Assembly (NCBI GenBank): GCA_040902765.1
Contig: JBBDWO010000007.1
Location: 84,113 to 148,112, forward strand
Origin: Acidimicrobiia bacterium
GTDB taxonomy: Bacteria > Actinomycetota > Acidimicrobiia > Spongiisociales > UBA11373
Reading direction: 5' to 3'
Length of the DNA: 64,000 nucleotides
Positions 1 through 64,000 of this stretch are shown in pieces. The position numbers and the translations under genes were made by a program. Numbering within the stretch: position 1 is the first letter of the stretch; every line of letters starts with the position of its first letter. The notes under the pieces are model-generated. The model was not told where the DNA came from. It saw only the letters and a program-made list of their open reading frames with translations, and did not search any database.

Positions 1-1
1 G

Positions 2-85
2 ACGGGCGAGCGCATTCGAGCCGCCGATGCCGATGGGGCGGTGGCGTTCTTCCGGAGTCTCATCACTCGGGTGGCCACCGCCTGA
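2..85 (+). CDS. 3' end of an unidentified gene (partial)
   Basis: An open frame enters from the left edge and ends at TGA 83-85, giving 27 residues that end in FFRSLITRVATA. The stop overlaps the ATG of the next gene (TGATG), the usual spacing of translationally coupled genes here. The piece is too short to name a family. A neighbouring glycosyltransferase would fit the context, but that is inference. Confidence 0.6.
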   Translation, partial: TGERIRAADADGAVAFFRSLITRVATA

Positions 86-960
86 TGGCTCACGATCACT
101 TAGACGATCACGGTCACGAACACGCACATCCGCATCGGCAGAGCCGACCGCGAAGGGCGTTGCGGAGGCTCAGCGGGCTGGTCCGGGAACGAGGCCTCGT
201 AGGCGCGATGTCCGCCGTCTCCGGATACCTGCGCTGGCGGGTGAGAACCGTCAGGAGCCACCATTCGCCACTGCGCGGCGAGGTCGGTCGACGGGTCGAG
301 GTCGCCCAGGGCACTGTCACCGCCCACGACCCGCATCCTCACTACCTGGCGGCATACCGCGACTCGGAGCGGCGCTACTGGGAGCACATCCCCGGCTGGA
401 TCGCTGAGGACTTCGGCGACGGAGCCGACGCCTGCCTCGACGTCGGCTGCGCCTACGGCACCCTGATGGTCTACTGCAAATGGGTCACCGGATGCCGGGC
501 GTACGGCGTCGACTTCGTTCCCTATTACATGAGTAAGTCGCTGGTGACTGCCGAAGGTTTGGAGTACGCGGTCTCGAACGTCGAACTCGACCCGATCCCG
601 TGGGACAAGACCTTCGACATCATCGTCATGACCGAAGTGCTCGAGCACCTCAACTTCCAGGCACGACCCACACTCGAGAAGTTGGCGGCGGCGATGGCGC
701 CGGGCGGCCGGTTATATCTGAGCTGTCCCGACGCCGCCGACTGGGGTCCGAACCACCGTTACTACGAACGGTACGAGGACCTCCCGATGCCCTCAGACGA
801 CCGCCGGGGAGCGATCATCGACGATCACGTGTGGCACTTCACGCAGGACGAGCTTCGGTCGGTGATCGAGTCGGCCGGCTTCGACATCGTGCGGTTCGCT
901 CACGCCCGGGGTGACGGGTCGCGTCACTTCAACCTGACGATGGTGCCACGGCTCGGCTGA
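85..960 (+). CDS. Class I SAM-dependent methyltransferase with His-rich N-terminus
   Basis: A 291-residue protein. Motif I of Rossmann-fold methyltransferases is visible at about residues 118-125 (LDVGCAYG), followed by the acidic GVDF strand near 141-144 and the post-motif MTEVLEHL near 190, so it probably methylates a small molecule or glycan using SAM. The first 17 residues are rich in His and Asp (HDHLDDHGHEHAHPH). Residues 23-52 form a basic segment (RRALRRLSGL through GYLRWRVR) that recurs at the N-terminus of the GT2 enzyme at 25654 and, split by a frameshift, of the gene ending at 48708. The start is fixed by the overlap with the upstream stop. The substrate is unknown; a sugar O-methyltransferase acting on the exported glycan would fit the context. 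Confidence 0.85.
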   Translation: MAHDHLDDHGHEHAHPHRQSRPRRALRRLSGLVRERGLVGAMSAVSGYLRWRVRTVRSHHSPLRGEVGRRVEVAQGTVTAHDPHPHYLAAYRDSERRYWEHIPGWIAEDFGDGADACLDVGCAYGTLMVYCKWVTGCRAYGVDFVPYYMSKSLVTAEGLEYAVSNVELDPIPWDKTFDIIVMTEVLEHLNFQARPTLEKLAAAMAPGGRLYLSCPDAADWGPNHRYYERYEDLPMPSDDRRGAIIDDHVWHFTQDELRSVIESAGFDIVRFAHARGDGSRHFNLTMVPRLG

Positions 961-969
961 TTCAGGGAC

Positions 970-1047
970 TCAGGGCAGTCGGAACCGGCCCGAGACCGGC
1001 AGCCACGACGAGTTACCCCACCGGATGGTGTGCTGGCCGTACGTCAT
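970..1047 (-). pseudogene. 3' remnant of the shared C-terminal repeat module
   Basis: The minus strand reads a short frame ending TIRWGNSSWLPVSGRFRLP-stop. It is nearly identical, in protein and DNA, to the last residues of the M15-peptidase gene ending at 3338 (AIRWGDSSWLPVSGRFRLP). The similarity stops upstream of TIRWG and an in-frame TGA lies just before the only ATG, so this is the cut-off tail of another copy of the module, not a gene. Confidence 0.75.
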
Positions 1048-1123
1048 TCGTCCTCAGGCTGGCGACCTCACCCGCCGATACACCTCGATGTGAGGACGCG
1101 CATAACTCGCAGTCTGGAGGACA

Positions 1124-3265
1124 ATGGTCGCTGTGAACCATCTTCCTTGGTCGAAGCGACTGTGCTCACTCCTCACGGTGGTGCTGGTAGTGGTTCCGGC
1201 GCAGGCCGCGCTGGCGGTCCCCGATAGCACCCCGATCACCATTCAAGGCGGGGGGTGGGGCCACCACCTCGGCATTCCGCATTGGGCGACCCAGGGCCAG
1301 GCGATCCAGGGGTGGAAGTACCAGGACATCCTCGACTACTGGTATCCAGGCACCCAGGTCGAGCACGTCGACAACGTATACGCCCCGCTCCGTTCGGCGC
1401 CCGATCCGATCCGAGTCGGGATCGACTACGTGTGGACAGGCGCCAAGCAGTACCGTCCCTTCATATGGCAGCGCTTCAGCGCGGTCAACGGCGGCGTCTC
1501 GATCTGTCTCCAGGGCGAGTCCGAGGGTGCCTGCTCGCACATCGCTCAACCTGGTGAGACCTGGGAGTTCGGGTTCAGGGACAGCATCGGTGGAGAGTGC
1601 TACCTGAGCAGGAACGGGGTCGACCAGGAGATCGATCCGTCCAAGTGCGAGACCCACCTCTACTGGGACGACCAACCCAACACCCGGGTCTCGTTCCCCG
1701 GCAGCGACGTTGGCCGCACATTCGCCCGGGGCCATGTTGAGTTCGTCCCTGCGGTCGGGACGGAATCCCCGTACCAGGGGTGGACGGGCTTTCACCTGGT
1801 CATCGAGATGCCGCTTGAGAAGTACCTCTACGGGCTGGCCGAAGTTCCCCCGTTCTGGCACCTTCAGTCACTGAAGGCGAATGCCGTGGCGTCTCGGAGC
1901 TACGCGGTTTACCGCACCATTTACAACCTCGGCCGCGCCGACTGCAGCTGCGACATCGTGTGGGACACCACCGGCCAGTGGTACCGCGGGTACATGGCCG
2001 GCAACAGTGGTCTCACCGAGGGGGACGCCACCTACGGGGCCAGGTGGAGGCAGGCGGTGGACGAAACCGCCGACGAGGTCCGCATCTTCGTCTACGAGAG
2101 CAGCGGCAACCGCCGGATCGCCGAGACCTACTTCTCGACGATCAGCGGCGGCGCCACCGAGAACGCGTGGGACATGTGGGGACCGGACTCACCGAGCTAT
2201 CGCAACCGCTATGCCTATCTCGGCTGGAAGCCTGACCCGTGGAGTTCGCTGTACGACGGCACCCACGAAGGATATCCCGAGGTGACCAACGCGGTGTGGA
2301 CCAAGAACACCACCGCTGGCGCCATTCGCGATGCCCTCACCGAACGCGATGCCCTCACCGACACCGAGACCCGCGTATTCGACGAGATCCTGTCTATCGA
2401 CATCGTCAGCCGCCGTGACTCGGGTAGCCCTGACGGCATTCGCGTGGTTGGCCTCAAGAACGGGTTGGAGGTGGTCCGCCACTACACCGGGAACCAACTC
2501 CAGTCGAAGCTGGGGTTGGTATCGCACTTTGTCTACAGCATCGTCGGTTTCGGCGTGATCCCCGAAACGCTCCACGACTCGGTGGGGCTCCACGACCCTG
2601 TTTCAGGGATATTCAAACTTCTCCTCCCGGGGAGCAGCACCCTTCAGTTCTATTACGGCAACCCTGCCGACATACCGTTCGCCGGTGACTGGAACGGGAA
2701 CGGGGTCACCACCCTGGGCCTCTATCGGGTGAGCGCGGGGTTCCTCTTCCTCCGCAACTCCAACAGCCAGGGCAATGCCGACACCGCCATCTACTATGGC
2801 AACCCGGGCGATCTGCCGATCGCTGGCGACTGGAACGGTGACGGGGTGGAGACGATCGGCATCTACCGCGCTTCGCAGGGGAGGTTCTACCTGCGCAACA
2901 CGAACAGCCAAGGAGTCGCCGACGTCTCCCTCGTGTTCGGTGACGCTGGCGACGTCCCGCTCGCAGGCGATTGGAATGGCGACGACATCGACACGGTGGC
3001 TGTGTATCGACCGTCGACCCGTACCTTCTACTTCCGGAACTCCAACACGACCGGGACCGCCGACTTTCAGTATTTCTGCTCCGAGTGCCAACCGGGAGAC
3101 AAGGTGATAGTGGGCGATTGGGACGGCGACGGGGTGGACACCATCGGCCTTTTCCGGCCGGCCACGGCGACCTTCCATCTCCGTGACGACTACACCGGCG
3201 GCCCCGACTACGTCTTCAAATCCGGTGAGTCGTCGTTGACGCCGATCAGCGGCCACTGGCGCTGA
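1124..3265 (+). CDS. Secreted SpoIID/LytB-like protein with C-terminal GDWNGDG repeat module
   Basis: A 713-residue protein with a Sec signal peptide (basic KR, then a hydrophobic stretch to about residue 31, cut near AQAALA). Residues 42-78 resemble the GxGxGH...YYPGT segment of SpoIID/LytB proteins (GGGWGHHLGIPHW, then YWYPGT). Residues about 225-266 carry the SpoIID core (EMPLEKYLYGLAEVPPFW, then LKANAVASRSYAVYR). The family modifies or regulates cell-wall glycan hydrolysis. From about residue 500 come four repeats of roughly 50 residues with GDWNGDGVETIGIYR-type loops, resembling Ca-binding FG-GAP blades. The C-terminus matches the module of the five minus-strand secreted proteins downstream, although its repeats are more diverged. 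It converges with the next gene. Confidence 0.85.
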   Translation: MVAVNHLPWSKRLCSLLTVVLVVVPAQAALAVPDSTPITIQGGGWGHHLGIPHWATQGQAIQGWKYQDILDYWYPGTQVEHVDNVYAPLRSAPDPIRVGIDYVWTGAKQYRPFIWQRFSAVNGGVSICLQGESEGACSHIAQPGETWEFGFRDSIGGECYLSRNGVDQEIDPSKCETHLYWDDQPNTRVSFPGSDVGRTFARGHVEFVPAVGTESPYQGWTGFHLVIEMPLEKYLYGLAEVPPFWHLQSLKANAVASRSYAVYRTIYNLGRADCSCDIVWDTTGQWYRGYMAGNSGLTEGDATYGARWRQAVDETADEVRIFVYESSGNRRIAETYFSTISGGATENAWDMWGPDSPSYRNRYAYLGWKPDPWSSLYDGTHEGYPEVTNAVWTKNTTAGAIRDALTERDALTDTETRVFDEILSIDIVSRRDSGSPDGIRVVGLKNGLEVVRHYTGNQLQSKLGLVSHFVYSIVGFGVIPETLHDSVGLHDPVSGIFKLLLPGSSTLQFYYGNPADIPFAGDWNGNGVTTLGLYRVSAGFLFLRNSNSQGNADTAIYYGNPGDLPIAGDWNGDGVETIGIYRASQGRFYLRNTNSQGVADVSLVFGDAGDVPLAGDWNGDDIDTVAVYRPSTRTFYFRNSNTTGTADFQYFCSECQPGDKVIVGDWDGDGVDTIGLFRPATATFHLRDDYTGGPDYVFKSGESSLTPISGHWR

Positions 3266-3337
3266 CGTTCCTGAGATCGCTGAGGGTCACTCCACTCAAC
3301 CTGAACGATGGTGCCCTGGTCCGACTGAGCTCGGGAT

Positions 3338-5710
3338 TCAGGGCAGTCGGAAGCGTCCTGACACCGGCAGCCACGACGAGTCGCCCCACCGGATCGCCTC
3401 GTTGGCGTTGCCCTGGCTGTTGGTGTACCGAAGGTAGAGCGTGCGCGCCGACGGCCGGTATACGCCCGGGGTGTCCTTGCCGTCACCGTTCCAATCTCCA
3501 GCGACGAAGCGGTCTCCCGGATTGCCGAAGAAGAACTGGTTGTCGGCGTTGCCCTGGGTGTGAGTGTTGCGGAAGTAGACGAACCCGGTGGACTCACGGT
3601 GCAGTCCGACGGTGTCTTGTCCATTTCCGTTGAAGTCACCTGTGAAGGGCTTGTCACCGGGGTTACCGAACACGTAGGAGAACTCGGCGGCACCCAGGCC
3701 ACCGTCGTTCTGCCCCAGTTCGTTGATGATGTAGAACGTCTGGTTCGAGGGTCGGTAGATGGAGACGGTGTCGCACCCGTTGCCGCTGAAATCGCCGGCG
3801 AGGGGGATGTCACCGGGATTGCCGAAGAAGAACTTGATGTCGGCGTTGCCCTGGGTGTTGGTGTTACGCAGATACACGTACCCGTCGGACTGCCGGTACA
3901 GGCCGGGCGTGTCCACGCCGTCGCAGTCCCAATCGCCCATCATCGGGTAGTCGCCGGGGTTGCCGAAGTAGAACGACTGGAGCTGCCCGTACTTGCCGCG
4001 CAGACACCACAGGCCTGATTGCGGGTTGACCAGGGCGACCTGTGGTGTGTCGGTCAGCGCTCCCACGATGTAGGAGGTGGGGCACGACCAATTGGCGGTG
4101 TGGGCTGCGGTCCACTCGTACCAGATGCCGGGGTAGTGGGTGGACGCCCCGCCCCGGTACATCGTGGTGGCTCCGCTCGGCTTGACCACGAACAGGTCGT
4201 CGTGGCCGTCGCCGTCGAGGTCGGCGACGAAGAAGGCGTCGCTCGCCCCCATGGTCGCCGGCGTCTGGATGGTGGCGGTGCTGGTGTACGTGGTGTTGGG
4301 GTCGGTCGTCCCCTGGTGTACGACCAGCTGCCCATCGGTGCTCAGGGCGAACAGGTCACTGCGGCCATCGATGGTCCCGTCCGTGTTGCGGTCCCCGATG
4401 GCGAAACGGTGGCCTTCGAACGGGACGGTCAGGGCGATCGGTCCCACGGGCGTCGTGAAGTTGGGCCCGAGCCACACCGTGAGGGATGCAACCGGGTCTC
4501 CCGGGGAGATCACAAAGGCGTCCATCGTGCCGTCGAGGTTGTGGTCGTCGAACAGAACCGTCTGGGAGCCGTCGTACGGTATGGGCAGGCTGTCGGTGAC
4601 CGGATTGAGCTTGTAGCCGCCTTCCAGGGGGAAGATCATCGGGAAGTAGTGGCGGCCGAGCGTCCAGTCAGCGGTGGGGTAGAGGTAGACGAGGTCGGGC
4701 CGGCCGTCGTTGGTGATGTCGGTCAGCAGCCGCGTGCCCTCGGGAGCAACGAGCCCGCCCGAGGTCGTCGCTCGGATGTTGCCGACGCCGTGACCGTTGC
4801 GGGCGAGCGCCGCGACCAGGACCATGTTGCCGGTCTCACCCCATGGTTGGACCCGAACCACATCGACGGCACCGTTTCGGTCGAGGTCGGCCACGTGATG
4901 GGTGGATCCGGCAGGAGGCGGCTGGGTCAGGCCGACCCGGAGGTCATAGGACACCGTGAAGTTGGTGGCGGGCACCTTCGGTGGATACGGCGCGAAGGTC
5001 GGGTAACCCGGCGTGTGGAGCGGCCCCTTCCAGGAGAAGTGCATCGGATCTTTGATGCTGCCCCAATCGCCGCCCCAACAGAATCCGTTGTCCCGCCATG
5101 CGTCCACGAACCAGTCCGGATTCTCCGGGTAGTTCGTGTCGTTGTTCATATTGGTGATGAGGATGTTGGCCGCGCTGTAGGGATTCTGTACGGAGTTGAG
5201 ATCGATCGCTGCGGCGATGGAATGGAACGACATCCGGCGCCCCGGGGGGATCGTGAGGCGAGCCCACGCGCCCGAGTACGACTCCTGGTTGTACTCCCGA
5301 CCGTTGGCGCGGTGCTCCTCAAGGGTGGCGACCACCTGCTGGAAGGCGGGTACCACGCGCTCGTGGATGTGAAACGTGGTCGAGAAGCCGGGGACGGACA
5401 TCACCTGGACGCGGCTGGCGATGTCGAGCATGCTCCGCCCGAAGTAGTCGCCCCATGGGCCGTAGATCGGTTCGGACAGCGGGATCACGCCCGGCTGCGC
5501 CGCCAGCGGCCCGTGGTAGCCGTCGAGGGCGTCGCACCCGTACGACTCGTTGAACGATGGCACCGGTGAGGTCGCACCGGGTGTGGGCACGAGCAGGGTC
5601 ACGGCTACCGCTGCCGCGGTCATCAGGAGGATCGTTGGCCGTCTGCTCGATTGCACTCGCTCCAGCCTTCTTCGAAAGTGGGGTGGGGGGGGTCTGCTAA
5701 CCCCACTCAT
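3338..5710 (-). CDS. Secreted M15-type peptidase with FG-GAP repeats and shared C-terminal module
   Basis: A 790-residue protein with a signal sequence at about residues 25-47. Residues 160-226 hold an M15 (VanY/D-Ala-D-Ala carboxypeptidase-like) zinc site: SFHSIAAAIDLN supplies H163 and D170, and DPMHFSW supplies H224. A peptidoglycan-peptide hydrolase acting outside the membrane is the likely role. Residues about 265-530 are FG-GAP/VCBS blades (ADLDRNGAVD, TDITNDGRPD, ADLDGDGHDD). Residues about 555-790 are the shared module (NPGDYPMMGDWDCDG onward). An alternative GTG start at 5656 (residue 19) has GGAG a few bases upstream and gives a cleaner signal peptide. The gene converges on the SpoIID-like gene with only 72 bp between. 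Confidence 0.85.
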   Translation of the reverse strand: MSGVSRPPPPHFRRRLERVQSSRRPTILLMTAAAVAVTLLVPTPGATSPVPSFNESYGCDALDGYHGPLAAQPGVIPLSEPIYGPWGDYFGRSMLDIASRVQVMSVPGFSTTFHIHERVVPAFQQVVATLEEHRANGREYNQESYSGAWARLTIPPGRRMSFHSIAAAIDLNSVQNPYSAANILITNMNNDTNYPENPDWFVDAWRDNGFCWGGDWGSIKDPMHFSWKGPLHTPGYPTFAPYPPKVPATNFTVSYDLRVGLTQPPPAGSTHHVADLDRNGAVDVVRVQPWGETGNMVLVAALARNGHGVGNIRATTSGGLVAPEGTRLLTDITNDGRPDLVYLYPTADWTLGRHYFPMIFPLEGGYKLNPVTDSLPIPYDGSQTVLFDDHNLDGTMDAFVISPGDPVASLTVWLGPNFTTPVGPIALTVPFEGHRFAIGDRNTDGTIDGRSDLFALSTDGQLVVHQGTTDPNTTYTSTATIQTPATMGASDAFFVADLDGDGHDDLFVVKPSGATTMYRGGASTHYPGIWYEWTAAHTANWSCPTSYIVGALTDTPQVALVNPQSGLWCLRGKYGQLQSFYFGNPGDYPMMGDWDCDGVDTPGLYRQSDGYVYLRNTNTQGNADIKFFFGNPGDIPLAGDFSGNGCDTVSIYRPSNQTFYIINELGQNDGGLGAAEFSYVFGNPGDKPFTGDFNGNGQDTVGLHRESTGFVYFRNTHTQGNADNQFFFGNPGDRFVAGDWNGDGKDTPGVYRPSARTLYLRYTNSQGNANEAIRWGDSSWLPVSGRFRLP

Positions 5711-5788
5711 CAGTTAATTGGCCTCTGAGCAGTGAAAGTAGAGCAGGTTGGCCTATAAGTGGTGCATTGTCGGCCCGGTCCCAGGACG

Positions 5789-7300
5789 TCAGGAAGTGAG
5801 CGCCACCACGAGGAGCCCGTTTTCCTCTGGCGCCCACGGGTTGAGGACGGCGACGAGCAGGCGTCCGTCCTCGAGCACCTCGATCGCGGTGGCGTACCCC
5901 GAGACCTGGATCACCCGCTTCACCGCACCCGGGGATCCGACCAGGGGACCCGCGGCACCTGGTCGCGTTCCCAGCTCGACCATCACCACCCAGCTGAGCG
6001 CTCCGATCACCACCGCCCGACGGTGCTCCCACCAGGCGACGCCTCCCGAGCCGGTCAGCTCCAAGTGCCACAGCGGGAAGTGGGTCCTGGAGGTGAACGG
6101 CCCGTACGAGCCGTCATCGGGGAATCCGTAGTCACCGCCCTCGCTGATCTCCAGCAGCTCCTCCTCGCGGATAGCGTTGAGGGCCTCGCCGTCGTTGTCG
6201 ACGGCATACATCCGCCCCTCTGGGGTGAACGCCATGTGGTACACGTTGCGGAGACCCCGGGCGTGGACGCGCAGGTCGGACCCATCCGGCTCGAACGACA
6301 CGATCGTGCCGATGAGGTTCTCAGAAGGGTGATCGATCTGCTCGCGCAGGTTGGGGTAGACGGCGAGATTGGCGAGACCGCCGATGGCGGCGTAGATGCG
6401 GCCGTCCGGGCCGACGGTGAGGCCGTTGACGCCGTGATCGAAGAACACGACGGGGAGGTCGTCGACGATCGTCTCACGGTCGCCGACGGACCCGTCGGGG
6501 AGGACCGGATAGCGGTGGATGCGGCCGGTGGCATCGGTGATGGTGCGCAGCTCGTGTTCGACCTGCGAGAGCCCGTCGATGCAGTAAGCGTCGGCCGGGT
6601 CGGGACACGGCAGGTTGGTATTCTCGGTGACGAACAGGTAGCCGGCCGTGACGGCGATGCCTCGCGGCCCGTCGAGGCCATCGATCACCGTCGTCATCGC
6701 CATCGTTGCGGTGGGATCGTCGGGCAGGACGAAGTGCACCACCTCACCGGTGAACAGGCTCGCGTAGCCTTCCCCGGGGCCGGTCAGCGCCAGGGCTACA
6801 GGACCGCCGGGGATGGGATGGGTGGCTTCGATGGCCCCGAGGGTGCTCACTACGGGCGCAGGCTCGGCCGTAGGTGTCGTGGCCCGCAGCGCTTCTGCGG
6901 CGACGACGAAGCCGCCGACGGCGATGGCGAGCGTCGACAGGAGCAGGACGGTGGCGATGATTGGGTGTCTTCGGGTCTGCATCCGTCCGACGATCCGGGT
7001 GGCCCACCGGTTGGCGGTCTCGGCGAGGGCGATCCCGATGAGGCCGGCGACGACGAAAACGCAGACGACGACGATCGCCCGATACGGGTACAGCTCCCAT
7101 CGATCGGGATCGAACAGGGTGATGAGTGATCCAGACCAGCCGATGACCGCGGCGGCGATCACGGCTCCGACGGCCGTGGTCAGATGCATGAGATGCGGCT
7201 GCCTGCGGTATCGGGTTACGGCGGTGATACCGATGGCGATGATGAACGCCAGGGTGGCGACGGCTGCGGTGTCGTGTGTCAGGGCTCGCAGTGGACTCAT
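5789..7300 (-). CDS. Membrane-anchored PQQ-type sugar dehydrogenase (GSDH family)
   Basis: About 503 residues from the preferred ATG at 7300. The open frame extends to 7390, but the extra 30 residues are Cys/Arg-rich and look non-coding. Hydrophobic segments near the N-terminus (AVATLAFIIAIGITAV and three more) anchor it. From about residue 190 it carries the six-bladed propeller signature of soluble glucose/aldose sugar dehydrogenases: GPRGIAV, DHGVNGLTVGPDGRIYAAIG, HARGLRNVYHMAFTPEG, then EGGDYGFPDD. The family oxidises sugars with pyrroloquinoline quinone outside the cytoplasm. It is the only minus-strand secreted protein here without the C-terminal repeat module. The natural substrate is unknown. 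Confidence 0.8.
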   Translation of the reverse strand: MSPLRALTHDTAAVATLAFIIAIGITAVTRYRRQPHLMHLTTAVGAVIAAAVIGWSGSLITLFDPDRWELYPYRAIVVVCVFVVAGLIGIALAETANRWATRIVGRMQTRRHPIIATVLLLSTLAIAVGGFVVAAEALRATTPTAEPAPVVSTLGAIEATHPIPGGPVALALTGPGEGYASLFTGEVVHFVLPDDPTATMAMTTVIDGLDGPRGIAVTAGYLFVTENTNLPCPDPADAYCIDGLSQVEHELRTITDATGRIHRYPVLPDGSVGDRETIVDDLPVVFFDHGVNGLTVGPDGRIYAAIGGLANLAVYPNLREQIDHPSENLIGTIVSFEPDGSDLRVHARGLRNVYHMAFTPEGRMYAVDNDGEALNAIREEELLEISEGGDYGFPDDGSYGPFTSRTHFPLWHLELTGSGGVAWWEHRRAVVIGALSWVVMVELGTRPGAAGPLVGSPGAVKRVIQVSGYATAIEVLEDGRLLVAVLNPWAPEENGLLVVALTS

Positions 7301-7458
7301 CGCCGCCGGCGCCTCACGACCCGGCGACCGGACTCGACCGTCGCATCTGGCGGGACAGCACCGCACCGGGCACTCGCCCGCTTCCGACACGCATTCTCAC
7401 TCCCGCGATCGCTGGAACCGCCCCAGAGGCTATCGCGCCGGCCTCCTGCGGGTGTCGT

Positions 7459-8160
7459 TCAGCCCAATCCGAAGTTGCCGGAGACGGGGAGCCAGCCCGA
7501 CTGTCCCCATTGGAACTGGGCGTCGGCGTTGCCTTGGGTGTTGGTGAACCGGAAGTAGAAGGTGGTGTTAGAGGGTCGGAAGATGCCGGGGGTGTCGATG
7601 CCGTCGGTGTTCCAGTCTCCGGTGATGAACCGGTCGTTGGGGTCCCCGAAGAAGAACTGCGCATCCGCGTTGCCCTGGGTGTGGGTATTACGGAAGTAGA
7701 CGAACCCGGTCGATTCACGGTGCAGACCCACGGTGTCTTGCCCGTTGCCGTTGAAGTCACCCGTAAACGGCTTGTCACCAGGGTTGCCGAACACGTAGGA
7801 GAACTGGGCAGCACCGAGGCCTCCGTCGTTGGCTCCCAGGGCGTTGATGATGTAGAAGGTCTGGTTCGACGGGCGGTAGATGCTCACGGTGTCGCAGCCG
7901 TTGTTGTTGAAGTCACCGACGATCGGTATGTCTCCGGGGTTGCCGAAGAAGAACCGGATGTCGGCGATGCCTTGGGTGTTCGTGTTGCGCAGGTACACGT
8001 AGCCGTCGGACTGGCGGTACATGCCCGGGGTATCAATCCCGTCGCAGTTCCAGTCGCCCATGATCGGATAGTCACCAGGGTTGCCGAAGTAGAACGACGT
8101 CACCGCACCGGTGCTGTTGCGCAGGTGCCACTGACCCTGCGTCGGATCCACCAGACCCAC
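7459..8160 (-). repeat. Shared C-terminal module, copy in SBBP protein
   Basis: About 700 bp encoding 230 residues with four to five GDxxxxGxDT loops. Order: GDWNCDGIDTPGMYR, GDFNNNGCDTVSIYR, GDFNGNGQDTVGLHR, GDWNTDGIDTPGIFR, then WLPVSGNFGLG. It is closely matched over its full length by 9755-10459. Confidence 0.8.
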
Positions 8161-9648
8161 GGTGGGTGGGTGTTCGAGCTTGACGACGAAGACATCGGCT
8201 TCTCCGTTGCTGTCGAGGAGGTGCGCAGTTCCGCCGGGGTTGAAGTCCACGCTGGCGCCTTGGAAGGATCCGGTGAGGTAGGTGTTGCCGGAACCATCCA
8301 CCTCAATCCCATAGCCCTGGTCGAAGGCGGTTCCGCCGATGCCGTGGGCCCATTGGAGGTTGCCGGTGGTGTCGTACTTGGCCACGAAGACATCGCCGCC
8401 GCCGCCGTTGCTGTTGAGGAGGTGTGCAGTGCCGCCGGGGTTGAAGTCCACGCCGCTGCCTTGGAAGTATCCGGTGAGGTAGGTGTTGCCGAAACCATCC
8501 ACCGCAATCCCATTGCCCGCGTCGCCACCGGTTCCGCCGATGTTGTGGGCCCAGACGAGGTTGCCGGTGGGGTCGTACTTGGCCACGAAGACATCGTCGC
8601 TGCCGTTGCTGCTGAGAAGGTGTGCAGTGCCGCCGGGGTTGAAGTCCACGCCGGCGCCTTGGAAGTATCCGGTGAGGTAGGTGTTGCCGAAACCATCCAC
8701 CGCAATCCCATAGCCCACGTCGACGCCGGTTCCGCCGATGTTGTGGGCCCATTGGAGGTTGCCGGTGGGGTCGTACTTGGCCACGAAGACATCGAAGCTG
8801 CCGTTGCTGCTGAGGAGGTGCGCAGTGCCGCCGGGGTTGAAGTCCACGCCGCTGCCCTGGAAGTATCCGGTGAGGTAGGTGTTGCCGAAACCATCCACCG
8901 CAATCCCACTGCCCGCGTCGACGCCGGTTCCGCCGATGTTGTGGGCCCATTGGAGGTTGCCGGTGGTGTCATACTTGGCCACGAAGACATCGTCGGTGCC
9001 GTTGCTGCTGAGAAGGTGCGCAATGCCGCCGGGGTTGAAGTCCACGCCGGGGTCTTGGAAGGATCCGGTGACATAGGTGTTGCCGGAACCATCCACCGCA
9101 ATCCCATAGCCCTCGTCGGAACTAGTTCCGCCGATGCCGTGTGCCCATACGAGGTTGCCGGTGGTGTCGTACTTGGCCACGAAGACATCGCCGCTGCCGT
9201 TGCTGGTGAGGAGGTGCGCAGTGCCGCCGGGGTTGAAGTCCACGCCGACACCGCGGAAGTATCCGGTGACATAGGTGTTGCCGGAACCATCCACCGCAAT
9301 CCCACTGCCCTGGTCGGAGTCGGTTCCGCCGATGTTGTGGGCCCATACGAGGATGCCGGCGGTGTCGTACTTGGCCACGAAGACATCGTTGCTGCCGTTG
9401 CTGTTGAGGAGGTGCGGGTCGCCGCCGGGGTTGAAGTCCACGCCGGTGCCGCGGAAGTATCCGGTGAGGTAGGTGTTGCCGGAACCATCCACCGCGATCC
9501 CGAGGCCCAGGTCAAAGCCGGTTCCGCCGATGTTGTGGGCCCAGGCGAGGTTCGGGTCGGCGTGGTTGGTGGCGCTCACGGGGGTGACCGCCGAGGCGAC
9601 GAGGATCGTGGTGATCGCACCGATGGTGAAGATTCTCCGCCGCTTCAT
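7459..9648 (-). CDS. Secreted SBBP beta-propeller protein with shared C-terminal module
   Basis: A 729-residue protein. The ATG at 9648 is preceded by AAAGGGGGG about 8 bases upstream, and a signal peptide follows (MKRRRIFTIGAI...VSATNHA). The open frame extends to 10917, but that part is antisense to the protease gene. Residues 36-495 are seven copies of a 66-residue repeat: WAHNIGGT, then GIAVDGSGNTYLTGYF, then GVDFNPGG, then DVFVAKYD. This matches the SBBP beta-propeller repeat, and seven copies fit one seven-bladed propeller. The last 230 residues (VGLVDPTQGQWHLRN onward) are the shared module, very close in DNA to that of the neighbouring protease. The role is unknown; an extracellular binding or adhesion protein is likely. 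Confidence 0.85.
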   Translation of the reverse strand: MKRRRIFTIGAITTILVASAVTPVSATNHADPNLAWAHNIGGTGFDLGLGIAVDGSGNTYLTGYFRGTGVDFNPGGDPHLLNSNGSNDVFVAKYDTAGILVWAHNIGGTDSDQGSGIAVDGSGNTYVTGYFRGVGVDFNPGGTAHLLTSNGSGDVFVAKYDTTGNLVWAHGIGGTSSDEGYGIAVDGSGNTYVTGSFQDPGVDFNPGGIAHLLSSNGTDDVFVAKYDTTGNLQWAHNIGGTGVDAGSGIAVDGFGNTYLTGYFQGSGVDFNPGGTAHLLSSNGSFDVFVAKYDPTGNLQWAHNIGGTGVDVGYGIAVDGFGNTYLTGYFQGAGVDFNPGGTAHLLSSNGSDDVFVAKYDPTGNLVWAHNIGGTGGDAGNGIAVDGFGNTYLTGYFQGSGVDFNPGGTAHLLNSNGGGGDVFVAKYDTTGNLQWAHGIGGTAFDQGYGIEVDGSGNTYLTGSFQGASVDFNPGGTAHLLDSNGEADVFVVKLEHPPTVGLVDPTQGQWHLRNSTGAVTSFYFGNPGDYPIMGDWNCDGIDTPGMYRQSDGYVYLRNTNTQGIADIRFFFGNPGDIPIVGDFNNNGCDTVSIYRPSNQTFYIINALGANDGGLGAAQFSYVFGNPGDKPFTGDFNGNGQDTVGLHRESTGFVYFRNTHTQGNADAQFFFGDPNDRFITGDWNTDGIDTPGIFRPSNTTFYFRFTNTQGNADAQFQWGQSGWLPVSGNFGLG
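8160..9543 (-). repeat. Seven tandem 198-201 bp repeats (SBBP blades)
   Basis: Seven head-to-tail copies of a unit encoding WAHNIGGT through DVFVAKYD lie inside the SBBP gene. They are nearly identical in DNA; for example the block gttgccgaaaccatccaccg recurs at the same place in the unit. One copy (near 8400) has one extra glycine codon. High DNA identity indicates recent amplification or gene conversion, and copy number may vary between strains. Confidence 0.85.
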
Positions 9649-9754
9649 GTGTCCGACCCCCCTTTGTGAGCCCGGTCGCCTCGCGACTTCAATTCGTCGC
9701 TCGGGATCGTACCAGCAGGCGTTAGGGCAGGCCCGACCGGAGGTGGGCGCGCGC

Positions 9755-10459
9755 CTAGCCCAGTCCGAAGTTGCCGGAGACGGGTAGCCAGCCCGAGCTA
9801 CCCCACACGAACTGGGCGTCGGCGTTGCCTTGGGTGTTGGTGAACCGGAAGTAGAAGGTGGTGTTCGAGGGTCGGAAGATGCCCGGTGAGTCGATGCCGT
9901 TGACGTTCCAGTCTCCGGTGACGAACCGGTCCCCGGGGTCGCCGAAGAAGAACTGGTTATCGGCGTTGCCCTGGGTGTGGGTGTTGCGGTAGTACACCAG
10001 CCCGGTGGTTTCTCGGTGCAGGCCCACCGTGGTCTGGCCGTTACCGTTGAAGTCGCCGGTGAAGGGCTTGTCGCCGGGGTTGCCGAACACGTATGAGGTC
10101 GTTGCCGCACCCAGGCCGCCTCCGTCCTGACCGAGGGCGTTGATGATGTAGAAGGTCTGGTTGGACGGGCGGTAGATCGACACGGTGTCGCAGCCGTTGT
10201 TGTTGAAGTCGCCGGCGATGGGGACGTCGCCGGGGTTGCCGAAGAAGAAGGTGATGTCGGCGACGCCTTGGGTGTTGCTGTTGCGCAGGTAGACGAACCC
10301 GTCGGACTGGCGGTACAGGCCCGGGGTGTCGAGGCCGTCGCAATTCCAGTCGCCCATGATCGGATAGTCACCAGGATTTCCGAAGTAGAACGAGGTGACC
10401 GCACCGGTGCTGTTGCGCAGATGCCACTGACCCTGCGACGGATCGAACAACCCCACCGT
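9755..10459 (-). repeat. Shared C-terminal module, copy in subtilase
   Basis: About 700 bp closely matching 7459-8160 in DNA. Both encode QGQWHLRNSTGAVTSFYFGN, then the same series of GDW/GDF loops, and both end WLPVSGNFGLG-stop. The near identity across two unrelated catalytic contexts points to duplication or gene conversion of the module itself. Confidence 0.8.
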
Positions 10460-12112
10460 CTGGTTCGGTGGGTCACCGAGGGAGAGGATGCCGGCGCCGT
10501 AGTCGTTGTCATCACCCGCGACACCAGCATCTCGGGTGAGGGTGATGATGATCTGGTGGAGGTCCTCGGTGGTGGCGGTCGGGTACGCCTGGCGCAGCAA
10601 CGCCGCCGCTCCGGCGATGTGCGGTGAGGATGCCGAGGTGCCCTGAAAGCCACCGTTGCAGTTCTGCGTAATCCCGTAGGTGGCGTTGGACACACCGTCG
10701 GGTCCGGCGAGATCGGGCTTGATCCGCCCATCGATGGTCGGTCCGCGAGACGAGTACGACCGGATCGTGTCGTTGCTCCAGCACACCGCTCCGACCCCCA
10801 TGACGATTGGCGATGTCGCGGGGTCGGTGATGCTCCGCGCCGGAACGTTGTGCTGGATCGCGGGTTGGGAGTGGTTGAAGGACAGGAACAGGTCCATCGA
10901 GGGAGTGGTCGCAGCATCGAATCGGCGTATGGCCAAGTGGAACGTGCCTTGCGATGTGTTGTTCGTATAGGAGAAGTCCTCTACGGGGAAGTAGCCAATG
11001 GGGGACTGCTCGTTTTCGCTGCCGGCGACCGGGTTGTCGAAGTCGGGGGCCCTGAACAGGTAGAGGTCGAAGTCGTTGGTAGAGATCGTCCAGTCGTCCC
11101 ATCGCAGGCGCGCGCTGACGCTTCCTCCCGTGGGCAGATCGAACTGGATCGTCTCGTCTGTTCCGGAGAAGTTGTGCCAGTTGTTGGTATCGGGATCGCT
11201 GAAGTTTCCCATCCAGTGCTGTTGGGCATGGTTGCCCGCCGAGTTCACCCAGAGGATGCCGCCGTTGCGGGCGTCGGTGACGATGGGAGCGAGGAAGCCC
11301 GTTCCGTCGCCACGCCCGGAGTTGAACCATCCCACCGAGTGGTTGATCACGTCCACGCCGTTGGCCACGGCGTACGAGACGGCCTCATCCAGCCTCGAGA
11401 GTGCATCGGATCCTCCGATACACAACAGATACAGCTCTGCTGTGGGAGCGACCTCGTGGACTATTTCGGCGACGGCGGTCCCGTGATCCTCGAGGTTCTC
11501 GACCGATGCACCGCAACCGAAACTGGCCGTGTGGACCGATGACGGCAACTCGCTTCCGAGAAGAGTGGAGTAGCCCTGGAATCCGAGGTCGATCACGGCG
11601 ACCCGCACCCCGGCACCGGTCACACCGGCGGCATGCCACTGGTCGGCGTCGATCGTCGAGACCCCCTGTCCGTCGATGGCATCGGCGATTGGGGCGGGCT
11701 GCGACGCGATTCCGGCGATGGCCGGATTGGAGGCGAGAGCGGTCAGTGCGGCGGCAGGCACCGTGGCGATGATCAGGTCCCCGCTGCGGCTGGTGTGACC
11801 GGCGCCAAGGCTGTCGAGGAGGACCTCGATCGCCGGGCCGGCGCCGCTCGTTGCTTGGATGACGACGCCCACTTCGGTAGCCGCGGCCGCCTGCCGGTCC
11901 GGTACTGGCCCGCGGGTGGCGGCGTTGGCGAGTTCTGAGAGTCGCTGATCGAGGCGCGGATGGCGCACCAGTTCGTCCCGGCCGACGACAGGACCCGGCG
12001 GCAGTTCCTGAGCTCCGTCGCCGGCTGTTGCCCAGTCGCCCGCGACACTCAGCAGGGTGAGGGTGAGCGCAGCGAGCGTAACGCCCGTGGTTCTCATAAG
12101 CCGCCGTGTCAT
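9755..12112 (-). CDS. Secreted subtilisin-like serine protease (S8) with shared C-terminal module
   Basis: A 785-residue preproprotein. It has a signal peptide to about residue 30, then a propeptide-like segment to about 150. The S8 triad is complete: D175 in RVAVIDLGF, H210 in ENLEDHGTAVAEIVHE and S493 in GFQGTSASSPHIAG, with the oxyanion Asn in VNSAGNH (N294). An insert at about 310-415 (TIQFDLPTGGSVSARLRW, then FDLYLFR) looks like a beta-sandwich (PPC-like) domain inside the catalytic region. Residues about 555-785 are the shared module. The ATG is preceded by GGCGGAGG. It probably matures or degrades extracellular proteins; targets are unknown. Confidence 0.9.
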   Translation of the reverse strand: MTRRLMRTTGVTLAALTLTLLSVAGDWATAGDGAQELPPGPVVGRDELVRHPRLDQRLSELANAATRGPVPDRQAAAATEVGVVIQATSGAGPAIEVLLDSLGAGHTSRSGDLIIATVPAAALTALASNPAIAGIASQPAPIADAIDGQGVSTIDADQWHAAGVTGAGVRVAVIDLGFQGYSTLLGSELPSSVHTASFGCGASVENLEDHGTAVAEIVHEVAPTAELYLLCIGGSDALSRLDEAVSYAVANGVDVINHSVGWFNSGRGDGTGFLAPIVTDARNGGILWVNSAGNHAQQHWMGNFSDPDTNNWHNFSGTDETIQFDLPTGGSVSARLRWDDWTISTNDFDLYLFRAPDFDNPVAGSENEQSPIGYFPVEDFSYTNNTSQGTFHLAIRRFDAATTPSMDLFLSFNHSQPAIQHNVPARSITDPATSPIVMGVGAVCWSNDTIRSYSSRGPTIDGRIKPDLAGPDGVSNATYGITQNCNGGFQGTSASSPHIAGAAALLRQAYPTATTEDLHQIIITLTRDAGVAGDDNDYGAGILSLGDPPNQTVGLFDPSQGQWHLRNSTGAVTSFYFGNPGDYPIMGDWNCDGLDTPGLYRQSDGFVYLRNSNTQGVADITFFFGNPGDVPIAGDFNNNGCDTVSIYRPSNQTFYIINALGQDGGGLGAATTSYVFGNPGDKPFTGDFNGNGQTTVGLHRETTGLVYYRNTHTQGNADNQFFFGDPGDRFVTGDWNVNGIDSPGIFRPSNTTFYFRFTNTQGNADAQFVWGSSGWLPVSGNFGLG

Positions 12113-12191
12113 GGGGTGCCTCCGCCGTGGCGGGTCGTGGAGCCGCGGGTGAGGACGCTACCGGTCCTCCGCCCGCTATCCGGGGAGGTTC

Positions 12192-14099
12192 TCAGCCGGT
12201 TGCGGCGCCGATGAAGGTGCCGACCCACATCGCATAGTCAGCGTTGCCCTGGGTGTTGGTGAACCTCAGGTACACGGTGCCGTTGCCGGGGCGGTAGATG
12301 CCGACGGTGTCGATGCCGTCGCCGTTCCAGTCGCCGGCGAAGATCTTGTCGCCGGGGTTGCCGAAGAAGAACTGATTGTCGGCGACGCCCTGAGTGTGGG
12401 TGTTGCGGTAGTACACGAACCCGGTGGACTCGCGATGCAGGCCCACGGTGTCGACGCCGTTGCCGTTGAAGTCGCCGACGAACGGCTTGTCACCCGGGTT
12501 GCCGAACACGTACGAGAAGTCGGCGGCACCCAACCCACCATCGTTGGCTCCCAGAGCGTTGATGATGTAGAAGGTCTGGTTGGAGGGCCGGTAGATCGAC
12601 ACGGTGTCACAGCCGTCGTTGTTGAAGTCACCGGCGATGGGGATGTCTCCGGGGTTGCCGAAGAAGAACCGGATGTCGGCGATGCCTTGAGTATTGGTGT
12701 TGCGCAGGTACACATACCCGTCTGATTGGCGGTACTGGCCGGGCGTCTCGGTGCCGTCACAGTTCCAGTCGCCCATGATCGGGTAGTCACCTGGGTTGCC
12801 GTAGTAGAACGACGAGGTCCCGTCGTCCCAGCCGAGTCCGTTGTAGCGGACCCACTCTCCGCTGCTGCGAACGAAGGCGAACGTGTTGCAGTCCTTGCCG
12901 TCGGGGCATGGGTTGGTCGGCGCCGTGTCGGTGTACAGGGTCCCTGGCTGGAACCAGTCGGTGAGCGGCCACTCGTAGAGCGTCTGCGACTTGGTCATGC
13001 CGTCCTTCCACCCCTCTGCGAGGGTGGACGGGTAGGCAAACATCTTGTAATTGCCCTGGTAGCCGTGAGCTTCTGTGTTGGTATTGATGTTGAAGTAAAT
13101 GAGTCCAGCGACACCTGGGGCTGCCGCTGCGTAGTCGAAGAGGCTGCTTAGCCAGGTGCTCTGTGTTTGGCCGCTCGGTGCCCCACAGTTGTTCGGCGGT
13201 GCCCCCGTTTGGGCTATGAGGATTGGCTTGAAGGGGGCGAGGGACTTGAGCTGGTTGATGATCCCATCGAACAGGGTTTGAGGTCCGTCCCAGGCGGACC
13301 CGACACAGCCGTTCCAGCCATCCAGGCCGACGGTGCCGGACTGGACTCCGAAGTTGTAGTTCGAGAACCCGAGTACGTCGGCGTACTCGTGGCCGGGGTA
13401 ATACTCGGCCAGGGTCCCACAGTCGAGCTGCGTCCCCGCGTTGGGCGCAAACGCGAATCGCACCTTTGTCTCATCCATTCCGGCGCCCCGAAAGATGTTG
13501 ACGACGCGCTGAAAGGCAAGGCGGTAGTCGGCCCGGTCCAGGGGGCAGCCATAGAGCGGATGCCCGCTATTGACCCAGTTCGCCTCTTGGAGGGGGGCGA
13601 TGATGACGGTCCGGCCACCACCGAGGTCGAGATATCCCTTTACGTGGTCGGCCCATCGGGTGATGTGGGTGTCCCACTGCCCCTGCGCGATCGATGCGGA
13701 ACTATCAGGGATGGTCAGGTTGGCGAAAGGAGTCGCCTGAGCGAGCCAGATCTCGTCGAGCAGCGCGCGGGTCACTGACCACTGCCCCGCCGTGTGGGTC
13801 TTGGTGGCGTCGCAGTTCCAGCCGTCCCAACTGCTCGACCCCTCCCCGCTCGTCTCGCACACGTCGTGGAAGGTACCGCCGAAGGTGACCTTGCGACCCG
13901 CGGCGTTGTTCAGGGCGTTGATTTCGTCGGTCGAGTTGGGACTCGCTCCGGCCGCCTTGTCCGAGTAGACGCCGCCGCGGACGACACCCTCCGTCTGGAT
14001 CTCGTTGGCGAGTCCCGGCGCGGCCGTGCCGAAGAGGATGGTGGTGGCGAGGAATGCCGGTATGAGGCGGCGCGGAATTCTGGTGGGGAGGCGGCTCAA
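12192..14099 (-). CDS. Secreted GH26-like TIM-barrel protein with shared C-terminal module; putative nucleophile changed to Gln
   Basis: A 635-residue protein with a signal peptide to about residue 31 (GTAAPGLANE). Residues about 40-390 resemble glycoside hydrolase family 26: GGVYSDKAAG at the start, acid/base-like E172 in APLQEANWVNSG, FAPNAG near 245, and KPILIAQTGAP near 297. In GH26 the last strand usually reads (I/M)AE(T/Y)G with Glu as nucleophile; here codon 297 is CAA (Gln), one base from GAA. The enzyme may be inactive or binding-only, unless the family alignment differs. Residues about 410-635 are the shared module (SSFYYGNPGDYPIMGDWNCD onward). It is the first gene of the minus-strand secreted block. 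Confidence 0.8.
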   Translation of the reverse strand: MSRLPTRIPRRLIPAFLATTILFGTAAPGLANEIQTEGVVRGGVYSDKAAGASPNSTDEINALNNAAGRKVTFGGTFHDVCETSGEGSSSWDGWNCDATKTHTAGQWSVTRALLDEIWLAQATPFANLTIPDSSASIAQGQWDTHITRWADHVKGYLDLGGGRTVIIAPLQEANWVNSGHPLYGCPLDRADYRLAFQRVVNIFRGAGMDETKVRFAFAPNAGTQLDCGTLAEYYPGHEYADVLGFSNYNFGVQSGTVGLDGWNGCVGSAWDGPQTLFDGIINQLKSLAPFKPILIAQTGAPPNNCGAPSGQTQSTWLSSLFDYAAAAPGVAGLIYFNINTNTEAHGYQGNYKMFAYPSTLAEGWKDGMTKSQTLYEWPLTDWFQPGTLYTDTAPTNPCPDGKDCNTFAFVRSSGEWVRYNGLGWDDGTSSFYYGNPGDYPIMGDWNCDGTETPGQYRQSDGYVYLRNTNTQGIADIRFFFGNPGDIPIAGDFNNDGCDTVSIYRPSNQTFYIINALGANDGGLGAADFSYVFGNPGDKPFVGDFNGNGVDTVGLHRESTGFVYYRNTHTQGVADNQFFFGNPGDKIFAGDWNGDGIDTVGIYRPGNGTVYLRFTNTQGNADYAMWVGTFIGAATG

Positions 14100-14206
14100 T
14101 GGGACTTCTCCGGGTGAGGGGGTTTCTCCATGACATCGGCACCGTACGGCTGTTTCTCAAGGCGATCCGTCACGGTGCGCACCGATGCCCAGCGTAGGCT
14201 GAGTCC

Positions 14207-15631
14207 GTGGATATGCGCTCCGTCCCCGCGATGAGGAGTCGGGTCGACAAGCCGGGACGGCGAGCGTTCCTCATCGGCACCGCCACCCTCCTCCCTCTCC
14301 TGGTCTGGTGGATCGGGTGGTTCCCCGGGTTCCTGTCCGGCGACTCGATCGACCAGCTGGGTCAGATCGCGCGGGGCGACTACTCGAACCAGCACCCGGC
14401 GTTCCACACGCTGACCATGTGGTTGGTGATGCGGTTGTGGGATCACCCTGGGATGGTGACCCTGGCCCAGGTGCTCGCCATGGCCGGCCTCCTCGCGCTG
14501 GTGGCGATGCGCCTCGCCCGCCTCGGCGTACCGGCGTGGCTCGCTGGAGGATCTGCCGTGGCGGTGGCGGCCCTGCCCGCGGTCGGGATCACCACGATCG
14601 CGGTGTGGAAGGACGTCGCCTACACCCTGGCGTTGCTTTGGGTGTTCGCCGAGCTGCTGGCCATCGCCGTCGACCGCGACCGCTGGGGCCGCACGGCGGT
14701 GGCAGCAAAGATCGGCGCGGGACTCGCCCTCGTGTGGCTGTTCCGGCACAACGGGTTCATCACCGTCGTCGTCTTCGGGGCAACGGCAGTGTTCATGGCG
14801 CGCCGCCATCGCACGGCAGTGCTGACGATGATCGGAACGCTCCTCGGTGTCGTCACGGCGGTGAACCTGGTGCTGTACCCCCTCGTCGGGGTCGATACGG
14901 AATCGATCCAACCGGCAGGCGTATTCGTGCCCGACGTGGCGGCCTCGCTCATCCATCATCCGGAGAAGTTCAGCGGCGACGAGCTCGCCTACCTCGAGAC
15001 GATCGCCCCCTTGTCGGTGTGGCAGGAGCAGTACGACTGCCACGACTCCACCCCACTCGTCTTTGACCCACGGTTCCGTCGCGACCGGATCGCCGCCGAC
15101 GCCGCCCGGTTCCGCTCCCTGGTGGTCTCCACCTACCTGCGCGACCCGTTCACGGTGATCGGTCACCGGTGGTGCACCGCCTCGTACCTGTTCGTCCCCC
15201 CGCAGCCAGCCGACGCCTACTTCCACCGGCCGCCGTTCGACATCCCACCGAACACGCTGGGGATCGCTCGAGACCCGATCTCCTACCGCGTCTACTCGGC
15301 GACCCTTCGCGTGTTCGACTGGGTCGCTCCCGCCGAGCGTCTGTGGCTCACCTGGCGTCCGGCACTCGCCGTGTGGGCCGCCGCCACCACCTTTGGCCTG
15401 CTGGCGTGGCGGCGTCGGCTGAAGCCATTCATTCCCGTCGTGGCGCTCATCGGTGCTCAGATCGTCAACGTCGTGCTGACCGGCCCGTCGCAGGAGTTCC
15501 GCTTCGGCTTCGGCATCTACCTGATGTGCCTGTTGTCGGTGCCGCTCGTCTGGCTGGTGCGGGGGGAGCCCCCAGACTCGAAGGGGGGAGGTGGCAGCGG
15601 ACGTAGTCCGCTGACGGAGGGGGAGGGTTGA
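14207..15631 (+). CDS. Polytopic GT-C-like membrane protein
   Basis: A 474-residue protein with about ten hydrophobic segments. Shortly after the first segment it has FPGFLSGDSIDQL, an acidic loop like that of lipid-linked-sugar-dependent GT-C glycosyltransferases. Extracytoplasmic segments include the stretch with PPFDIPPNTLGI. The start is GTG 14207 or ATG 14213; no clear ribosome site is seen. The last 20 residues (KGGGGSGRSPLTEGEG) are encoded by an intergenic-type repeat (15572-15640), so the natural C-terminus has probably been replaced. A sugar-transferring role is inference. Confidence 0.75.
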   Translation: MDMRSVPAMRSRVDKPGRRAFLIGTATLLPLLVWWIGWFPGFLSGDSIDQLGQIARGDYSNQHPAFHTLTMWLVMRLWDHPGMVTLAQVLAMAGLLALVAMRLARLGVPAWLAGGSAVAVAALPAVGITTIAVWKDVAYTLALLWVFAELLAIAVDRDRWGRTAVAAKIGAGLALVWLFRHNGFITVVVFGATAVFMARRHRTAVLTMIGTLLGVVTAVNLVLYPLVGVDTESIQPAGVFVPDVAASLIHHPEKFSGDELAYLETIAPLSVWQEQYDCHDSTPLVFDPRFRRDRIAADAARFRSLVVSTYLRDPFTVIGHRWCTASYLFVPPQPADAYFHRPPFDIPPNTLGIARDPISYRVYSATLRVFDWVAPAERLWLTWRPALAVWAAATTFGLLAWRRRLKPFIPVVALIGAQIVNVVLTGPSQEFRFGFGIYLMCLLSVPLVWLVRGEPPDSKGGGGSGRSPLTEGEG

Positions 15632-15640
15632 CGCGTCGCG
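15572..15640 (-). repeat. Palindromic dispersed repeat overlapping a gene end
   Basis: Reverse complement of the copies at 22046-22102 and 22221-22291: gcgacgcgtc, then ctccccctccgtcagcgg, then tccgctgccacctcccc. It supplies the last codons and the stop of the membrane-protein gene. This looks like a REP/MITE-type element. Confidence 0.75.
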
Positions 15641-15654
15641 GCGCTCCGACGCGA

Positions 15655-15682
15655 CTGATCCCCGGTACTTACCGGGGATCAG
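15655..15682. terminator. Bidirectional hairpin terminator
   Basis: A perfect 12-bp stem (CTGATCCCCGGT / ACCGGGGATCAG) with a 4-base ACTT loop, between two convergent genes. A second weaker hairpin (GGGAAGGG 15703-15710 / CCCTTCCC 15732-15739) follows. Neither has a T-tract, as is common in high-GC actinobacteria. Confidence 0.75.
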
Positions 15683-15758
15683 CGCTGTCCACTCCAAACC
15701 TCGGGAAGGGCCCGGTCTTCCACCACACGGACCCTTCCCTCGAGTCGGGATGATCAGG

Positions 15759-16406
15759 TCATGCCTGGGGGGCTACTACTGCCCAGGAGAACCAGCCCAC
15801 GGCGAGGCTGAACCCGACCGTGTTACCCGAGTTCTCGGCGGCGAAGACGATGGTCCCCGTCGACCGCTTGTAAGCGGCGAGAGTGTCGGCGCCGTCGCCG
15901 TCCCAGTCGCCGGCGAAGACGAAGTCCCATCCGGTGCCGATGTTGAACGAGACGCTCGCCGGGCCGGATGAGTTGGAGTTGCGCAGGTACACCCAGCCGC
16001 TCGACGGCCGGTAGATGCCGATGGTGTCGGTGCCGTTGCCGTTGAAGTCTCCAACGAACGGCTTGTCACCAGGGTCACCGACCAGGAACGAGTAGTCGGC
16101 GGCGCCAAGGCCCTTACCGTTCTCGCCCAGCTTGTTGACGATGTAGACGCGTGTCTCGGCGGGCCGGTAGATGGCCAGGCTGTCGCGGCCGGAGCCGTTG
16201 AAGTCGCCAACCAGGGGGACGTCGGACGGGTTGCCGAAGTAGAAGGTCACGTCGGCGTTGCCCGCGTCCGGGTTCTGGCGAGCAAGGTTGATCTCGTAGA
16301 CCAGCATCTGGGCGTCGATCACCGCATCGGTGGTGGACGCTCGTGCCGGTACCGACTGGATGAGGGTGACGGCCGTGACCGTCATGGCGAGGAAGGCGGC
16401 TGCCAC
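15759..16406 (-). CDS. Small secreted protein: CAP-domain stub joined to shared repeat module
   Basis: A 215-residue protein starting at GTG. It has a signal peptide (FLAMTVTAVTLIQSVPARAS). Residues about 33-44 read QMLVYEINLARQNP, the opening helix of CAP/SCP-PR1 domains (LxxxNxxR), but the rest of that roughly 120-residue domain is missing. The chain passes directly into the repeat module (NADVTFYFGNPSDVPLVGDF), with three GDFNG/GDWDGDG loops. The module end differs from the other copies. It is probably an in-frame deletion product; whether the CAP stub means anything functionally is unknown. Confidence 0.75.
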   Translation of the reverse strand: MAAAFLAMTVTAVTLIQSVPARASTTDAVIDAQMLVYEINLARQNPDAGNADVTFYFGNPSDVPLVGDFNGSGRDSLAIYRPAETRVYIVNKLGENGKGLGAADYSFLVGDPGDKPFVGDFNGNGTDTIGIYRPSSGWVYLRNSNSSGPASVSFNIGTGWDFVFAGDWDGDGADTLAAYKRSTGTIVFAAENSGNTVGFSLAVGWFSWAVVAPQA

Positions 16407-16432
16407 TCGCCGGGTTGTGGAAGTAACACTGT

Positions 16433-16471
16433 AAGTATCCAGTGACTACTCATCGGCGGCTCTGGATACTT
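16433..16471. promoter_or_regulatory. Inverted repeat between divergent genes
   Basis: AAGTATCCAG (16433-16442) and CTGGATACTT (16462-16471) form a perfect 10-bp inverted repeat with a 19-base spacer, in the divergent gap between the secreted module protein and the first glycosyltransferase. Related half-sites (TATCCAGTGA and CTGGATACTT) recur at 30415-30424 and 30472-30481. It could be an operator. Confidence 0.45.
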
Positions 16472-16588
16472 GGAGTGGTGTCTACGAACGCGAAACGTGT
16501 TGTTCGTCTGCTCGTGAGGCCTCCTAGTCGCTGACAGGAACGGTTGCCGGTGTCGCGAACGAGGGATGTCGGGCCGTAACCATGCGGA

Positions 16589-17782
16589 GTGAACCGGGTG
16601 ATCCCACGGACCGGGGTAGCGTTCCTTCCGGTGAGCCTGAGCTTCTTCCTCCGCGTCGTCCCGCGCCCGATCCGTCGGCTGATCCGTCGGGTCCCCGGCG
16701 CCGCCACCCTCGTGCGGCGCCTCACGGCGACTCCCAAGGGTCCGCCGTCGGCGCCCGGTTCACTACGGCCTGTGGTGTACCTGCCCACCTGGGAGCGATG
16801 GGGGTCGATGCGCCAGCGCCCCCAGTATCTCGTCGATGCTTTGGCGCGTGCCGGGCATCCGGCGTACTTTGTCGATCGGTCGGTGCGGCGGTCCCAGGTG
16901 GTCGACGGGGTGACGGTGGTTCCCTCGCTACGCCATGTGCCGGGTGCCCACCCGATTCTCTATGTGCACTTCGCTCCGCTGCGCGACCTCATGGGCCGCT
17001 TCACCGCCCCGGTGGTGATCTACGACATCCTCGACGATCTCAGCATCTACGACGAAGGCGAGGTAGGGCTGCCCGGGCGACATCGGGTCCGCACCCACCA
17101 TCGTCCACTCATCGAGGAGGCCGCCGCCGTCATCGCCTCCTCGGCTGCCCTCGTCGAGCGTCATCGCGGCGAGCGGCCCGACCTGCTGCTCGTAGAGAAC
17201 GGCGTCGACGTCGAGCGCTTCTCGACCCCGCGGCCCCGCCCGTCCGACCTCCCCTCCGGCCAACCGGTGATCGGCTACCACGGTGCGATCGCCCGCTGGT
17301 TCGACTTTGCCCTGCTGGAATCCGTCGCAGCCGCCAACCCGGGATGGGAGTTCGTCCTGGTGGGCCCCGTACTCGCCGAGGTCGCCGCCGAGGCGGCCCG
17401 GGTGGGGCAAGCCGACAACGTCCACTTCCTCGGTGAGCGCACCAGCGACGACGTCATCGGGTATGTGCAGGCGTTCGACGTCGGCGTGGTGTGGTTCGTG
17501 GTGAACCACCTGACCGAGGCCGTCAGCCCACTCAAACTCTTCGAATACCTCGCCGCCGACACACCTGCGGTGTCCACCCCGCTGCCAGCGGCCGCGGTCC
17601 CCACCGTCCGAGTCGCCGACACCGCGACGGCGATATCGTCGGCGATCCGGGAGGCGCTCGACACGGCGGACGAGGAGGCGCCGGAGCGGCGAGCAGCCGC
17701 TGCAGATGCCGACTGGTCGCGCCGGGTGGCCCCGCTCGTCGCCCACCTCGATGAGGCCGCCCTACGGACGGTGCCTGAGTGA
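16589..17782 (+). CDS. Glycosyltransferase, GT4-like (GT-B fold)
   Basis: A 397-residue protein. A basic N-terminal segment (RPIRRLIRR) may touch the membrane. The N-domain has WERWGSMRQRPQYL, typical of GTs that begin by mentioning the prey sugar-donor face. The C-domain has VIGYHGAIARW, NVHFLGER and the nucleotide-sugar-binding region SPLKLFEYLAADTPAVST, where E of EYLA is the conserved acidic residue. GTG 16589 is the longest start; a second GTG lies at 16598. The gene overlaps the next one by 4 bases (GTGA), so the two are coupled. It is related to the 537-residue enzyme at 22319. Donor and acceptor are unknown. Confidence 0.85.
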   Translation: MNRVIPRTGVAFLPVSLSFFLRVVPRPIRRLIRRVPGAATLVRRLTATPKGPPSAPGSLRPVVYLPTWERWGSMRQRPQYLVDALARAGHPAYFVDRSVRRSQVVDGVTVVPSLRHVPGAHPILYVHFAPLRDLMGRFTAPVVIYDILDDLSIYDEGEVGLPGRHRVRTHHRPLIEEAAAVIASSAALVERHRGERPDLLLVENGVDVERFSTPRPRPSDLPSGQPVIGYHGAIARWFDFALLESVAAANPGWEFVLVGPVLAEVAAEAARVGQADNVHFLGERTSDDVIGYVQAFDVGVVWFVVNHLTEAVSPLKLFEYLAADTPAVSTPLPAAAVPTVRVADTATAISSAIREALDTADEEAPERRAAAADADWSRRVAPLVAHLDEAALRTVPE

Positions 17783-20337
17783 GCCGACGAGTCATCTTCG
17801 TAACCCAGGACCACGAGGGCTTGCATGGAGGCGGCGCCGGGACGCTCGTCGGCGAAGTGGCACGCCGGCTCACCGGCACCGGATGTGAAGTCACCATGGT
17901 GGTTGCTTCACCTGATGCTGAAGCGGCGACCGGCGACGGGTACGAGACGGTGCCCGTCACCGTTTCGGAACCCGACGGATCGCTCGGGTGGTTCGTCGGA
18001 AGGTCGCAGGCGATCTCGGATCGGCTCGGCCAACTCGTCGCTGAGACCGGGCCAGTGGATCTCGTCGAGTTCACCGACTTCGAGGCCCCGGCGCTGTGGA
18101 CACTCATCCACCGCCACGCGCTGGGGCTCGATCGGACTCGAATCGCCATCAGGCTCCACGGCCCGATCGAGGCGATCACCGACGCTATCGGGGCGGCGCC
18201 ACCCCCCATGGATGGGATCGGCGCGATGGAGCGCCTGGCGCTTCCAATGGCCGATGCGGTGCTGGTGCCGTCGTCTGCCGTAGGGGCGTGGGCGATCGAC
18301 CGGTATGGCCTCGACCCCGAGCGCATCGTGGTGGCCCCTCCCGCCGTCGTCGATGTTCTCCAGGTGGGTTGGACTCCGTCGGCGTCGCCGACCTTTGCTG
18401 CTCTCGGGCGTCTCTCCGAGACGAAGGGAACCGACCTGCTGGTAGATGCCTTTGGTGCGGTACTCGACCGGCACCCCGACGCTCGCCTCGTCCTCGTCGG
18501 TCCGGACGGCTGGTCGGCGCTCGAGCACCGCCCGATGACGGAGGTGCTGCGGGATCGAATTCCTCGCGACCGAGCCGATCAGGTCGAATTCGTCGGTGCA
18601 CTCCTACGCGACGAGGCGCTCGCCAGATTGGCCGGTGCGTGGGTGGTGGTGATCAGCAGCCGCTACGAGTCGTTCTGTCTGGCCGCCCATGAGGCTCGTC
18701 GGGCAGGCATCCCAGTGGTCGTCCCCGATCTCCCGGCATTCGACGCCTACCGAACGGGCGCCGGGTTCGCCTTCTTCGACGGGTCCGCCGTTGACCTTGC
18801 CAACACCCTGGTCGAGATCGCCTCCGACCGCGGCATCGTCGAGCGCTTGGCTGCGGAGCCAGCCCCCGCCGTCGGTGACCCAACCGCCGCCTACCTGGGT
18901 CCCCTCCCTGAGGCTCGCCATGCGCGTAGCCAGGCTGGCCTGGCCACGGCGGCCGCACAGCGTCTGGACGGCTTGCTGCGACCTGCGTCCACCTGGTGGT
19001 CACGGCCGGCGCGATCAGTGCTGCGTGCGCTCCCGGCGCCGGTGGCGCGGGTGCTCGTCCGACTGGTACCCGCCCGGCTCAAGGACAGGTTCCGGGCCGG
19101 TGCCTCCTGGCCGGAGGAGGAGGCGCGTCGGCGTGCCGAGCGTCGCCTTAGGGACATGCGCCGTCGGATCGAGCAGGGGGAGTTTCCCGACGAGTCCGGC
19201 CCGACCATCTCGGTCGTCATCCCCTGTTTCGACCAGGGCCAGTGGGTCACTGATGCCGTGGTCAGTGTCTTCGAACAGGAGCACCGGTCGTGGGAGGTCA
19301 TCCTCGTCGACGACGGGTCGACCGACCCCGACACCATCGCCATCCTGGACGACCTCGCCAGGTGGCCGCGGGTGCGTTCGATCCGACAGGACAACCGGGG
19401 TCTGTCGTCGGCGCGTAATGTCGGGATGGAGGCTGCTCGGGGGGAGTACCTGATCCCGCTCGATGCCGACGACGAGATCACCCCGCGGTTCATGGCCGAT
19501 CTGCTGGGTCGTCTCGAGGCGAACCCGCGAGCCGCCTTCGCCCACTGCTGGGCGGAGCTGTTCGGCGACGTGCATGCCCTCTGGGCCACGCGGCCACCCA
19601 ACCCGTATTGGGAGCGATGCTCCAACTCGGTGGTCGGTTGCGTGCTCATGAGACGCGAGGCGTGGAAGGCGGTTGGCGGCTACGACGAGACCATGCGTGA
19701 CGGCAACGAGGACTGGGAGCTGTGGGTGCGTCTCGCCGCCGCCGGATGGGAGCAGGTACGGGTGATGGAACCTCTGTTTCGTTACCGCAAACACGGCGAG
19801 ACCATGTCGGTGGCCACCGAGTCACAGTTCGAACGGGGGAGAGCACAGATCGTCGAGCGGCATCCCGACCTGTACACCGCTGAGGCGCTGCGCTCCCTCA
19901 AGCAGCGCTGGTACCCGGCGCTCACGCTCATCAGCGACGCCGCCGTCGACGAGTCCCATGACGAGGTGGAGGTGGTGCCCGGCCCGCCCGATCGGGGCGT
20001 CGCCGCATCGTTTGGCAAGTACGTCGCTGATAGGCGTGGTGCCACCTGGCCGTTGAGTGTCGCCATGGACCTCGTACGGCGTCTCGAAGCCGAACCCGAT
20101 GCAGCGTGGGCGACCCACAGCGCGACCGGTGCCGCGGTGTGGCGTCGCTGGTGTCTCGTCGATCCCGGAGCCGATCCGCGAGGCGGTGTGCGGGGTACCG
20201 GTGCCGCGCCAGGTGGCGATCTGCAGCCGGGTGCCTACCCCGACCCGGAGTGGATGGTCGACAGGGCGCTCGTTCCCGAAGGTGCTCGGCTGCTCAGGCA
20301 CCGTCCGGAAGAAGACGCACTGACGCCTGAGGGGTGA
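17779..20337 (+). CDS. Bifunctional glycosyltransferase: GT4 domain fused to GT2 domain
   Basis: An 852-residue protein. Residues 1 to about 400 are GT4-like: GLHGGGAGTLVGEVARRL near the start, LGRLSETKGTDLLVDAF, and SSRYESFCLAAHEARRAGIP. A basic linker follows. Residues about 475-700 are GT-A family 2: TISVVIPCFDQGQW, VDDGSTD, and LDADDEI (metal-binding DxD). Such fusions add two successive sugars. The start GTG overlaps the previous stop. The C-terminal 100 residues are not recognised. This is probably the second enzyme of the short GT operon. Confidence 0.85.
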   Translation: MSRRVIFVTQDHEGLHGGGAGTLVGEVARRLTGTGCEVTMVVASPDAEAATGDGYETVPVTVSEPDGSLGWFVGRSQAISDRLGQLVAETGPVDLVEFTDFEAPALWTLIHRHALGLDRTRIAIRLHGPIEAITDAIGAAPPPMDGIGAMERLALPMADAVLVPSSAVGAWAIDRYGLDPERIVVAPPAVVDVLQVGWTPSASPTFAALGRLSETKGTDLLVDAFGAVLDRHPDARLVLVGPDGWSALEHRPMTEVLRDRIPRDRADQVEFVGALLRDEALARLAGAWVVVISSRYESFCLAAHEARRAGIPVVVPDLPAFDAYRTGAGFAFFDGSAVDLANTLVEIASDRGIVERLAAEPAPAVGDPTAAYLGPLPEARHARSQAGLATAAAQRLDGLLRPASTWWSRPARSVLRALPAPVARVLVRLVPARLKDRFRAGASWPEEEARRRAERRLRDMRRRIEQGEFPDESGPTISVVIPCFDQGQWVTDAVVSVFEQEHRSWEVILVDDGSTDPDTIAILDDLARWPRVRSIRQDNRGLSSARNVGMEAARGEYLIPLDADDEITPRFMADLLGRLEANPRAAFAHCWAELFGDVHALWATRPPNPYWERCSNSVVGCVLMRREAWKAVGGYDETMRDGNEDWELWVRLAAAGWEQVRVMEPLFRYRKHGETMSVATESQFERGRAQIVERHPDLYTAEALRSLKQRWYPALTLISDAAVDESHDEVEVVPGPPDRGVAASFGKYVADRRGATWPLSVAMDLVRRLEAEPDAAWATHSATGAAVWRRWCLVDPGADPRGGVRGTGAAPGGDLQPGAYPDPEWMVDRALVPEGARLLRHRPEEDALTPEG

Positions 20338-20343
20338 TCCACG

Positions 20344-20757
20344 TCAGCTCTCGGAGTCGAGGGACTGCAGAAACTCCTGAGGTGAGACCACCGGGAGGGT
20401 GTCGGTGGTGCCAAACAGGTGCCCATCGCCCGTAACGATCAACGCCTGGGTGACTTCGGCCAACACGATCAGGTAGTCATCGCCCGGATCGGGCGACGGT
20501 GTCGTGGGGGGCCGCCCGGGGTCGTCGGTGAGCCCTGCCTGGCGTCGGAGCAGGTCGATGAACTCGGTCGCCTCGCTCGCCGAGATGCGGTGACTGATCT
20601 TCGGGTAGGCGAGGGTTCGTTCGAGCTCCTCGAGGAGCAGTGGTGAGACGATCATCTCGAAAGCACCGTCGAACCACCGTTGGAGGATCTGTCCCGGCGA
20701 ACCGTGTGGCGTCAGGAGGGCCGAAACCAAGACGTTCGTGTCGAGGACGACCCGCAC
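20344..20757 (-). CDS. PIN-domain toxin (VapC-like ribonuclease)
   Basis: A 137-residue protein starting at GTG. The PIN acidic residues are visible: D6 in MRVVLDTNVLVSAL, E43/E46 in LEELERTL, and the DPGDDYLIVLA and VTGDGHLF regions. This places it with the putative type II toxin PIN family (RNA cleavage). It starts 3 bp after the antitoxin stop, the usual antitoxin-toxin order, and converges with the glycosyltransferase upstream. Confidence 0.85.
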   Translation of the reverse strand: MRVVLDTNVLVSALLTPHGSPGQILQRWFDGAFEMIVSPLLLEELERTLAYPKISHRISASEATEFIDLLRRQAGLTDDPGRPPTTPSPDPGDDYLIVLAEVTQALIVTGDGHLFGTTDTLPVVSPQEFLQSLDSES

Positions 20758-20760
20758 GTT

Positions 20761-20991
20761 TCAGGAGCGTGGGTTGCGAGTGGCGTGTTGTGCCTCGACG
20801 GCGAGCGCCATCGCCTCATCCTCGGGGAGGTCGTTGCGTGCCCAGAGGCGAGCGACGAGGTCGATACCGAGGTCACGCCGCAGTGACTCCTCGATGACCT
20901 CGCTGTCGCCCCTCCCGGTACGCGCTGCCTTCACTTTGACCGCTCGCAGAACGTCTTCGTCGATGGTCAGCGTTGTCCGTGTCTTCTTCAT
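20761..20991 (-). CDS. Ribbon-helix-helix antitoxin
   Basis: A 76-residue protein. RTTLTIDEDVLRAVKVKAAR is a ribbon-helix-helix DNA-binding segment (beta strand then helix). The C-terminal half (LWARNDLPEDEAMALAVEAQ) would bind and neutralise the PIN toxin. It precedes the toxin with 3 bp between. A 10-bp palindrome just upstream is a likely autoregulatory site. Confidence 0.85.
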   Translation of the reverse strand: MKKTRTTLTIDEDVLRAVKVKAARTGRGDSEVIEESLRRDLGIDLVARLWARNDLPEDEAMALAVEAQHATRNPRS

Positions 20992-21007
20992 GATGCCCGC
21001 ATCATAA

Positions 21008-21017
21008 CATCATGATG
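21008..21017. promoter_or_regulatory. Palindromic operator candidate of the toxin-antitoxin pair
   Basis: CATCATGATG is a perfect 10-bp palindrome 17 bp upstream of the antitoxin ATG, in a locally AT-rich stretch (catcataacatcatgatg). RHH antitoxins commonly bind such sites. Confidence 0.45.
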
Positions 21018-21036
21018 CCGTGATGTCAGGATCTGA

Positions 21037-21993
21037 TCAGCCGGATTGTCTCCACCGCTGCGGGTCCGGGTTCCGCTTGGCCGTGGCCGCTCCGACGACG
21101 AATCCGACGGCCTCGGCTGCGGATGCGACGAAGTAGGCGACCGGTAGGTAGAGGTACTTCATGAAGCCGTGGGCGTGGCGATACTTGGGCCAGGTGCTCA
21201 TCAGCATCTTCGTGAACAGCGGCACCAGAGCCACCGGAATCAGCCACGGTTGAAACACCGCGGCAAGACCGACGGCCAACCCGGTCAACCCGTACACCTT
21301 GGCCAGGTGCTTCAACTCGTAGTTGCGCATCCCCGACAGCCCGTCGCCCCGACCCCAGCGATACACGGTCACCCACAGCGAAGCCAGCCCCGACGGAGGC
21401 CGCCAGCGCACCACAGCCTCTGGGACGAACCGTGCCCGGTAGCCAGCGGCGCGCAACTCTTCGGCATAGGCGCTGTCTTCGGCGACGAGATAGGTGGTGG
21501 GAAATCCTCCGACTCGCTGCCAGGCCGCCTTGGTGAAGGCCAGGGACCGCGCCGACGGCGTGAAGTCGTCGGGATCGACCTCGTCAATGGTGTACACCAT
21601 CACCAGGCCGATGCAGGTGGACAGCAATGTTCGGCCCTCGGGCCGATAGAAGCCGGCCACCCACTCGGCACCGCCATCGAAGGCGGCGGCGATGTGTTCC
21701 AGCCAGTCGGGTTCGGCGAAGCATCCCCCATCGATGCAGGCGACCCGGCCGGTGGTGGTGGCGGCGATCGCCGTGTTGCGCCCCACCGTGCGGTCCCCCG
21801 GCTGGTGGATCACCCGCACCGACGAATGTTCGCCGGCGAGGCGCTCCAGGATCTCGACGGTGCCGTCGGTGGAACCGGCGTCGGTCACCACGACCTCGTG
21901 GGGTGGATGGGTCTGTTCGAGGACCGAGCGGATCACGGCCTCCACGTCGTCGGCCTCGTTGAACAGCGTTGTGATGACTGAGATCTGCAGCAT
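21037..21993 (-). CDS. Glycosyltransferase family 2 with C-terminal membrane segments
   Basis: A 318-residue protein. The GT-A start is clear: MLQISVITTLFNEADDV, VTDAGSTDGT, and the CIDGGCF segment at the usual DxD position. WGRGDGLSGMRNYE lies near 230. Hydrophobic segments at about 245-268 and 285-305 place the C-terminus in the membrane. The family transfers sugars from NDP-donors to lipid or glycan acceptors. The gene is transcribed opposite to its GT neighbours, upstream of the toxin-antitoxin pair but separated from it by only about 45 bp. Confidence 0.8.
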   Translation of the reverse strand: MLQISVITTLFNEADDVEAVIRSVLEQTHPPHEVVVTDAGSTDGTVEILERLAGEHSSVRVIHQPGDRTVGRNTAIAATTTGRVACIDGGCFAEPDWLEHIAAAFDGGAEWVAGFYRPEGRTLLSTCIGLVMVYTIDEVDPDDFTPSARSLAFTKAAWQRVGGFPTTYLVAEDSAYAEELRAAGYRARFVPEAVVRWRPPSGLASLWVTVYRWGRGDGLSGMRNYELKHLAKVYGLTGLAVGLAAVFQPWLIPVALVPLFTKMLMSTWPKYRHAHGFMKYLYLPVAYFVASAAEAVGFVVGAATAKRNPDPQRWRQSG

Positions 21994-22045
21994 GTGTCCT
22001 CCGGTGGGGGCATTGTGGTCGTGAGCGGTCGAGACCCTGTCTCTT

Positions 22046-22291
22046 TCTCCCCCTCCGTCAGCGGACTATGTCCGCTGCCACCTCCCCCTGCGGGGGAGGG
22101 AACCAAGAGGGGGACTCCCGGTCATTGCCCCTCTCTTGCGGTCCCTCCCCCCGAAGGGGGGAGTACCGCCGGGAGCGAAGCGAGCGGCGGGGAGGGGGGA
22201 GGGCGAACCCTACGTAGGCCTCGCGACGCGTCACCCCTCCCCCTCCGTCACCGGCCTGCGGCCGCCGCCACCTCCCCCTGCGGGGGAGGAA
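22046..22291 (+). repeat. Cluster of palindromic REP-like elements
   Basis: Two copies (22046-22102 and 22221-22291) of ctccccctccgtcagcgg...ccgcyrccacctccccctgc, each ending in the palindrome cccctgcgggg, flank a third element (22141-22206: ccccccgaagggggg, then gagcgaagcgagcggcgggg). The same unit lies at 15572-15640. No gene is seen between 21994 and 22318. Confidence 0.75.
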
Positions 22292-22318
22292 AGTGTGGGG
22301 GACCGGTAGGGTGACCGC

Positions 22319-23932
22319 GTGCCGATGTGGCTGAAGCGGTTGATCCGTCCCCTCATCCCTGATCGCCTCATGGCCCGGTATCGGCTGCGTCAGCACTCTC
22401 GGCAGGCTCGCGTCAACGTGGATGTCCTCCTGTCCGACAGTGCCCCTGCCCGTCGATGGTTGTCGACGACACCCGACACCTACCGCGTCGGCGTCGGCCG
22501 CGGGCTCCAGCCCGGCGGATCACCCGTAGGGGTCGTCGTTCTGGGCGATGCGACCCACCGTGACGCCGCCGTGTGGGCACTCGCCCACACCGGAGCGGAT
22601 GCGGCCATCGTCGGCGCCACCACCCGCCCCCGGCTGGTCGGGCGGCGGCGCACCGAGCCCTCGATCTTGCCCGAGACGGTGGTCGTCTCCTCCGAGATCC
22701 ATGACGAAGTGGATGGAGTGCCTCACGGGGATCTCGTCGGATTCGTCGACCGGCTGCGACAGGCGGGCGCCCACCTGACGGTCATCCCCACCGCGGTGGC
22801 CCCCGGCCGCCCCCGGCGCAATGATCCGGTCGAGGCGCCGGTCGTGGTCATGTTCGCCGGGGTTCCTATGCACGATGTCGGTGGTGGTTCGCGCACCACG
22901 CAACTCGCCCTCGAGCTGCTGCGCCGGGGGGTCGCGGTGGTCTACGTCTCGGTGTTCGGCAGCGACGAGGGCACCGATCTCGGCGTGCGGTACGTTCATC
23001 CCCGGCTCGAGCAGGTGCGGCTCGACGGATTCGATCCCGATCACTTCGTGGAGCGGGCGAAGGTGCCAGGGTGGGTGCTCATAGAGATTCCGCTGGACGC
23101 TCTGCGCGACCCGGTGAGTCGACTCACCGATCGTGGATGGCGGGTGGCATACGACGTGATCGACCACTGGACGGATCGTGCCCTCGGCGGCGAGTGGTAT
23201 CGGGCCGACACCGAGCGATGGTTCCTCACCCATTCTGATGCGGTGCTGGCGTCGGCGCCCGACCTCGTGGCCACAGCTCGGGCCGGTGGTGCCGCCGAAC
23301 CGGTGCTCATCCCCAACGCCGTCAACGAAGCGGTATTCGGCGGAGGTGAGGTGCCGCCTCCGGAGGACCTCCCGGATGCCGAGCCGCTCATCGGGTACCA
23401 CGGTTCGCTCTACGGCGACTGGATCGACTGGGCCTCGATCGCCGCCGTGGCGACCGCGTTCCCGAATGCTGCCGTCGTGCTCATCGGTGATGCCTCCAAG
23501 GGTCATCCACCGATGCCCGAGAACGTCCACTTCCTCGGGCTCAAGGCACAGTCGGATCTCCCCGCCTACCTCCAGCGATTCGCCGTGGGACTCGTACCGT
23601 TCACCGTCTCCGACACCACCCACGCGGTGAGTCCCCTGAAGGTTTACGAGTACCTCGCCTGCGGTGTGCCGGTGGCGGCGCCGCCGCTGCGCGCCCTGGA
23701 GGGACTCGACGGCGTGGTCGTCGATGACGATCTGCCGTTAGCGGTTACGCGAGCTCTGGCGGGCGAGCCACCGGACGGCTCAGCAGCCTTGGCCGCGCAT
23801 TCGTGGCGGCAGCGTGCCGAACTCATTCTTGACCGGCTCGGCCTCCTGCTTCTTGGGGGCATTGATGCCCCGGCGCGCATCGTGGTTCGTCCGGTGACCC
23901 ACCACGCGCCGGCGGCCCGTCGGCTCGGCTGA
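22319..23932 (+). CDS. Glycosyltransferase, GT4-like
   Basis: A 537-residue protein starting at GTG. The first 170 residues are a Rossmann-like N-domain without a clear match. The central region (VVVMFAGVPMHDVGGGSRTT) begins the GT-B core. The C-domain has LIGYHGSLYGDW, NVHFLGLK and SPLKVYEYLACGVPVAAPPL, closely parallel to the enzyme at 16589 (SPLKLFEYLAADTPAVST). It is probably a sugar transferase for the exported glycan. It directly precedes the ABC exporter genes. Confidence 0.85.
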   Translation: MPMWLKRLIRPLIPDRLMARYRLRQHSRQARVNVDVLLSDSAPARRWLSTTPDTYRVGVGRGLQPGGSPVGVVVLGDATHRDAAVWALAHTGADAAIVGATTRPRLVGRRRTEPSILPETVVVSSEIHDEVDGVPHGDLVGFVDRLRQAGAHLTVIPTAVAPGRPRRNDPVEAPVVVMFAGVPMHDVGGGSRTTQLALELLRRGVAVVYVSVFGSDEGTDLGVRYVHPRLEQVRLDGFDPDHFVERAKVPGWVLIEIPLDALRDPVSRLTDRGWRVAYDVIDHWTDRALGGEWYRADTERWFLTHSDAVLASAPDLVATARAGGAAEPVLIPNAVNEAVFGGGEVPPPEDLPDAEPLIGYHGSLYGDWIDWASIAAVATAFPNAAVVLIGDASKGHPPMPENVHFLGLKAQSDLPAYLQRFAVGLVPFTVSDTTHAVSPLKVYEYLACGVPVAAPPLRALEGLDGVVVDDDLPLAVTRALAGEPPDGSAALAAHSWRQRAELILDRLGLLLLGGIDAPARIVVRPVTHHAPAARRLG

Positions 23933-24019
23933 CCGAGGATAGGTGCGGGGCGCTGGTATCGTCCCGGCGGTCCAGCCACGCGGGCTCAATGAGCTGCCTG
24001 CTCCAGACTGCGAGTTCCA

Positions 24020-24853
24020 GTGACCTCCCGATCGAACGCGATCTACGACTCTGACCAGCCAAGAACGCCCTTGGTGACCGAGTTTCGCAACCTGTGGGAG
24101 TTCCGTGGGCTGCTGCGGTTGCTCGTCACCCGGGACCTCACCATCCGCTACAAGCGCTCGACGCTCGGCGTGTGGTGGACGCTGCTCAATCCGCTGCTGA
24201 CGATGTCGATCCTGTGGATCGTCTTCAGCCAGTTCTTTCGCTTCCAGATCCCCGACGTCCCGTTCGCCGTGTACCTGCTGTCGGGGGTGCTCCTCGTCAC
24301 CTTTTTCGCCCAGGGAGTGAACGCAACGGGGGCGGCGATGGTGAACAACGCGGCCGTGTTGTCGAAGGTATACGTTCCCGCCGAAGTCTTCGCCTTCTCG
24401 TCGGCGATCGCGGCCGCCAGCAACTTCATGATCAGCCTCATCCCCTTGCTGATCATCCAATTGGCGACCGGCGTCGGTGTCCCATGGACCGCACTCCTCA
24501 TCCCCCTGCCGGTGCTGTGCCTGCTGGCCTTCACCGTCGGCGTCGGCCTGCTGGTGGCGGCGGCCGCCGTGTACTTCTACGACGTGCTCGACCTGACCGG
24601 TGTGTTCATCCAGCTGGTGTCGTACCTGGTGCCCACTTTCTATCCGATCACCATCGTTCCCGAGGGGTTCCGCTGGATCATCCACCTGAACCCGCTGTAC
24701 TCCTACCTGCGAGTGTTTCGCGGCTTCGTGTACGAGGGCGGGTTCGCCCCCGGCTGGAACTTCGCCGTCATGGGCGTGAGCGCCGTCGTCGTGCTCCTTC
24801 TCGGCGTCTGGGTGTTCTCGCGCAGCTGGAAGAACCTCGTGGTGCTGCTGTGA
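24020..24853 (+). CDS. wzm: Polysaccharide ABC-2 transporter permease (Wzm-like)
   Basis: A 277-residue integral membrane protein with six hydrophobic segments, the size and layout of Wzm/TagG permeases. LVTRDLTIRYKRSTLGVWW in the N-terminal cytoplasmic part is the conserved coupling segment of this family. With the ATPase downstream it exports a lipid-linked polysaccharide or teichoic-acid-type polymer. The start is GTG. Its TGA overlaps the ATPase GTG, so the two are translated together. Confidence 0.9.
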   Translation: MTSRSNAIYDSDQPRTPLVTEFRNLWEFRGLLRLLVTRDLTIRYKRSTLGVWWTLLNPLLTMSILWIVFSQFFRFQIPDVPFAVYLLSGVLLVTFFAQGVNATGAAMVNNAAVLSKVYVPAEVFAFSSAIAAASNFMISLIPLLIIQLATGVGVPWTALLIPLPVLCLLAFTVGVGLLVAAAAVYFYDVLDLTGVFIQLVSYLVPTFYPITIVPEGFRWIIHLNPLYSYLRVFRGFVYEGGFAPGWNFAVMGVSAVVVLLLGVWVFSRSWKNLVVLL

Positions 24854-25587
24854 CCGAGCCGACGATCGGCGTCACCGACCTGGGCCTGGCCTACCGCCTA
24901 ACGCGCAACCAGGCCTCCACACTCAAGGAGTTCGCCATCAGGGCGGTCAAGCGCCAGGTGTCTCACGAGAGGCTGTGGGCGGTGCGGGGCGTCAGCTTTG
25001 AAGTGTATCCCGGTGAGGTGTTCGCCCTGGTGGGGCCCAACGGTGCCGGCAAGAGCTCGCTGATGAAGACGGTGGCCCGGGTGCTGCCCCCCACCGAGGG
25101 CAGGGTGGTGGTGCGCGGCAGCGTGGCCCCGATGATCGAGTTGGGGGCCGGCTTCAACCCCGAGTTGACCGCCAACGAGAACATCGTCCTCTACGGCACC
25201 CTTCTGGGCCGTCGTCCCGAAGTGATGAGAGAGCGAGTTCCCGAGATCCTCGAGTGGGCCGAGTTGATCGAGTTCGGGGACGTTCCGGTGAGGAACTACT
25301 CGACGGGGATGCTCGCCCGCCTTGGTTTCGCGGTTGCCACCGACGTTCAACCCGATGTGCTCGTCATCGATGAGGTCCTCTCTGTCGGCGATGAGAGGTT
25401 CCAGACGAGGTCCAAGGCCCGCATGGCTTCACTCATGGACGGCGGTGCCGCGGTGCTCCTAGTCTCACACGCACTCGACCTGGTCGAGGAGATCGCAGAC
25501 CGGGTCCTATGGTTAGACCACGGATCGCCGATGATGGTTGGGGACCCGGACAAGGTCATCGCCGCCTATCGGGAGTGGAGTGAGTGA
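24850..25587 (+). CDS. wzt: Polysaccharide ABC transporter ATP-binding protein (Wzt-like)
   Basis: A 245-residue ATPase. Walker A GPNGAGKSS, signature NYSTGMLARLGF, Walker B PDVLVIDEVLSVGD and the switch His in LLVSHALDL are all intact. The open frame runs from 24094, but the part before 24850 is a shadow of the permease; GTG 24850 overlaps the permease stop. It is short and lacks the C-terminal carbohydrate-binding domain of some Wzt proteins, suggesting export does not depend on a glycan-end cap read by that domain. A decayed paralogue lies at 50731-50960. Confidence 0.92.
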   Translation: MTEPTIGVTDLGLAYRLTRNQASTLKEFAIRAVKRQVSHERLWAVRGVSFEVYPGEVFALVGPNGAGKSSLMKTVARVLPPTEGRVVVRGSVAPMIELGAGFNPELTANENIVLYGTLLGRRPEVMRERVPEILEWAELIEFGDVPVRNYSTGMLARLGFAVATDVQPDVLVIDEVLSVGDERFQTRSKARMASLMDGGAAVLLVSHALDLVEEIADRVLWLDHGSPMMVGDPDKVIAAYREWSE

Positions 25588-25653
25588 GGTGAGTGGCGGC
25601 AGCGTCGACCATCGGACCAATACCTCGGCCTCGAGCGTCCAAGGTCGAGCTGG

Positions 25654-27453
25654 ATGAGGCGTCGACTTGGAGTACTCAGGGAGCTGGTGCGGACCCACGG
25701 CCTTGGCGGCGCTCTGGTCTCCGTTCTGGGATACGTTCGGTGGCGGTTGAGAGGTAGAAAGACACCAACTGGCACGAGCTTGTGGCTCGATGCATATCGA
25801 GACATTGGGCCGGCAGTCCCGGGGTCCGCCTCGTTCACGATCGTCTGCCCGGCGTTCGAGCCGGATCCGAAGTTCCTTCGTGCGTGTGTGCGTTCAGTGA
25901 TCGGTCAGTCCTACTCGAAGTGGGAGATGGTCATCGTCGACGATGGCTCGAGCAATCCGGCTTCCCTCCGCGAGTTGACGCGTTTAGCGAGGCGAGATCG
26001 GCGGATTCGCCTGGTTCGCGCCGATCGCAATGGAGGTATCGCTCAGGCTACGAATCTGGGAGCCGCGGAGGCCAAGGGCGACTACCTGGTGTTCCTCGAC
26101 CACGACGACGAGCTTGCACCCCGGGCACTCGAGTGGCTCAGCACCTGCACGCCTGAGGCCGACTTGATCTACACGGATGAGGACAAGGTCTCGGACGACG
26201 GAACCTACCACTCGCACTTCTTCAAGCCAGCGTGGTCGCCGCGGCTACTTCTCGGTGTGAACTATGTGAACCATGCCACCTGTATTCGCTCATCGCTCTT
26301 CCACGAGGTCGGGGGACTGCGCGAGGGTCTCGAGGGCGTCCAGGACCACGACTTGCTCCTGAGGGTCTCTGAGACCCCGGGCCTGGTGGTGCGGCACCTG
26401 CCGAATCTTCTCTACCACTGGCGTCTCTGGGGCGGGTCGTACTCGGGTAGCCCGGACAAGCGCCGCCGCGTCGAGGAGGCGGGCCTGAAGATGGTCCAAG
26501 AAACCATCGACCGCAGGGGCTGGCGGGCGCACGCGACGCTCGGCAATATGAAGCCGTTCAACTACCGAGTTGTCTTCTCGCCCGATCCGGTCCCTCCGCT
26601 GGTGAAGGTGGTGATTCCGACGCGCGATCGGGTTGAACTACTGAAGGTCGCGGTGGACGGCGTTCTGAACCGTACCGATGGCGTGAGTACTCACCTGGTG
26701 ATCGTGGACAACGGGTCGAGAAAGGCGAAAACCCACGCCTTTCTGTCTGATGTGGCAACCCGTGACGACGTGTCCGTCGTGACCATCGACGATGCATTCA
26801 ACTACTCGAGGTTGTGCAACGAAGGGGTCCTGGCGGGGCCGGATACAGATCATGTGCTGCTGCTCAACAACGACGTGGAGATCCGACATCGTGGTTGGCT
26901 CCTTCAGCTCACCGGTTGGCTGCGAGACCCGGAGGTAGTGGGCGTCGGGCCGCTTCTCCTGTTTCCCGACGGAAGCATTCAACACGCCGGTGTTGTGGTC
27001 GGGTTGGGGGGGATCGCCGGGCACTACGCCCATTCGCAGCCCTACGAACCCAAGACCGGGGCCCTCCACGATCAGGCCCGAGAGGTGGGTTGTCTGACAG
27101 CTGCTTGCTTGCTCGTTCGAACGGCTGACTTTCATGCGCTCGGTGGCCTGGACGAGGACTTGGCCATCGACTTTCAGGATGTGGACTTCTGCCTGAAGCT
27201 CAGAGAGGTCACCGGCGGTGTGCTCATGTACGACCCAACATTTCCGCTCGTACACGCTGAGTCGGCGTCTCGGGGGACGCTCGGGGCCAGCAACGGGTAC
27301 ACCGCGAGCCGCTTTGATTTCCTTTGGGGAGAGGTTCTCTCGGATACCGATCCCTACTACAGCCCGCACTTGAGCAGAACCGAGAGCGACCTGTCTCTAG
27401 CCAGCTTTCCATGGAAATTCGAAGATCGGCGTGGTCGCCTCATGGGGCGTTGA
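25654..27453 (+). CDS. Tandem GT2 glycosyltransferase (rhamnosyltransferase-like)
   Basis: A 599-residue protein. After a basic amphipathic start (MRRRLGVLRELVRTHGLGG, then GYVRWRLRG), residues about 57-300 are one GT2 domain (FTIVCPAFEPDP, VDDGSS, LDHDDEL). Residues about 312-580 are a second (VKVVIPTRDRVELL, VDNGSR, LLNNDVEI). DVDFCLKLREV is typical of WbbL-like transferases. It lies just after the ABC exporter and before the rml genes, so dTDP-linked sugars are plausible donors. A fragment of a close paralogue is at 42199-42561. Confidence 0.85.
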   Translation: MRRRLGVLRELVRTHGLGGALVSVLGYVRWRLRGRKTPTGTSLWLDAYRDIGPAVPGSASFTIVCPAFEPDPKFLRACVRSVIGQSYSKWEMVIVDDGSSNPASLRELTRLARRDRRIRLVRADRNGGIAQATNLGAAEAKGDYLVFLDHDDELAPRALEWLSTCTPEADLIYTDEDKVSDDGTYHSHFFKPAWSPRLLLGVNYVNHATCIRSSLFHEVGGLREGLEGVQDHDLLLRVSETPGLVVRHLPNLLYHWRLWGGSYSGSPDKRRRVEEAGLKMVQETIDRRGWRAHATLGNMKPFNYRVVFSPDPVPPLVKVVIPTRDRVELLKVAVDGVLNRTDGVSTHLVIVDNGSRKAKTHAFLSDVATRDDVSVVTIDDAFNYSRLCNEGVLAGPDTDHVLLLNNDVEIRHRGWLLQLTGWLRDPEVVGVGPLLLFPDGSIQHAGVVVGLGGIAGHYAHSQPYEPKTGALHDQAREVGCLTAACLLVRTADFHALGGLDEDLAIDFQDVDFCLKLREVTGGVLMYDPTFPLVHAESASRGTLGASNGYTASRFDFLWGEVLSDTDPYYSPHLSRTESDLSLASFPWKFEDRRGRLMGR

Positions 27454-27636
27454 TCGTCCGGTCGCGTCAACCGGCGGGTACTCGGGTCCAGACGCCCGTC
27501 CCGACCCCTTGCCACTCAGCGGTTGTCGCAAGTGCAAGGCATTTCCCGGGAACCTTGGTCGCTTGAGCGCGATAGAGGGCACCATGCACTACCTGCGAGT
27601 TCGCGGTAGCCTGCCCGACCTCCAGGGAATGACCAG

Positions 27637-28197
27637 TTGACCACCCACACACCCACCGACATACCTGACGTCGTGCGCATCCAGCCGACCCGGCACGGCG
27701 ATCACCGTGGCTTCTTCTCGGAGACGTTTCGCTCCGAGTGGTTCCCCGTCCTCACGTTTGTACAGGACAACCACTCCATGTCCGCCGAAGTCGGCACCCT
27801 GCGGGGCCTGCATCTGCAGAAGCCGCCGCGGGCCCAGGCCAAGCTGGTGCGGGTCACCCGGGGGGCCATCCTCGACGTCGTCGTCGACATCCGGGCTGGC
27901 TCGCCGACCTTCGGGCATCATGTCGCCGTCGAGCTGAGCGCGCAGAACTGGGAGCAGATCCTCGTGCCCGTCGGAGTCGCCCACGGGTTCATCACCCGGG
28001 AGCCGAACACGGAGGTCCTGTACAAGGTGACGGAGGTCTACTCCGCGCAGGACGAGGTCGGCATAGCCTGGGACGACCCCGACATCGGCATCGACTGGGA
28101 AGTCGAGCCCGCCGAGGTGATCCTTTCGGACCGAGACCGTGGCCACCCACGACTGTCAGAGCTACCCCAGATGTTCACGTATCCGGAGGCACACTGA
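27637..28197 (+). CDS. rmlC: dTDP-4-dehydrorhamnose 3,5-epimerase
   Basis: A 186-residue cupin, the family size, starting at TTG. It has the RmlC signatures HGDHRGFFSETFR, VQDNHSMSAEVGTLRGLHLQ (catalytic His region) and VPVGVAHGFIT. It epimerises C3 and C5 of dTDP-4-keto-6-deoxyglucose on the way to dTDP-L-rhamnose. It is the first gene of rmlC-rmlB-rmlA; rmlB starts 1 bp after its stop. Confidence 0.92.
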   Translation: MTTHTPTDIPDVVRIQPTRHGDHRGFFSETFRSEWFPVLTFVQDNHSMSAEVGTLRGLHLQKPPRAQAKLVRVTRGAILDVVVDIRAGSPTFGHHVAVELSAQNWEQILVPVGVAHGFITREPNTEVLYKVTEVYSAQDEVGIAWDDPDIGIDWEVEPAEVILSDRDRGHPRLSELPQMFTYPEAH

Positions 28198-28198
28198 A

Positions 28199-29170
28199 GT
28201 GAAGCGACGCTACGTGGTCACAGGTGGGGCCGGTTTCATCGGTTCCAATTTCATTCGACACGTCCTCGCCGCCGAGCCGAAAGCCGAAGTCCTCAACCTC
28301 GACCTGCTCACCTACGCCGGGGTGCAGTCGACCGTCGACGAACTCGACGCGAATGATCGCCACACCTTCGTCCGCGGCGACATTCGTGCCCCCGAAGTCG
28401 TCGACGCAGTCGTCGCCGGAGCCGACGTGGTGGTGCATTTTGCCGCAGAGAGCCATGTCGACCGATCGATCAGCGGTCCAACCGAGTTCCTCAGCACGAA
28501 CGTCGTGGGCACTGGAGTTGTGATCGATGCGGCCCGGCGCCACGGCGTACCCCGGTTCGTCCACGTCTCCACCGACGAGGTGTACGGATCGATTGCCGAC
28601 GGGTTCGCCCCCGAGGACGCACGACTCGCCCCATCGTCGCCGTACTCGGCGTCGAAGGCTGGCGCCGATCTCCTCGTCGCCTCGTATACGACCACCTTCG
28701 ACTACCCGTCGATCACCACCCGATGCACCAACAACTTCGGGCCCTACCAGTTCCCGGAGAAGGTGATCCCGCTGTTCGTGACCAACCTTCTCGACGGCAA
28801 GCAGGTCCCGCTGTACGGCGACGGCCTCAACGAGCGAGACTGGCTGTACGTCACCGACCACTGCGCCGCGATCCACCTTCTCGTCGACGAGGGCGAACCC
28901 GGCGAGACATACAACATCGGGGCCGACAACCAGTTGACGAACCTCGACCTCACGATGCGCATCATCGATGCCCTGGGCGCCGACGAGTCGCGCATCGAGT
29001 ACGTCACCGACCGGCCTGGCCACGACCGCCGGTACGCCGTGGACACGGCCAAACTCCGAGCACTGGGCTGGAAGCCGGTGCACGGATTCGAAGACGGCCT
29101 GGCGGCCACCGTCGACTGGTACCGGGACCGAAGGGACTGGTGGCAGCCTCTCAAGGATCGAGCATCGTGA
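28199..29170 (+). CDS. rmlB: dTDP-glucose 4,6-dehydratase
   Basis: A 323-residue SDR enzyme. GTG 28199 is chosen because VTGGAGFIGSNFIRHVL follows at the normal distance and the upstream stop is adjacent. AAESHVDRSISGP, the STDEVYGS region and YSASKAGAD (YxxxK) are the RmlB hallmarks. It makes dTDP-4-keto-6-deoxyglucose, which feeds both RmlC and, probably, the FdtA/FdtB pair at 42661-44183. It overlaps rmlA by 4 bases. Confidence 0.93.
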   Translation: MKRRYVVTGGAGFIGSNFIRHVLAAEPKAEVLNLDLLTYAGVQSTVDELDANDRHTFVRGDIRAPEVVDAVVAGADVVVHFAAESHVDRSISGPTEFLSTNVVGTGVVIDAARRHGVPRFVHVSTDEVYGSIADGFAPEDARLAPSSPYSASKAGADLLVASYTTTFDYPSITTRCTNNFGPYQFPEKVIPLFVTNLLDGKQVPLYGDGLNERDWLYVTDHCAAIHLLVDEGEPGETYNIGADNQLTNLDLTMRIIDALGADESRIEYVTDRPGHDRRYAVDTAKLRALGWKPVHGFEDGLAATVDWYRDRRDWWQPLKDRAS

Positions 29171-30228
29171 GGGGCCTCGTGCTCGCCGGCGGCACCGGAT
29201 CGCGGCTGCGGCCCATCACCTTCTCGATGGCGAAGCAGCTCGTCCCGATCGCCAACAAGCCGATCATCGAGTACGGCCTGGAGGATCTCGCCGAGGCCGG
29301 CGTCACCACGGTCGGCATCGTGATCTCACCCGAGACCGGAGCAGCCATCAGCCGGGCGGTGGAACGGGCGGCAGAGCGGATCGGGCTCGACGCCACCTTT
29401 ATCCTCCAGGACGAACCGCTCGGCCTGGCCCACGCCCTCAAGGTCGCACTGCCCTTCATCGACGGAGACGAGTGTCTGATGTACCTGGGCGACAACCTGG
29501 TCAAGAGCGGGGTCGCCGACGTGGTCCGGGACTTCAAGGAGTTCCAGCCCTCGTGCCAGATCATGCTGTCGCCGGTCGACAACCCGTCCTCCTTCGGCGT
29601 GGCTGACCTCGCCGAGGACGGCAGCATCCGTCGCCTGATCGAGAAGCCGGAGTTTCCGCCATCGAACCTGGCTCTCGTCGGCGTGTACCTGTTCGACGAC
29701 TCGATCGCCGAGGCGGTCCACGCCATCAAGCCGTCGGACCGGGGAGAGTTGGAGATCACCGACGCCATCCAATACCTCGTCGAGACCGGCAGGGAGGTGC
29801 GCGCCTCGATCGTGAGCGGCTGGTGGAAGGACACCGGCACCAGGGATGACTTGCTGGCCGCCCAGCACCTCGTCATCTCCGAGATGGCGCACGAGAACCA
29901 CGGCGAGCTGGTCGACACCACCGTCGACGGGGCCCTGCACCTCGGACGAGGGTCCACGCTCCGGCGCTGCACCGTGGTCGGACCAGCAGTCATCGGAGAC
30001 GATGTGGTGATCGAGGACAGCATCATCGGCCCCGAGGTCTCCATCGGGGACCGCTCCCGGATATCCAACGCCGCGGTTGAGCACTCGATCGTCATCGAAG
30101 GGGCCGTCGTCAACGGCTGGAAGATTCGATCGTCGATCATCGGTCGGGAGGCGAGCCTCGACGGTCACGCCCCTCCCGAGTTCGTGACGATGATGCTCGG
30201 AGAGCGGTCCGAGATCCTGAGGGCGTAA
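29167..30228 (+). CDS. rmlA: Glucose-1-phosphate thymidylyltransferase, long form
   Basis: A 353-residue protein. LAGGTGSRLRPITF is the nucleotidyltransferase signature, followed by MAKQLVPIANKPIIEYGL. Beyond the usual roughly 290 residues of RmlA it carries a C-terminal left-handed beta-helix (VIGDDVVIEDSIIGPEVSIG), as in StrD-type enzymes of actinomycetes. It makes dTDP-glucose for RmlB. GTG 29167 overlaps the rmlB stop. The expected fourth gene, rmlD, is absent here and is found only as a remnant at 33391-33830. Confidence 0.9.
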   Translation: MRGLVLAGGTGSRLRPITFSMAKQLVPIANKPIIEYGLEDLAEAGVTTVGIVISPETGAAISRAVERAAERIGLDATFILQDEPLGLAHALKVALPFIDGDECLMYLGDNLVKSGVADVVRDFKEFQPSCQIMLSPVDNPSSFGVADLAEDGSIRRLIEKPEFPPSNLALVGVYLFDDSIAEAVHAIKPSDRGELEITDAIQYLVETGREVRASIVSGWWKDTGTRDDLLAAQHLVISEMAHENHGELVDTTVDGALHLGRGSTLRRCTVVGPAVIGDDVVIEDSIIGPEVSIGDRSRISNAAVEHSIVIEGAVVNGWKIRSSIIGREASLDGHAPPEFVTMMLGERSEILRA

Positions 30229-30553
30229 CGGGACTCGTCGCGACTCAGCGGCGGAAGGCTCGTCCGGATCACCCCCGCGTCCCGCCGCCAATCCGCCTCG
30301 CGGCGAAGGCCATCTACGCATGCAGCCGGGCATGTGGGGAGGATGGACAAATGTTCCGGGTGGGAAACATCATCTCCGACTAAGCCGTTACGATGACGAT
30401 CCTTCATCCAGTGATATCCAGTGAACTCAAGCCAGCAAAACCCATCCTCCACGTCCGACGGCGCACCTCGTCTGGATACTTCCCCCGTGGTCGTGTCATG
30501 GCTCCAACCTCTCGAAGGTCGGAGCTCCCCCACGAAACCCGGGGAGGTTCAAG
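30229..30553. other. Intergenic stretch with repeated TATCCAGTGA half-sites
   Basis: No gene is seen in these 325 bp between convergent genes. ATCCAGTG occurs twice in tandem (30407-30424). CTGGATACTT at 30472-30481 is the inverted partner, 50 bp away. The same half-sites form a tight inverted repeat at 16433-16471. Confidence 0.4.
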
Positions 30554-32920
30554 TCACTCGGAGCCGTGGATCGTGACGGTTAGAACGTTGATTGGCGTTA
30601 CGGTCCCCCTCGCGGGCCAGCGGTGGGCAATCTCGCGCACCTCCGCAAAGTCTACGAGAGGATAGTGAGGACTCCCGTAGAGGAAGAAGGGCCACTGATG
30701 ATGGACAAGGATGAGGTCCGGAACTTCCGCGACACCGCCAGCGATGGCTGGCTGACGTAGACATGGGAAATACATCCTCAACTGTTGCGCGATCAACGTT
30801 GAACCCCCGCGCTCGCGTGCGAAGACGTCGAGCGACTCGTACGTGAGAACGTAGGGCGCCGAGAACGCCAACCAACCACCCGGGTCTACCGACCCGTCGA
30901 TAGCGATCAGCCTGATGAACGACACGTGTTCGCCGAGCCACGATCCTTCGACCTCCGAGACTAGCCAACTCGGCTCGTATTGCGGCAGGTCAAGTGGAAC
31001 AAGCGGACCATAAGATATCTCCGTTCCGCGTCTGGATGCACCTTGGACGAAGAGCATGTTTCCACCAAGCGTCGGAGCGCCAGCAGTTGATATCAGGACA
31101 TCTTGGGGATCCACGCTGGTAAGGCCGTGCAGTGAGAACCAGGGAGACGCGAACCACCCTGTATCACCGTCCCCGTCGATCCATGAACCCCATGTCATGA
31201 GATCAAGGTCAAGCTGAGCGCCCCTGCTCCGCAGATAGACACCGTCCGACTCAAAGGCAAGACTCGTATGCTCGGATACGAGAGAGTCGCCGATCCCATG
31301 GTCCAGGAGAGACTCCGTTGCCAAGGGAAGGCCTCGTACTCCCGACTCGACCACAATCTCCTCCGACAAGCCACATGTGGAGGTGAAGGCAGCTCTCAGA
31401 TTCTGCTTCGCCAAGCTCCAACCGCCGGGAGACATCAACCCGTCGGCGGTCAACACCGAGAGTGGCACGACCACAGCAAGGCTTAGCGAGATCGACAACA
31501 ACCCAGCGGCCGCTCCATGGAGCCACGGCGTGAACTCGGCGGCAGCTCGTTCGTGCCACAACCGTGCCCTCGCGCGCCGTAACCGAAGGTGTGCAAACAG
31601 CTCAGTAGCAAGCCACGCAGCTACCAGAGACCCAAGCCAGAGCAAGGGGTTGGCCAACACAACCACCAGCGCGTTCAGTATGCCTTGGCTGAAGTCAAGA
31701 TGGCCGAGTGCCAACGAGGTATGCCATCCAAAGCCGCCCGTCCACGCAATGACAGTGAGACCCACCACCCCAATGATGGCGGCCGAAGCGGACTCAAGCG
31801 ACCTATCGGATCGCCGCACGCCGCGCCATCGCCACCATTCAACAGCTATCGCAGCCGCGGCGTATGGCATCAGGGATCCAAGGTGCCACATCCACTTGCT
31901 CGGTGTCCACATAAGGAGTAGAGCTCCGATCATGAGGCTCAAGATCGGGAGATCCGCGACGACATCTCTGCCTCGCCGCCGCTGTCCGAGGAACATGATC
32001 ACGCCGACCAGCGGAAGGGTAACTGTGAGTCTGCGAGCCGAGTTACCGTAATTGACCAATTCCATGTAGCGACTGGGTTCATGACGCCATCCCTGGGCGT
32101 GAGAAGCTTGTGCAGCGGTGCCGTCGACAGCAAGACCAAACCATTCGCGGCCGAGAGGCCCCCATACGAGGAGCAGCAGCAGTGCTGCGCTCACGAGCAG
32201 GATCGCTAGGAGCATGAGCGACCTTTGAAGGAGCGAGATGCGTAGCCATCTCACGACCGCCAGGGTCAACGGAATCGCCGGAGCCAGCACTACCAAGCCC
32301 GCGGGATGAACGGAGACGGCAAACACCACGGCGATCGCGCCCAAGAGGAGGTATCGACCATGTGGCTTCTGGCCGAATCGAACAGCCGCCCAGAGGGCTA
32401 CAGCACCGAGGAAGGCAACAGATGGCTCCGGTCGCAGCGTGACGTTCCAACTCATCCATCCCAAGAGGAACCCCCCTGCCGTCATCATGTGGAGCCCCAG
32501 CGTCGGTGCACGACCAACGCGAGCAGCGATCCGGACCACGATGGAGCGAGTGAGATGCCACACACCGACTCCCGCGAGGACTGCTGGGAGTCGCAACCAG
32601 ACTAGGTCTACGCTCACCCACGAGATGATCCGCAGCAGCGTGAGATGGGGAACCCAAAACGGATTGACGAGATTGAAGTTCGCGTAATAGGTGGCGTACG
32701 CCCCATCGGGCTGATAGTTTTCAACCGCTGCCAACAGCCAGCCGTCGTCCAAGTAGACCGGCCCGACGATCCACAGCAGTGTGAGGGAACCGTAGACCAC
32801 CATGTGATCGGCAGATCGCAGCCATCCCACACTGAGGAAGCGGGTTCGTGCCGTGTTCAACTGGCGCACCTCCCTATCCTCCCTCACGCCAAGCCACCAA
32901 TAGGCAGGGCACTGCGACAA
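30554..32920 (-). CDS. Emb-like arabinosyltransferase (GT-C), lacking the N-terminal domain
   Basis: A 788-residue polytopic protein. Near residue 58 is YLDDGWL (acidic DD pair of the first external loop) and near 160 WNVTLRPEPSVAFLG, both characteristic of the mycobacterial EmbA/B/C family that adds arabinose from decaprenyl-phospho-arabinose. A roughly 350-residue soluble C-terminal part (from about 490) matches the Emb layout. Emb proteins are usually near 1,090 residues and have an extra N-terminal external domain; that domain is missing here, and something like it is encoded separately at 34490. Codon use is less GC-rich than in the neighbours. An internal start near LRSADHMVVYG is possible. 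Confidence 0.75.
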   Translation of the reverse strand: MSQCPAYWWLGVREDREVRQLNTARTRFLSVGWLRSADHMVVYGSLTLLWIVGPVYLDDGWLLAAVENYQPDGAYATYYANFNLVNPFWVPHLTLLRIISWVSVDLVWLRLPAVLAGVGVWHLTRSIVVRIAARVGRAPTLGLHMMTAGGFLLGWMSWNVTLRPEPSVAFLGAVALWAAVRFGQKPHGRYLLLGAIAVVFAVSVHPAGLVVLAPAIPLTLAVVRWLRISLLQRSLMLLAILLVSAALLLLLVWGPLGREWFGLAVDGTAAQASHAQGWRHEPSRYMELVNYGNSARRLTVTLPLVGVIMFLGQRRRGRDVVADLPILSLMIGALLLMWTPSKWMWHLGSLMPYAAAAIAVEWWRWRGVRRSDRSLESASAAIIGVVGLTVIAWTGGFGWHTSLALGHLDFSQGILNALVVVLANPLLWLGSLVAAWLATELFAHLRLRRARARLWHERAAAEFTPWLHGAAAGLLSISLSLAVVVPLSVLTADGLMSPGGWSLAKQNLRAAFTSTCGLSEEIVVESGVRGLPLATESLLDHGIGDSLVSEHTSLAFESDGVYLRSRGAQLDLDLMTWGSWIDGDGDTGWFASPWFSLHGLTSVDPQDVLISTAGAPTLGGNMLFVQGASRRGTEISYGPLVPLDLPQYEPSWLVSEVEGSWLGEHVSFIRLIAIDGSVDPGGWLAFSAPYVLTYESLDVFARERGGSTLIAQQLRMYFPCLRQPAIAGGVAEVPDLILVHHQWPFFLYGSPHYPLVDFAEVREIAHRWPARGTVTPINVLTVTIHGSE

Positions 32921-33390
32921 ACCCCAAAAACACGGCGGACCCTTGCATTAGCGGCGAACGCTACCGGACCACGCCTGGGGTACCTCGTCACTCGCCACGG
33001 CCAGCTGCACCAGGAGATCCCACAAGGACTTCCACTTGCGCTCTGCGAGAACTCGTATGTCGCGGTCTTTGGGCGTCCTTTCCCCAAGTGGTGGTGTTTG
33101 TTCGTCTGACGGTTGTGTGACACCGAGAGTCAAACCGATCTTCAACGAGATTCGGAGAGATAGGAGGCGTGCGCTGCCGCGACGCTCCACGGGACAACGC
33201 ACTTGTGTGTGAACGACCGGCGATGAGCTGGGCCAAGTCCTCCGCCTCTCCTACTTGCCAGCAGGAGAGGTTAGATCACACTCGCTTCGACCTGGGCATG
33301 TACCGACGACCAGATCCTCTGGAGAGCCTGAGAAAGCGACGACGTTCCGGTGTATCCCGTAGGGGGGAGGGCTTAGGACCTCGTTGCAAC

Positions 33391-33830
33391 CTCGTCACTC
33401 ACACCTCGTTGGTGTTCTCTGCAACCCATCGCAGTTTCGTCGTCACCATCCTCGGACTGGCGACGGCACGAAGCGTCGATGTCGTCGCCGACCAGACCGG
33501 CTGTCCAACCTACGCGCCCGACCTCGCCAGCGACGCGATGTGGGCTCTCAAGTGCGGCGTATCTGGGTTGCTCCACGTGAACAACACTGGCGCGACCTGC
33601 TGGTTCGAGTTCGCTTTCGCGCCGCGTGAGCTGAAGCCGGACTGGCGCACGACCGAATCAGACCGACCACCACCGACCAGTTTCCGACCGCGGCACAGCG
33701 ACCCCGATACTCAGTCTTGCGTTCCGAACGCACGACCCGCATTGGACTCGACCCGCTTCCTCTCTGGTCTGAGGCGTTTCACCATGCGGTAACCCACCGG
33801 GCCTTCGCCGGAGGAGCACCACAGCCTTGA
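33391..33830 (+). pseudogene. rmlD: Decayed dTDP-4-dehydrorhamnose reductase (rmlD) remnant
   Basis: The first frame reads TSLVFSATHRSFVVTILGLA, then VADQTGCPTYAPDLA, then LLHVNNTGATCWFEFA: the C-terminal half of RmlD (RTSWVFG, DQxGxPTYAxDLA, HVSNxGxxSWYEFA). Near 33630 the match moves to another frame: AGLAHDRIRPTTTDQFP, AQRPRYSVLRSE, LPLWSEAF, to TGA 33828-33830. At least one frameshift and loss of the N-terminal NAD-binding half make it inactive. A possible scrap of the N-terminus (TTGDELGQVL, near 33215-33245) is weak. It would have completed the rmlCBA pathway. Confidence 0.8.
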
Positions 33831-34489
33831 TACCGACCGAGTCCGCTGCTCTCGGGCCGAGGGGCGCGAGTATCGACCCGACCACCTCTGGTCACGAGCC
33901 GATCAGATGATGCATGAAGGTGCCGGACTCATTCGTGTCCATCTTCCAAGTCAGCTTGTGGATCCAGAAGGCACTGCACAGAGCGGCGAGCCGCTCCTGG
34001 AGCAGGTGTGGAGGGAGAGAGCTGAAGTGCGGGGTCGACTCCTACTGCTCACGCAGTTCCTCGTGCAGCACCACCGCCGCCTCGAGCATGAAGTGAAATG
34101 TGGAAATAGTGGCTCAGGACACTCTCTCGCGACCAGTACTCGAGCAACGCGTCTTCTCTATGCAGGCTGTAGTATCCCGGCTCAAAGTCGACCAGGCTTG
34201 GGGCGAGCCTGCGGGGAGGGAGGACTCCATGGAGGCCAGGTGTCTTGAGCAGCACCTTTGCCGCCGCTTAGGACGGACCGGAGCCGATGCGCCTGGAACT
34301 GCCTCGGCTAGCCCAGCGGCGTCAACGCTGCTTGGTCGCCCTACGACCTCAGAATGACCCGCAGTGTTGCCAACCAACCCCAGCGTTGCCGTGCCGGGAA
34401 CATCCCAATCCCGAGGCGCCGTATTCGGCGCCGTGCCAGGTCTCGACGCCCGTCGAGGATGACGACTCTGCGGAGCGAACACACCTGAG
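33831..34489. other. Non-coding or decayed stretch
   Basis: About 660 bp without a recognisable gene. On the minus strand around 34030-34220 a frame reads FEPGYYSLHREDALLEYW and, after a one-base shift, FHFMLEAAVVLHEELREQ-stop. It looks like a shifted coding remnant of unknown family. The direction and content fit the general decay of this segment. Confidence 0.4.
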
Positions 34490-35188
34490 ATGCCCATCAA
34501 ACCCGAAGTCCGGGGTCTGTATGGGGGCGTGACAGCTGTCGTTCTGGCCGCTGCCGCTCTCGTGCTCTCTGCCCTTTCCGCGCTCACAATCCACCCTGTT
34601 CGAACCACCTACGTGTGGGGCGTACCCACCGCTCCGGCGAATGTCGGCACTGACTCTCAGGTGATCGAGCATCAAGGCAGCTTCACACCGCTCCTCCTAG
34701 CCGCGCACACTCCGGAGAACATCGAGATCACATGGACATGTGATGCGGGGATTGCAGCAACTGGCGGTCACGAGGTAGATGTGTTCGCCACAACAAAGCA
34801 GCGCGACACGGCAGGCGCGCTTCTGCTGACCCTTGTCGATGGAGTCTTCGTACTCACTGTGGCCGGAGAAGCACTTGTTGCTCTCCCATATCGAGCATCC
34901 CCGACTGACTGCTGGTATCGGTTTCATCTGACATCAGATGGCACCTGGCACGCCTATGAAGGCACGGACCTCTTGCACAGCGGGTCGAACGGTGCGTCTC
35001 CCGTGACGACTGGGTTCGCCAGCGATCTCGCCGGCGTGCCCCCTGCAGACGTCGTGGGACAGCTCGAGGTGGCGCTGACCACGCGCCCACACGGCTCCAC
35101 CGGTTCGTCGACCACAAGGGTCATGCAAGCGTTGGCGTTGCTGCTCGGCGGCCTCGCCGTGGTCTGCCTCCTGAAGGCGTGGCGCTAG
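34490..35188 (+). CDS. Membrane protein resembling the separate N-terminal domain of Emb arabinosyltransferases
   Basis: A 232-residue protein. One membrane segment near residues 12-34 is followed by about 170 external residues of beta-rich sequence and a final membrane segment (MQALALLLGGLAVVCLL). This is the layout of the Emb N-terminal part (TM1, external jelly-roll, TM2), with segments like GSFTPLLLAAHTPENIEITW. The next gene is an Emb-like core starting 21 bp downstream, now a pseudogene. It may act in trans with the intact core at 30554. Assignment rests on layout and context only. Confidence 0.6.
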   Translation: MPIKPEVRGLYGGVTAVVLAAAALVLSALSALTIHPVRTTYVWGVPTAPANVGTDSQVIEHQGSFTPLLLAAHTPENIEITWTCDAGIAATGGHEVDVFATTKQRDTAGALLLTLVDGVFVLTVAGEALVALPYRASPTDCWYRFHLTSDGTWHAYEGTDLLHSGSNGASPVTTGFASDLAGVPPADVVGQLEVALTTRPHGSTGSSTTRVMQALALLLGGLAVVCLLKAWR

Positions 35189-35208
35189 GAAGATCTGAGG
35201 CACAGGCA

Positions 35209-35605
35209 TTGACCGGGCTACGGAATCTCTTGGTGCGATCGGCAGACCATCTATTGGTGTATCTGATCCTCTCACTCTGATGGATCGTCGTCCCTGTCTT
35301 CATCGACGACGGCTGGTTCGCCGCGATGGCCGAGAACTTCCATCTCGATGGCCGGTACGCGTGGTACTACGAGAACTTCAACGACGCCTCACCGCTGATG
35401 TACCTGCACCTGGCACTGCTGCGAGCAGTCCCGGCTGTCTCCAACGACCTCATATGGCTCCGGCTCCCGTCGCTCCTGGCGGGACTTGCCGCATGGCACC
35501 TGAGTCGGTCGATCGTTGATCGGCTCACGAAGCGCGCGGGCCATTCACCGAACCTGGACCTCCACCTGATCCTCGCTGCTGCATTGTCGCTTGGTTGGAT
35601 TCAGA
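35209..35605 (+). pseudogene. Emb-like arabinosyltransferase core, interrupted by a stop and truncated
   Basis: From TTG 35209 (GAGG just upstream) it reads RSADHLLVYLILSL, then TGA at 35278-35280, then WIVVPVFIDDGWFAAMAENF. The intact paralogue at 32920 reads RSADHMVVYGSLTLLWIVGPVYLDDGW with no stop. Similarity continues in frame (YYENFNDASP, LIWLRLPSLLAGLAAWHLSR) to LSLGWIQ near 35605, where it ends abruptly at the 3' end of the opposing epimerase gene. A nonsense mutation plus a 3' deletion make it dead. Confidence 0.85.
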
Positions 35606-36638
35606 TGCGACCTTCAGCCACAGCGGCTGTCACCCAGGGAATTACATCGTCGAGCATCTCATCGAGCGTCGTAGTTGCTTCGAACCCGAGCACGTCCTTT
35701 GCCTTCCCGGTCGAGGGGATCCGCTTCTGAACGTCGTACTCGAACGGATCATCGCTGATATAGCGAAATGGCTCGTCCGAGCCCTTCATCTTCTTCCAGA
35801 TGACTTCGGCCAGCTCAAGCACTGTCGTCGAGTGCGGGGTGGAGAGGTTGAAGTCCTCGTTCAGCGCTCGAGGATGCTCCATCGCAATTGCGATGCCCCG
35901 TGCCAGGTCTCCTCCGTACGTATAGTGCCGTACCTGGGATCCGTCGCCGAGGATGTGCAGCGGATCCTGCCCACGGACGATCTTCTGGATGAGATCTGGC
36001 ACCACGTGAGACATGGCGAGCTTGACGTTGCCCGACAAGATCTCGTTGCCGCCCAGGGCCCGGCCCTCACCGATCCCGACGCAGTTGAACGGGCGCACGA
36101 TGGTGAACGGCAGGCCGTACTGATCGTGGGCGGCGCGAGCGAAGTACTCGACGGCGAGCTTCTGGAAGCCGTAAGAAGACAGCGGGGGCGGTATGAGGAG
36201 CTCGTCACCTTCTGCGCTCGGCCAGTGGCTCGTCGACTCGAACACCATCGACGAGCTCATGTAAGTGACTCGCTCAAGATCGCCACGCCGGTGGGCCTCG
36301 ATGGCCGCGTCGCACGTGGCGGCCATGATGCGCTCGTTGTCGGCCAGCAGGTCGTAGGGGTAGGTGTGGAAGTACGAGATACCACCGATCCGCGCCGCTC
36401 CGGCGATCATGAAGCGACATTCATCGAGCGCCGATTCGACGGTTCGCCGGTCCCGCGCATCACCCTCGATGAATCGATAGTCGGGATGACTGTCATACGA
36501 CCGAACAACCGGCCCGTACTTGGAGTAGTTGTCCAAGCCCACGACCTCATAGCCGCGTTCGAGCAGCTCCTCGACTATGTAGCCGCCGATGAACCCAGCC
36601 GATCCCGTGACCAGCACTTTCCCCTTCGACACCACCAT
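35601..36638 (-). CDS. NAD-dependent sugar epimerase/dehydratase (extended SDR)
   Basis: A 345-residue protein from ATG 36638, with GGAGAAGGG upstream; the longer frame to 36800 lies inside the upstream GT2 gene. VLVTGSAGFIGGYIVEELL binds NAD(P), and SSYGFQKLAVEYF supplies the YxxxK pair. YMSSSMVFES stands at the usual Ser position. It resembles UDP-glucose 4-epimerase-type enzymes, but the exact substrate cannot be read. It is the last gene of a three-gene operon with a GT2 and a nucleotide-sugar dehydrogenase. Its 3' end is the breakpoint of the Emb pseudogene. Confidence 0.85.
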   Translation of the reverse strand: MVVSKGKVLVTGSAGFIGGYIVEELLERGYEVVGLDNYSKYGPVVRSYDSHPDYRFIEGDARDRRTVESALDECRFMIAGAARIGGISYFHTYPYDLLADNERIMAATCDAAIEAHRRGDLERVTYMSSSMVFESTSHWPSAEGDELLIPPPLSSYGFQKLAVEYFARAAHDQYGLPFTIVRPFNCVGIGEGRALGGNEILSGNVKLAMSHVVPDLIQKIVRGQDPLHILGDGSQVRHYTYGGDLARGIAIAMEHPRALNEDFNLSTPHSTTVLELAEVIWKKMKGSDEPFRYISDDPFEYDVQKRIPSTGKAKDVLGFEATTTLDEMLDDVIPWVTAAVAEGRI

Positions 36639-36640
36639 CC

Positions 36641-37363
36641 CTACCCTTCTCCGCCCTGGACCGCTCTTCTGACTCGTGGCCCGAACGCGTGCACATACCA
36701 GCGGAGGTATCGAGGCATCCAAGCCCACAGCCGGAAGTTGGACTCTCCGGCCGAGCGATCCTCCCACGACGTCGGGATCTCTGCTATCGGCAGTCGCCAA
36801 CGTCGGGCCTTGGCGACCAGTTCGAGGCCCATTTCGAAGCCGTGTGTGCTCTCTATCTCGATCTGGTCCAAGTACCAGCGGGCGTAACCCTTGAAGGAGT
36901 TCGTGGCGTCCCGAGTCCCCACTCGGGCGAGCCAGTAGAGCGATAAGCCTGCGATCCGGGAGAGTGTTCGCTTCACAAATGGGCCACCCGTTTGGCGTCC
37001 GCCGCGCGAGTACCGTGATGCTGCGGCCACAGCGAACCCGCTTCGCACCAGCGACGCAAGAGCGTTGATCTGGCGAGCGTCGTCGCTCCCATCGGCCATG
37101 GTGATGACAACTGCATCACCGGCCGCGTTGTCGATTCCGAATCGCAGCGCATTCGCAGGCCCGCGTCCATAGGTGTTCAGCAGCGGCTTCACCCGTGGAT
37201 CGGCTCGTGCGTAGGCGGCTGCCGGTTCTGCGGTCGAGTCGACCGGGCTGTCGTAGACGACCAGCAGCTCAACGTCGCCGACGACTTGGGACAAGACCCC
37301 GTCCAAAGCCAGCTTGATGCTGTCGCCCTCGTTGTACACGGGCATGACGATCGAGGTCAGCAT
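36641..37363 (-). CDS. GT2 glycosyltransferase (DPM1/polyprenyl-phosphate type)
   Basis: About 240 residues from ATG 37363, 5 bp after the upstream stop; a longer frame begins at 37402 inside the dehydrogenase. MLTSIVMPVYNEGD opens a GT-A fold and MADGSDD is the DxD region. FVKRTLSRIAG and TRDATNSFKGY resemble dolichol-phosphate mannose synthase-like enzymes that load a sugar onto polyprenyl phosphate. The first acidic motif is VYDSPVDST rather than DDxS. Its stop lies 2 bp before the epimerase start. Confidence 0.82.
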   Translation of the reverse strand: MLTSIVMPVYNEGDSIKLALDGVLSQVVGDVELLVVYDSPVDSTAEPAAAYARADPRVKPLLNTYGRGPANALRFGIDNAAGDAVVITMADGSDDARQINALASLVRSGFAVAAASRYSRGGRQTGGPFVKRTLSRIAGLSLYWLARVGTRDATNSFKGYARWYLDQIEIESTHGFEMGLELVAKARRWRLPIAEIPTSWEDRSAGESNFRLWAWMPRYLRWYVHAFGPRVRRAVQGGEG

Positions 37364-37368
37364 TGGGG

Positions 37369-38577
37369 TCAAACCAACACGCCATCGCCTGCGACGTTCC
37401 ACACATCGATAACGCGCTTGTCACCCACCAGCTTCGCATACTCGGCGTGGGGGGCCCCAACCACGATCAGGTCGGCTTGTTCGAGCACCTCTTCGAACGG
37501 TACGAGGTCGGGGTCGCTGGTCACGTACGGGTCCGTGCACAACACGCGAGCTGCCTTGAACTCCAGGATTCTCTTGATCTTGTAACTGAGGCTCGAACGC
37601 GTGTCGTCCGACTCAGCCTTGAAGGCCATACCGGCGATGCCCACCGTCATGTCTGCCAAATCGAATCGGCGCTCCAGACGAGACACCACATACAGTGGTA
37701 GGCCCTCGTTCACGAGCATCGCAGCGTGACCCAGCATGAAGTTGTTGTTGTTGAACGCCGCGAGCTGCATCGTGTCCTTGAAGAGACAGGGCCCCGCGGC
37801 GAAACCAGCCCTTGGGAGGTCGGCGGCCCTGGGGTAGTCGAGTGCCAGCGCCGAGCGGATTCGTTCGAAGTCGAGGCCGTAGTCGTTGGCGATCATGTAC
37901 AGCTGGTTGGCGGTGGCGAACTTGATGTACCTCCATGTGTTCGTGAACAGTTTCGCCAGTTCCGCTTCTTCGGGCTCGAGTCGCACGATCGAATCGGTGA
38001 GGTTGCGAAAGATCGTTGCCGCACGTTCGTAGGCTCGTTCAGTGCGGGCACTGACGATCTGCGGGAGCTCATAGAGTTCCGTCATTGCCCGACCCTCTGC
38101 TATCCGTTCCGGGCAGAAGGCAACATCGACCTTCAGTCCGAGGCGTGAAAGCAGTTGCTCCACGAGGGCGGTCACTCCGGGATAGATGGTGCTGCGCAAG
38201 ATCAGGAGTTGGCCGTCTCGCAGGTGGTCGGCCACCGCTGCGATGGCATCGGGCACTGCCTGCGGGTCTGGGTTCAGGTGTTCGTCGACCGGTGTCCCGA
38301 TCACGACGACCACCGCGTCCGCCTTGCTCAGAGCCCCCGGGTCGGTGGTCGCGCTCAGGACGCCGCTGCGAAGGGCCGCCTCGAGCTTCTCCTCGGCCCC
38401 CGGCTCCCAAAAGGGCGTCACCCCGCGTGTAACCGACGCGACCGCTTCGTCGTTGAGGTCGTACAGGATGGTCGTCAACCCGCGATCGGCGAGAGCAATG
38501 CCGAGCGGTAGACCGACATGCCCACACCCACCCATGATCACGACGTCCGCGGATGCGGAAGCATCTCGAGCCGACAT
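37369..38577 (-). CDS. Nucleotide-sugar 6-dehydrogenase (UDP-glucose/GDP-mannose dehydrogenase family)
   Basis: A 402-residue protein, the family size. The N-terminal NAD site is VVIMGGCGHVGLPLGIALA. The catalytic Cys is in AAGPCLFKDTMQLA, where C and K are the usual active-site pair. The NTWRYIKFATANQLY helix joins the two domains. It oxidises a UDP- or GDP-sugar to the uronic acid. The first gene of the operon, it probably supplies an acidic sugar to the GT2 and epimerase that follow. UDP-ManNAc versus UDP-glucose specificity cannot be decided. Confidence 0.85.
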   Translation of the reverse strand: MSARDASASADVVIMGGCGHVGLPLGIALADRGLTTILYDLNDEAVASVTRGVTPFWEPGAEEKLEAALRSGVLSATTDPGALSKADAVVVVIGTPVDEHLNPDPQAVPDAIAAVADHLRDGQLLILRSTIYPGVTALVEQLLSRLGLKVDVAFCPERIAEGRAMTELYELPQIVSARTERAYERAATIFRNLTDSIVRLEPEEAELAKLFTNTWRYIKFATANQLYMIANDYGLDFERIRSALALDYPRAADLPRAGFAAGPCLFKDTMQLAAFNNNNFMLGHAAMLVNEGLPLYVVSRLERRFDLADMTVGIAGMAFKAESDDTRSSLSYKIKRILEFKAARVLCTDPYVTSDPDLVPFEEVLEQADLIVVGAPHAEYAKLVGDKRVIDVWNVAGDGVLV

Positions 38578-38655
38578 GCGTACCTGCTTTACGATGAGAA
38601 GGAACGGAGGGAGGCGATTCTAGCCTGGGCCGGTCCTCGGAGTGACTCCCCGGCG

Positions 38656-40389
38656 TTACGTATCGAGCGTCGCACACACGCCAAACGGCGCTTCGGATAC
38701 GAGGCTGACACGAACGAGGGTCGCACGATCTCCGGCCTGAGCAACCACGAGGTCGACCGGCTGATCAGGCGCGAGCTCCCTCCAGAGTGCCGGCGCGGTG
38801 GCAAACCCACCAACCGTGTCGATGAATGCTTCGGCAGTTCCCGGGCCGGACGACGCAAAGGAGATCGCCCCACCGCGGGCTACGGCAAGCACCACGTGGG
38901 CCTCCGGGCCGAGCGGCGTCACGACGACGCACCCGTCGACTCGCTCGACCTCGACATCGACCTGCTCGATCAGCATCGCCGACGCCGCTGGCACCCTCCC
39001 CGGTTCGGTCCATTGCGCCTTCATCGATGCCGTTGCTACTGCGATCTGTTCCGCGCCGACGGCCCCCCGGTCGGAGTCTCCGAGGCGCAACTGTCCTGAG
39101 TCGAGAGCCGCTGCGAGAGACTCAGCGCTCACGTCGGGATTGCGTGGCACCGGCTGAGCCCAAGGGATGAAGCCGGCTGACTCGTCGGACTCAATGGCGA
39201 GGATCGCCGCCACCACTCCGTCGCGGGTGGGATCGGTCAGGCCAGTTCGGTTGTGGGCGAACTCGCGCAGCGCTGCCACATGTGCGAGTGCAGCGATGCA
39301 AAGGGCGCCGGTGATGATGAAGCGCGCTGCAGGGTGTCGCCAATGACGCCTGAATGTCTGCGAGGAGACCAGGGCGGACCCGAGCCCGACGGTGAGCAAG
39401 ACCCCACCGACATGGGTGTAGCGCGACGACGCCGCCTGTTCGATGCCGAAGTGCTGCGCTCGTGCGATGCCCGTGCTGACGTACATCGCCGCCGCAGCCG
39501 CCAGCGGCATCGACACCGTGATCGGAGGTCGCCAGTGGCCGCCGAACCATGCGACCAGCGCGACGATCACAGCGACCAACGCTGCGAAGCCCACTCCGAT
39601 GCCAAACCCGATCACCGCATCGAGAGCCGCGGTCAGCCCCGTGCCAACGTATCGCGGCAGGAGAAGGAGTGTTTCCGTGATCGATGGTGATCCGTGTGAA
39701 CCGGTGATCGCTCCCCGGTAGATCGAGAGCCACGCCACGCCGATGACGGCCGCCGGGCCGACAACGCGCGCCAGCCGCCTCCAGTCTCGCTGGAGCACGA
39801 GAGCGACCACCGCACCGGCGAGTCCAGCGAACCCGATCCCGCTGGAGGCGACGCCCAGCACGAGCAACGATGCTGCCAGCCAATCCTCCCGGCGCGACCG
39901 GTCACCGAACCCGAGAACGAGGACGACAGCCAAAGCCGTCGCCAACGAGAGGGTGAATCCAATTTGAAACGCCCAAACCAGATTCTCAGCGCCGGCTCCC
40001 AGCACGGTGACCCCAAGCGCCACGAGCGCGGCGACGCCAAGGGGAGCGCCCGCCTTGCGAAGGATCACCCCGGCGAGGGTGCCGATCGATGCGTTGATTA
40101 CGGCGAGGGCCCCCAGGTAGGGGAGGTAGCTGCTCAATGAGACTACCGAGAAGATCGACCGATACACGAGGATGGGAACGATCGACCAGTGCTCATTGTG
40201 TGGTCTCATCAGGTCGGCCAGCGAGGTCGCCGAGCGGTCGAGGATGAATGCAAATTCGTCGCCGAAGAACCACAGATTGCGGCCCAAGTAGAGCGTGACC
40301 AGACTTCCCACGATCGCTGCGATGGTGATCAGCCGGTAACCTGATCGAGTGCGCGGCAGCCGACCGTCAGGGTCTCCGGGTGAGTCCAT
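38656..40389 (-). CDS. Polytopic membrane protein, GT-C-like
   Basis: 577 residues from ATG 40389 (MDSPGDPDGRLPRTRSGYRL). The longer frame to 40551 would overlap the divergent gene. About ten hydrophobic segments fill residues 20-420, and a soluble C-terminal part of about 160 residues follows. In the first external loop is FFGDEFAFILDR, then RPHNEHWSIVP, an acidic/His pattern seen in GT-C-type transferases that use polyprenyl-linked donors. No named family is recognised. It is divergent from the next gene, with 57 bp between them. Confidence 0.7.
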   Translation of the reverse strand: MDSPGDPDGRLPRTRSGYRLITIAAIVGSLVTLYLGRNLWFFGDEFAFILDRSATSLADLMRPHNEHWSIVPILVYRSIFSVVSLSSYLPYLGALAVINASIGTLAGVILRKAGAPLGVAALVALGVTVLGAGAENLVWAFQIGFTLSLATALAVVLVLGFGDRSRREDWLAASLLVLGVASSGIGFAGLAGAVVALVLQRDWRRLARVVGPAAVIGVAWLSIYRGAITGSHGSPSITETLLLLPRYVGTGLTAALDAVIGFGIGVGFAALVAVIVALVAWFGGHWRPPITVSMPLAAAAAMYVSTGIARAQHFGIEQAASSRYTHVGGVLLTVGLGSALVSSQTFRRHWRHPAARFIITGALCIAALAHVAALREFAHNRTGLTDPTRDGVVAAILAIESDESAGFIPWAQPVPRNPDVSAESLAAALDSGQLRLGDSDRGAVGAEQIAVATASMKAQWTEPGRVPAASAMLIEQVDVEVERVDGCVVVTPLGPEAHVVLAVARGGAISFASSGPGTAEAFIDTVGGFATAPALWRELAPDQPVDLVVAQAGDRATLVRVSLVSEAPFGVCATLDT

Positions 40390-40446
40390 GTGCGTTGATG
40401 CTACACGGCAGGTTTCGCCAGCCATGGGGCCAACGACCACGGTCAC

Positions 40447-42171
40447 ATGGCGCTGAATCTCGCTCTCACCGTCGGCCTCTCCCTGCTGATTCTTGGAGCG
40501 GCCGCCCCTTTGGGCCGTCGAGTCACCCCTGATCAGTCCCAGCCGGTGCAACTCGGAGTGGGGATGCTCCTCGCGGTCTCCGCTCTCGCCGCCAGCTCGC
40601 TAATAGGGCTGGCTTCCGGCCACCTCCGAATCGCAGCCACGCTCGGAGTGGTCGGGCTGATCGTCGTGGCGGCTATGGGTGCCCGGCGCTCGAGATGGGT
40701 GGCGACGTACCGGCCCGCTCTGGCCTCAATTGCCCTAGCCGCGGTGGCGACCCTCACCATGTCGGCACCCTTTCAGCCGGATGGCCAAATCGATCCGGGC
40801 ACGGTCTTCGAGAGCCGCGTGTCGACCAGACCACCGGACAACCGCCTTCCCTACCGATCGGTGCAATTCATCCTCAATGGACTCGATCCCGTCGAGACGC
40901 AGTACTTCATCGACTGGGCGATCACCGATCGAACGCAGTTGGCCTCGGCCGCGGTGGCCACCGTGGTGAGCGCCCTGGGCGTACAGGTCCCACCCGATCA
41001 ACTGTGGTATCTCCCAGCCGAAGAGATTGAGTGGCGCGCCGTCGACGCCCACGGCTACTGGGCCGTCAGGGCGGCGATGATCGCTCTCAATGCGATGCTG
41101 CCGATCGGCATCGCAGCGCTGGGCACCGTCTGGTTCGGTCGCCGAATCGGCGAACTGGCTGCCCTCGTCGGCCTGCTCTCGGTGTTCTCCTTCGTCGAAG
41201 CACTGTTCACCTGGCCGAAAACGTTCGGGGCTACCTGCGCCGCCGTCGCAGTAGCGCTCATCGGAGCGAGGCGTGACGTCCTGGGCGGCGTAGGATTGGG
41301 TCTCGCCTATCTAGTGCATCCGACTGCGCTTGTGCTGCTTCCGGTGGGCGTGCTCTTCATTGCCGCGCGCACCGACCGAAGGATGCGCTCCCTCGCAGTA
41401 GTCCTGGCAAGCGCGGCGCTAGTGGTTCTTCCGTGGATGGCGTGGGTCTCGCTGGTCCTCGAGCGGTCGTCGCGTATGGTGCTCTATCCAATTGGATGGA
41501 TACTGACGACCCCGGACTCTCTGTCGGACGAGCTTGGGGCCGCCATCCGTCACTTCACTGGCCGGTTTCCGTTCGGGTTTCTCGCCGATCGCTTCACCAG
41601 CATTCGCGACTCGCTCGATCCTGTGGGTCTTTTCCAAGCGTTGAACGATCGAGATCGGCTCCGGTTGACCTTGTTCTATGACACGACCCTCATTGGCATG
41701 CTCGGTGTTGTCGGCGTCGCCATCATCGGATACGGCTTCGGGATGGTCCGGCGCATGCGAACCTTGCCGGATGTGCGTTGGGCTATTGGTGCCCAGCTCG
41801 GGCTGGCCACGCTCTTATGGGGTGTATGGCCGCGGGCGTTGGGACGCGAGTTGTTGCAACCGATGATCCCGGTGCTTGCCATAGCGCTTGCCCTCGGCTT
41901 GGTCGCAAACCGCCGCACACCTGTTCTCGCCCTTCCCAAGGCAGTCGAAACTTTCATCGTCCTCAACCTCACGCTGCTCGTGGGCGGCCCGGGGGGACCC
42001 GAAACCTTCATCGCCCGCATCTCGGTTGCTGCGTTGATGGCACTCTTGGCTGTGTGGACTCTGCGTGAGGCAAGGGACGGGCGCTCGGCTCTGAGCGATG
42101 AGGCGGGAGCGCTGCAACTAGGGTCACCCGAACCGTCGAGTGACCGTTCTTCCGGCGACACTCGCCGGTGA
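40447..42171 (+). CDS. Polytopic membrane protein of unknown function
   Basis: A 574-residue protein with at least twelve hydrophobic segments and a large external loop at about residues 100-200 (LPYRSVQFILNGLDPVETQY). LAYLVHPTALVLLPVG and WPRALGRELLQPMIP appear in later loops. The layout resembles lipid-linked-sugar transferases or polymerases of surface glycans, but no conserved family motif was identified. It stands divergently from the GT-C-like gene and upstream of the Fdt genes. Confidence 0.7.
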   Translation: MALNLALTVGLSLLILGAAAPLGRRVTPDQSQPVQLGVGMLLAVSALAASSLIGLASGHLRIAATLGVVGLIVVAAMGARRSRWVATYRPALASIALAAVATLTMSAPFQPDGQIDPGTVFESRVSTRPPDNRLPYRSVQFILNGLDPVETQYFIDWAITDRTQLASAAVATVVSALGVQVPPDQLWYLPAEEIEWRAVDAHGYWAVRAAMIALNAMLPIGIAALGTVWFGRRIGELAALVGLLSVFSFVEALFTWPKTFGATCAAVAVALIGARRDVLGGVGLGLAYLVHPTALVLLPVGVLFIAARTDRRMRSLAVVLASAALVVLPWMAWVSLVLERSSRMVLYPIGWILTTPDSLSDELGAAIRHFTGRFPFGFLADRFTSIRDSLDPVGLFQALNDRDRLRLTLFYDTTLIGMLGVVGVAIIGYGFGMVRRMRTLPDVRWAIGAQLGLATLLWGVWPRALGRELLQPMIPVLAIALALGLVANRRTPVLALPKAVETFIVLNLTLLVGGPGGPETFIARISVAALMALLAVWTLREARDGRSALSDEAGALQLGSPEPSSDRSSGDTRR

Positions 42172-42198
42172 TCGAGCCATCCGGGCAGTGACGAGCGC

Positions 42199-42561
42199 TC
42201 ACTGACAGCCGCACTGGGGCTTGGGTTCACCCTGGTGTGTCAGCGGCCACTCACACGGGCGCGGCGCAGCTCGCGATCGACGGGAATGTCCACCGTGGCT
42301 GAGGCTGAGATGTGGGATGTAATACTGATCGGGGGAGGCGAGCTCGGGTCCCCAATTGAACCGCATACGCGCACTATGTATCCACTCGAGGCCCTGCAGG
42401 TCGCCGCGACTCGCCGACTGAACGTGCTTGAGCGGAAATGTCGGGTCATACATCAGTTCCCCGCCAACCCCACTCCGAAGCCTCAGACAGAAGTCGACAT
42501 CCCAAAAGTCGATTGGCAGATCTCGTCCATGCCCCCAGCCCTTGTCGAAGGCCTGTGAGCA
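42199..42561 (-). pseudogene. C-terminal remnant of a GT2 glycosyltransferase
   Basis: The minus strand reads LPIDFWDVDFCLRLRSGVGG, then LMYDPTFPLKHVQSASRG, then FNWGPELASPDQYYIPHLS. This matches the C-terminus of the GT2 enzyme at 25654 (IDFQDVDFCLKLREVTGG, MYDPTFPLVHAESASRG, FLWGEVLSDTDPYYSPHLS). The frame is closed upstream by TAG at 42562-42564, so the rest of the gene is gone. Confidence 0.85.
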
Positions 42562-42660
42562 CTAGCGTACCGACCGCGGAGGCGCGGCCCCGCCCGGTGC
42601 CAGCACACCAGGTCGCGGCTTCGAGCTGGGGCCTGGCCTCGGCAATAAGTGAGGAGGGCT

Positions 42661-43071
42661 GTGTTGGGTCCCCAGATCATCAAGCTGCCGAAGGTTTCCG
42701 ATCCCCGGGGCAACCTGACGTACATTCAGAGTGGCGGCCCCGTCCCCTTTGGCGTGCGTCGGGTTTACTACCTGTACGACGTGCCCGGCGGCGAGTCCCG
42801 CGGCGGTCACGCACACCTCAGCCTCGAGCAGTTCATCATCGCGGTGTCGGGCAGTTTCGACGTCGTGCTCGATCGAGGAGCCGGGAAGAAGATCTTCCCG
42901 CTCAGACGTGCCGACCAAGGGCTATACGTGCCACCGATGTACTGGCGGGAGCTTCAGAACTTCTCCTCGGGCGCGGTGTGCCTCGTTCTGGCATCTGAAC
43001 CCTACGACGAGTCCGACTACTACCGCGACTACTCGAGCTATCTGGACGCTGTCGCTTCTCGCGAATCATGA
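42661..43071 (+). CDS. fdtA: dTDP-4-keto-6-deoxyhexose 3,4-ketoisomerase (FdtA/QdtA-like cupin)
   Basis: About 136 residues. GTG 42661 (or TTG 42664) follows GAGGAGGG; an earlier GTG at 42649 lies inside that ribosome site. IIKLPKVSDPRGNLTYIQ, GGHAHLSLEQFIIAVSG (metal/catalytic His pair) and VPPMYWRELQNFSSGAVCLVLAS are the signatures of FdtA/QdtA/WxcM-type isomerases. It moves the keto group of RmlB's product from C4 to C3. It overlaps fdtB by 4 bases (ATGA). Whether the 3-keto product has galacto (FdtA) or gluco (QdtA) form cannot be read from sequence. Confidence 0.85.
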   Translation: MLGPQIIKLPKVSDPRGNLTYIQSGGPVPFGVRRVYYLYDVPGGESRGGHAHLSLEQFIIAVSGSFDVVLDRGAGKKIFPLRRADQGLYVPPMYWRELQNFSSGAVCLVLASEPYDESDYYRDYSSYLDAVASRES

Positions 43072-44183
43072 CCAATGATCTCTCCACAGTCCCATTCCTC
43101 GACGTGGGCGCTTCTTATCGAGAACTGAGGGGGGAAATCGATGCTGCGCTCCACCGCGTTTTGGAGAGCGGATGGTTCATCCTCGGACCTGAGGTGGATG
43201 CCTTCGAGGATGAGTACGCCGAGTTCGTCGGCGCACGACACTGCGTAGGTGTTGCGAGTGGTCTTGACGCTCTTCGTCTGGCACTGAGTGCCCTCGATGT
43301 CGGCCCCGGCGACGAGGTCATCGTGCCTGCCAACACATACATCGCCACATGGTACGCGGTCACCCTTGTGGGCGCAGTGGTGGTCCCGGTGGAACCGGAC
43401 GATCGAACGTACAACCTGGCGCCGGATGGCATCGAGGCTGCCATCACAGAGCGGACGAAGGTCGTGATACCGGTCCACCTGTACGGGCAACCTGCCGACC
43501 TCACGCCGATTCGGGCAATCGCTCGAAGTCACCGGCTGCGGATCATCGAGGACGCCGCCCAAGCTCACGGGGCATCGTACGAAGGGCAAAGAGTCGGCGC
43601 AGGCTCTGACATCGTTGCCTGGAGCTTTTATCCGGGAAAGAACCTCGGTGCTTTCGGTGACGGGGGAGCCGTGACGACCGATGATCCTGAGGTGGCCGAC
43701 CGCGTCGGACGGCTGCGCAACTACGGATCATCCGCGAAGTACGTGAACGAGGAAGTCGGCCTCAACAGCAGACTCGACCCGATGCAGGCTGCCGTATTGC
43801 GTGTCAAGCTTCAACACCTCGACGCCTGGAATGATCGGAGAGAGGTCGTGGCGAACCGGTACCTCGCCGAGCTGCCGGAGAGCGTGCTGCGTCTCCCACA
43901 CACTCACGAACAAGCTCGATCTGTCTGGCATCTGTTCGTGGTCCGCACACCTGAGCGCGCAGCTCTCAAGCGTCATCTCGAGGCTGGCGGCGTGCAGACC
44001 GGGATCCACTATCCGATCCCGCCACACCTCCAGCGGGCTTACGAGAGCCTCGGTTTCGGACCAGGATCGTTTCCCATCACAGAAGCCATCCATGCGCAAG
44101 CGCTGAGCCTCCCCATGGGGCCGCATCTCTCCGCCGACGACCAGACGCGCGTCGTCCAAGCCATCGCTGAGTGGAAGCACTGA
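43068..44183 (+). CDS. fdtB: dTDP-3-keto-6-deoxyhexose aminotransferase (DegT/DnrJ/EryC1/StrS family)
   Basis: A 371-residue PLP enzyme. K191 in SFYPGKNLGAFGDGG is the Schiff-base Lys. IIEDAAQAHGASYEG and IPVHLYGQPADL are family signatures. PGKNLGAFGDGGAV is the form found in FdtB/QdtB, which aminates C3 of dTDP-3-keto-6-deoxyhexose. Coupled to fdtA by a 4-base overlap, it yields dTDP-3-amino-3,6-dideoxyhexose; the acetyltransferase at 46692 could N-acetylate it. Confidence 0.9.
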   Translation: MTNDLSTVPFLDVGASYRELRGEIDAALHRVLESGWFILGPEVDAFEDEYAEFVGARHCVGVASGLDALRLALSALDVGPGDEVIVPANTYIATWYAVTLVGAVVVPVEPDDRTYNLAPDGIEAAITERTKVVIPVHLYGQPADLTPIRAIARSHRLRIIEDAAQAHGASYEGQRVGAGSDIVAWSFYPGKNLGAFGDGGAVTTDDPEVADRVGRLRNYGSSAKYVNEEVGLNSRLDPMQAAVLRVKLQHLDAWNDRREVVANRYLAELPESVLRLPHTHEQARSVWHLFVVRTPERAALKRHLEAGGVQTGIHYPIPPHLQRAYESLGFGPGSFPITEAIHAQALSLPMGPHLSADDQTRVVQAIAEWKH

Positions 44184-44498
44184 GCCATTGAATTCGATAC
44201 TGAGGACGACCGCCATCCGGGACGACCGCAATCTCGGCCTCTACGCGAGGCCCAATGCCCACCCCCGCCAGGTGCCCGCGCCCAGCCCCCGCGGCGAGAA
44301 ACGACAGGCTGAGAATCGCGATGAGGAGCACCGGAACTTGCCAGCGACCCTCTATGGAGAGCCAGCGCCGACGCGGTGTTGTGAAGTCTTAGACGGGCTG
44401 TGCTCTCGTGTGCTCACCCAAATGCTCCTCTCCATACGACAAGAGCATGCCGAACCGAGGTCCGCCACCTACCACTCCTGCATACCTGCCCGATGTGC
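44184..44498. other. Intergenic stretch, possible membrane-protein scrap
   Basis: 315 bp between convergent genes. On the minus strand a frame of about 55 residues reads LLIAILSLSFLAAGAG, then VEAEIAVVPDGGRPQYRIQW, which could be a remnant of an exported or membrane protein. No start, ribosome site or family match is convincing. Confidence 0.3.
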
Positions 44499-46490
44499 CT
44501 ACCCGTCGAGCGCGGCCTCGGCCGCCTCTCTCACCAACTCTGGATCCACAGAGAAGGGCGCATGCAGGTAGTCACGCCGATGGGAGAAGTCGGTAGGTTT
44601 GTGCGGGCTTCGGCCGGTGACGTATGTGAACCGGTGGCCGGAGAACGCTGCGAGCGTCGCGTGCATGCAGAAGTCGTGCAACTGATCCGAGACGAGCGCA
44701 ATTGTATGGCCTGCGGGATGAGCGAAGAGTAGATTGGCGAACGCCGCACCGCCGACACCGACGATCACACGTGCCTGATTGAACAGGCTGACCTGCTCGA
44801 GCATTGACAATGAAGCCGGGTCGACGGACACGAACCCAGCACCGGCCAATGCCTCGAAGACGGCATCCGAGTTGAGCAGCCCGCGGGCCGACGAATTCCG
44901 TTCGAGGAACACGTAGGGGGGCCAATCTCCTGGGGTTGCCCGATCGAGCAGCGCGCCTCGGATCCCACCGAGTAGGTCGACCGAGTATCGGCAGCCCTCG
45001 ATCCAGGGAATCCGCGTCGTGTCGGGGGCATAGGTGTGCATCGATGGAATGTGCAACCGATCCACGGTGACACGCTGGTCTCGACGGATCGTGATGACGG
45101 GGCGACCCAGAGCCACCACGCCCAACGCCTCCCGTGACGCACTTCCGAGCGTGTCGGTGACGATCACAGGAACGCCCCCGAGCTCGGGAATACGTTCCAC
45201 CAGGCCGAGCCGAGGGAGGTACTCCACGAGGAAGTGAAAGTGGTTGAAGTCCGCCCTGCCGCTGAGCAGGATCCCCTCTTCGATGGTCAGAACATCCTGG
45301 TAGCGCGCAAAGAGCAGTGCCTCGTCGGCCCGATGCTCGACTCCCGCAAGATGGTCCTGGTTCCCGGCTACGAACCCGAGAGATGGGCGAGCGGACTCGT
45401 CGTAGAGGACCAGGGACTCACCCTGGATCACCGTGGAACCACGCACGATCGTCGCCTTCTCAAGGTGCGACACGCCGAGCGGCGGCACTATGAGCGTGCG
45501 ACACTGAGTACCCGCCGGCCGGGTACGCCACACTTCCGGCAGAGCGACTTCGACCGTGGTCCCAGACAATACGGGAGTGCTTGACAGGCTCGTGGATTCT
45601 CTCACTCCAAGTACTCCTTCAACAGATTTGCCGGGCTCGGGCGACCACCGGCGGCGAAGGCACTTCGCAGCCTTCTCGTCAGCTCCTAGGCCAAAGTACG
45701 CCAGCGCTAGATCGAGTTGTGGTGACGTTCTGAGAGAATCTGTCAGCCGAACCAGAGCAGCAGCAAAGTCCACCTCTCCACACGCCAGAGCAGCCTCGAG
45801 AGTGAGCCAATCGTCACTCTCGACCGCACTACGGACGAGGCCCGCACGCGACGGCCGGCTCTCGCGAACGAACTTCGGTGTGACGACGACGTAGTCGACG
45901 TAGCCGCGGGGGAGCCCGGCGATCGCACCCATTGTCGGGTCGGCGCGGTCGACTCCGCGTTCGCCCAAGGTCGACTGAGCTTCGACAGTGAGCGGGAGCG
46001 GGGCGAGTTCCCCGTCCGCGAGTCGAGCAACCACGACGAATTCGTCGAGGATGGCCGGGTCGGGCACACGAGCTGTGAGTCTGTAACCGCAGTGCGCTAG
46101 GCGAGGATCCGAGAAGTGGGCGGCGACATCGGGGCGATGGACTCGCGGGCGACGGGTCAACACGGGCACGCCCCCGATGCTGAGGCTCACGTCTGCGGCA
46201 GCAACTCCATCCGACACGTTGGCGGCCCAGCCCTCGATGCGGAGGCGCCAATGCCGCACCTTTGAGGTGACCTCAGATGTGCCACGCCAGGCCTTGAGGT
46301 AAGCCACGAGCAGACGGGACGCTCCCTCGAGGGCTTCGCGATCATCGGTGGATCGCCACTGTCGGACTAGGCGCGCAATCGCCCTCTCCGCGACGCGCGG
46401 GAAGACGACCCATCGCCCGGGAGGGTGCTCGAGGGCCCACTGGATCATCCGAGGGATGACTCCGAAGGCTCCACGACGATGGAACATCAC
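44499..46490 (-). CDS. GT61-family glycosyltransferase with long N-terminal extension
   Basis: A 663-residue protein. The C-terminal half (from about 400) has GT61 (DUF563) features: FNHFHFLVEYLPRLGLV, VFLERNSSARGLLNSDAVFE, SMLEQVSLFNQARVIVGVGG and AAFANLLFAHPAG. The N-terminal 400 residues include a beta-rich part near 90-200 (LRIEGWAANVSDGVAAADVS) and look like separate accessory domains. GT61 enzymes transfer pentoses or hexosamines to glycans. It sits directly after a 66-codon frame and the acetyltransferase gene. Confidence 0.8.
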   Translation of the reverse strand: MMFHRRGAFGVIPRMIQWALEHPPGRWVVFPRVAERAIARLVRQWRSTDDREALEGASRLLVAYLKAWRGTSEVTSKVRHWRLRIEGWAANVSDGVAAADVSLSIGGVPVLTRRPRVHRPDVAAHFSDPRLAHCGYRLTARVPDPAILDEFVVVARLADGELAPLPLTVEAQSTLGERGVDRADPTMGAIAGLPRGYVDYVVVTPKFVRESRPSRAGLVRSAVESDDWLTLEAALACGEVDFAAALVRLTDSLRTSPQLDLALAYFGLGADEKAAKCLRRRWSPEPGKSVEGVLGVRESTSLSSTPVLSGTTVEVALPEVWRTRPAGTQCRTLIVPPLGVSHLEKATIVRGSTVIQGESLVLYDESARPSLGFVAGNQDHLAGVEHRADEALLFARYQDVLTIEEGILLSGRADFNHFHFLVEYLPRLGLVERIPELGGVPVIVTDTLGSASREALGVVALGRPVITIRRDQRVTVDRLHIPSMHTYAPDTTRIPWIEGCRYSVDLLGGIRGALLDRATPGDWPPYVFLERNSSARGLLNSDAVFEALAGAGFVSVDPASLSMLEQVSLFNQARVIVGVGGAAFANLLFAHPAGHTIALVSDQLHDFCMHATLAAFSGHRFTYVTGRSPHKPTDFSHRRDYLHAPFSVDPELVREAAEAALDG

Positions 46491-46691
46491 CTATTGCCGT
46501 CGGGACACGACGCCGAGAACCCCTTCGCCTTGCCGTTCGGGCGTCTCTGGAGGCATCAGCGGCGACAGCCCGAACACGGTCTCGATGCTTTCGCGTATGG
46601 CCACTACACCCATCCGGTTCGACTTGGCTTCGACCGGGTCGGATACCTTTCCCGCGGCAGAAATGCTCCCACCCGGCCCGCATACGCACAT
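46491..46691 (-). CDS. Small hypothetical protein
   Basis: A 66-residue frame whose ATG immediately follows the acetyltransferase stop (TAGATG) and whose TAG immediately precedes the GT61 start (TAGGTGATG). This exact fit between two operon genes suggests it may be translated. The sequence (ESIETVFGLSPLMPPETPE near the end) has no recognisable family, no signal and no membrane segment. It could equally be a remnant. Confidence 0.35.
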   Translation of the reverse strand: MCVCGPGGSISAAGKVSDPVEAKSNRMGVVAIRESIETVFGLSPLMPPETPERQGEGVLGVVSRRQ

Positions 46692-47177
46692 CTAGTTCGG
46701 TCCTCTCTCCCTGGTATCCCGCACGATCCTTGCGGGGTTCCCGACAACGACCGAGAAGGCGGGGACGTCTGTCGTCACCACCGCACCGGCACCGACGATG
46801 GACTCTTCTCCCACCACCAAACCAGCGAGAATGGTCGCGTTGGATCCGATCGAAACACCACGCTCGACGGTGGTGCCCTCCATGATCCAATCTCCTTTGC
46901 CCTTTGGGGTTCCGTCTGCGTTCGTGGCCCTAGGAAGTCTGTCGTTGATGAACATGACTCCGTGACCGACGAAGACCTCATCCTCGATCACGACACCCTC
47001 GCAGATGAATGAGTGCGATTGGATCCTGCAGCGGCGACCGATGACCGCGCCGGCCTGGATCTCCACGAAGGGGCCGATCATCGACTCATCACCGATCGAG
47101 CAGCCGAAGAGGTTTACGAGGTCCGGTTGAGGGATTCGTACACCGACGCCGAACTTCACATCGGAGGTGATCGCCAC
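46692..47177 (-). CDS. Hexapeptide-repeat acetyltransferase (FdtC/QdtC-like)
   Basis: About 161 residues from GTG 47177, which has GGGAG at a good distance; a TTG at 47201 would add 8 residues. Left-handed beta-helix repeats run through the chain (IGDESMIGPFVEIQAGAVIG, IEDEVFVGHGVMFIND, IGSNATILAGLVVG) and it ends VVVGNPARIVR. FINDRLPRATNADG is typical of sugar N-acetyltransferases such as FdtC/QdtC and WbbJ-like enzymes. With FdtA and FdtB nearby, dTDP-3-acetamido-3,6-dideoxyhexose is the likely product. Confidence 0.85.
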   Translation of the reverse strand: MAITSDVKFGVGVRIPQPDLVNLFGCSIGDESMIGPFVEIQAGAVIGRRCRIQSHSFICEGVVIEDEVFVGHGVMFINDRLPRATNADGTPKGKGDWIMEGTTVERGVSIGSNATILAGLVVGEESIVGAGAVVTTDVPAFSVVVGNPARIVRDTRERGPN

Positions 47178-47201
47178 GTCTGGCTCCCGGGGTGTCGCCA
47201 A

Positions 47202-47556
47202 GGACTCACTGCCGTATCGATGGTAATGGGAGCGCGCCGCGGTCGGGTGGCACCGAATGCAGGGGGACTGCTGTCAAACACCCTCCCGCAAGCCCTGCCG
47301 CCCAACCGAAGCGGCGAATGAGCCTCATGTCGAGTCTCGGGCGGGAGTGGCCTCGGGTCGATGCAGGCAGATGTGTCGGTCTCGCCGCGGCGGCGAGACC
47401 GGTCCCAGTCACGCCACAAGGTCCTCGATCGGGGATCAGGCATATCAAGGTCACGCGGCCAACCCCGAAAACCCGCCCGCAAAGTGAATCGCCCTGGTTT
47501 TCTTGGAGGCTCCCGAGTTTGGAAGGATGGGAGCTATGTCAGAGTCGTATCAGGCG
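47202..47556. other. Intergenic stretch next to an IS remnant
   Basis: About 355 bp with no recognisable gene. Overlapping frames are Arg/Pro/Ser-rich shadows. It may be residual insertion-sequence or scar DNA. Confidence 0.35.
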
Positions 47557-47702
47557 CCGACTCCGACGCCGGCAGCCAGTTCACCTCCATCCGTTGGGGG
47601 GAACGACTCGTCGAGCTGGGGGCTGTCCCGTCGATCGGGTCGGTCGGAGACAGCTTCGATGACGCCCTCGCCGAGTCCCAGTTCAGCCTCATCAAGCATG
47701 AA
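47557..47702 (+). mobile_element. IS3-type transposase remnant
   Basis: The plus strand reads DSDAGSQFTSIRWGERLVEL, then GAVPSIGSVGDSFDDALAES, then QFSLIKHE: the C-terminal catalytic segment of IS3-family OrfB (SDxGSQYTS, SxxGxxxDNAxxES with the third catalytic Glu). The N-terminal part and the D-D residues before it are gone. The remnant overlaps the 3' end of the GT2 gene at 47692, whose stop codon lies inside it. Confidence 0.8.
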
Positions 47703-48711
47703 GATTCGCACGAAGGCGGAGCATCCCCTGCAAAAGGGACTCACGGTCGACCAGACGCGTGAGGTCACCTCGGCCGACGATGTCATAGACGTCCTGGATT
47801 CTCATACCAAACTCCGCGAGCCGTGCCGCCCCATCCTTACCATTGCAAATATCGAGCAGTCGCTCGCAGCCAATCTGATATACCAACGGATCAGGATGGC
47901 CTAGGTAGAGCAATGTTATGTCGAGCGTTCGGTCGAAGTGGCCTTCCCGACCTAGTCGCTGTAGCTCTTCGCGAAAGGCTGTCTCGACAACACTGTCGGT
48001 GACATCATCGAAGAAGTGCCGGTACACCCACACTCGTTCTGCGTGCATTCTCCGATCGTGGCCCTGGCTGGACAGGCTATTCGACTCCTTGCGGTAACGA
48101 ATGACCCTCTCGTCGGAGACCGCTACACGGCGACCTCCCGCCCACCGCACCCACAGGTCGAAGTCCTGAAGCTGCAGAAGGCCGGGCTGGAACCCACCGA
48201 GCTCTAGGAACGTCTCCCGGAGAAAGGTCGCTGTCGGAGCACACAGAAAGTTCCCGACCTGGAACAACTGACGAAGCAAGTGCCCGGTTCCGACCCGCGC
48301 CTGCACGAAGAACTCGGGACAAAGGTCGTCCGACCGAGGCTCACCCTGCTCATCCATGACCAGCGGGAGCCCCATCACGAGCTCTACATCACTACTTTCG
48401 AGCGATGCCAGCTGCCGGGCGAGACGATCAGGAAGTGCCTGGTCGTCTCCCGCCAAAACAGCGACCACATCAGTGCCGATCGAGCCCACTCCGGCGTTGA
48501 GTGCGCCGCTGGGACCTAGGCGATCAGTCTCGAAGAGTTCGACGCCCTGGTCCGAGAAGCCTCGGACGATGTCCTGACTCCCGTCCCCACTCCCGTCGTC
48601 GACAACAACTATCCGATCAGGCTGGCGTGTCTGGCTCAGCACCGACTCGATACAACCGACCAGGTAGCGTGCCCGGTTGTACGAAGAGAGGACGAAACCC
48701 GCGGTCGTCAT
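47692..48711 (-). CDS. GT2 glycosyltransferase
   Basis: A 339-residue protein. MTTAGFVLSSYNRARYLVGC, VVVDDGSGDGS and VLAGDDQALPDRL (acidic DxD position) are GT-A family 2 features, followed by the LLQLQDFDLWVRWAG acceptor segment. The C-terminal roughly 110 residues are not recognised, and the stop codon lies in the IS3 remnant, so the natural end may have been replaced. The start ATG overlaps the upstream gene's stop by 4 bases. Confidence 0.85.
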   Translation of the reverse strand: MTTAGFVLSSYNRARYLVGCIESVLSQTRQPDRIVVVDDGSGDGSQDIVRGFSDQGVELFETDRLGPSGALNAGVGSIGTDVVAVLAGDDQALPDRLARQLASLESSDVELVMGLPLVMDEQGEPRSDDLCPEFFVQARVGTGHLLRQLFQVGNFLCAPTATFLRETFLELGGFQPGLLQLQDFDLWVRWAGGRRVAVSDERVIRYRKESNSLSSQGHDRRMHAERVWVYRHFFDDVTDSVVETAFREELQRLGREGHFDRTLDITLLYLGHPDPLVYQIGCERLLDICNGKDGAARLAEFGMRIQDVYDIVGRGDLTRLVDRESLLQGMLRLRANLHA

Positions 48712-50456
48712 GTAGTGGACGCGGCTTCGATGAAGTCCGATGCCATGGTGACATCGAGCAGGTGGGATTCAGCATGGCTGTCTGACTCGATCGGGGCCAG
48801 GGCCAAACGGTCGACGACGAGACCCGTTCCTTCGGCCCTGCCCAACACATCGTCGTGGTTGTGCGCCATGCTGACGAGGCGGCAGCCAGGAGGAGCCAGG
48901 AGGACAGTGTGGGGCAGGCCTTCGGCCACCAGGACGGTCGCCGCATCTTCTAGGGCTGAACGCACAACCTGCGCGCCCCACTCGATGTCGACAGCAACGC
49001 CCCCCGCCCTGATCACCGCACGACGCAGCAGTGATCTTGACTCCGCATCGAACGGATCGCGCCGGTGCGAGACGAGGACGATCCGCCGATCACGTGGGAC
49101 GTGATGACGCCAGAGGGCGTTACGGAACTCCGCGAGCGCGCCGGGCGCAGCCCGGGCAATCGTGGTGCGACGCAGTAACTGAAACTCACCGTCGTGAACG
49201 CTCGCAATCCGGACCCAGCCGATGACGTCACGAAGCACCTCGAGTATGAATTCCGGGGGCATCAGCGGCAACACGAGAGTCGCGTCCGACCGGCGCGCGC
49301 GATACTCCCAGATGGAAGGAATCGCTTCGAGCAACCAGTCGGCCTCCCCGGCCTCGAACGGCAGTTCAGGGACCAGGGTGCCGTCCAGCGGTCTCTGCGA
49401 ACGATTCACCATCCCGGAAGCAAGAACCCGATCCGGCCTGACAACGGCCGACAACTCGCCGCGCGCGATGTTCGTAGGCATCTCCGGCGGCACTGCACCG
49501 AACACAGTCTTCTCGCCCACCACTACGCCAGGCAACCCTCCCACTACCAGGCCTTCTTCAACGGCCTGGTCGCGGCGGTCCACAGGGAAACCGTACGCAA
49601 CGGCCCTTGGCGCCCACGGGAATCCCCGGTGATCCGAGTGCACATAGGTGAGCGCGAGCAACGCGCCGAGGGGATCCCCGCTGAGCAGCAAGTCAGTTGC
49701 AAGCTCAGGAAGTCCCCGTGCGGACGGAGAGACTCCCAACCTTGCTCCGACGGTCAACCAATGAACGAGAGGCGTTAGGGGACTCTCCCTCGCGTCTTCG
49801 CAATTCGCCAGATACCAACGACTCGAGAAGTGCGGTGTCGGATCAACAACACCCCCCGTCCGAAGGTAGTGCCTGAGGGGAAGTTCTCCGATAGCGCCCC
49901 CACCCGCCTGGAGGACGCTCGTAAGGTAGTGCCGCGGGTCGAACAGGGGATGATGACGGCGAAGCTCGCGGCCTCCGGTGGTCACATAGTGAGTCAGCGG
50001 GTCGACACCCGACTCTGCCACGTCGGGCGCATGCATCTGGTAGTAGTCGACACTGAACAACGGATGCGGATCGAATCCTGATCGCCAACCGTCGGCCAAG
50101 TACCCGCCCAAGGGGTCTGCAACAGGTCCAGCGCGCTCCTGGTAAAAGGCCGGGTCGAACAACGGGTGTGGTGAGAGACCGAAGGCGGCACCCTGATCGA
50201 CGTAGTGCGCCAAGGCTTCTTCTCGATCGAGACCCGGAACCTGCCCGACGTAGAAGTCGATGTCGAAGAGGGGATGTGGGTCGACCCCACGCCCCACATC
50301 GTGCTTGATGAAGTGCTCTAAGCGGTCATGGGCGCTCATACTCTCTAGACGCGGATCGTCGGCTCCGTAGAAGCCCTCGAACACCCAATCCGGAGTGGAC
50401 CCGGTCACGTGCCAGGATCCAATGGCTGCCGGAGGCGAACCCCGGAGTCGCCACAC
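48708..50456 (-). CDS. GT61-like protein with repeated HPLFDxxxY motifs; N-terminus lost by frameshift
   Basis: A 582-residue frame. Residues about 60-230 hold five units of DPHPLFDxxFY followed by a hydrophobic LxHY element, a motif found in multi-domain polysaccharide glycosyltransferases. The last 180 residues (LVSHRRDPFDAESRSLLRRA, then VLVAEGLPHTVLLAPPG) resemble a GT61 C-terminus. The frame begins abruptly with VWRLRGSPPAA. The expected start (GTG 50548 with GGAGG) reads MTRVSRIRRRFAREMRTSGL and goes out of frame near 50465; restoring one G gives MPAGILVWRLRG. So the gene is probably frameshifted, or the sequence has an error. Confidence 0.65.
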   Translation of the reverse strand: MWRLRGSPPAAIGSWHVTGSTPDWVFEGFYGADDPRLESMSAHDRLEHFIKHDVGRGVDPHPLFDIDFYVGQVPGLDREEALAHYVDQGAAFGLSPHPLFDPAFYQERAGPVADPLGGYLADGWRSGFDPHPLFSVDYYQMHAPDVAESGVDPLTHYVTTGGRELRRHHPLFDPRHYLTSVLQAGGGAIGELPLRHYLRTGGVVDPTPHFSSRWYLANCEDARESPLTPLVHWLTVGARLGVSPSARGLPELATDLLLSGDPLGALLALTYVHSDHRGFPWAPRAVAYGFPVDRRDQAVEEGLVVGGLPGVVVGEKTVFGAVPPEMPTNIARGELSAVVRPDRVLASGMVNRSQRPLDGTLVPELPFEAGEADWLLEAIPSIWEYRARRSDATLVLPLMPPEFILEVLRDVIGWVRIASVHDGEFQLLRRTTIARAAPGALAEFRNALWRHHVPRDRRIVLVSHRRDPFDAESRSLLRRAVIRAGGVAVDIEWGAQVVRSALEDAATVLVAEGLPHTVLLAPPGCRLVSMAHNHDDVLGRAEGTGLVVDRLALAPIESDSHAESHLLDVTMASDFIEAASTT

Positions 50457-50548
50457 GAGTATGCCGCGGGCATCTTGATGGTCCCAAGAAGGCCGCTCGT
50501 CCTCATCTCCCTCGCAAAGCGTCGCCGAATCCGAGACACCCTGGTCAC
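50457..50548 (-). pseudogene. Displaced 5' end of the upstream-frameshifted gene
   Basis: GTG 50548, preceded by GGAGG, starts MTRVSRIRRRFAREMRTSGL LGTIKMPA in a different frame from the main body. The combined sequence (basic, then GxxGxxxxPAGILVWRLRG) parallels the N-termini at 85 and 25654. One missing base around GCGGC (near 50465) explains the break. Confidence 0.6.
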
Positions 50549-50730
50549 GTGATTACCTCCTGGCGCTGGAGCGATGGACCGCGTTGAGTAGTCCAACGGG
50601 AGCACCCAACGGCTGTGGCCCAGATGTTAGGGCACGACGCGCGGGCGACACGGCACACCCCGGGGTCCGGCACGGTCGCGCGGAGATCAACGGGACGCTT
50701 CGCAGATATCGTCATCCGAAGACCAGCCGA

Positions 50731-50960
50731 TCACGGTGGATCACCACTCCACTCCCGATAAGCCTCCGCGACCTCCAATGGGTCGCTGATCAATTGCGGG
50801 TCGCCCGTGGTCGATCCACAGAACACGATCGGCGAGTGCGACTACTTGATCAAGGTTGTGAGACACCAACACCACCGAGAGACGCGTCTCCAGGAGTGAG
50901 TCGATTCGGTCCTTCGACCTGGATTGGAACCCCTCGTCGCCGACAGGCAGCACCTCACCG
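50731..50960 (-). pseudogene. Truncated Wzt-like ABC ATPase remnant
   Basis: The minus strand reads EVLPVGDEGFQSRSKDRIDS, then VVLVSHNLDQVVALADRVLW, then IDHGR, parallel to the C-terminus of the intact ATPase at 24850 (EVLSVGDERFQTRSKARMAS, VLLVSHALDLVEEIADRVLW, LDHGS). After DHGRP the match continues in another frame (LISDPLEVAEAYREWSGD) to TGA at 50731-50733. Walker A and the signature are absent. It lies directly against the 3' end of the GT2 gene at 50955. Confidence 0.85.
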
Positions 50961-52682
50961 ACCCTCGCGCCCGTGGACCACGCCGACACGGGGAACCCCA
51001 TCCATCCGAGCATTCGCCCGCGCCTTTCCGATCCGATGAGCGAGGGGGGTGCGCACGTTCGCACCCGACGAGCCATGCACTCGGTGCCGAGCGAGGGCAT
51101 CGGGCACGAGCCCAAACTTGCCGCCGTGCGCCACGATCTGTGACCAGAAGTCCCAATCCTCGCAGTAGATGAAGGCCAGCTCGGGGTCGAACCGGATTCC
51201 GAGGTCCCGAACCTTCATGTCGACCAGGGCGCAGGTCGACACGATCGGGTTTTCACGCCGACCCACCCTCTCATCGAACGGCGGCTTCGCCTCGACCCCC
51301 TCATAATCGCCGAAGAATTCGGTCCACGTCGCTACCGCCCACAGATCCGGCGCCGCCCGCAGCGCGGTCGCCGTCTTCTCGATGAAGTCGTGAGCTAGGA
51401 CATCGTCCGCGTCAACGAGCACGAACGAGTCCCCCCGCATGGCGTCGAGCATGGTGTTGCGAGCCACGCAGACGCCGCGGTTGTGCTGGCGCAGGACGCG
51501 GATCAGTCCAGGGTGCAACGCCTCCCATCGCTCGAGGCCTGCATCGACCTCAGCCGACAGTGACCCATCGTCGATGAGGAGCACCTCCTCCGCCGGCTGC
51601 GTCTGAGCCACGATGGACTCCAGGCACTCGTCGAGGAACCTGACATCCCTGAAGATCGGGACACCGACTGAAACGCGCCGAGCCCTTCCATCCTCGACAC
51701 CCAGTGGCGCCAGACTCAGCGCCTGGTCGACTCCCGGTCGCGGAGGTCGCGCCGCGGGCTCCCCAATCCGCTCGCCGGACACGATGCCGACCAACTCCTC
51801 TTCCGAAGACCACGTCGGCGACTCCGGCCAGTACGAGGCCACCGTCGAACCCTTGTACACGACGACCGGAACCCCGCGGTCCCTGAGTCGTCCGACGCTC
51901 GGGGCCGGGAGGCGAAACGGATCGCCCAGCACAACCAAGTCCGGATCAGTCAGCGGTCGCCTACCCGCGTCGACCCTGGTCTCGAACATGTCGAACAGGT
52001 GCCCGTTGACCTGTCGGGTCGTATCGGCCCAGATGCGATCTTGGGCGCTCTCCGGCGATACGACCAGTCTGACGTCGGGGACGGAGCCGAGAAGAACGCG
52101 CATGATCCTCGCAGTCTGGGCGCGTCGCGACTGATCTTCGGGTAACCAGATCGAGCGCACACTCCGGTGCCCGGGGACGTCCCTCAGCGGTGGCTCAGCG
52201 ATGTCCACGACCGTCACATCCGCACGAACCCCGGCGGCTTGCAGCAACTCTGCGGCGGCTTTCGACGGGGTAACGACCCATTCGGCGAACCGATACAGAA
52301 CTATCTCCCAGTCAATCATCGACTCGTCCGCCGGCTCGCCGTCGAGGGTGCCTCCAGTCCACAGACGCTCAAGGGTGCTCGACTCCCCGGCCACCACGAC
52401 CACGTGTCGGCGTTCCTGCGGAGGACGCATCGCCTGCTCGAGCGCGTAGAGACCTGCAACACCGTCGCGGTCGTCGGCGATGATCAGGTCCCCCGGAGCC
52501 GTTCTGGCATCGAGGCTTCTCGCCACCTGCCATCCATCGCGGGCGGCGTCCGGCGTGGCCACGAACTCCCACGGCTCAGCAGCCCGAGCCCGTATCCGCT
52601 TGGCGGAGAGACGGATCTCGCTCGCTCCGCTGCCGAAGATGCCGAGCAGCGGAGATCGGCCGAATCGGTGAGTCTGGCCCAT
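50955..52682 (-). CDS. GT2 glycosyltransferase with N-terminal GT-B-like domain
   Basis: 575 residues from ATG 52682 (GGAAGG upstream); the longer frame to 52847 is rejected. Residues 1 to about 330 look like a GT4-like Rossmann part (VVVVAGESSTLERLW, WVVTPSKAAAELLQAAGV, RVLLGSVPDVRLVVSPES). Residues about 340-560 are GT2 (RVSVGVPIFRDVRFLDEC, LIDDGSLSA, VLVDADDVLAHDFIEK). The C-terminus ends within the junction with the ABC remnant (GVVHGREGR-stop), so the last residues are probably foreign. Confidence 0.82.
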   Translation of the reverse strand: MGQTHRFGRSPLLGIFGSGASEIRLSAKRIRARAAEPWEFVATPDAARDGWQVARSLDARTAPGDLIIADDRDGVAGLYALEQAMRPPQERRHVVVVAGESSTLERLWTGGTLDGEPADESMIDWEIVLYRFAEWVVTPSKAAAELLQAAGVRADVTVVDIAEPPLRDVPGHRSVRSIWLPEDQSRRAQTARIMRVLLGSVPDVRLVVSPESAQDRIWADTTRQVNGHLFDMFETRVDAGRRPLTDPDLVVLGDPFRLPAPSVGRLRDRGVPVVVYKGSTVASYWPESPTWSSEEELVGIVSGERIGEPAARPPRPGVDQALSLAPLGVEDGRARRVSVGVPIFRDVRFLDECLESIVAQTQPAEEVLLIDDGSLSAEVDAGLERWEALHPGLIRVLRQHNRGVCVARNTMLDAMRGDSFVLVDADDVLAHDFIEKTATALRAAPDLWAVATWTEFFGDYEGVEAKPPFDERVGRRENPIVSTCALVDMKVRDLGIRFDPELAFIYCEDWDFWSQIVAHGGKFGLVPDALARHRVHGSSGANVRTPLAHRIGKARANARMDGVPRVGVVHGREGR

Positions 52683-52887
52683 GGGTGTGCCTTCCGTGCA
52701 GATCTCGGGCGTCGCCTCGGCGGCGGCGTAGTCTACGCGGGTTGGCCTCGAGGACTCCCAAGATCCTAGAAGGAGCCTCACCATCACCGCGGCACCCGTC
52801 AACCGTGTGTCTACATTTGTGGCGCAACCGAGGGGGAGGGCGCGCACCGGGAGGAGGATAGCCTCGCGACCCAGAAGGGGCCCAAGG

Positions 52888-53033
52888 CATCGAGGTGGGT
52901 ACGATCCTCACCGGTCTGCGTCGACAAGGAGGGGTTAATGCCGCGGGCGCTCATCACAGGGATCACCGGGCAAGATGGGGTCCAGACCCCAGGTTCGCTC
53001 AACCGGCCCTTCAAGAGAGACCGTGGCTCGTGA
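52888..53033 (+). promoter_or_regulatory. Duplicated gmd promoter and 5' codons, now a 31-codon leader ORF
   Basis: Bases 52888-52977 match 62549-62637 closely: cgaggtgggtacgatcctc, then a ribosome site, then atgccgcgggcgctcatcac. The ATG at 52938 reads [14 protein letters not shown], the first residues of Gmd, then leaves the homology and reaches TGA at 53031-53033. That TGA overlaps the GTG of the next gene. The upstream region of gmd has been copied in front of an unrelated gene. Confidence 0.8.
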
Positions 53034-54412
53034 GGTCGGCGAGGGTCTGGGTTCCGGTACTCCTGGCCACATTGCTCACCCTGTCGTTCTTGGCGTCCGC
53101 AATCGGGGACGGTTTCCTCGCCGGCATACCCCTCACAGCGTCTACCGACCAGGTCATCGACCGGATCTGTCCGGGTCCGGATGCCTGCTATTACCTGACA
53201 GCCGGAGTCGAATTGCTCGACACCGGGAGGATCTCTCCGGCGAACTACTGGATTCTGAACCTGTGGCCGCCCGGTGTGGCTGTTCTCTCGGCGCTCTACG
53301 TTGCCGTGGCTCGTTTGGGTATCTGGCTTCCGCTCGCGGCCGGCATGATCAACATCGCGGTGTGGACACTTGTCTTGTCAGCGTGGTACCGATTTCTCCG
53401 GCCGAGGGTTGGCCCTGTGGTCTCGCTTGGGGCGGTCCTCCTTGTTGCTGTCGGGCAACCGATGCGCGAGTGGTATTTGGGTGTGGGCCTGTTCTATGTC
53501 GAGTCGATCTCTGTCGCGCTGCTCTTGTCCGCGGTGCTTCAAGCGATCCGCGCGTCGTCGGCCCCCACTAGGCGATCGGCGATCGTCCGTGGGTCGGCCT
53601 CGGGTGCTCTCTTTGCTGCGGCTGCCTATCTCAGGGCTCCGTATGAGACCGCCGCTTTGGTGCTTACGGCAGCCACCGTTGTGGTGTTTGGTTTTAGGAT
53701 CGTACAAGCAGTGCGGCTGCGAAGTCGTGGTCAACTGCGCAGGGCACTTCGATCGTCCCTCGTGCTCATTAGTGTCGTCGTTGCATTCCACGCATTCACG
53801 ATGCCGTGGCGCGTTATAGCCGCGACTGAGGTGCGGCCCGGGAATATCGTGTGGAGCACCGCAGGCTCAGACTTCTGGCCACAACATTGGATTCCGAGCA
53901 GTTACCTGGAGGAGAAGGGCCACTACTTCCTTCTCTATGGTCTGATGAACGTTCCATGTCGGCTCGAACCAGCGAAGTGTCTCGATATCTTTATGATCGA
54001 GGTCCAGGCGGCACAGCCATACTCGCCTCACGACGGCGAGGGTCTCGAGATGTCTGAGTTCCGCACCGCGTCGCTTCAAGCTCTGTTACACAACCCGGTT
54101 GACTGGGTCGCGCTCAAGAGCTTCGGATTCACGCGCTTTTGGTTCGCGTCGGGTCCCGGGTTCGAACTCATCGAAAACGGTCTGTTGCTTACACTCCTGG
54201 GGTTAGTCATCTTCTGGCGGCCCAAAGCTCTGGGTGAGGCGGGGTGGCTGATCTTCTTCAGCTTGGCGATCGCCATTGTCGGTTCGTCGTTCTTGGTCCA
54301 CTTCGAAACCAGATACCTGTATCCATTAAAGTCAATTGCTCCAGTCGTAGGCGCACTACGGATGCCCTGGATTCTGAGCCGATTCCGGCCACATACCGAG
54401 CCGATCGACTGA
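53030..54412 (+). CDS. Polytopic GT-C-like membrane glycosyltransferase
   Basis: 460 residues from GTG 53030, which overlaps the leader ORF stop. An open frame from 52895 exists but its first 45 residues are the shifted gmd duplicate. About ten hydrophobic segments are present. The first external loop has acidic residues (DRICPGPDACYYL, GVELLDTGRISPANYW), in line with GT-C enzymes that use lipid-linked sugars. Base use from about 53,400 is less GC-rich than in the neighbours, suggesting a different origin. The function is inferred from topology only. Confidence 0.75.
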   Translation: MRSARVWVPVLLATLLTLSFLASAIGDGFLAGIPLTASTDQVIDRICPGPDACYYLTAGVELLDTGRISPANYWILNLWPPGVAVLSALYVAVARLGIWLPLAAGMINIAVWTLVLSAWYRFLRPRVGPVVSLGAVLLVAVGQPMREWYLGVGLFYVESISVALLLSAVLQAIRASSAPTRRSAIVRGSASGALFAAAAYLRAPYETAALVLTAATVVVFGFRIVQAVRLRSRGQLRRALRSSLVLISVVVAFHAFTMPWRVIAATEVRPGNIVWSTAGSDFWPQHWIPSSYLEEKGHYFLLYGLMNVPCRLEPAKCLDIFMIEVQAAQPYSPHDGEGLEMSEFRTASLQALLHNPVDWVALKSFGFTRFWFASGPGFELIENGLLLTLLGLVIFWRPKALGEAGWLIFFSLAIAIVGSSFLVHFETRYLYPLKSIAPVVGALRMPWILSRFRPHTEPID

Positions 54413-54415
54413 GGG

Positions 54416-55420
54416 CTATCGGATTGAGTCGGGCGACGCGAAATACTCTGAATACCAGAGGCACGCGGCATCCAGGCCATCGGCGAGTTCAAACTCGGGA
54501 CTCCAGTTCAGGACGCGACGTGCCTTGCTTGCATCGAGGTACTGATCCTGGAGTTCGGCGCTTGCCCCACCTGCGACCAGGGGTTCGACGTTTTCACCGA
54601 ACGCCTCGCAGATGGCCCCATACATGCTGCGCACGCTGAGCGGGGTTTCGGTGCTGAAGTTGAATGCCTCTCCTGCGAGATCATGGTTGGCCGTGATCGC
54701 TGCGGCTGTCGAGAGGTAGCCGTTGACCACATCGGCGACGTAGATGTAGTCGCGTAGCGGTGTTCCATCTGATCGTAGGACCGGGGACTCCCCAGCAATC
54801 AGCGACTTGAAGGTACCGGGTACCAGCCGGCTCCAGTTGCGGTCACCCTCGCCGTAGACATTGCCGCACCTTGTGATTGCAATTGGGGCCCTATAGGTCC
54901 GAGCGTACGACTGGGCGATGAGATCCGTACAAGCTTTCGAGGTCTCATATGGCGCACCCGCCTGGACGGGCAGCGATTCGAGATAGGGGAGATGCGCTGT
55001 CTCACCGTAGGCTTTGTCGCTGGATGCGACGACGACTGCTGCGGCTGGCGTGATCAGGCGGCATGCATCGAGGAGGTTCCAGGTTCCGAGAACATTCGTA
55101 CGGTATGTGCTGACGGGATCTCGGAGTGCCGGCCCTACCAGGGTCTGAGCTCCCAGATGGAAGACGATATCGGGCATGAAACCGCCGAGCGCGCGCCTTA
55201 CGTCGTCGTCGTTCTCGAGGATTCCGGAGTAGACAGTGCACGAGCGGTCGATGCCGGTGCGATAGAACTCAGAGTTGGGATCGATATCTGGAACCAATGC
55301 AGCGACCTCGCTACCCAGTGACAACAACTCGCGCGTGAGGTGGTGACCGATCAACCCGGTCGCACCGGTTACCAGGACGCGTTGGGATCCCCACTTCATG
55401 GACTTACGCGTATCAGTCAC
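54416..55420 (-). CDS. rfbG: CDP-glucose 4,6-dehydratase
   Basis: 334 residues from GTG 55420, overlapping rfbF by 8 bases; an ATG at 55399 is the alternative. RVLVTGATGLIGHHLTRELL binds NAD. HLGAQTLVGPALRDPVSTYR, VVASSDKAYGE and YETSKACTDLIAQSYARTY are the RfbG hallmarks, with SSDKAYG distinguishing it from GDP- and dTDP-specific dehydratases. It converts CDP-glucose to CDP-4-keto-6-deoxyglucose, the substrate of RfbH. Last gene of the rfb/transketolase operon. Confidence 0.9.
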   Translation of the reverse strand: MTDTRKSMKWGSQRVLVTGATGLIGHHLTRELLSLGSEVAALVPDIDPNSEFYRTGIDRSCTVYSGILENDDDVRRALGGFMPDIVFHLGAQTLVGPALRDPVSTYRTNVLGTWNLLDACRLITPAAAVVVASSDKAYGETAHLPYLESLPVQAGAPYETSKACTDLIAQSYARTYRAPIAITRCGNVYGEGDRNWSRLVPGTFKSLIAGESPVLRSDGTPLRDYIYVADVVNGYLSTAAAITANHDLAGEAFNFSTETPLSVRSMYGAICEAFGENVEPLVAGGASAELQDQYLDASKARRVLNWSPEFELADGLDAACLWYSEYFASPDSIR

Positions 55421-56219
55421 TCCACACCTTCCATGGAGCATCCTCCGAGTCCCAGAGCTCATTGAGTAAAGTTGCCTCTCGATAGGTGTCCATAGGTTGC
55501 CAAAAACCGTCGTGGGCAAAGGCTGTTAGCTCGCCATCCGCGGCGAGGCGCTCGAGGGGCTTTCTCTCAAGTACGGAGTCGGGTTCGAGATAGTCGAATA
55601 CCCTGTGCTCGAAGACGAAGAAGCCGACGTTGATCCAATCGTCCAGCAGCGGCTTCTCCCTGAATCCTGTGACCCGTCGTGTCTTCTCGTCGACCGTCAC
55701 CAATCCGAACCGGGACGGGGGCCGCACGATTGTGAGAGTCGCGGCTGTACGTTGCTCCTCATGGTGTGCCAAGAGAGCAGCAATATCGACGTTCGCGATG
55801 CCATCACCGTATACAACGATGGATCGCCTGTACTTCTCGGCATGGTTGCGCACCCGATGGATTCGTCCACCCGTGGGGGTGAGGTGACCGGTGTCGACAA
55901 CTGTCACGTCCCAATCGACCTCGGTGTGGTTCCCGTGAAAGTCCACCGTGTGTTGCTGCCCCAAGTGGATGGTGAAGTCGTTGTTACGCGCTTCGTAGTT
56001 GAGGAAGTAGTCCTTGATCACCTCCGCCTTGTATCCGACGCAGACTATGAAGTCAGTGATTCCATGATGCGCCAGGCCCTTCATAATGTGCCACATGGCT
56101 GGGTGCCCGCCGATGTCCACCATTGGCTTCGGCCGAAATTCGGTTTCCTCGCGCAGCCTCGTCCCGAGACCACCGGCGAGGACTATTGCCACGGTTCTCG
56201 CATCCAGGTCCTCGGTCAC
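55413..56219 (-). CDS. rfbF: Glucose-1-phosphate cytidylyltransferase
   Basis: A 268-residue protein, the family size. AIVLAGGLGTRLREETEFRP and KPMVDIGGHPAMWHIMK are the RfbF nucleotide-binding signature; VCVGYKAEVIKDYFLNY and FAHDGFWQPMDTYREATLLN are equally characteristic. It makes CDP-glucose. It overlaps rfbG by 8 bases and the transketolase C-subunit by 4 bases. Confidence 0.95.
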   Translation of the reverse strand: MTEDLDARTVAIVLAGGLGTRLREETEFRPKPMVDIGGHPAMWHIMKGLAHHGITDFIVCVGYKAEVIKDYFLNYEARNNDFTIHLGQQHTVDFHGNHTEVDWDVTVVDTGHLTPTGGRIHRVRNHAEKYRRSIVVYGDGIANVDIAALLAHHEEQRTAATLTIVRPPSRFGLVTVDEKTRRVTGFREKPLLDDWINVGFFVFEHRVFDYLEPDSVLERKPLERLAADGELTAFAHDGFWQPMDTYREATLLNELWDSEDAPWKVWSD

Positions 56220-57181
56220 TGATACTCCTCTGCGGATGGCTTGTTTCGTGCCGTGCTTGAGGCGATCGCGCTGGTGATTCTGCGGTGGATCGCGGTGGAA
56301 TCCAAGCCATGGGCTCTGCGGAGATAATCTTGTGAGCCGATCGCCTTGAGGCGTGTGTCTTCAAAACCCAGCCGCAGGACGCGCATACACCGATCAGCGT
56401 CGGAAAGGCTCTCCAGCACTGCGCTGCCGAGACCCCCCACCCTGGAGTGTTCCTCGACCGTGACGATGAGTTCCGCCGCGGGCAGGGCTTCGTCCCACCA
56501 CTCGGGGGCCACCGGCAGACTGTGAACGCTCCAGACTGTGCTCAACACACCTTGCTCAGCGAGCGCATCAGCAGCGGTCAGGCACTCAGCTGCGATTGGG
56601 CCTGATGCCAGGAGGGCAACTTTGCCCCCAGATCCGCCAATCTCACGCGGCCAGCCAAAGCGAATCATCGAGTGCGGCCGATCGCGGCCAAGGATAGGCT
56701 CACCGGACTTCCCGAGCCGCAGATACGAAGGGCGGGGATCCGAAATGAGCATCGCCAACAGCGAGGCGGTCTCGGTTGGATCGCATGGGATCACGGTGCG
56801 CAGGCCCGGCAGACAGCGCATGATCCCGATATCCTCCACCGCGAAGTGCGTGTAACCGAGGGCCCCGTATGAGACGCCTCCCCCAACGGCGACGATCGTC
56901 ACGGGGAGATCGTGGTAGCAAACGTCGTTGCGCACCTGTTCCAGGCACCGCAGGGTCGGGAAGTTGGCGATCGAATAGACAAACGGGAGGTAGCCGGAAT
57001 CTGCCAGGCCGGCGGCGATGCCCATCATCGACTGCTCCGACACGCCCGCGTTGACAAAGCGATCGGGGAATCGTTGCGCGAAAGGCTCGACGACTCCAAA
57101 CCCTAAGTCTCCGATGACCAGGAAGATTCGGTCGTCGGCTGCGGCCGCATCGGTCAGTGACTCAATGAACGTCGTTCTCAT
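56216..57181 (-). CDS. Transketolase, C-terminal subunit (split)
   Basis: 321 residues from ATG 57181, which overlaps the N-subunit stop. This is the pyrimidine-binding and C-terminal part of transketolase/DXS-type enzymes: GVSEQSMMGIAAGLADSG (with the E that activates TPP) and GALGYTHFAVEDIGIMRCL. The C-terminal domain carries TVEEHSRVGGLGSAV. With the N-subunit it would form a TPP enzyme that moves two-carbon ketol units. It is translated with rfbF (4-base overlap). Confidence 0.9.
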   Translation of the reverse strand: MRTTFIESLTDAAAADDRIFLVIGDLGFGVVEPFAQRFPDRFVNAGVSEQSMMGIAAGLADSGYLPFVYSIANFPTLRCLEQVRNDVCYHDLPVTIVAVGGGVSYGALGYTHFAVEDIGIMRCLPGLRTVIPCDPTETASLLAMLISDPRPSYLRLGKSGEPILGRDRPHSMIRFGWPREIGGSGGKVALLASGPIAAECLTAADALAEQGVLSTVWSVHSLPVAPEWWDEALPAAELIVTVEEHSRVGGLGSAVLESLSDADRCMRVLRLGFEDTRLKAIGSQDYLRRAHGLDSTAIHRRITSAIASSTARNKPSAEEYQ

Positions 57182-58050
57182 AGATTCTCGGCGCACACGA
57201 CGCGGTCCCATGCATCAGCCGGGGTGAGGCGCTCTCCGGTGACCTGCTCAATGGCATCGGCGAGGGGATCACCGGATAACGATCGATAGTGCCACACGAC
57301 CTGGTCTTCCATGAACGTGACACCTTTGCCCTTGGTGGTTTCGGCGACGATGCAGGTCGGAGCAGTCGTTCTTCCTGCCCGTCGGATCGCCGAAGCGATC
57401 TGACTGTGGTCATGGCCATCGATTCGAGAGGTCGACCAGCCGAACGCCTTCCACTTATCTTCGAGGGGTTCGAGCGCAATTGTGTCTTCGGTCGATCCAA
57501 GTGATTGGATCCCGTTCCTGTCGATCAGGACGATGACACTCGACAACTGATGGTGGGAAGCGAACAGTGCCGCTTCCCATACCGAGCCCTCGTCCAACTC
57601 CCCGTCCGACAGGACGCAGAAGGCTCGTCGATCGCTGCCTTGCCTCTTCGCAGCGAGGGCGGTTCCGACCGCAAACGGCAGGCCGTGGCCCAGGGAACCG
57701 GTGGAGAAGTCGACTCCTGGGACCCCACTGCGCGTGACATGACCAGCCAACATCGACCCATCTTTGCAGTACTCCCGCAGTCGCTTGGTCTCGAAGTACC
57801 CGGAGATCCCCAGACAGGCAAGGACGGCAGCCGATGCATGTCCTTTGGAGACGACGACCCGATCGCGATCCGGCCAATCGGGACGTGTTGGATCGATCCT
57901 CGCTCCGCCTGAGTAGAGCACGGCGAGGATGTCGGCAACGGACATGCTGGATCCCACATGTGCCGCTTGCGCCTCTGCAGTCATCAGCACGATCGCCGTT
58001 CTCATGGCTCGCGCCAATTCCTTGGATGACCCTCGTGAGCGAGTCGGCAT
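57178..58050 (-). CDS. Transketolase, N-terminal subunit (split)
   Basis: A 290-residue protein. The TPP-diphosphate/Mg region is CVLSDGELDEGSVWEAALFA, through to IDRNGIQSLGST. HVGSSMSVADILAVLY and VVSKGHASAAVLACL supply other transketolase signatures, and STGSLGHGLPFAVGTAL is typical. Full-length transketolases are about 660 residues; here the two halves are separate overlapping genes, as in transketolase-like enzymes of secondary and polysaccharide pathways. It follows the GNAT-aminotransferase gene by a few bases. Confidence 0.9.
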   Translation of the reverse strand: MPTRSRGSSKELARAMRTAIVLMTAEAQAAHVGSSMSVADILAVLYSGGARIDPTRPDWPDRDRVVVSKGHASAAVLACLGISGYFETKRLREYCKDGSMLAGHVTRSGVPGVDFSTGSLGHGLPFAVGTALAAKRQGSDRRAFCVLSDGELDEGSVWEAALFASHHQLSSVIVLIDRNGIQSLGSTEDTIALEPLEDKWKAFGWSTSRIDGHDHSQIASAIRRAGRTTAPTCIVAETTKGKGVTFMEDQVVWHYRSLSGDPLADAIEQVTGERLTPADAWDRVVCAENL

Positions 58051-58054
58051 CGAT

Positions 58055-59866
58055 CTAGCCGGGACTGCCGAGGCTGGCGCGGAGAGCAGTTGCTACCCTC
58101 TCCAGATCTGGCCGTCTCAGCCTGACGCCACTGGGTAGGTTGACCGATCTCGCGGCCACTTGCTGGGCGGTCTGGCGTCTGCCCGGCCCGCCGTCATCCC
58201 CCGACCAGATCGTGAACGAGCTGATCTGGGGGAAGACGGGCCGCGTGTCTACGCCGTTCTGCCGCATGCGATCGGTGACCACTGCTCGTTGCTCGGTGTC
58301 TTCCACAGGCAGAGTCACGCTGGTCATCCAGTGAATGCTGCGGTCAGAATCCATCGGCTCCTGGAACCTCAACCCATCGACATCTGCCAGGAGATCTCGG
58401 TAGTAGCGAGCAATCCTTGTCTTGGCGTCGATCTGCTGCTCCGACCTCTCGAGTTGTGCCAACCCCAACGCGGCTGTCGCATTGGGCATCTTGTATTTGA
58501 CACCGAGCTGTTCAATCCAGAACGTGCCCGGTGTACGCCCGTGGTCCCAAATCTGGCGAGCGGTTGCGTAGAGATCTGCGTCGTTGGTGACTAGCATCCC
58601 GCCCTCGCCGGTGACGAGCATCTTGGCTCCCTGGAAGCTGAACGCCCCGAATTCGCCGATTCCGCCAACCGGCGAGCCTTTGTGCAACGCGCCGATCGCC
58701 GGTGCCGCGTCCTCGATGATGGCAAGATCATGGCGTCGGGCGACGGCCTGCAGCGCCGTCATGTCGGCCGGAACGCCATAGAGGTGCACGGGTATCATTG
58801 CCCTTGTGCGTGGCGTCACTGCCTCCTCGGCCTGTTGTGGATCTAGCGTCCATGTACGGGCGTCTATATCGACGAAGACCGGCGTCGCTCCGACGTACTC
58901 AACGGCCGATGCCGTCGCAACCCATGTGACATCCGGAACTAGGACCTCATCGCCCGGCCCCACCCCGAGGGCGAGCAGCGCCAGGTGGAGTGCGCCTGTG
59001 CAGCTCGATGTTGCGAGCGCGAACTCCACGCCTACGTAGTCGGCGAACTCCCGTTCGAATCGCGCCAGGTAGTCCGAGTGGTTGGCATTCCACCCGTAGC
59101 GGACTGCATCTGAGGTGTACGTCGTCTCTCGGTGGCCGATGGAGGGACCAGCGGTGAGCACCATCTCACCAGCTGTCGGTTGATCGTCCAAGTGCTTTCC
59201 CATCGTGATAAATTCATCGGAGACTTGTTCATCGGACGCTGCAGCGACCAGACTCACTCGGCCGTCTCCTTCGTCGCGCCTCGTCAACGGCGTGCGCTCC
59301 CACTCTTCGTAGCCGATCTTCTCATAGAACGCCACCGCCTTGGAGTTAGAGGCGAGAACCCTTAGTACGACTCTGAGAGCCCCGAGTTGTTCGTAGGCCC
59401 AGTTCTCGAGGGCAAGCGTTGCGGAGGACATCGCCCCCTTGACACCCGGCCTGCCCCTCAGGACGTTGTCCAATTCCACGGTGCAGTCCAAGTCTTCACG
59501 CAGCACGAGACCAATGTGGCCGAGTCGTGACGAGGCCGAGTCGGTGATCAAGAACAGGAGACGGTCGGCATTCGCCAGCACGGCCTTCCTGAGCCACGAT
59601 TCAGTTCCCTCGGCGGTCACTTCGAATCGGGTCGGATACGCATACTGATGGGCGGCACGCCACTGCCCGAATTCCGCCACGAGGTCCCCGGATACGGTGC
59701 CTTCGGAAACCGGCAACAGCCGCAGTCCCAACCCCTCGACGACGACTTCGGCGGGAGTGCGGTGGCTGATCTTCATCCATTCGAATTCGCGACGGGCGTA
59801 CTCGATGAAGTGGTACGGACGAAGTGCGCTGGTTTCCTTGCCGGTACGCTTGCCTTTGAGGGCCAT
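58055..59866 (-). CDS. Fusion of GNAT acyltransferase and DegT-family sugar aminotransferase
   Basis: A 603-residue protein. Residues about 44-210 form a GNAT fold (GHIGLVLREDLDCTVELDN, then VVLRVLASNSKAVAFYEKIG). Residues about 245-603 are a DegT/DnrJ/EryC1/StrS aminotransferase: EFALATSSCTGALHLALLA, VPDVTWVATASAVEYVGATP, IIEDAAPAIGALHKG and K415 in SFQGAKMLVTGEGG. The aminotransferase resembles perosamine synthetase-type enzymes acting at C4. The GNAT part could N-acylate the same amino group. It heads the transketolase/rfbF/rfbG operon. Confidence 0.88.
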   Translation of the reverse strand: MALKGKRTGKETSALRPYHFIEYARREFEWMKISHRTPAEVVVEGLGLRLLPVSEGTVSGDLVAEFGQWRAAHQYAYPTRFEVTAEGTESWLRKAVLANADRLLFLITDSASSRLGHIGLVLREDLDCTVELDNVLRGRPGVKGAMSSATLALENWAYEQLGALRVVLRVLASNSKAVAFYEKIGYEEWERTPLTRRDEGDGRVSLVAAASDEQVSDEFITMGKHLDDQPTAGEMVLTAGPSIGHRETTYTSDAVRYGWNANHSDYLARFEREFADYVGVEFALATSSCTGALHLALLALGVGPGDEVLVPDVTWVATASAVEYVGATPVFVDIDARTWTLDPQQAEEAVTPRTRAMIPVHLYGVPADMTALQAVARRHDLAIIEDAAPAIGALHKGSPVGGIGEFGAFSFQGAKMLVTGEGGMLVTNDADLYATARQIWDHGRTPGTFWIEQLGVKYKMPNATAALGLAQLERSEQQIDAKTRIARYYRDLLADVDGLRFQEPMDSDRSIHWMTSVTLPVEDTEQRAVVTDRMRQNGVDTRPVFPQISSFTIWSGDDGGPGRRQTAQQVAARSVNLPSGVRLRRPDLERVATALRASLGSPG

Positions 59867-60019
59867 TACGGGGTGCCTCGATCTCGCGGTTGGGGTGTGC
59901 CGTAAGGGTAGTGGGAGAGCGGAGCGGTCGCGATTGGATCCGGCGCTGCACGAACCTGGATCAGATGATCGATCCCGTATCCCGGCTAAGTTGGTCGCGG
60001 CGTCGGCGAGGGATCCGAA

Positions 60020-61039
60020 GTGGCACTGATTACCGTCGTGATTCCGATCTACAACGAGGTAGGGACGCTCTCGGAGCTACTGCGCCGTCTGAACCTGGTG
60101 AGGGAGGGTCTGAGCGACCACGAGTTGGAGCTCGTGTTCGTCGACAATGCCTCGGACGACGGATCTGGCGAAGAGATCGCGCGCCTGGCCGCCTCCGACC
60201 CCTCGATCCGGTACGTGCGATTCAGCCGCAACTTCGGACCATCTGTCGAGGCATCTATGACGGCGGGATTCAGAGTTGCTCGTGGGGATGCGGTAGTCGT
60301 GCTCTACAGCGACCTTCAGGATCCACCCGAACTCATCCCTGCGATGGTCGAAGCGTGGGAGCAGGGAGCCGACGTCGCGTATGGCCGCCAGCGAAGGCGC
60401 CAAGGGGAGTCGCGCACTCGCCGGACCGCGATCCGTGTGTTCTACCGACTCATGACGCGAACGTCGGATTCACCGATGCATACGGACTCGGGAGATTTCA
60501 GGCTGGTGTCCCGGCGGGTCTGTATGGCGCTCCTGGCAATGCCGGAACGTGTGCGCTACACCCGCGGATTGATTTCATGGCTGGGGTTTCGCCAGGTCCC
60601 CATCGAATACGACCGCCAACCTCGCACGGCGGGGCGGAGCAAGGCAAATTTCGCCGCGATTTCTCGGACTGCTCTCAACGCGATCACTTCCTTTTCTCTA
60701 CGTCCCCTGCAACTACTCACAGCGGCCGGATTCGCTATCGCAGCTGCGGCGTCCGTGGGGGCCCTGGCATACTTCGTATTGTTCATCATCGGTCGCACTC
60801 TTCCCGGCGTGACAACGCTGGCGCTGCTGTTGTTGTTCTCCATTGGAGTCAACATGGCCGCGGTTGGATTGATTGGAGAGTATGTAGGGCGGATCTACAT
60901 GGAGGTCAAGGCTCGGCCGCTCTACGTGATCGACGAGGAGTCAAGTCACTACCGAGTTGAATCGGATACCGGCTTGGGCTTCTCTTTCGACCACCTAGGA
61001 GATGAACCGCCCGGGGGATTCGAAGAACTCCCGGATTGA
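60020..61039 (+). CDS. GT2 polyprenyl-phosphate glycosyltransferase (ArnC/GtrB-like)
   Basis: A 339-residue protein starting at [31 protein letters not shown] and [13 protein letters not shown] (DxD-equivalent) are the GtrB/DPM1-type GT2 core, and [19 protein letters not shown] is the typical segment before two C-terminal membrane helices (about 228-285). Such enzymes load a sugar onto undecaprenyl phosphate for transfer outside. It is the only plus-strand gene inside this minus-strand block. Its 3' end overlaps rfbH by 45 bp in the convergent sense. Confidence 0.88.
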
Positions 61040-62305
61040 ATGTGCGGCATAGTCCAGCATCTCGGTCGTGAGGCCAGGAAAGACCCCGATCCAGAACGTC
61101 TGCCGCATTACATAGTCAGTGTTCTTGAGACTTCCGACCACCCGAAACTCGACGTCTTCATAGGCCGGCTGCCGGAGGAGATTCCCACCGAAGACGAGTC
61201 GCGTCGCAATCTGCCGACTCTCCAGGAATACAAGCAGATCTCGGCGTTCGAATCCCACGCCGGGGTCGACCGACATGGGAAACCCGAACCAGTTCGGTTC
61301 GGAGTTCGGTGTTGGGTCGACCAGGTGCAGCCCGGGGATGTCCTCGAGGTTCCTTCGCAGGACTGCCCAGTTCGATTTTCGCCGCTTGATGAACGAGTCG
61401 AGCTTGTCGAGCTGGGTGCAGCCGATGGCTGCCTGCATGTCTGTCGCTTTCAGGTTGTAGCCGATGTCGGAGTAGATGTACTTGTGGTCGTAGCCATAGG
61501 GGAGGTCTCCGAGTTGCCAATCGAATCTCTTCTTGCACGTGTTGGCCTTGCCCGGTTCGCAATAGCAGTCTCGCCCCCAGTCGCGAAAGGACTCGACGAG
61601 CTTCTTGAGTCGCGGCTTGTTCGTGACCACAGCTCCACCCTCGCCTGTTGTGATGTGGTGGGCGGGGTAGAAGCTGAATGTCGCAAGATCGCCGAAGGTG
61701 CCGACGTTCTTGCCGCGAAACGTTGCTCCGAGGGCATCGCAGGCATCTTCGATCACCCAGAGGTCGTTCTGCACTGCGAGTTCGGTTACGACGTCGAGAT
61801 CGAACGGATTCCCGAGCGTGTGCGCCATCATGATCAGTTTCGTCTCTGGACCGACAGCTTCGCGCAGGAGGTCCGGATCCGCGTTCAATGTCGACGGGTC
61901 GACGTCGACCACAACGGGCCGAACACCGTGGAGAATCGCAGGGTTGATCGTTGTCGGGAACCCAAGGGCCACAGTCAATACCTCGTCGCCGGGATGAAGG
62001 CGTTTCTCCGGGAGCCTCCTGCTGGTCAGTGCAGAGAAGGCGGCGAGGTTGGCCGAAGATCCGCTGTTGACCAAGAGGGCGTGGCGAGTACCGACTCGAC
62101 TCGCGAGTTTCCTTTCGAAGCTTTTCGCAAATGGGCCTGCGGTCAGCCAGCCGTCGAGGCTCGACTCGACGAGCGCCACGATGTCGTCGGCGTCGAGGAC
62201 TTTGCCAGAGACAGGGATCGGGGTTTGGCCTGGGATGAAGGGTGTTTGCGCGAACGACTTGCTCGCATGCTCGCGCACGGCGGCGAGGATGGATTCTCGA
62301 CTCAT
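60995..62305 (-). CDS. rfbH: CDP-4-keto-6-deoxy-D-glucose 3-dehydrase (E1)
   Basis: 436 residues from ATG 62305; the open frame to 62362 adds an unlikely extension. It is an aspartate-aminotransferase fold of the DegT family with His (H216 in [14 protein letters not shown]) in place of the catalytic Lys, the defining change of the PMP-dependent 3-dehydrase. [20 protein letters not shown] holds Cys 247, 249 and 257 of the 2Fe-2S region. It removes the C3 hydroxyl of RfbG's product to give a 3,6-dideoxy-4-ketohexose. Its reductase partner (E3-type) was not found in this window. Confidence 0.93.
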
Positions 62306-62597
62306 ATTCGCGGCTTGCTGATTGAGGATGGAAGGGTATCGTACTGCTGCCCGCGCTTTCACCCGACGTGGACCGGCGTTGGCGGCAATCTCCAGTCAGG
62401 GGCGCTGACCTCCCAGATGCGATCGACGTCGGTGCCGTTCGACGCCGACCAGGCGGTGATGTCCGACGACGTGACAACGTCACCACGTCAACAAGCTGTA
62501 TTCGCCGGTACCACTTTCGCCTCGGTCCGTTCTAGGGAGGCGGCGGGGCAGCGAGGTGGGTACGATCCTCGCCGGTATGCGTCGATGAGGAGGGTGA

Positions 62598-63575
62598 ATG
62601 CCGCGGGCGCTCATCACCGGTATCACAGGACAGGACGGTTCGTACCTCGCCGAGTATCTGCTCGGCCTGGGCTACGAGGTGCATGGGACTATTCGCACCA
62701 CCACGCACGACCTCGAGGACACCCGTATCGGCCACCTGGTGACCACCGACCCCCCGCAGGTTGAGGTGCACATCACGGACCTCGGCGACTCGCACTCGCT
62801 GATGCGACTCATCGACGACACTCGGCCCGCCGAGGTGTACAACCTGGCCGCTCAGTCGCACGTTCGCGCCTCCTTCGATCAACCGGTGCACACCGGGGAC
62901 GTCACCGGTCTGGGAGCGGTGCGCTTGCTCGAAGCGATCCGCCACGCCGATCCGTCCATCCGGTTCTACCAGGCATCGAGCAGCGAGATGTTCGGCGCCG
63001 CTCCGCCCCCGCAGAACGAGGAGACGCCGTTTCACCCTCGCAGCCCGTACGCCGTCGCCAAGGTGTACGCCTATTGGGCCACGATCAATCATCGTGAGTC
63101 ATACGGTATCCACGCGTCCAACGGGATCCTGTTCAACCACGAGAGTCCCCGGCGCGGGAAGGCGTTCGTCACCCGCAAGATCACGGCAGCGATCCCCCGA
63201 CTGATGAAGGGGGAGCAGAAGAAGCTGTTGCTCGGCAACCTGGATGCCAAGCGAGATTGGGGTCATGCCCGCGACTACGTCCGTGCCATGCATCTGATGC
63301 TGCAGCATGATGAGCCACTCGATCTGGTCATCGGCACGGGTGAAGCGCACTCGGTGCGGGAGTTCCTGGACGCTGCCTTTGCCGTGGTCGACCTCGACTG
63401 GACCGATTTCGTGGAGATCGATCCCCGCTTCTACCGGCCCGCCGAGGCGGACTTCCTCCAGGCGGATCCCCTGAGGGCGAAGACGGTTCTGGGATGGTCA
63501 CCCGAAGTGACCTTCGAGGAGCTGGTTCGCGAGATGGTGCTCGCCGACCTCGCCGCCCATGGCCTCGATGCCTGA
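62598..63575 (+). CDS. gmd: GDP-mannose 4,6-dehydratase
   Basis: A 325-residue SDR enzyme. [20 protein letters not shown] is the Gmd NADP site. [28 protein letters not shown] and [20 protein letters not shown] carry the catalytic residues (T/S, E, YxxxK), and [16 protein letters not shown] is diagnostic. It makes GDP-4-keto-6-deoxymannose, precursor of GDP-fucose, GDP-rhamnose or GDP-perosamine. AGGAGGG precedes the ATG. Its upstream region and first codons are duplicated at 52888. It overlaps the next gene by 8 bases. Confidence 0.93.
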
Positions 63576-64000
63576 GGGGCTCGCCGCCGGAGCCCGCGTC
63601 GTCGTCACCGGGGGTCACGGATTCATCGGTCGGTATGTGGTCGCCGCCCTGGCCGCCGACGGATTCAGCACGGTGGCGGTGGCCCACCCGAAGGGTGATC
63701 CGGTGGATGTCCCCCACGAGTCGGCGGTCGTCGATCTCACCGATGCCCCTGCGGTCGATGCTCTCTTGGAGGGTGCCGAGGCGGTGGTGCATTTGGCGGC
63801 CCGGGCGGGCGGCGTGCAGTTCCAGGCCGAGCGTGCCGCGGAGGTGTTCCGCTCGAACCGGGAGATCACCGACACGGTCGTGTCAGGTGCCCGAAGGGCG
63901 GGTGTATCGCGCGTCTTCCTGGCGTCGTCGACGGTCGTGTACCGGTCCGCCCCAGAGCCCCTCACCGAGGATCACCCGCTCCTCAGCCTTGGAGACAATC
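63568..64000 (+). CDS. NAD(P)-dependent SDR epimerase/reductase (partial, cut by window end)
   Basis: 144 codons from ATG 63568, continuing past the window. [20 protein letters not shown] is an NAD(P) site, and [14 protein letters not shown] and [10 protein letters not shown] follow as in extended SDRs. It overlaps gmd by 8 bases, so it probably acts on GDP-4-keto-6-deoxymannose (GDP-fucose synthase or GDP-rhamnose reductase type). The YxxxK motif lies beyond the edge. Confidence 0.8.

Follow-up and report, generated by a model that had tools for sequence, protein, structure and literature searches.

Why should a transketolase, encoded as two separate subunits, lie among the genes for a CDP-3,6-dideoxyhexose? 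This question was raised by a locus found in a window of 64,000 nucleotides from an Acidimicrobiia bacterium (contig JBBDWO010000007.1), whose features are listed in Table 1. Since a two-part, altered transketolase stands at the position that a carbon-branching enzyme of another family holds in a related operon, the likely product of the operon is a rare carbon-branched (and amino) sugar, and the route, as judged from sequence, probably recurs in many phyla.

Table 1. Genes of the locus, with positions in the window
Feature	Position	Strand	Remarks
rfbG-like CDP-glucose 4,6-dehydratase	54416..55423	-	start GTG at 55423 or ATG at 55402
rfbF, glucose-1-phosphate cytidylyltransferase	55413..56219	-	TIGR02623 324 bits (cut-off 300); PDB 1TZF E=1e-74
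TK-C, divergent subfamily	56216..57181	-	Pfam Transket_pyr 97 bits and Transketolase_C 52 bits
TK-N, ThDP-binding Transketolase_N domain	57178..58050	-	Pfam 146 bits
GNAT acetyltransferase-DegT sugar aminotransferase fusion	58055..59866	-	Pfam; best PDB matches perosamine synthetases 3DR7/3BN1
DPM/PgfS-like GT2 glycosyltransferase	60020..61039	+	Pfam Glycos_transf_2; NCBIfam NF047588 240 bits, below cut-off
rfbH, CDP-4-keto-6-deoxy-D-glucose 3-dehydrase (E1)	60995..62362	-	NF011936 666 bits (cut-off 423); PDB 3BCX E=2e-157
GDP-mannose 4,6-dehydratase	62598..63575		nearby gene

Five genes form a run on the minus strand, namely the GNAT-DegT fusion, TK-N, TK-C, rfbF and the rfbG-like gene. TK-N and TK-C were two separate, intact open reading frames flanked by the fusion and rfbF, and their Pfam domains agreed with the original prediction of distinct transketolase N and C subunits at this place. 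The 4-base overlap described there with both neighbours was seen on the rfbF side, where TK-C and rfbF share GTGA, but not on the aminotransferase side, where a 4-bp gap separates the aminotransferase stop from the TK-N start (TAG-ATCG-ATG); TK-N and TK-C overlap each other by 4 bp (ATGA). The rfbH gene, whose start was moved from the earlier 62305 to 62362, is cut off from the run by the opposite-strand GT2 gene and is thus probably carried on a separate transcript.

The three CDP-sugar enzymes named in the original prediction were compared with family profiles and solved structures. RfbF and RfbH scored above their cut-offs (NCBIfam profile search for RfbF; Table 1). For the rfbG-like product, the top-scoring NCBIfam model was TIGR02622 (CDP-glucose 4,6-dehydratase), but the score of 178 bits fell below the equivalog cut-off of 278. 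The best PDB matches of this product were the CDP-glucose 4,6-dehydratases 1RKX/1WVG, with the SDK and YxxxK motifs aligned; by sequence, it is a divergent RfbG lineage common to L040, L041, L090, L139, L225 and L229. In the alignment of RfbH to 3BCX, the active-site His replaces the PLP lysine (AHHIT) and the iron-sulphur cysteines are kept (DCYC...NTC). When a dedicated E3 reductase for RfbH (Fer2/FAD_binding_6/NAD_binding_1) was sought, no FAD_binding_6 protein was detected in the 97% complete genome, an observation that was counted against the branching proposal. RfbH is thus without a recognisable dedicated E3 reductase and may possibly use other electron donors.

The pair has a transketolase fold with conserved ThDP-site residues, as would be expected if a housekeeping transketolase had been placed by chance in a sugar operon. 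The original prediction held that its idea would fall if the genome had no other transketolase; a separate full-length transketolase with the canonical motif was found on contig C20 of the same genome, and it ruled out the housekeeping role. Chance placement is scarcely credible, because the substrate-site residues of the pair are also divergent and none of 13 family relatives was found with a member above 34-36% identity. The YerE-like gene reported absent earlier (TPP_enzyme_N/M/C, decarboxylase superfamily) was indeed missing from the window, and neither YerE nor acetolactate synthase was detectable genome-wide. Just two TPP_enzyme_C proteins are encoded genome-wide, and their sequences resemble MenD in one case and a 2-oxoacid:ferredoxin oxidoreductase in the other, YerE in neither; a candidate acetolactate synthase of this genome proved, by its sequence, to be MenD. 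With a separate full-length transketolase present and YerE or acetolactate synthase undetected, a housekeeping role for the pair can therefore be dismissed.

The place of the pair was clarified by the locus L229, in a genome (G018) of another actinobacterial family, where the order is rfbG-rfbH-GT2-GNAT/DegT fusion-YerE-like ThDP enzyme-rfbF. In L229 the ThDP gene and rfbF share 4 bp, just like TK-C and rfbF in the present locus. Since a YerE-like enzyme stands at the exact transketolase position in an otherwise equivalent operon, the pair occupies the place of the YerE-like enzyme. This swap, together with the recurrence described below, gives good contextual support to the earlier suggestion that a transketolase-type enzyme, instead of YerE, acts on the CDP-3,6-dideoxy-4-ketohexose. 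When the fusion was used as query on 296 actinobacterial genomes, matches extended beyond the DegT part in G000 and G018 only. Among 21 RfbH-bearing actinobacterial genomes, a transketolase was present at 3 loci, a YerE-like enzyme (with the L229 enzyme as query) at about 10, and both at none. Strict mutual exclusion does not hold outside Actinomycetota, where L114 and L127 carry a YerE-like enzyme plus a transketolase pair; these two loci were counted against the branching proposal.

The closest solved structure was the split-chain transketolase of Carboxydothermus hydrogenoformans, whose N and C chains are likewise separately encoded; TK-N matched its N-chain (6YAK, E=2e-68) and TK-C its C-chain (6YAJ, E=4e-44). 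The closest characterised relatives of TK-C were split transketolase and DXS, and membership of the transketolase superfamily was indicated by the Transketolase_N, Transket_pyr and Transketolase_C domains and the ThDP-site Glu and His, all present in the pair. In reference transketolase numbering, TK-N keeps H26 (H31), H66 (H71), H100 (H104) and H261 (H254), and TK-C keeps E411 (E49) and H473 (H112). The canonical substrate-site residues His461, Asp469 and Arg91 are absent, being replaced by G100, L108 and C95, and the Ser385 loop is shortened; the housekeeping transketolase of the same genome keeps all four features. The Carboxydothermus enzyme keeps THAGLTVGEDGASH, whereas the present family has GGGxxYGxxGxSH instead, read as GGGxxYGxxGxTH in TK-C. 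Among the polysaccharide-associated transketolases, E411, H26, H66, H100 and H473 were kept in 95 of 95 and H261 in 94 of 95; Gly stood at H461 in all, R91 was kept in none, the D469 position was non-polar in nearly all, and the S385 loop was shortened.

Canonical transketolases use H26, H100, H261 and H473 for hydroxylated substrates. The conservation of these four residues in nearly all members, and the kinship with split transketolase and DXS, argue against a pair that branches the CDP-4-keto sugar with an acyl donor, e.g. pyruvate, in a decarboxylative, YerE-like reaction leaving an acetyl and not a hydroxyacetyl branch. Such a reaction would fit the replacement of a YerE-like enzyme, since the characterised YerE uses pyruvate (PMC12247030), as well as the altered His461 and S385 loop; we nevertheless judged it very unlikely. 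In E. coli transketolase, mutations at D469 and S385 admit bulky non-phosphorylated acceptors; S385 is tied to phosphate binding, and the D469T exchange lets aromatic acceptors into the site (PMC5073344).

The original prediction suggested searching for other rfbFGH loci with split transketolases, and such loci were found. L134 (Bacteroidota) has the full six-gene set with the fusion (rfbF-rfbG-rfbH-GNAT/DegT-TKN-TKC), and L139 (Omnitrophota) has rfbF-rfbG-GNAT-DegT-TKN-TKC-rfbH, with GNAT and DegT unfused. By record titles, rfbF and/or rfbH accompanied the present transketolase type in at least 9 phyla, and the combination was also seen on an annotated plasmid, Methylovirgula pHY1. No published report of rfbFGH together with a transketolase was found in the literature search. 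On the transketolase tree, the association with rfbF/rfbH was clustered, requiring 12 changes versus about 26 when shuffled (minimum 20 in 1000 shuffles). A subfamily specific to rfbFGH was ruled out, since the tree comprises 100 loci and approximately 70 of them lack rfbF/rfbH. A second large context comprises Bac_transf, AKR, a TylF-type methyltransferase and another DegT clade; a frequent neighbour of about 228 aa had been wrongly taken for an IspD-like cytidylyltransferase, the representative scanned being Bac_transf.

The many same-subfamily transketolases in loci without rfbF or rfbH were counted against the branching proposal. Relatives of the pair are widespread in polysaccharide clusters lacking rfbF/rfbH, beside sugar transferases, aldo-keto reductases and methyltransferases, which would fit a pair that left the CDP-sugar alone and instead made or interconverted a ketose or aldose phosphate for another enzyme of the cluster. 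However, a YerE-like enzyme substitutes for the transketolase in L229, the clustering on the tree follows rfbF/rfbH, and the loss of H461 and of the D469-R91 pair with the shortened S385 loop speaks against ordinary phosphorylated alpha-hydroxyaldehyde acceptors (PMC5073344). A sugar-phosphate role is therefore quite unlikely.

In the original prediction the GNAT-DegT fusion was no more than a neighbour, but it recurs as a partner, being common to the present locus, L229 and L134. Its GNAT domain covers about residues 65-186 and its DegT domain 242-596, with the catalytic Lys present. In the DegT tree the partner proteins group together with a support of 0.999, and their sister is L234, a locus in which rfbF is present and a ThDP enzyme is not visible. 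The N-acylating partner varies among a fused GNAT, a separate GNAT and an N-formyltransferase (L069, L127). The fusion had no viral-contig match, and no full-length copy was found on the plasmids searched. The fusion probably modifies the branch. It could instead work in a parallel path while the transketolase branches the CDP-sugar, aminating the ring 4-ketone of CDP-4-keto-6-deoxyglucose or GDP-4-keto-6-deoxymannose to give a 4-acetamido sugar. Two observations favour this path and were counted against the branching proposal: the closest solved DegT relatives are GDP-perosamine synthetases, whose target is a ring 4-ketone, and a gene for GDP-mannose 4,6-dehydratase is found close by. L234 also fits a parallel path. 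However, the surroundings of L229, in which the fusion stands between rfbH-GT2 and YerE-rfbF, showed no such dehydratase, and in three phyla the fusion accompanies rfbFGH and a ThDP enzyme. Furthermore, a ring 4-amino sugar leaves the transketolase no C4 ketone, so that one operon would have to serve two products. We considered the parallel path unlikely.

On balance, we favor a locus that makes a CDP-activated C-branched deoxysugar for a surface glycan through transketolase ketol transfer followed by fusion-catalysed amination and N-acetylation, the chemistry being read throughout from homology and gene context. By homology, RfbF would form CDP-glucose, the RfbG-like enzyme would convert it to the 4-keto-6-deoxy sugar, and RfbH would take off the 3-hydroxyl. 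In view of the operon replacement and the active-site changes, TK-N/TK-C would be a dedicated ThDP carboligase in the role of YerE, putting a two-carbon ketol (hydroxyacetyl) on the CDP-3,6-dideoxy-4-ketohexose at its C4 ketone; C4 would then become a tertiary alcohol whose branch bears a ketone. Less firmly, the fusion may turn the branch ketone into an amine and then N-acetylate it, and the end product would be a CDP-linked N-acetylamino branched octose used by the neighbouring glycosyltransferases. Branch-ketone transamination and N-acylation have a precedent in kibdelomycin/amycolose (PMC12247030, PMC10055692).

The proposed pathway resembles that of yersiniose A in that RfbF/RfbG/RfbH-type enzymes lead to a CDP-3,6-dideoxy-4-ketohexose and a ThDP enzyme is then expected to branch C4; however, a decarboxylase-family YerE and a ketoreductase act there, and a two-subunit transketolase-family enzyme and an aminotransferase-acetyltransferase would act here. 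In the amycolose pathway of kibdelomycin/amycolamicin, as proposed here, a ThDP enzyme branches a deoxy keto sugar and the branch is then transaminated and N-acylated, but with a pyruvate-using alpha-KADH2 enzyme and a C3 branch in an antibiotic, instead of a transketolase and an expected C4 branch in a surface glycan. Transketolase-based branching, which the original prediction implied to be new, had already been proposed for miharamycin and amipurimycin, where split-gene transketolases would add hydroxyacetyl to a keto sugar, as here, with in vitro demonstration in neither (PMC12247030). Those are Streptomyces nucleoside antibiotics, whereas the present CDP-3,6-dideoxyhexose surface-glycan loci lie outside Streptomyces and in many phyla. 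A 2025 review attributes surface-sugar branching to YerE-like enzymes and lists 13 ketone-branching transketolases, all proposed only, all from Streptomyces and none of the 13 tested (PMC12247030). That ketone acceptance is demonstrated for no split transketolase was counted against the branching proposal (PMC12247030).

The present locus offers a natural, operon-level swap of YerE for a split transketolase; it also specifies the acceptor (CDP-3,6-dideoxy-4-ketohexose) and supplies a residue signature, so that ketone acceptance by a transketolase becomes directly testable. We tentatively speculate that the whole split-transketolase subfamily (GGGxxYGxxGx[ST]H; SAR11, Bacteroidota, Clostridia, Actinomycetota) might be a third natural ThDP C-branching route for nucleotide 4-ketosugars, widespread in cell-surface glycans, which would act, in one clade, on CDP-3,6-dideoxy-4-ketohexoses and, in the rest, perhaps on other NDP-4-ketosugars, the branch then being reduced or transaminated. 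If subfamily-wide branching is true, it would account for the presence, in the hypervariable region of SAR11, of partial transketolases whose function is uncertain. The proposal would also provide new enzymes toward functionalised chiral tertiary alcohols, and unrecognised C-branched amino sugars would be predicted in the surface glycans of many phyla, including the abundant ocean SAR11.

The split transketolase (TK) was found as the original prediction had placed it, with separate N and C genes (TK-N and TK-C) between the aminotransferase fusion and rfbF, and the observation was mostly right. TK-C overlaps both TK-N (ATGA) and rfbF by 4 bp; the 4-base overlap claimed on the aminotransferase side proved to be a 4 bp gap from the stop codon of the fusion to the TK-N start. 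As for the claimed RfbF, RfbG and RfbH set, RfbF and RfbH held up, and for the rfbG product CDP-glucose 4,6-dehydratase is both the top family and the top solved relative, at a score below the equivalog cut-off. The last two genes in the table represent a GDP-deoxyhexose branch adjoining the CDP-sugar genes.

Genes of the CDP-sugar locus and its flank in the window
Feature	Position	Strand	Remark
GNAT acetyltransferase-DegT aminotransferase fusion, 603 aa	58055-59866	minus	first in transcription order
TK-N	57178-58050	minus	next after the fusion
TK-C	56216-57181	minus	between TK-N and rfbF
rfbF	55413-56219	minus	product passes curated family cut-off
rfbG-like dehydratase	54416 to about 55423	minus	last in run
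rfbH	60995-62362	minus	upstream of five-gene run; product passes curated family cut-off
GT2 gene	60020-61039	plus	between rfbH and the fusion
GDP-mannose 4,6-dehydratase	62598-63575		TIGR01472 over cut-off
NAD-epimerase-like gene	63559-64000, continuing in L246		after GDP-mannose 4,6-dehydratase

The TK pair is not the only transketolase of this genome (1.99 Mb, 97% complete, with kinship pointing to Actinomycetota), a second, full-length one being encoded on contig C20. Just two TPP_enzyme_C proteins were present genome-wide and neither is YerE-like by sequence; the original prediction had seen no such gene in the window. No FAD_binding_6 protein, a possible dedicated RfbH reductase, was found in the whole genome. 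RfbH therefore lacks any E3 reductase recognisable as its own, and its electrons must come from a different donor.

The best-supported reading is that the TK pair probably substitutes for YerE, although we infer every pathway step after RfbH. Among 396 actinobacterial genomes, 21 carried RfbH; the TK pair was present in three of these loci and a YerE-like ThDP enzyme in about ten, with neither in the rest, and none of the 21 had both. Locus L229, from another family (genome G018), contains rfbG (47% identity to that of the window), rfbH, GT2, a GNAT-DegT fusion (53% identity in the DegT part and 34% in the GNAT part), a ThDP enzyme and rfbF. This ThDP enzyme (588 aa, TPP_enzyme_N/M/C domains) has as its best solved relatives acetolactate synthase II (5AHK) and a thiamine pyrophosphate-binding protein (8RPH), and its gene overlaps rfbF by 4 bp. 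Since the operon otherwise matches that of the window, the TK pair occupies the exact place of the YerE-like enzyme. In a search of 296 genomes, matches to the fusion extended past the DegT part only in these two genomes. Two other loci (L114:6514-9675 and L127:2701-10876) have both ThDP enzymes near rfbH, so C-C ligation may take place twice there, or two branched sugars may be present together.

Among solved structures, the split transketolase of Carboxydothermus hydrogenoformans (6YAJ/6YAK) comes closest to the TK pair. When aligned to the housekeeping TK of the same genome (E. coli numbering), the pair kept E411, D381, R358, H26, H66, H100, H261 and H473; H461 was changed to Gly, D469 to Leu and R91 to Cys, and the loop holding S385 was shortened. 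Among 95 polysaccharide-associated relatives, collected by similarity to TK-C with no part played by these residues, H461 was Gly and R91 absent in all, position 469 was almost always non-polar, E411, H26, H66, H100 and H473 were invariant, and H261 was missing in one. In E. coli TK, S385 binds phosphate, D469 is salt-bridged to R91, and D469T makes space for aromatic acceptors (PMC5073344). The altered site would suit a ring ketone without a neighbouring hydroxyl, such as a 3-deoxy-4-ketohexose.

The window DegT falls in a clade (support 0.999) with those of L134, L229, L139, L069 and L127, L234 being the sole additional member. The six loci other than L234 all encode a ThDP enzyme, which is a TK in five and YerE-like in L229; L127 has both. 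The N-acylating partner is a fused GNAT in the window, L134 and L229, a separate GNAT in L139 and an N-formyltransferase in L069 and L127. Where DegT is lacking, the TK pair frequently has an SDR next to it. Read most simply, the ThDP step would leave a ketone on the branch, which would then be reduced, or transaminated and N-acylated. Kibdelomycin and amycolose, in which a ThDP-made branch is transaminated and N-acylated (PMC12247030, PMC10055692), provide a precedent. Against action on the branch, the nearest solved relatives of the window DegT use a ring 4-ketone, and a GDP-mannose dehydratase gene is close by. The aminotransferase role is less certain than that of the TK pair, and the two combined are only slightly favoured. 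In the L247/L234 cluster (G137:C78), a DegT close to that of the window accompanies rfbF, a radical SAM/SPASM protein, a C-methyltransferase, an RfbC-like epimerase and two methyltransferases, with no ThDP enzyme visible; this is another uncharacterised CDP-sugar pathway.

Other rfbFGH loci with a split transketolase, which the original prediction had proposed to compare, were recovered. L134 (Sediminibacterium) has the six window genes in a single run (rfbF-rfbG-rfbH-GNAT/DegT fusion-TKN-TKC), L139 (Omnitrophota) carries these genes too, GNAT and DegT being separate there, and plasmid pHY1 of Methylovirgula sp. HY1 is annotated rfbF-rfbG-oxidoreductase-rfbH-TKN-TKC. A TK-C alignment scan of GTDB genomes gave at least 565 relatives, and the best 80 were retained. 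Of their 79 usable loci, 20 had rfbF nearby and 13 rfbH; going by record titles, these came from Actinomycetota, Bacillota, Bacteroidota, Acidobacteriota, Pseudomonadota, Bdellovibrionota, Elusimicrobiota, Omnitrophota and a Liptonbacteria genome. Mapped onto a tree of 100 loci built from TK-N+TK-C, the rfbF/rfbH label required 12 changes, whereas 1000 shuffles required 26 on average and never fewer than 20.

Further contexts were observed. In twelve loci without rfbF (L045, L046, L047, L049, L060, L065, L071, L077, L079, L087, L098, L105), a Bac_transf initiating transferase and/or TylF-like methyltransferase accompanies TK-N, TK-C and a DegT of a different clade, with a CapD-like dehydratase of about 640 aa in some; here the pair may branch another NDP-4-ketosugar. 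In Clostridia and Planctomycetes (L073, L075, L082, L084, L095, L111, L113, L116, L120, L122), the TK pair lies after an aldo-keto reductase that might reduce the branch ketone, with acyltransferase or GT1 genes around. In IMG/VR viral contigs (L140-L214, e.g. L173, L178, L194, L214), TK-N and TK-C adjoin in 72 of 74, seven also have rfbH, and some lineages carry a distinct motif, GRDRDYGYLGFSHWA. Polysaccharide loci of five Pelagibacterales contigs (L126, L127, L128, L131, L136) contain the window-type split TK, the first four with rfbF or rfbH; these probably bear on the partial transketolases, uncertain in function, that a 2019 paper noted in the hypervariable region of a SAR11 genome (PMC6811365).

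For miharamycin and amipurimycin, split-gene TKs have been put forward as the enzymes that add hydroxyacetyl units, so the idea of TK branching is not new. The 2025 review concerned lists 13 such enzymes, all streptomycete and all proposals without any assay, and describes YerE-like enzymes as the cell-surface-sugar ones (PMC12247030). Within the literature searched, TK branching in CDP-3,6-dideoxyhexose surface-glycan operons appears to be new. The same appears to hold for the wide spread of such loci, for the natural exchange between the TK and a YerE-like enzyme, for the link with an N-acylating aminotransferase and for the TK residue signature.
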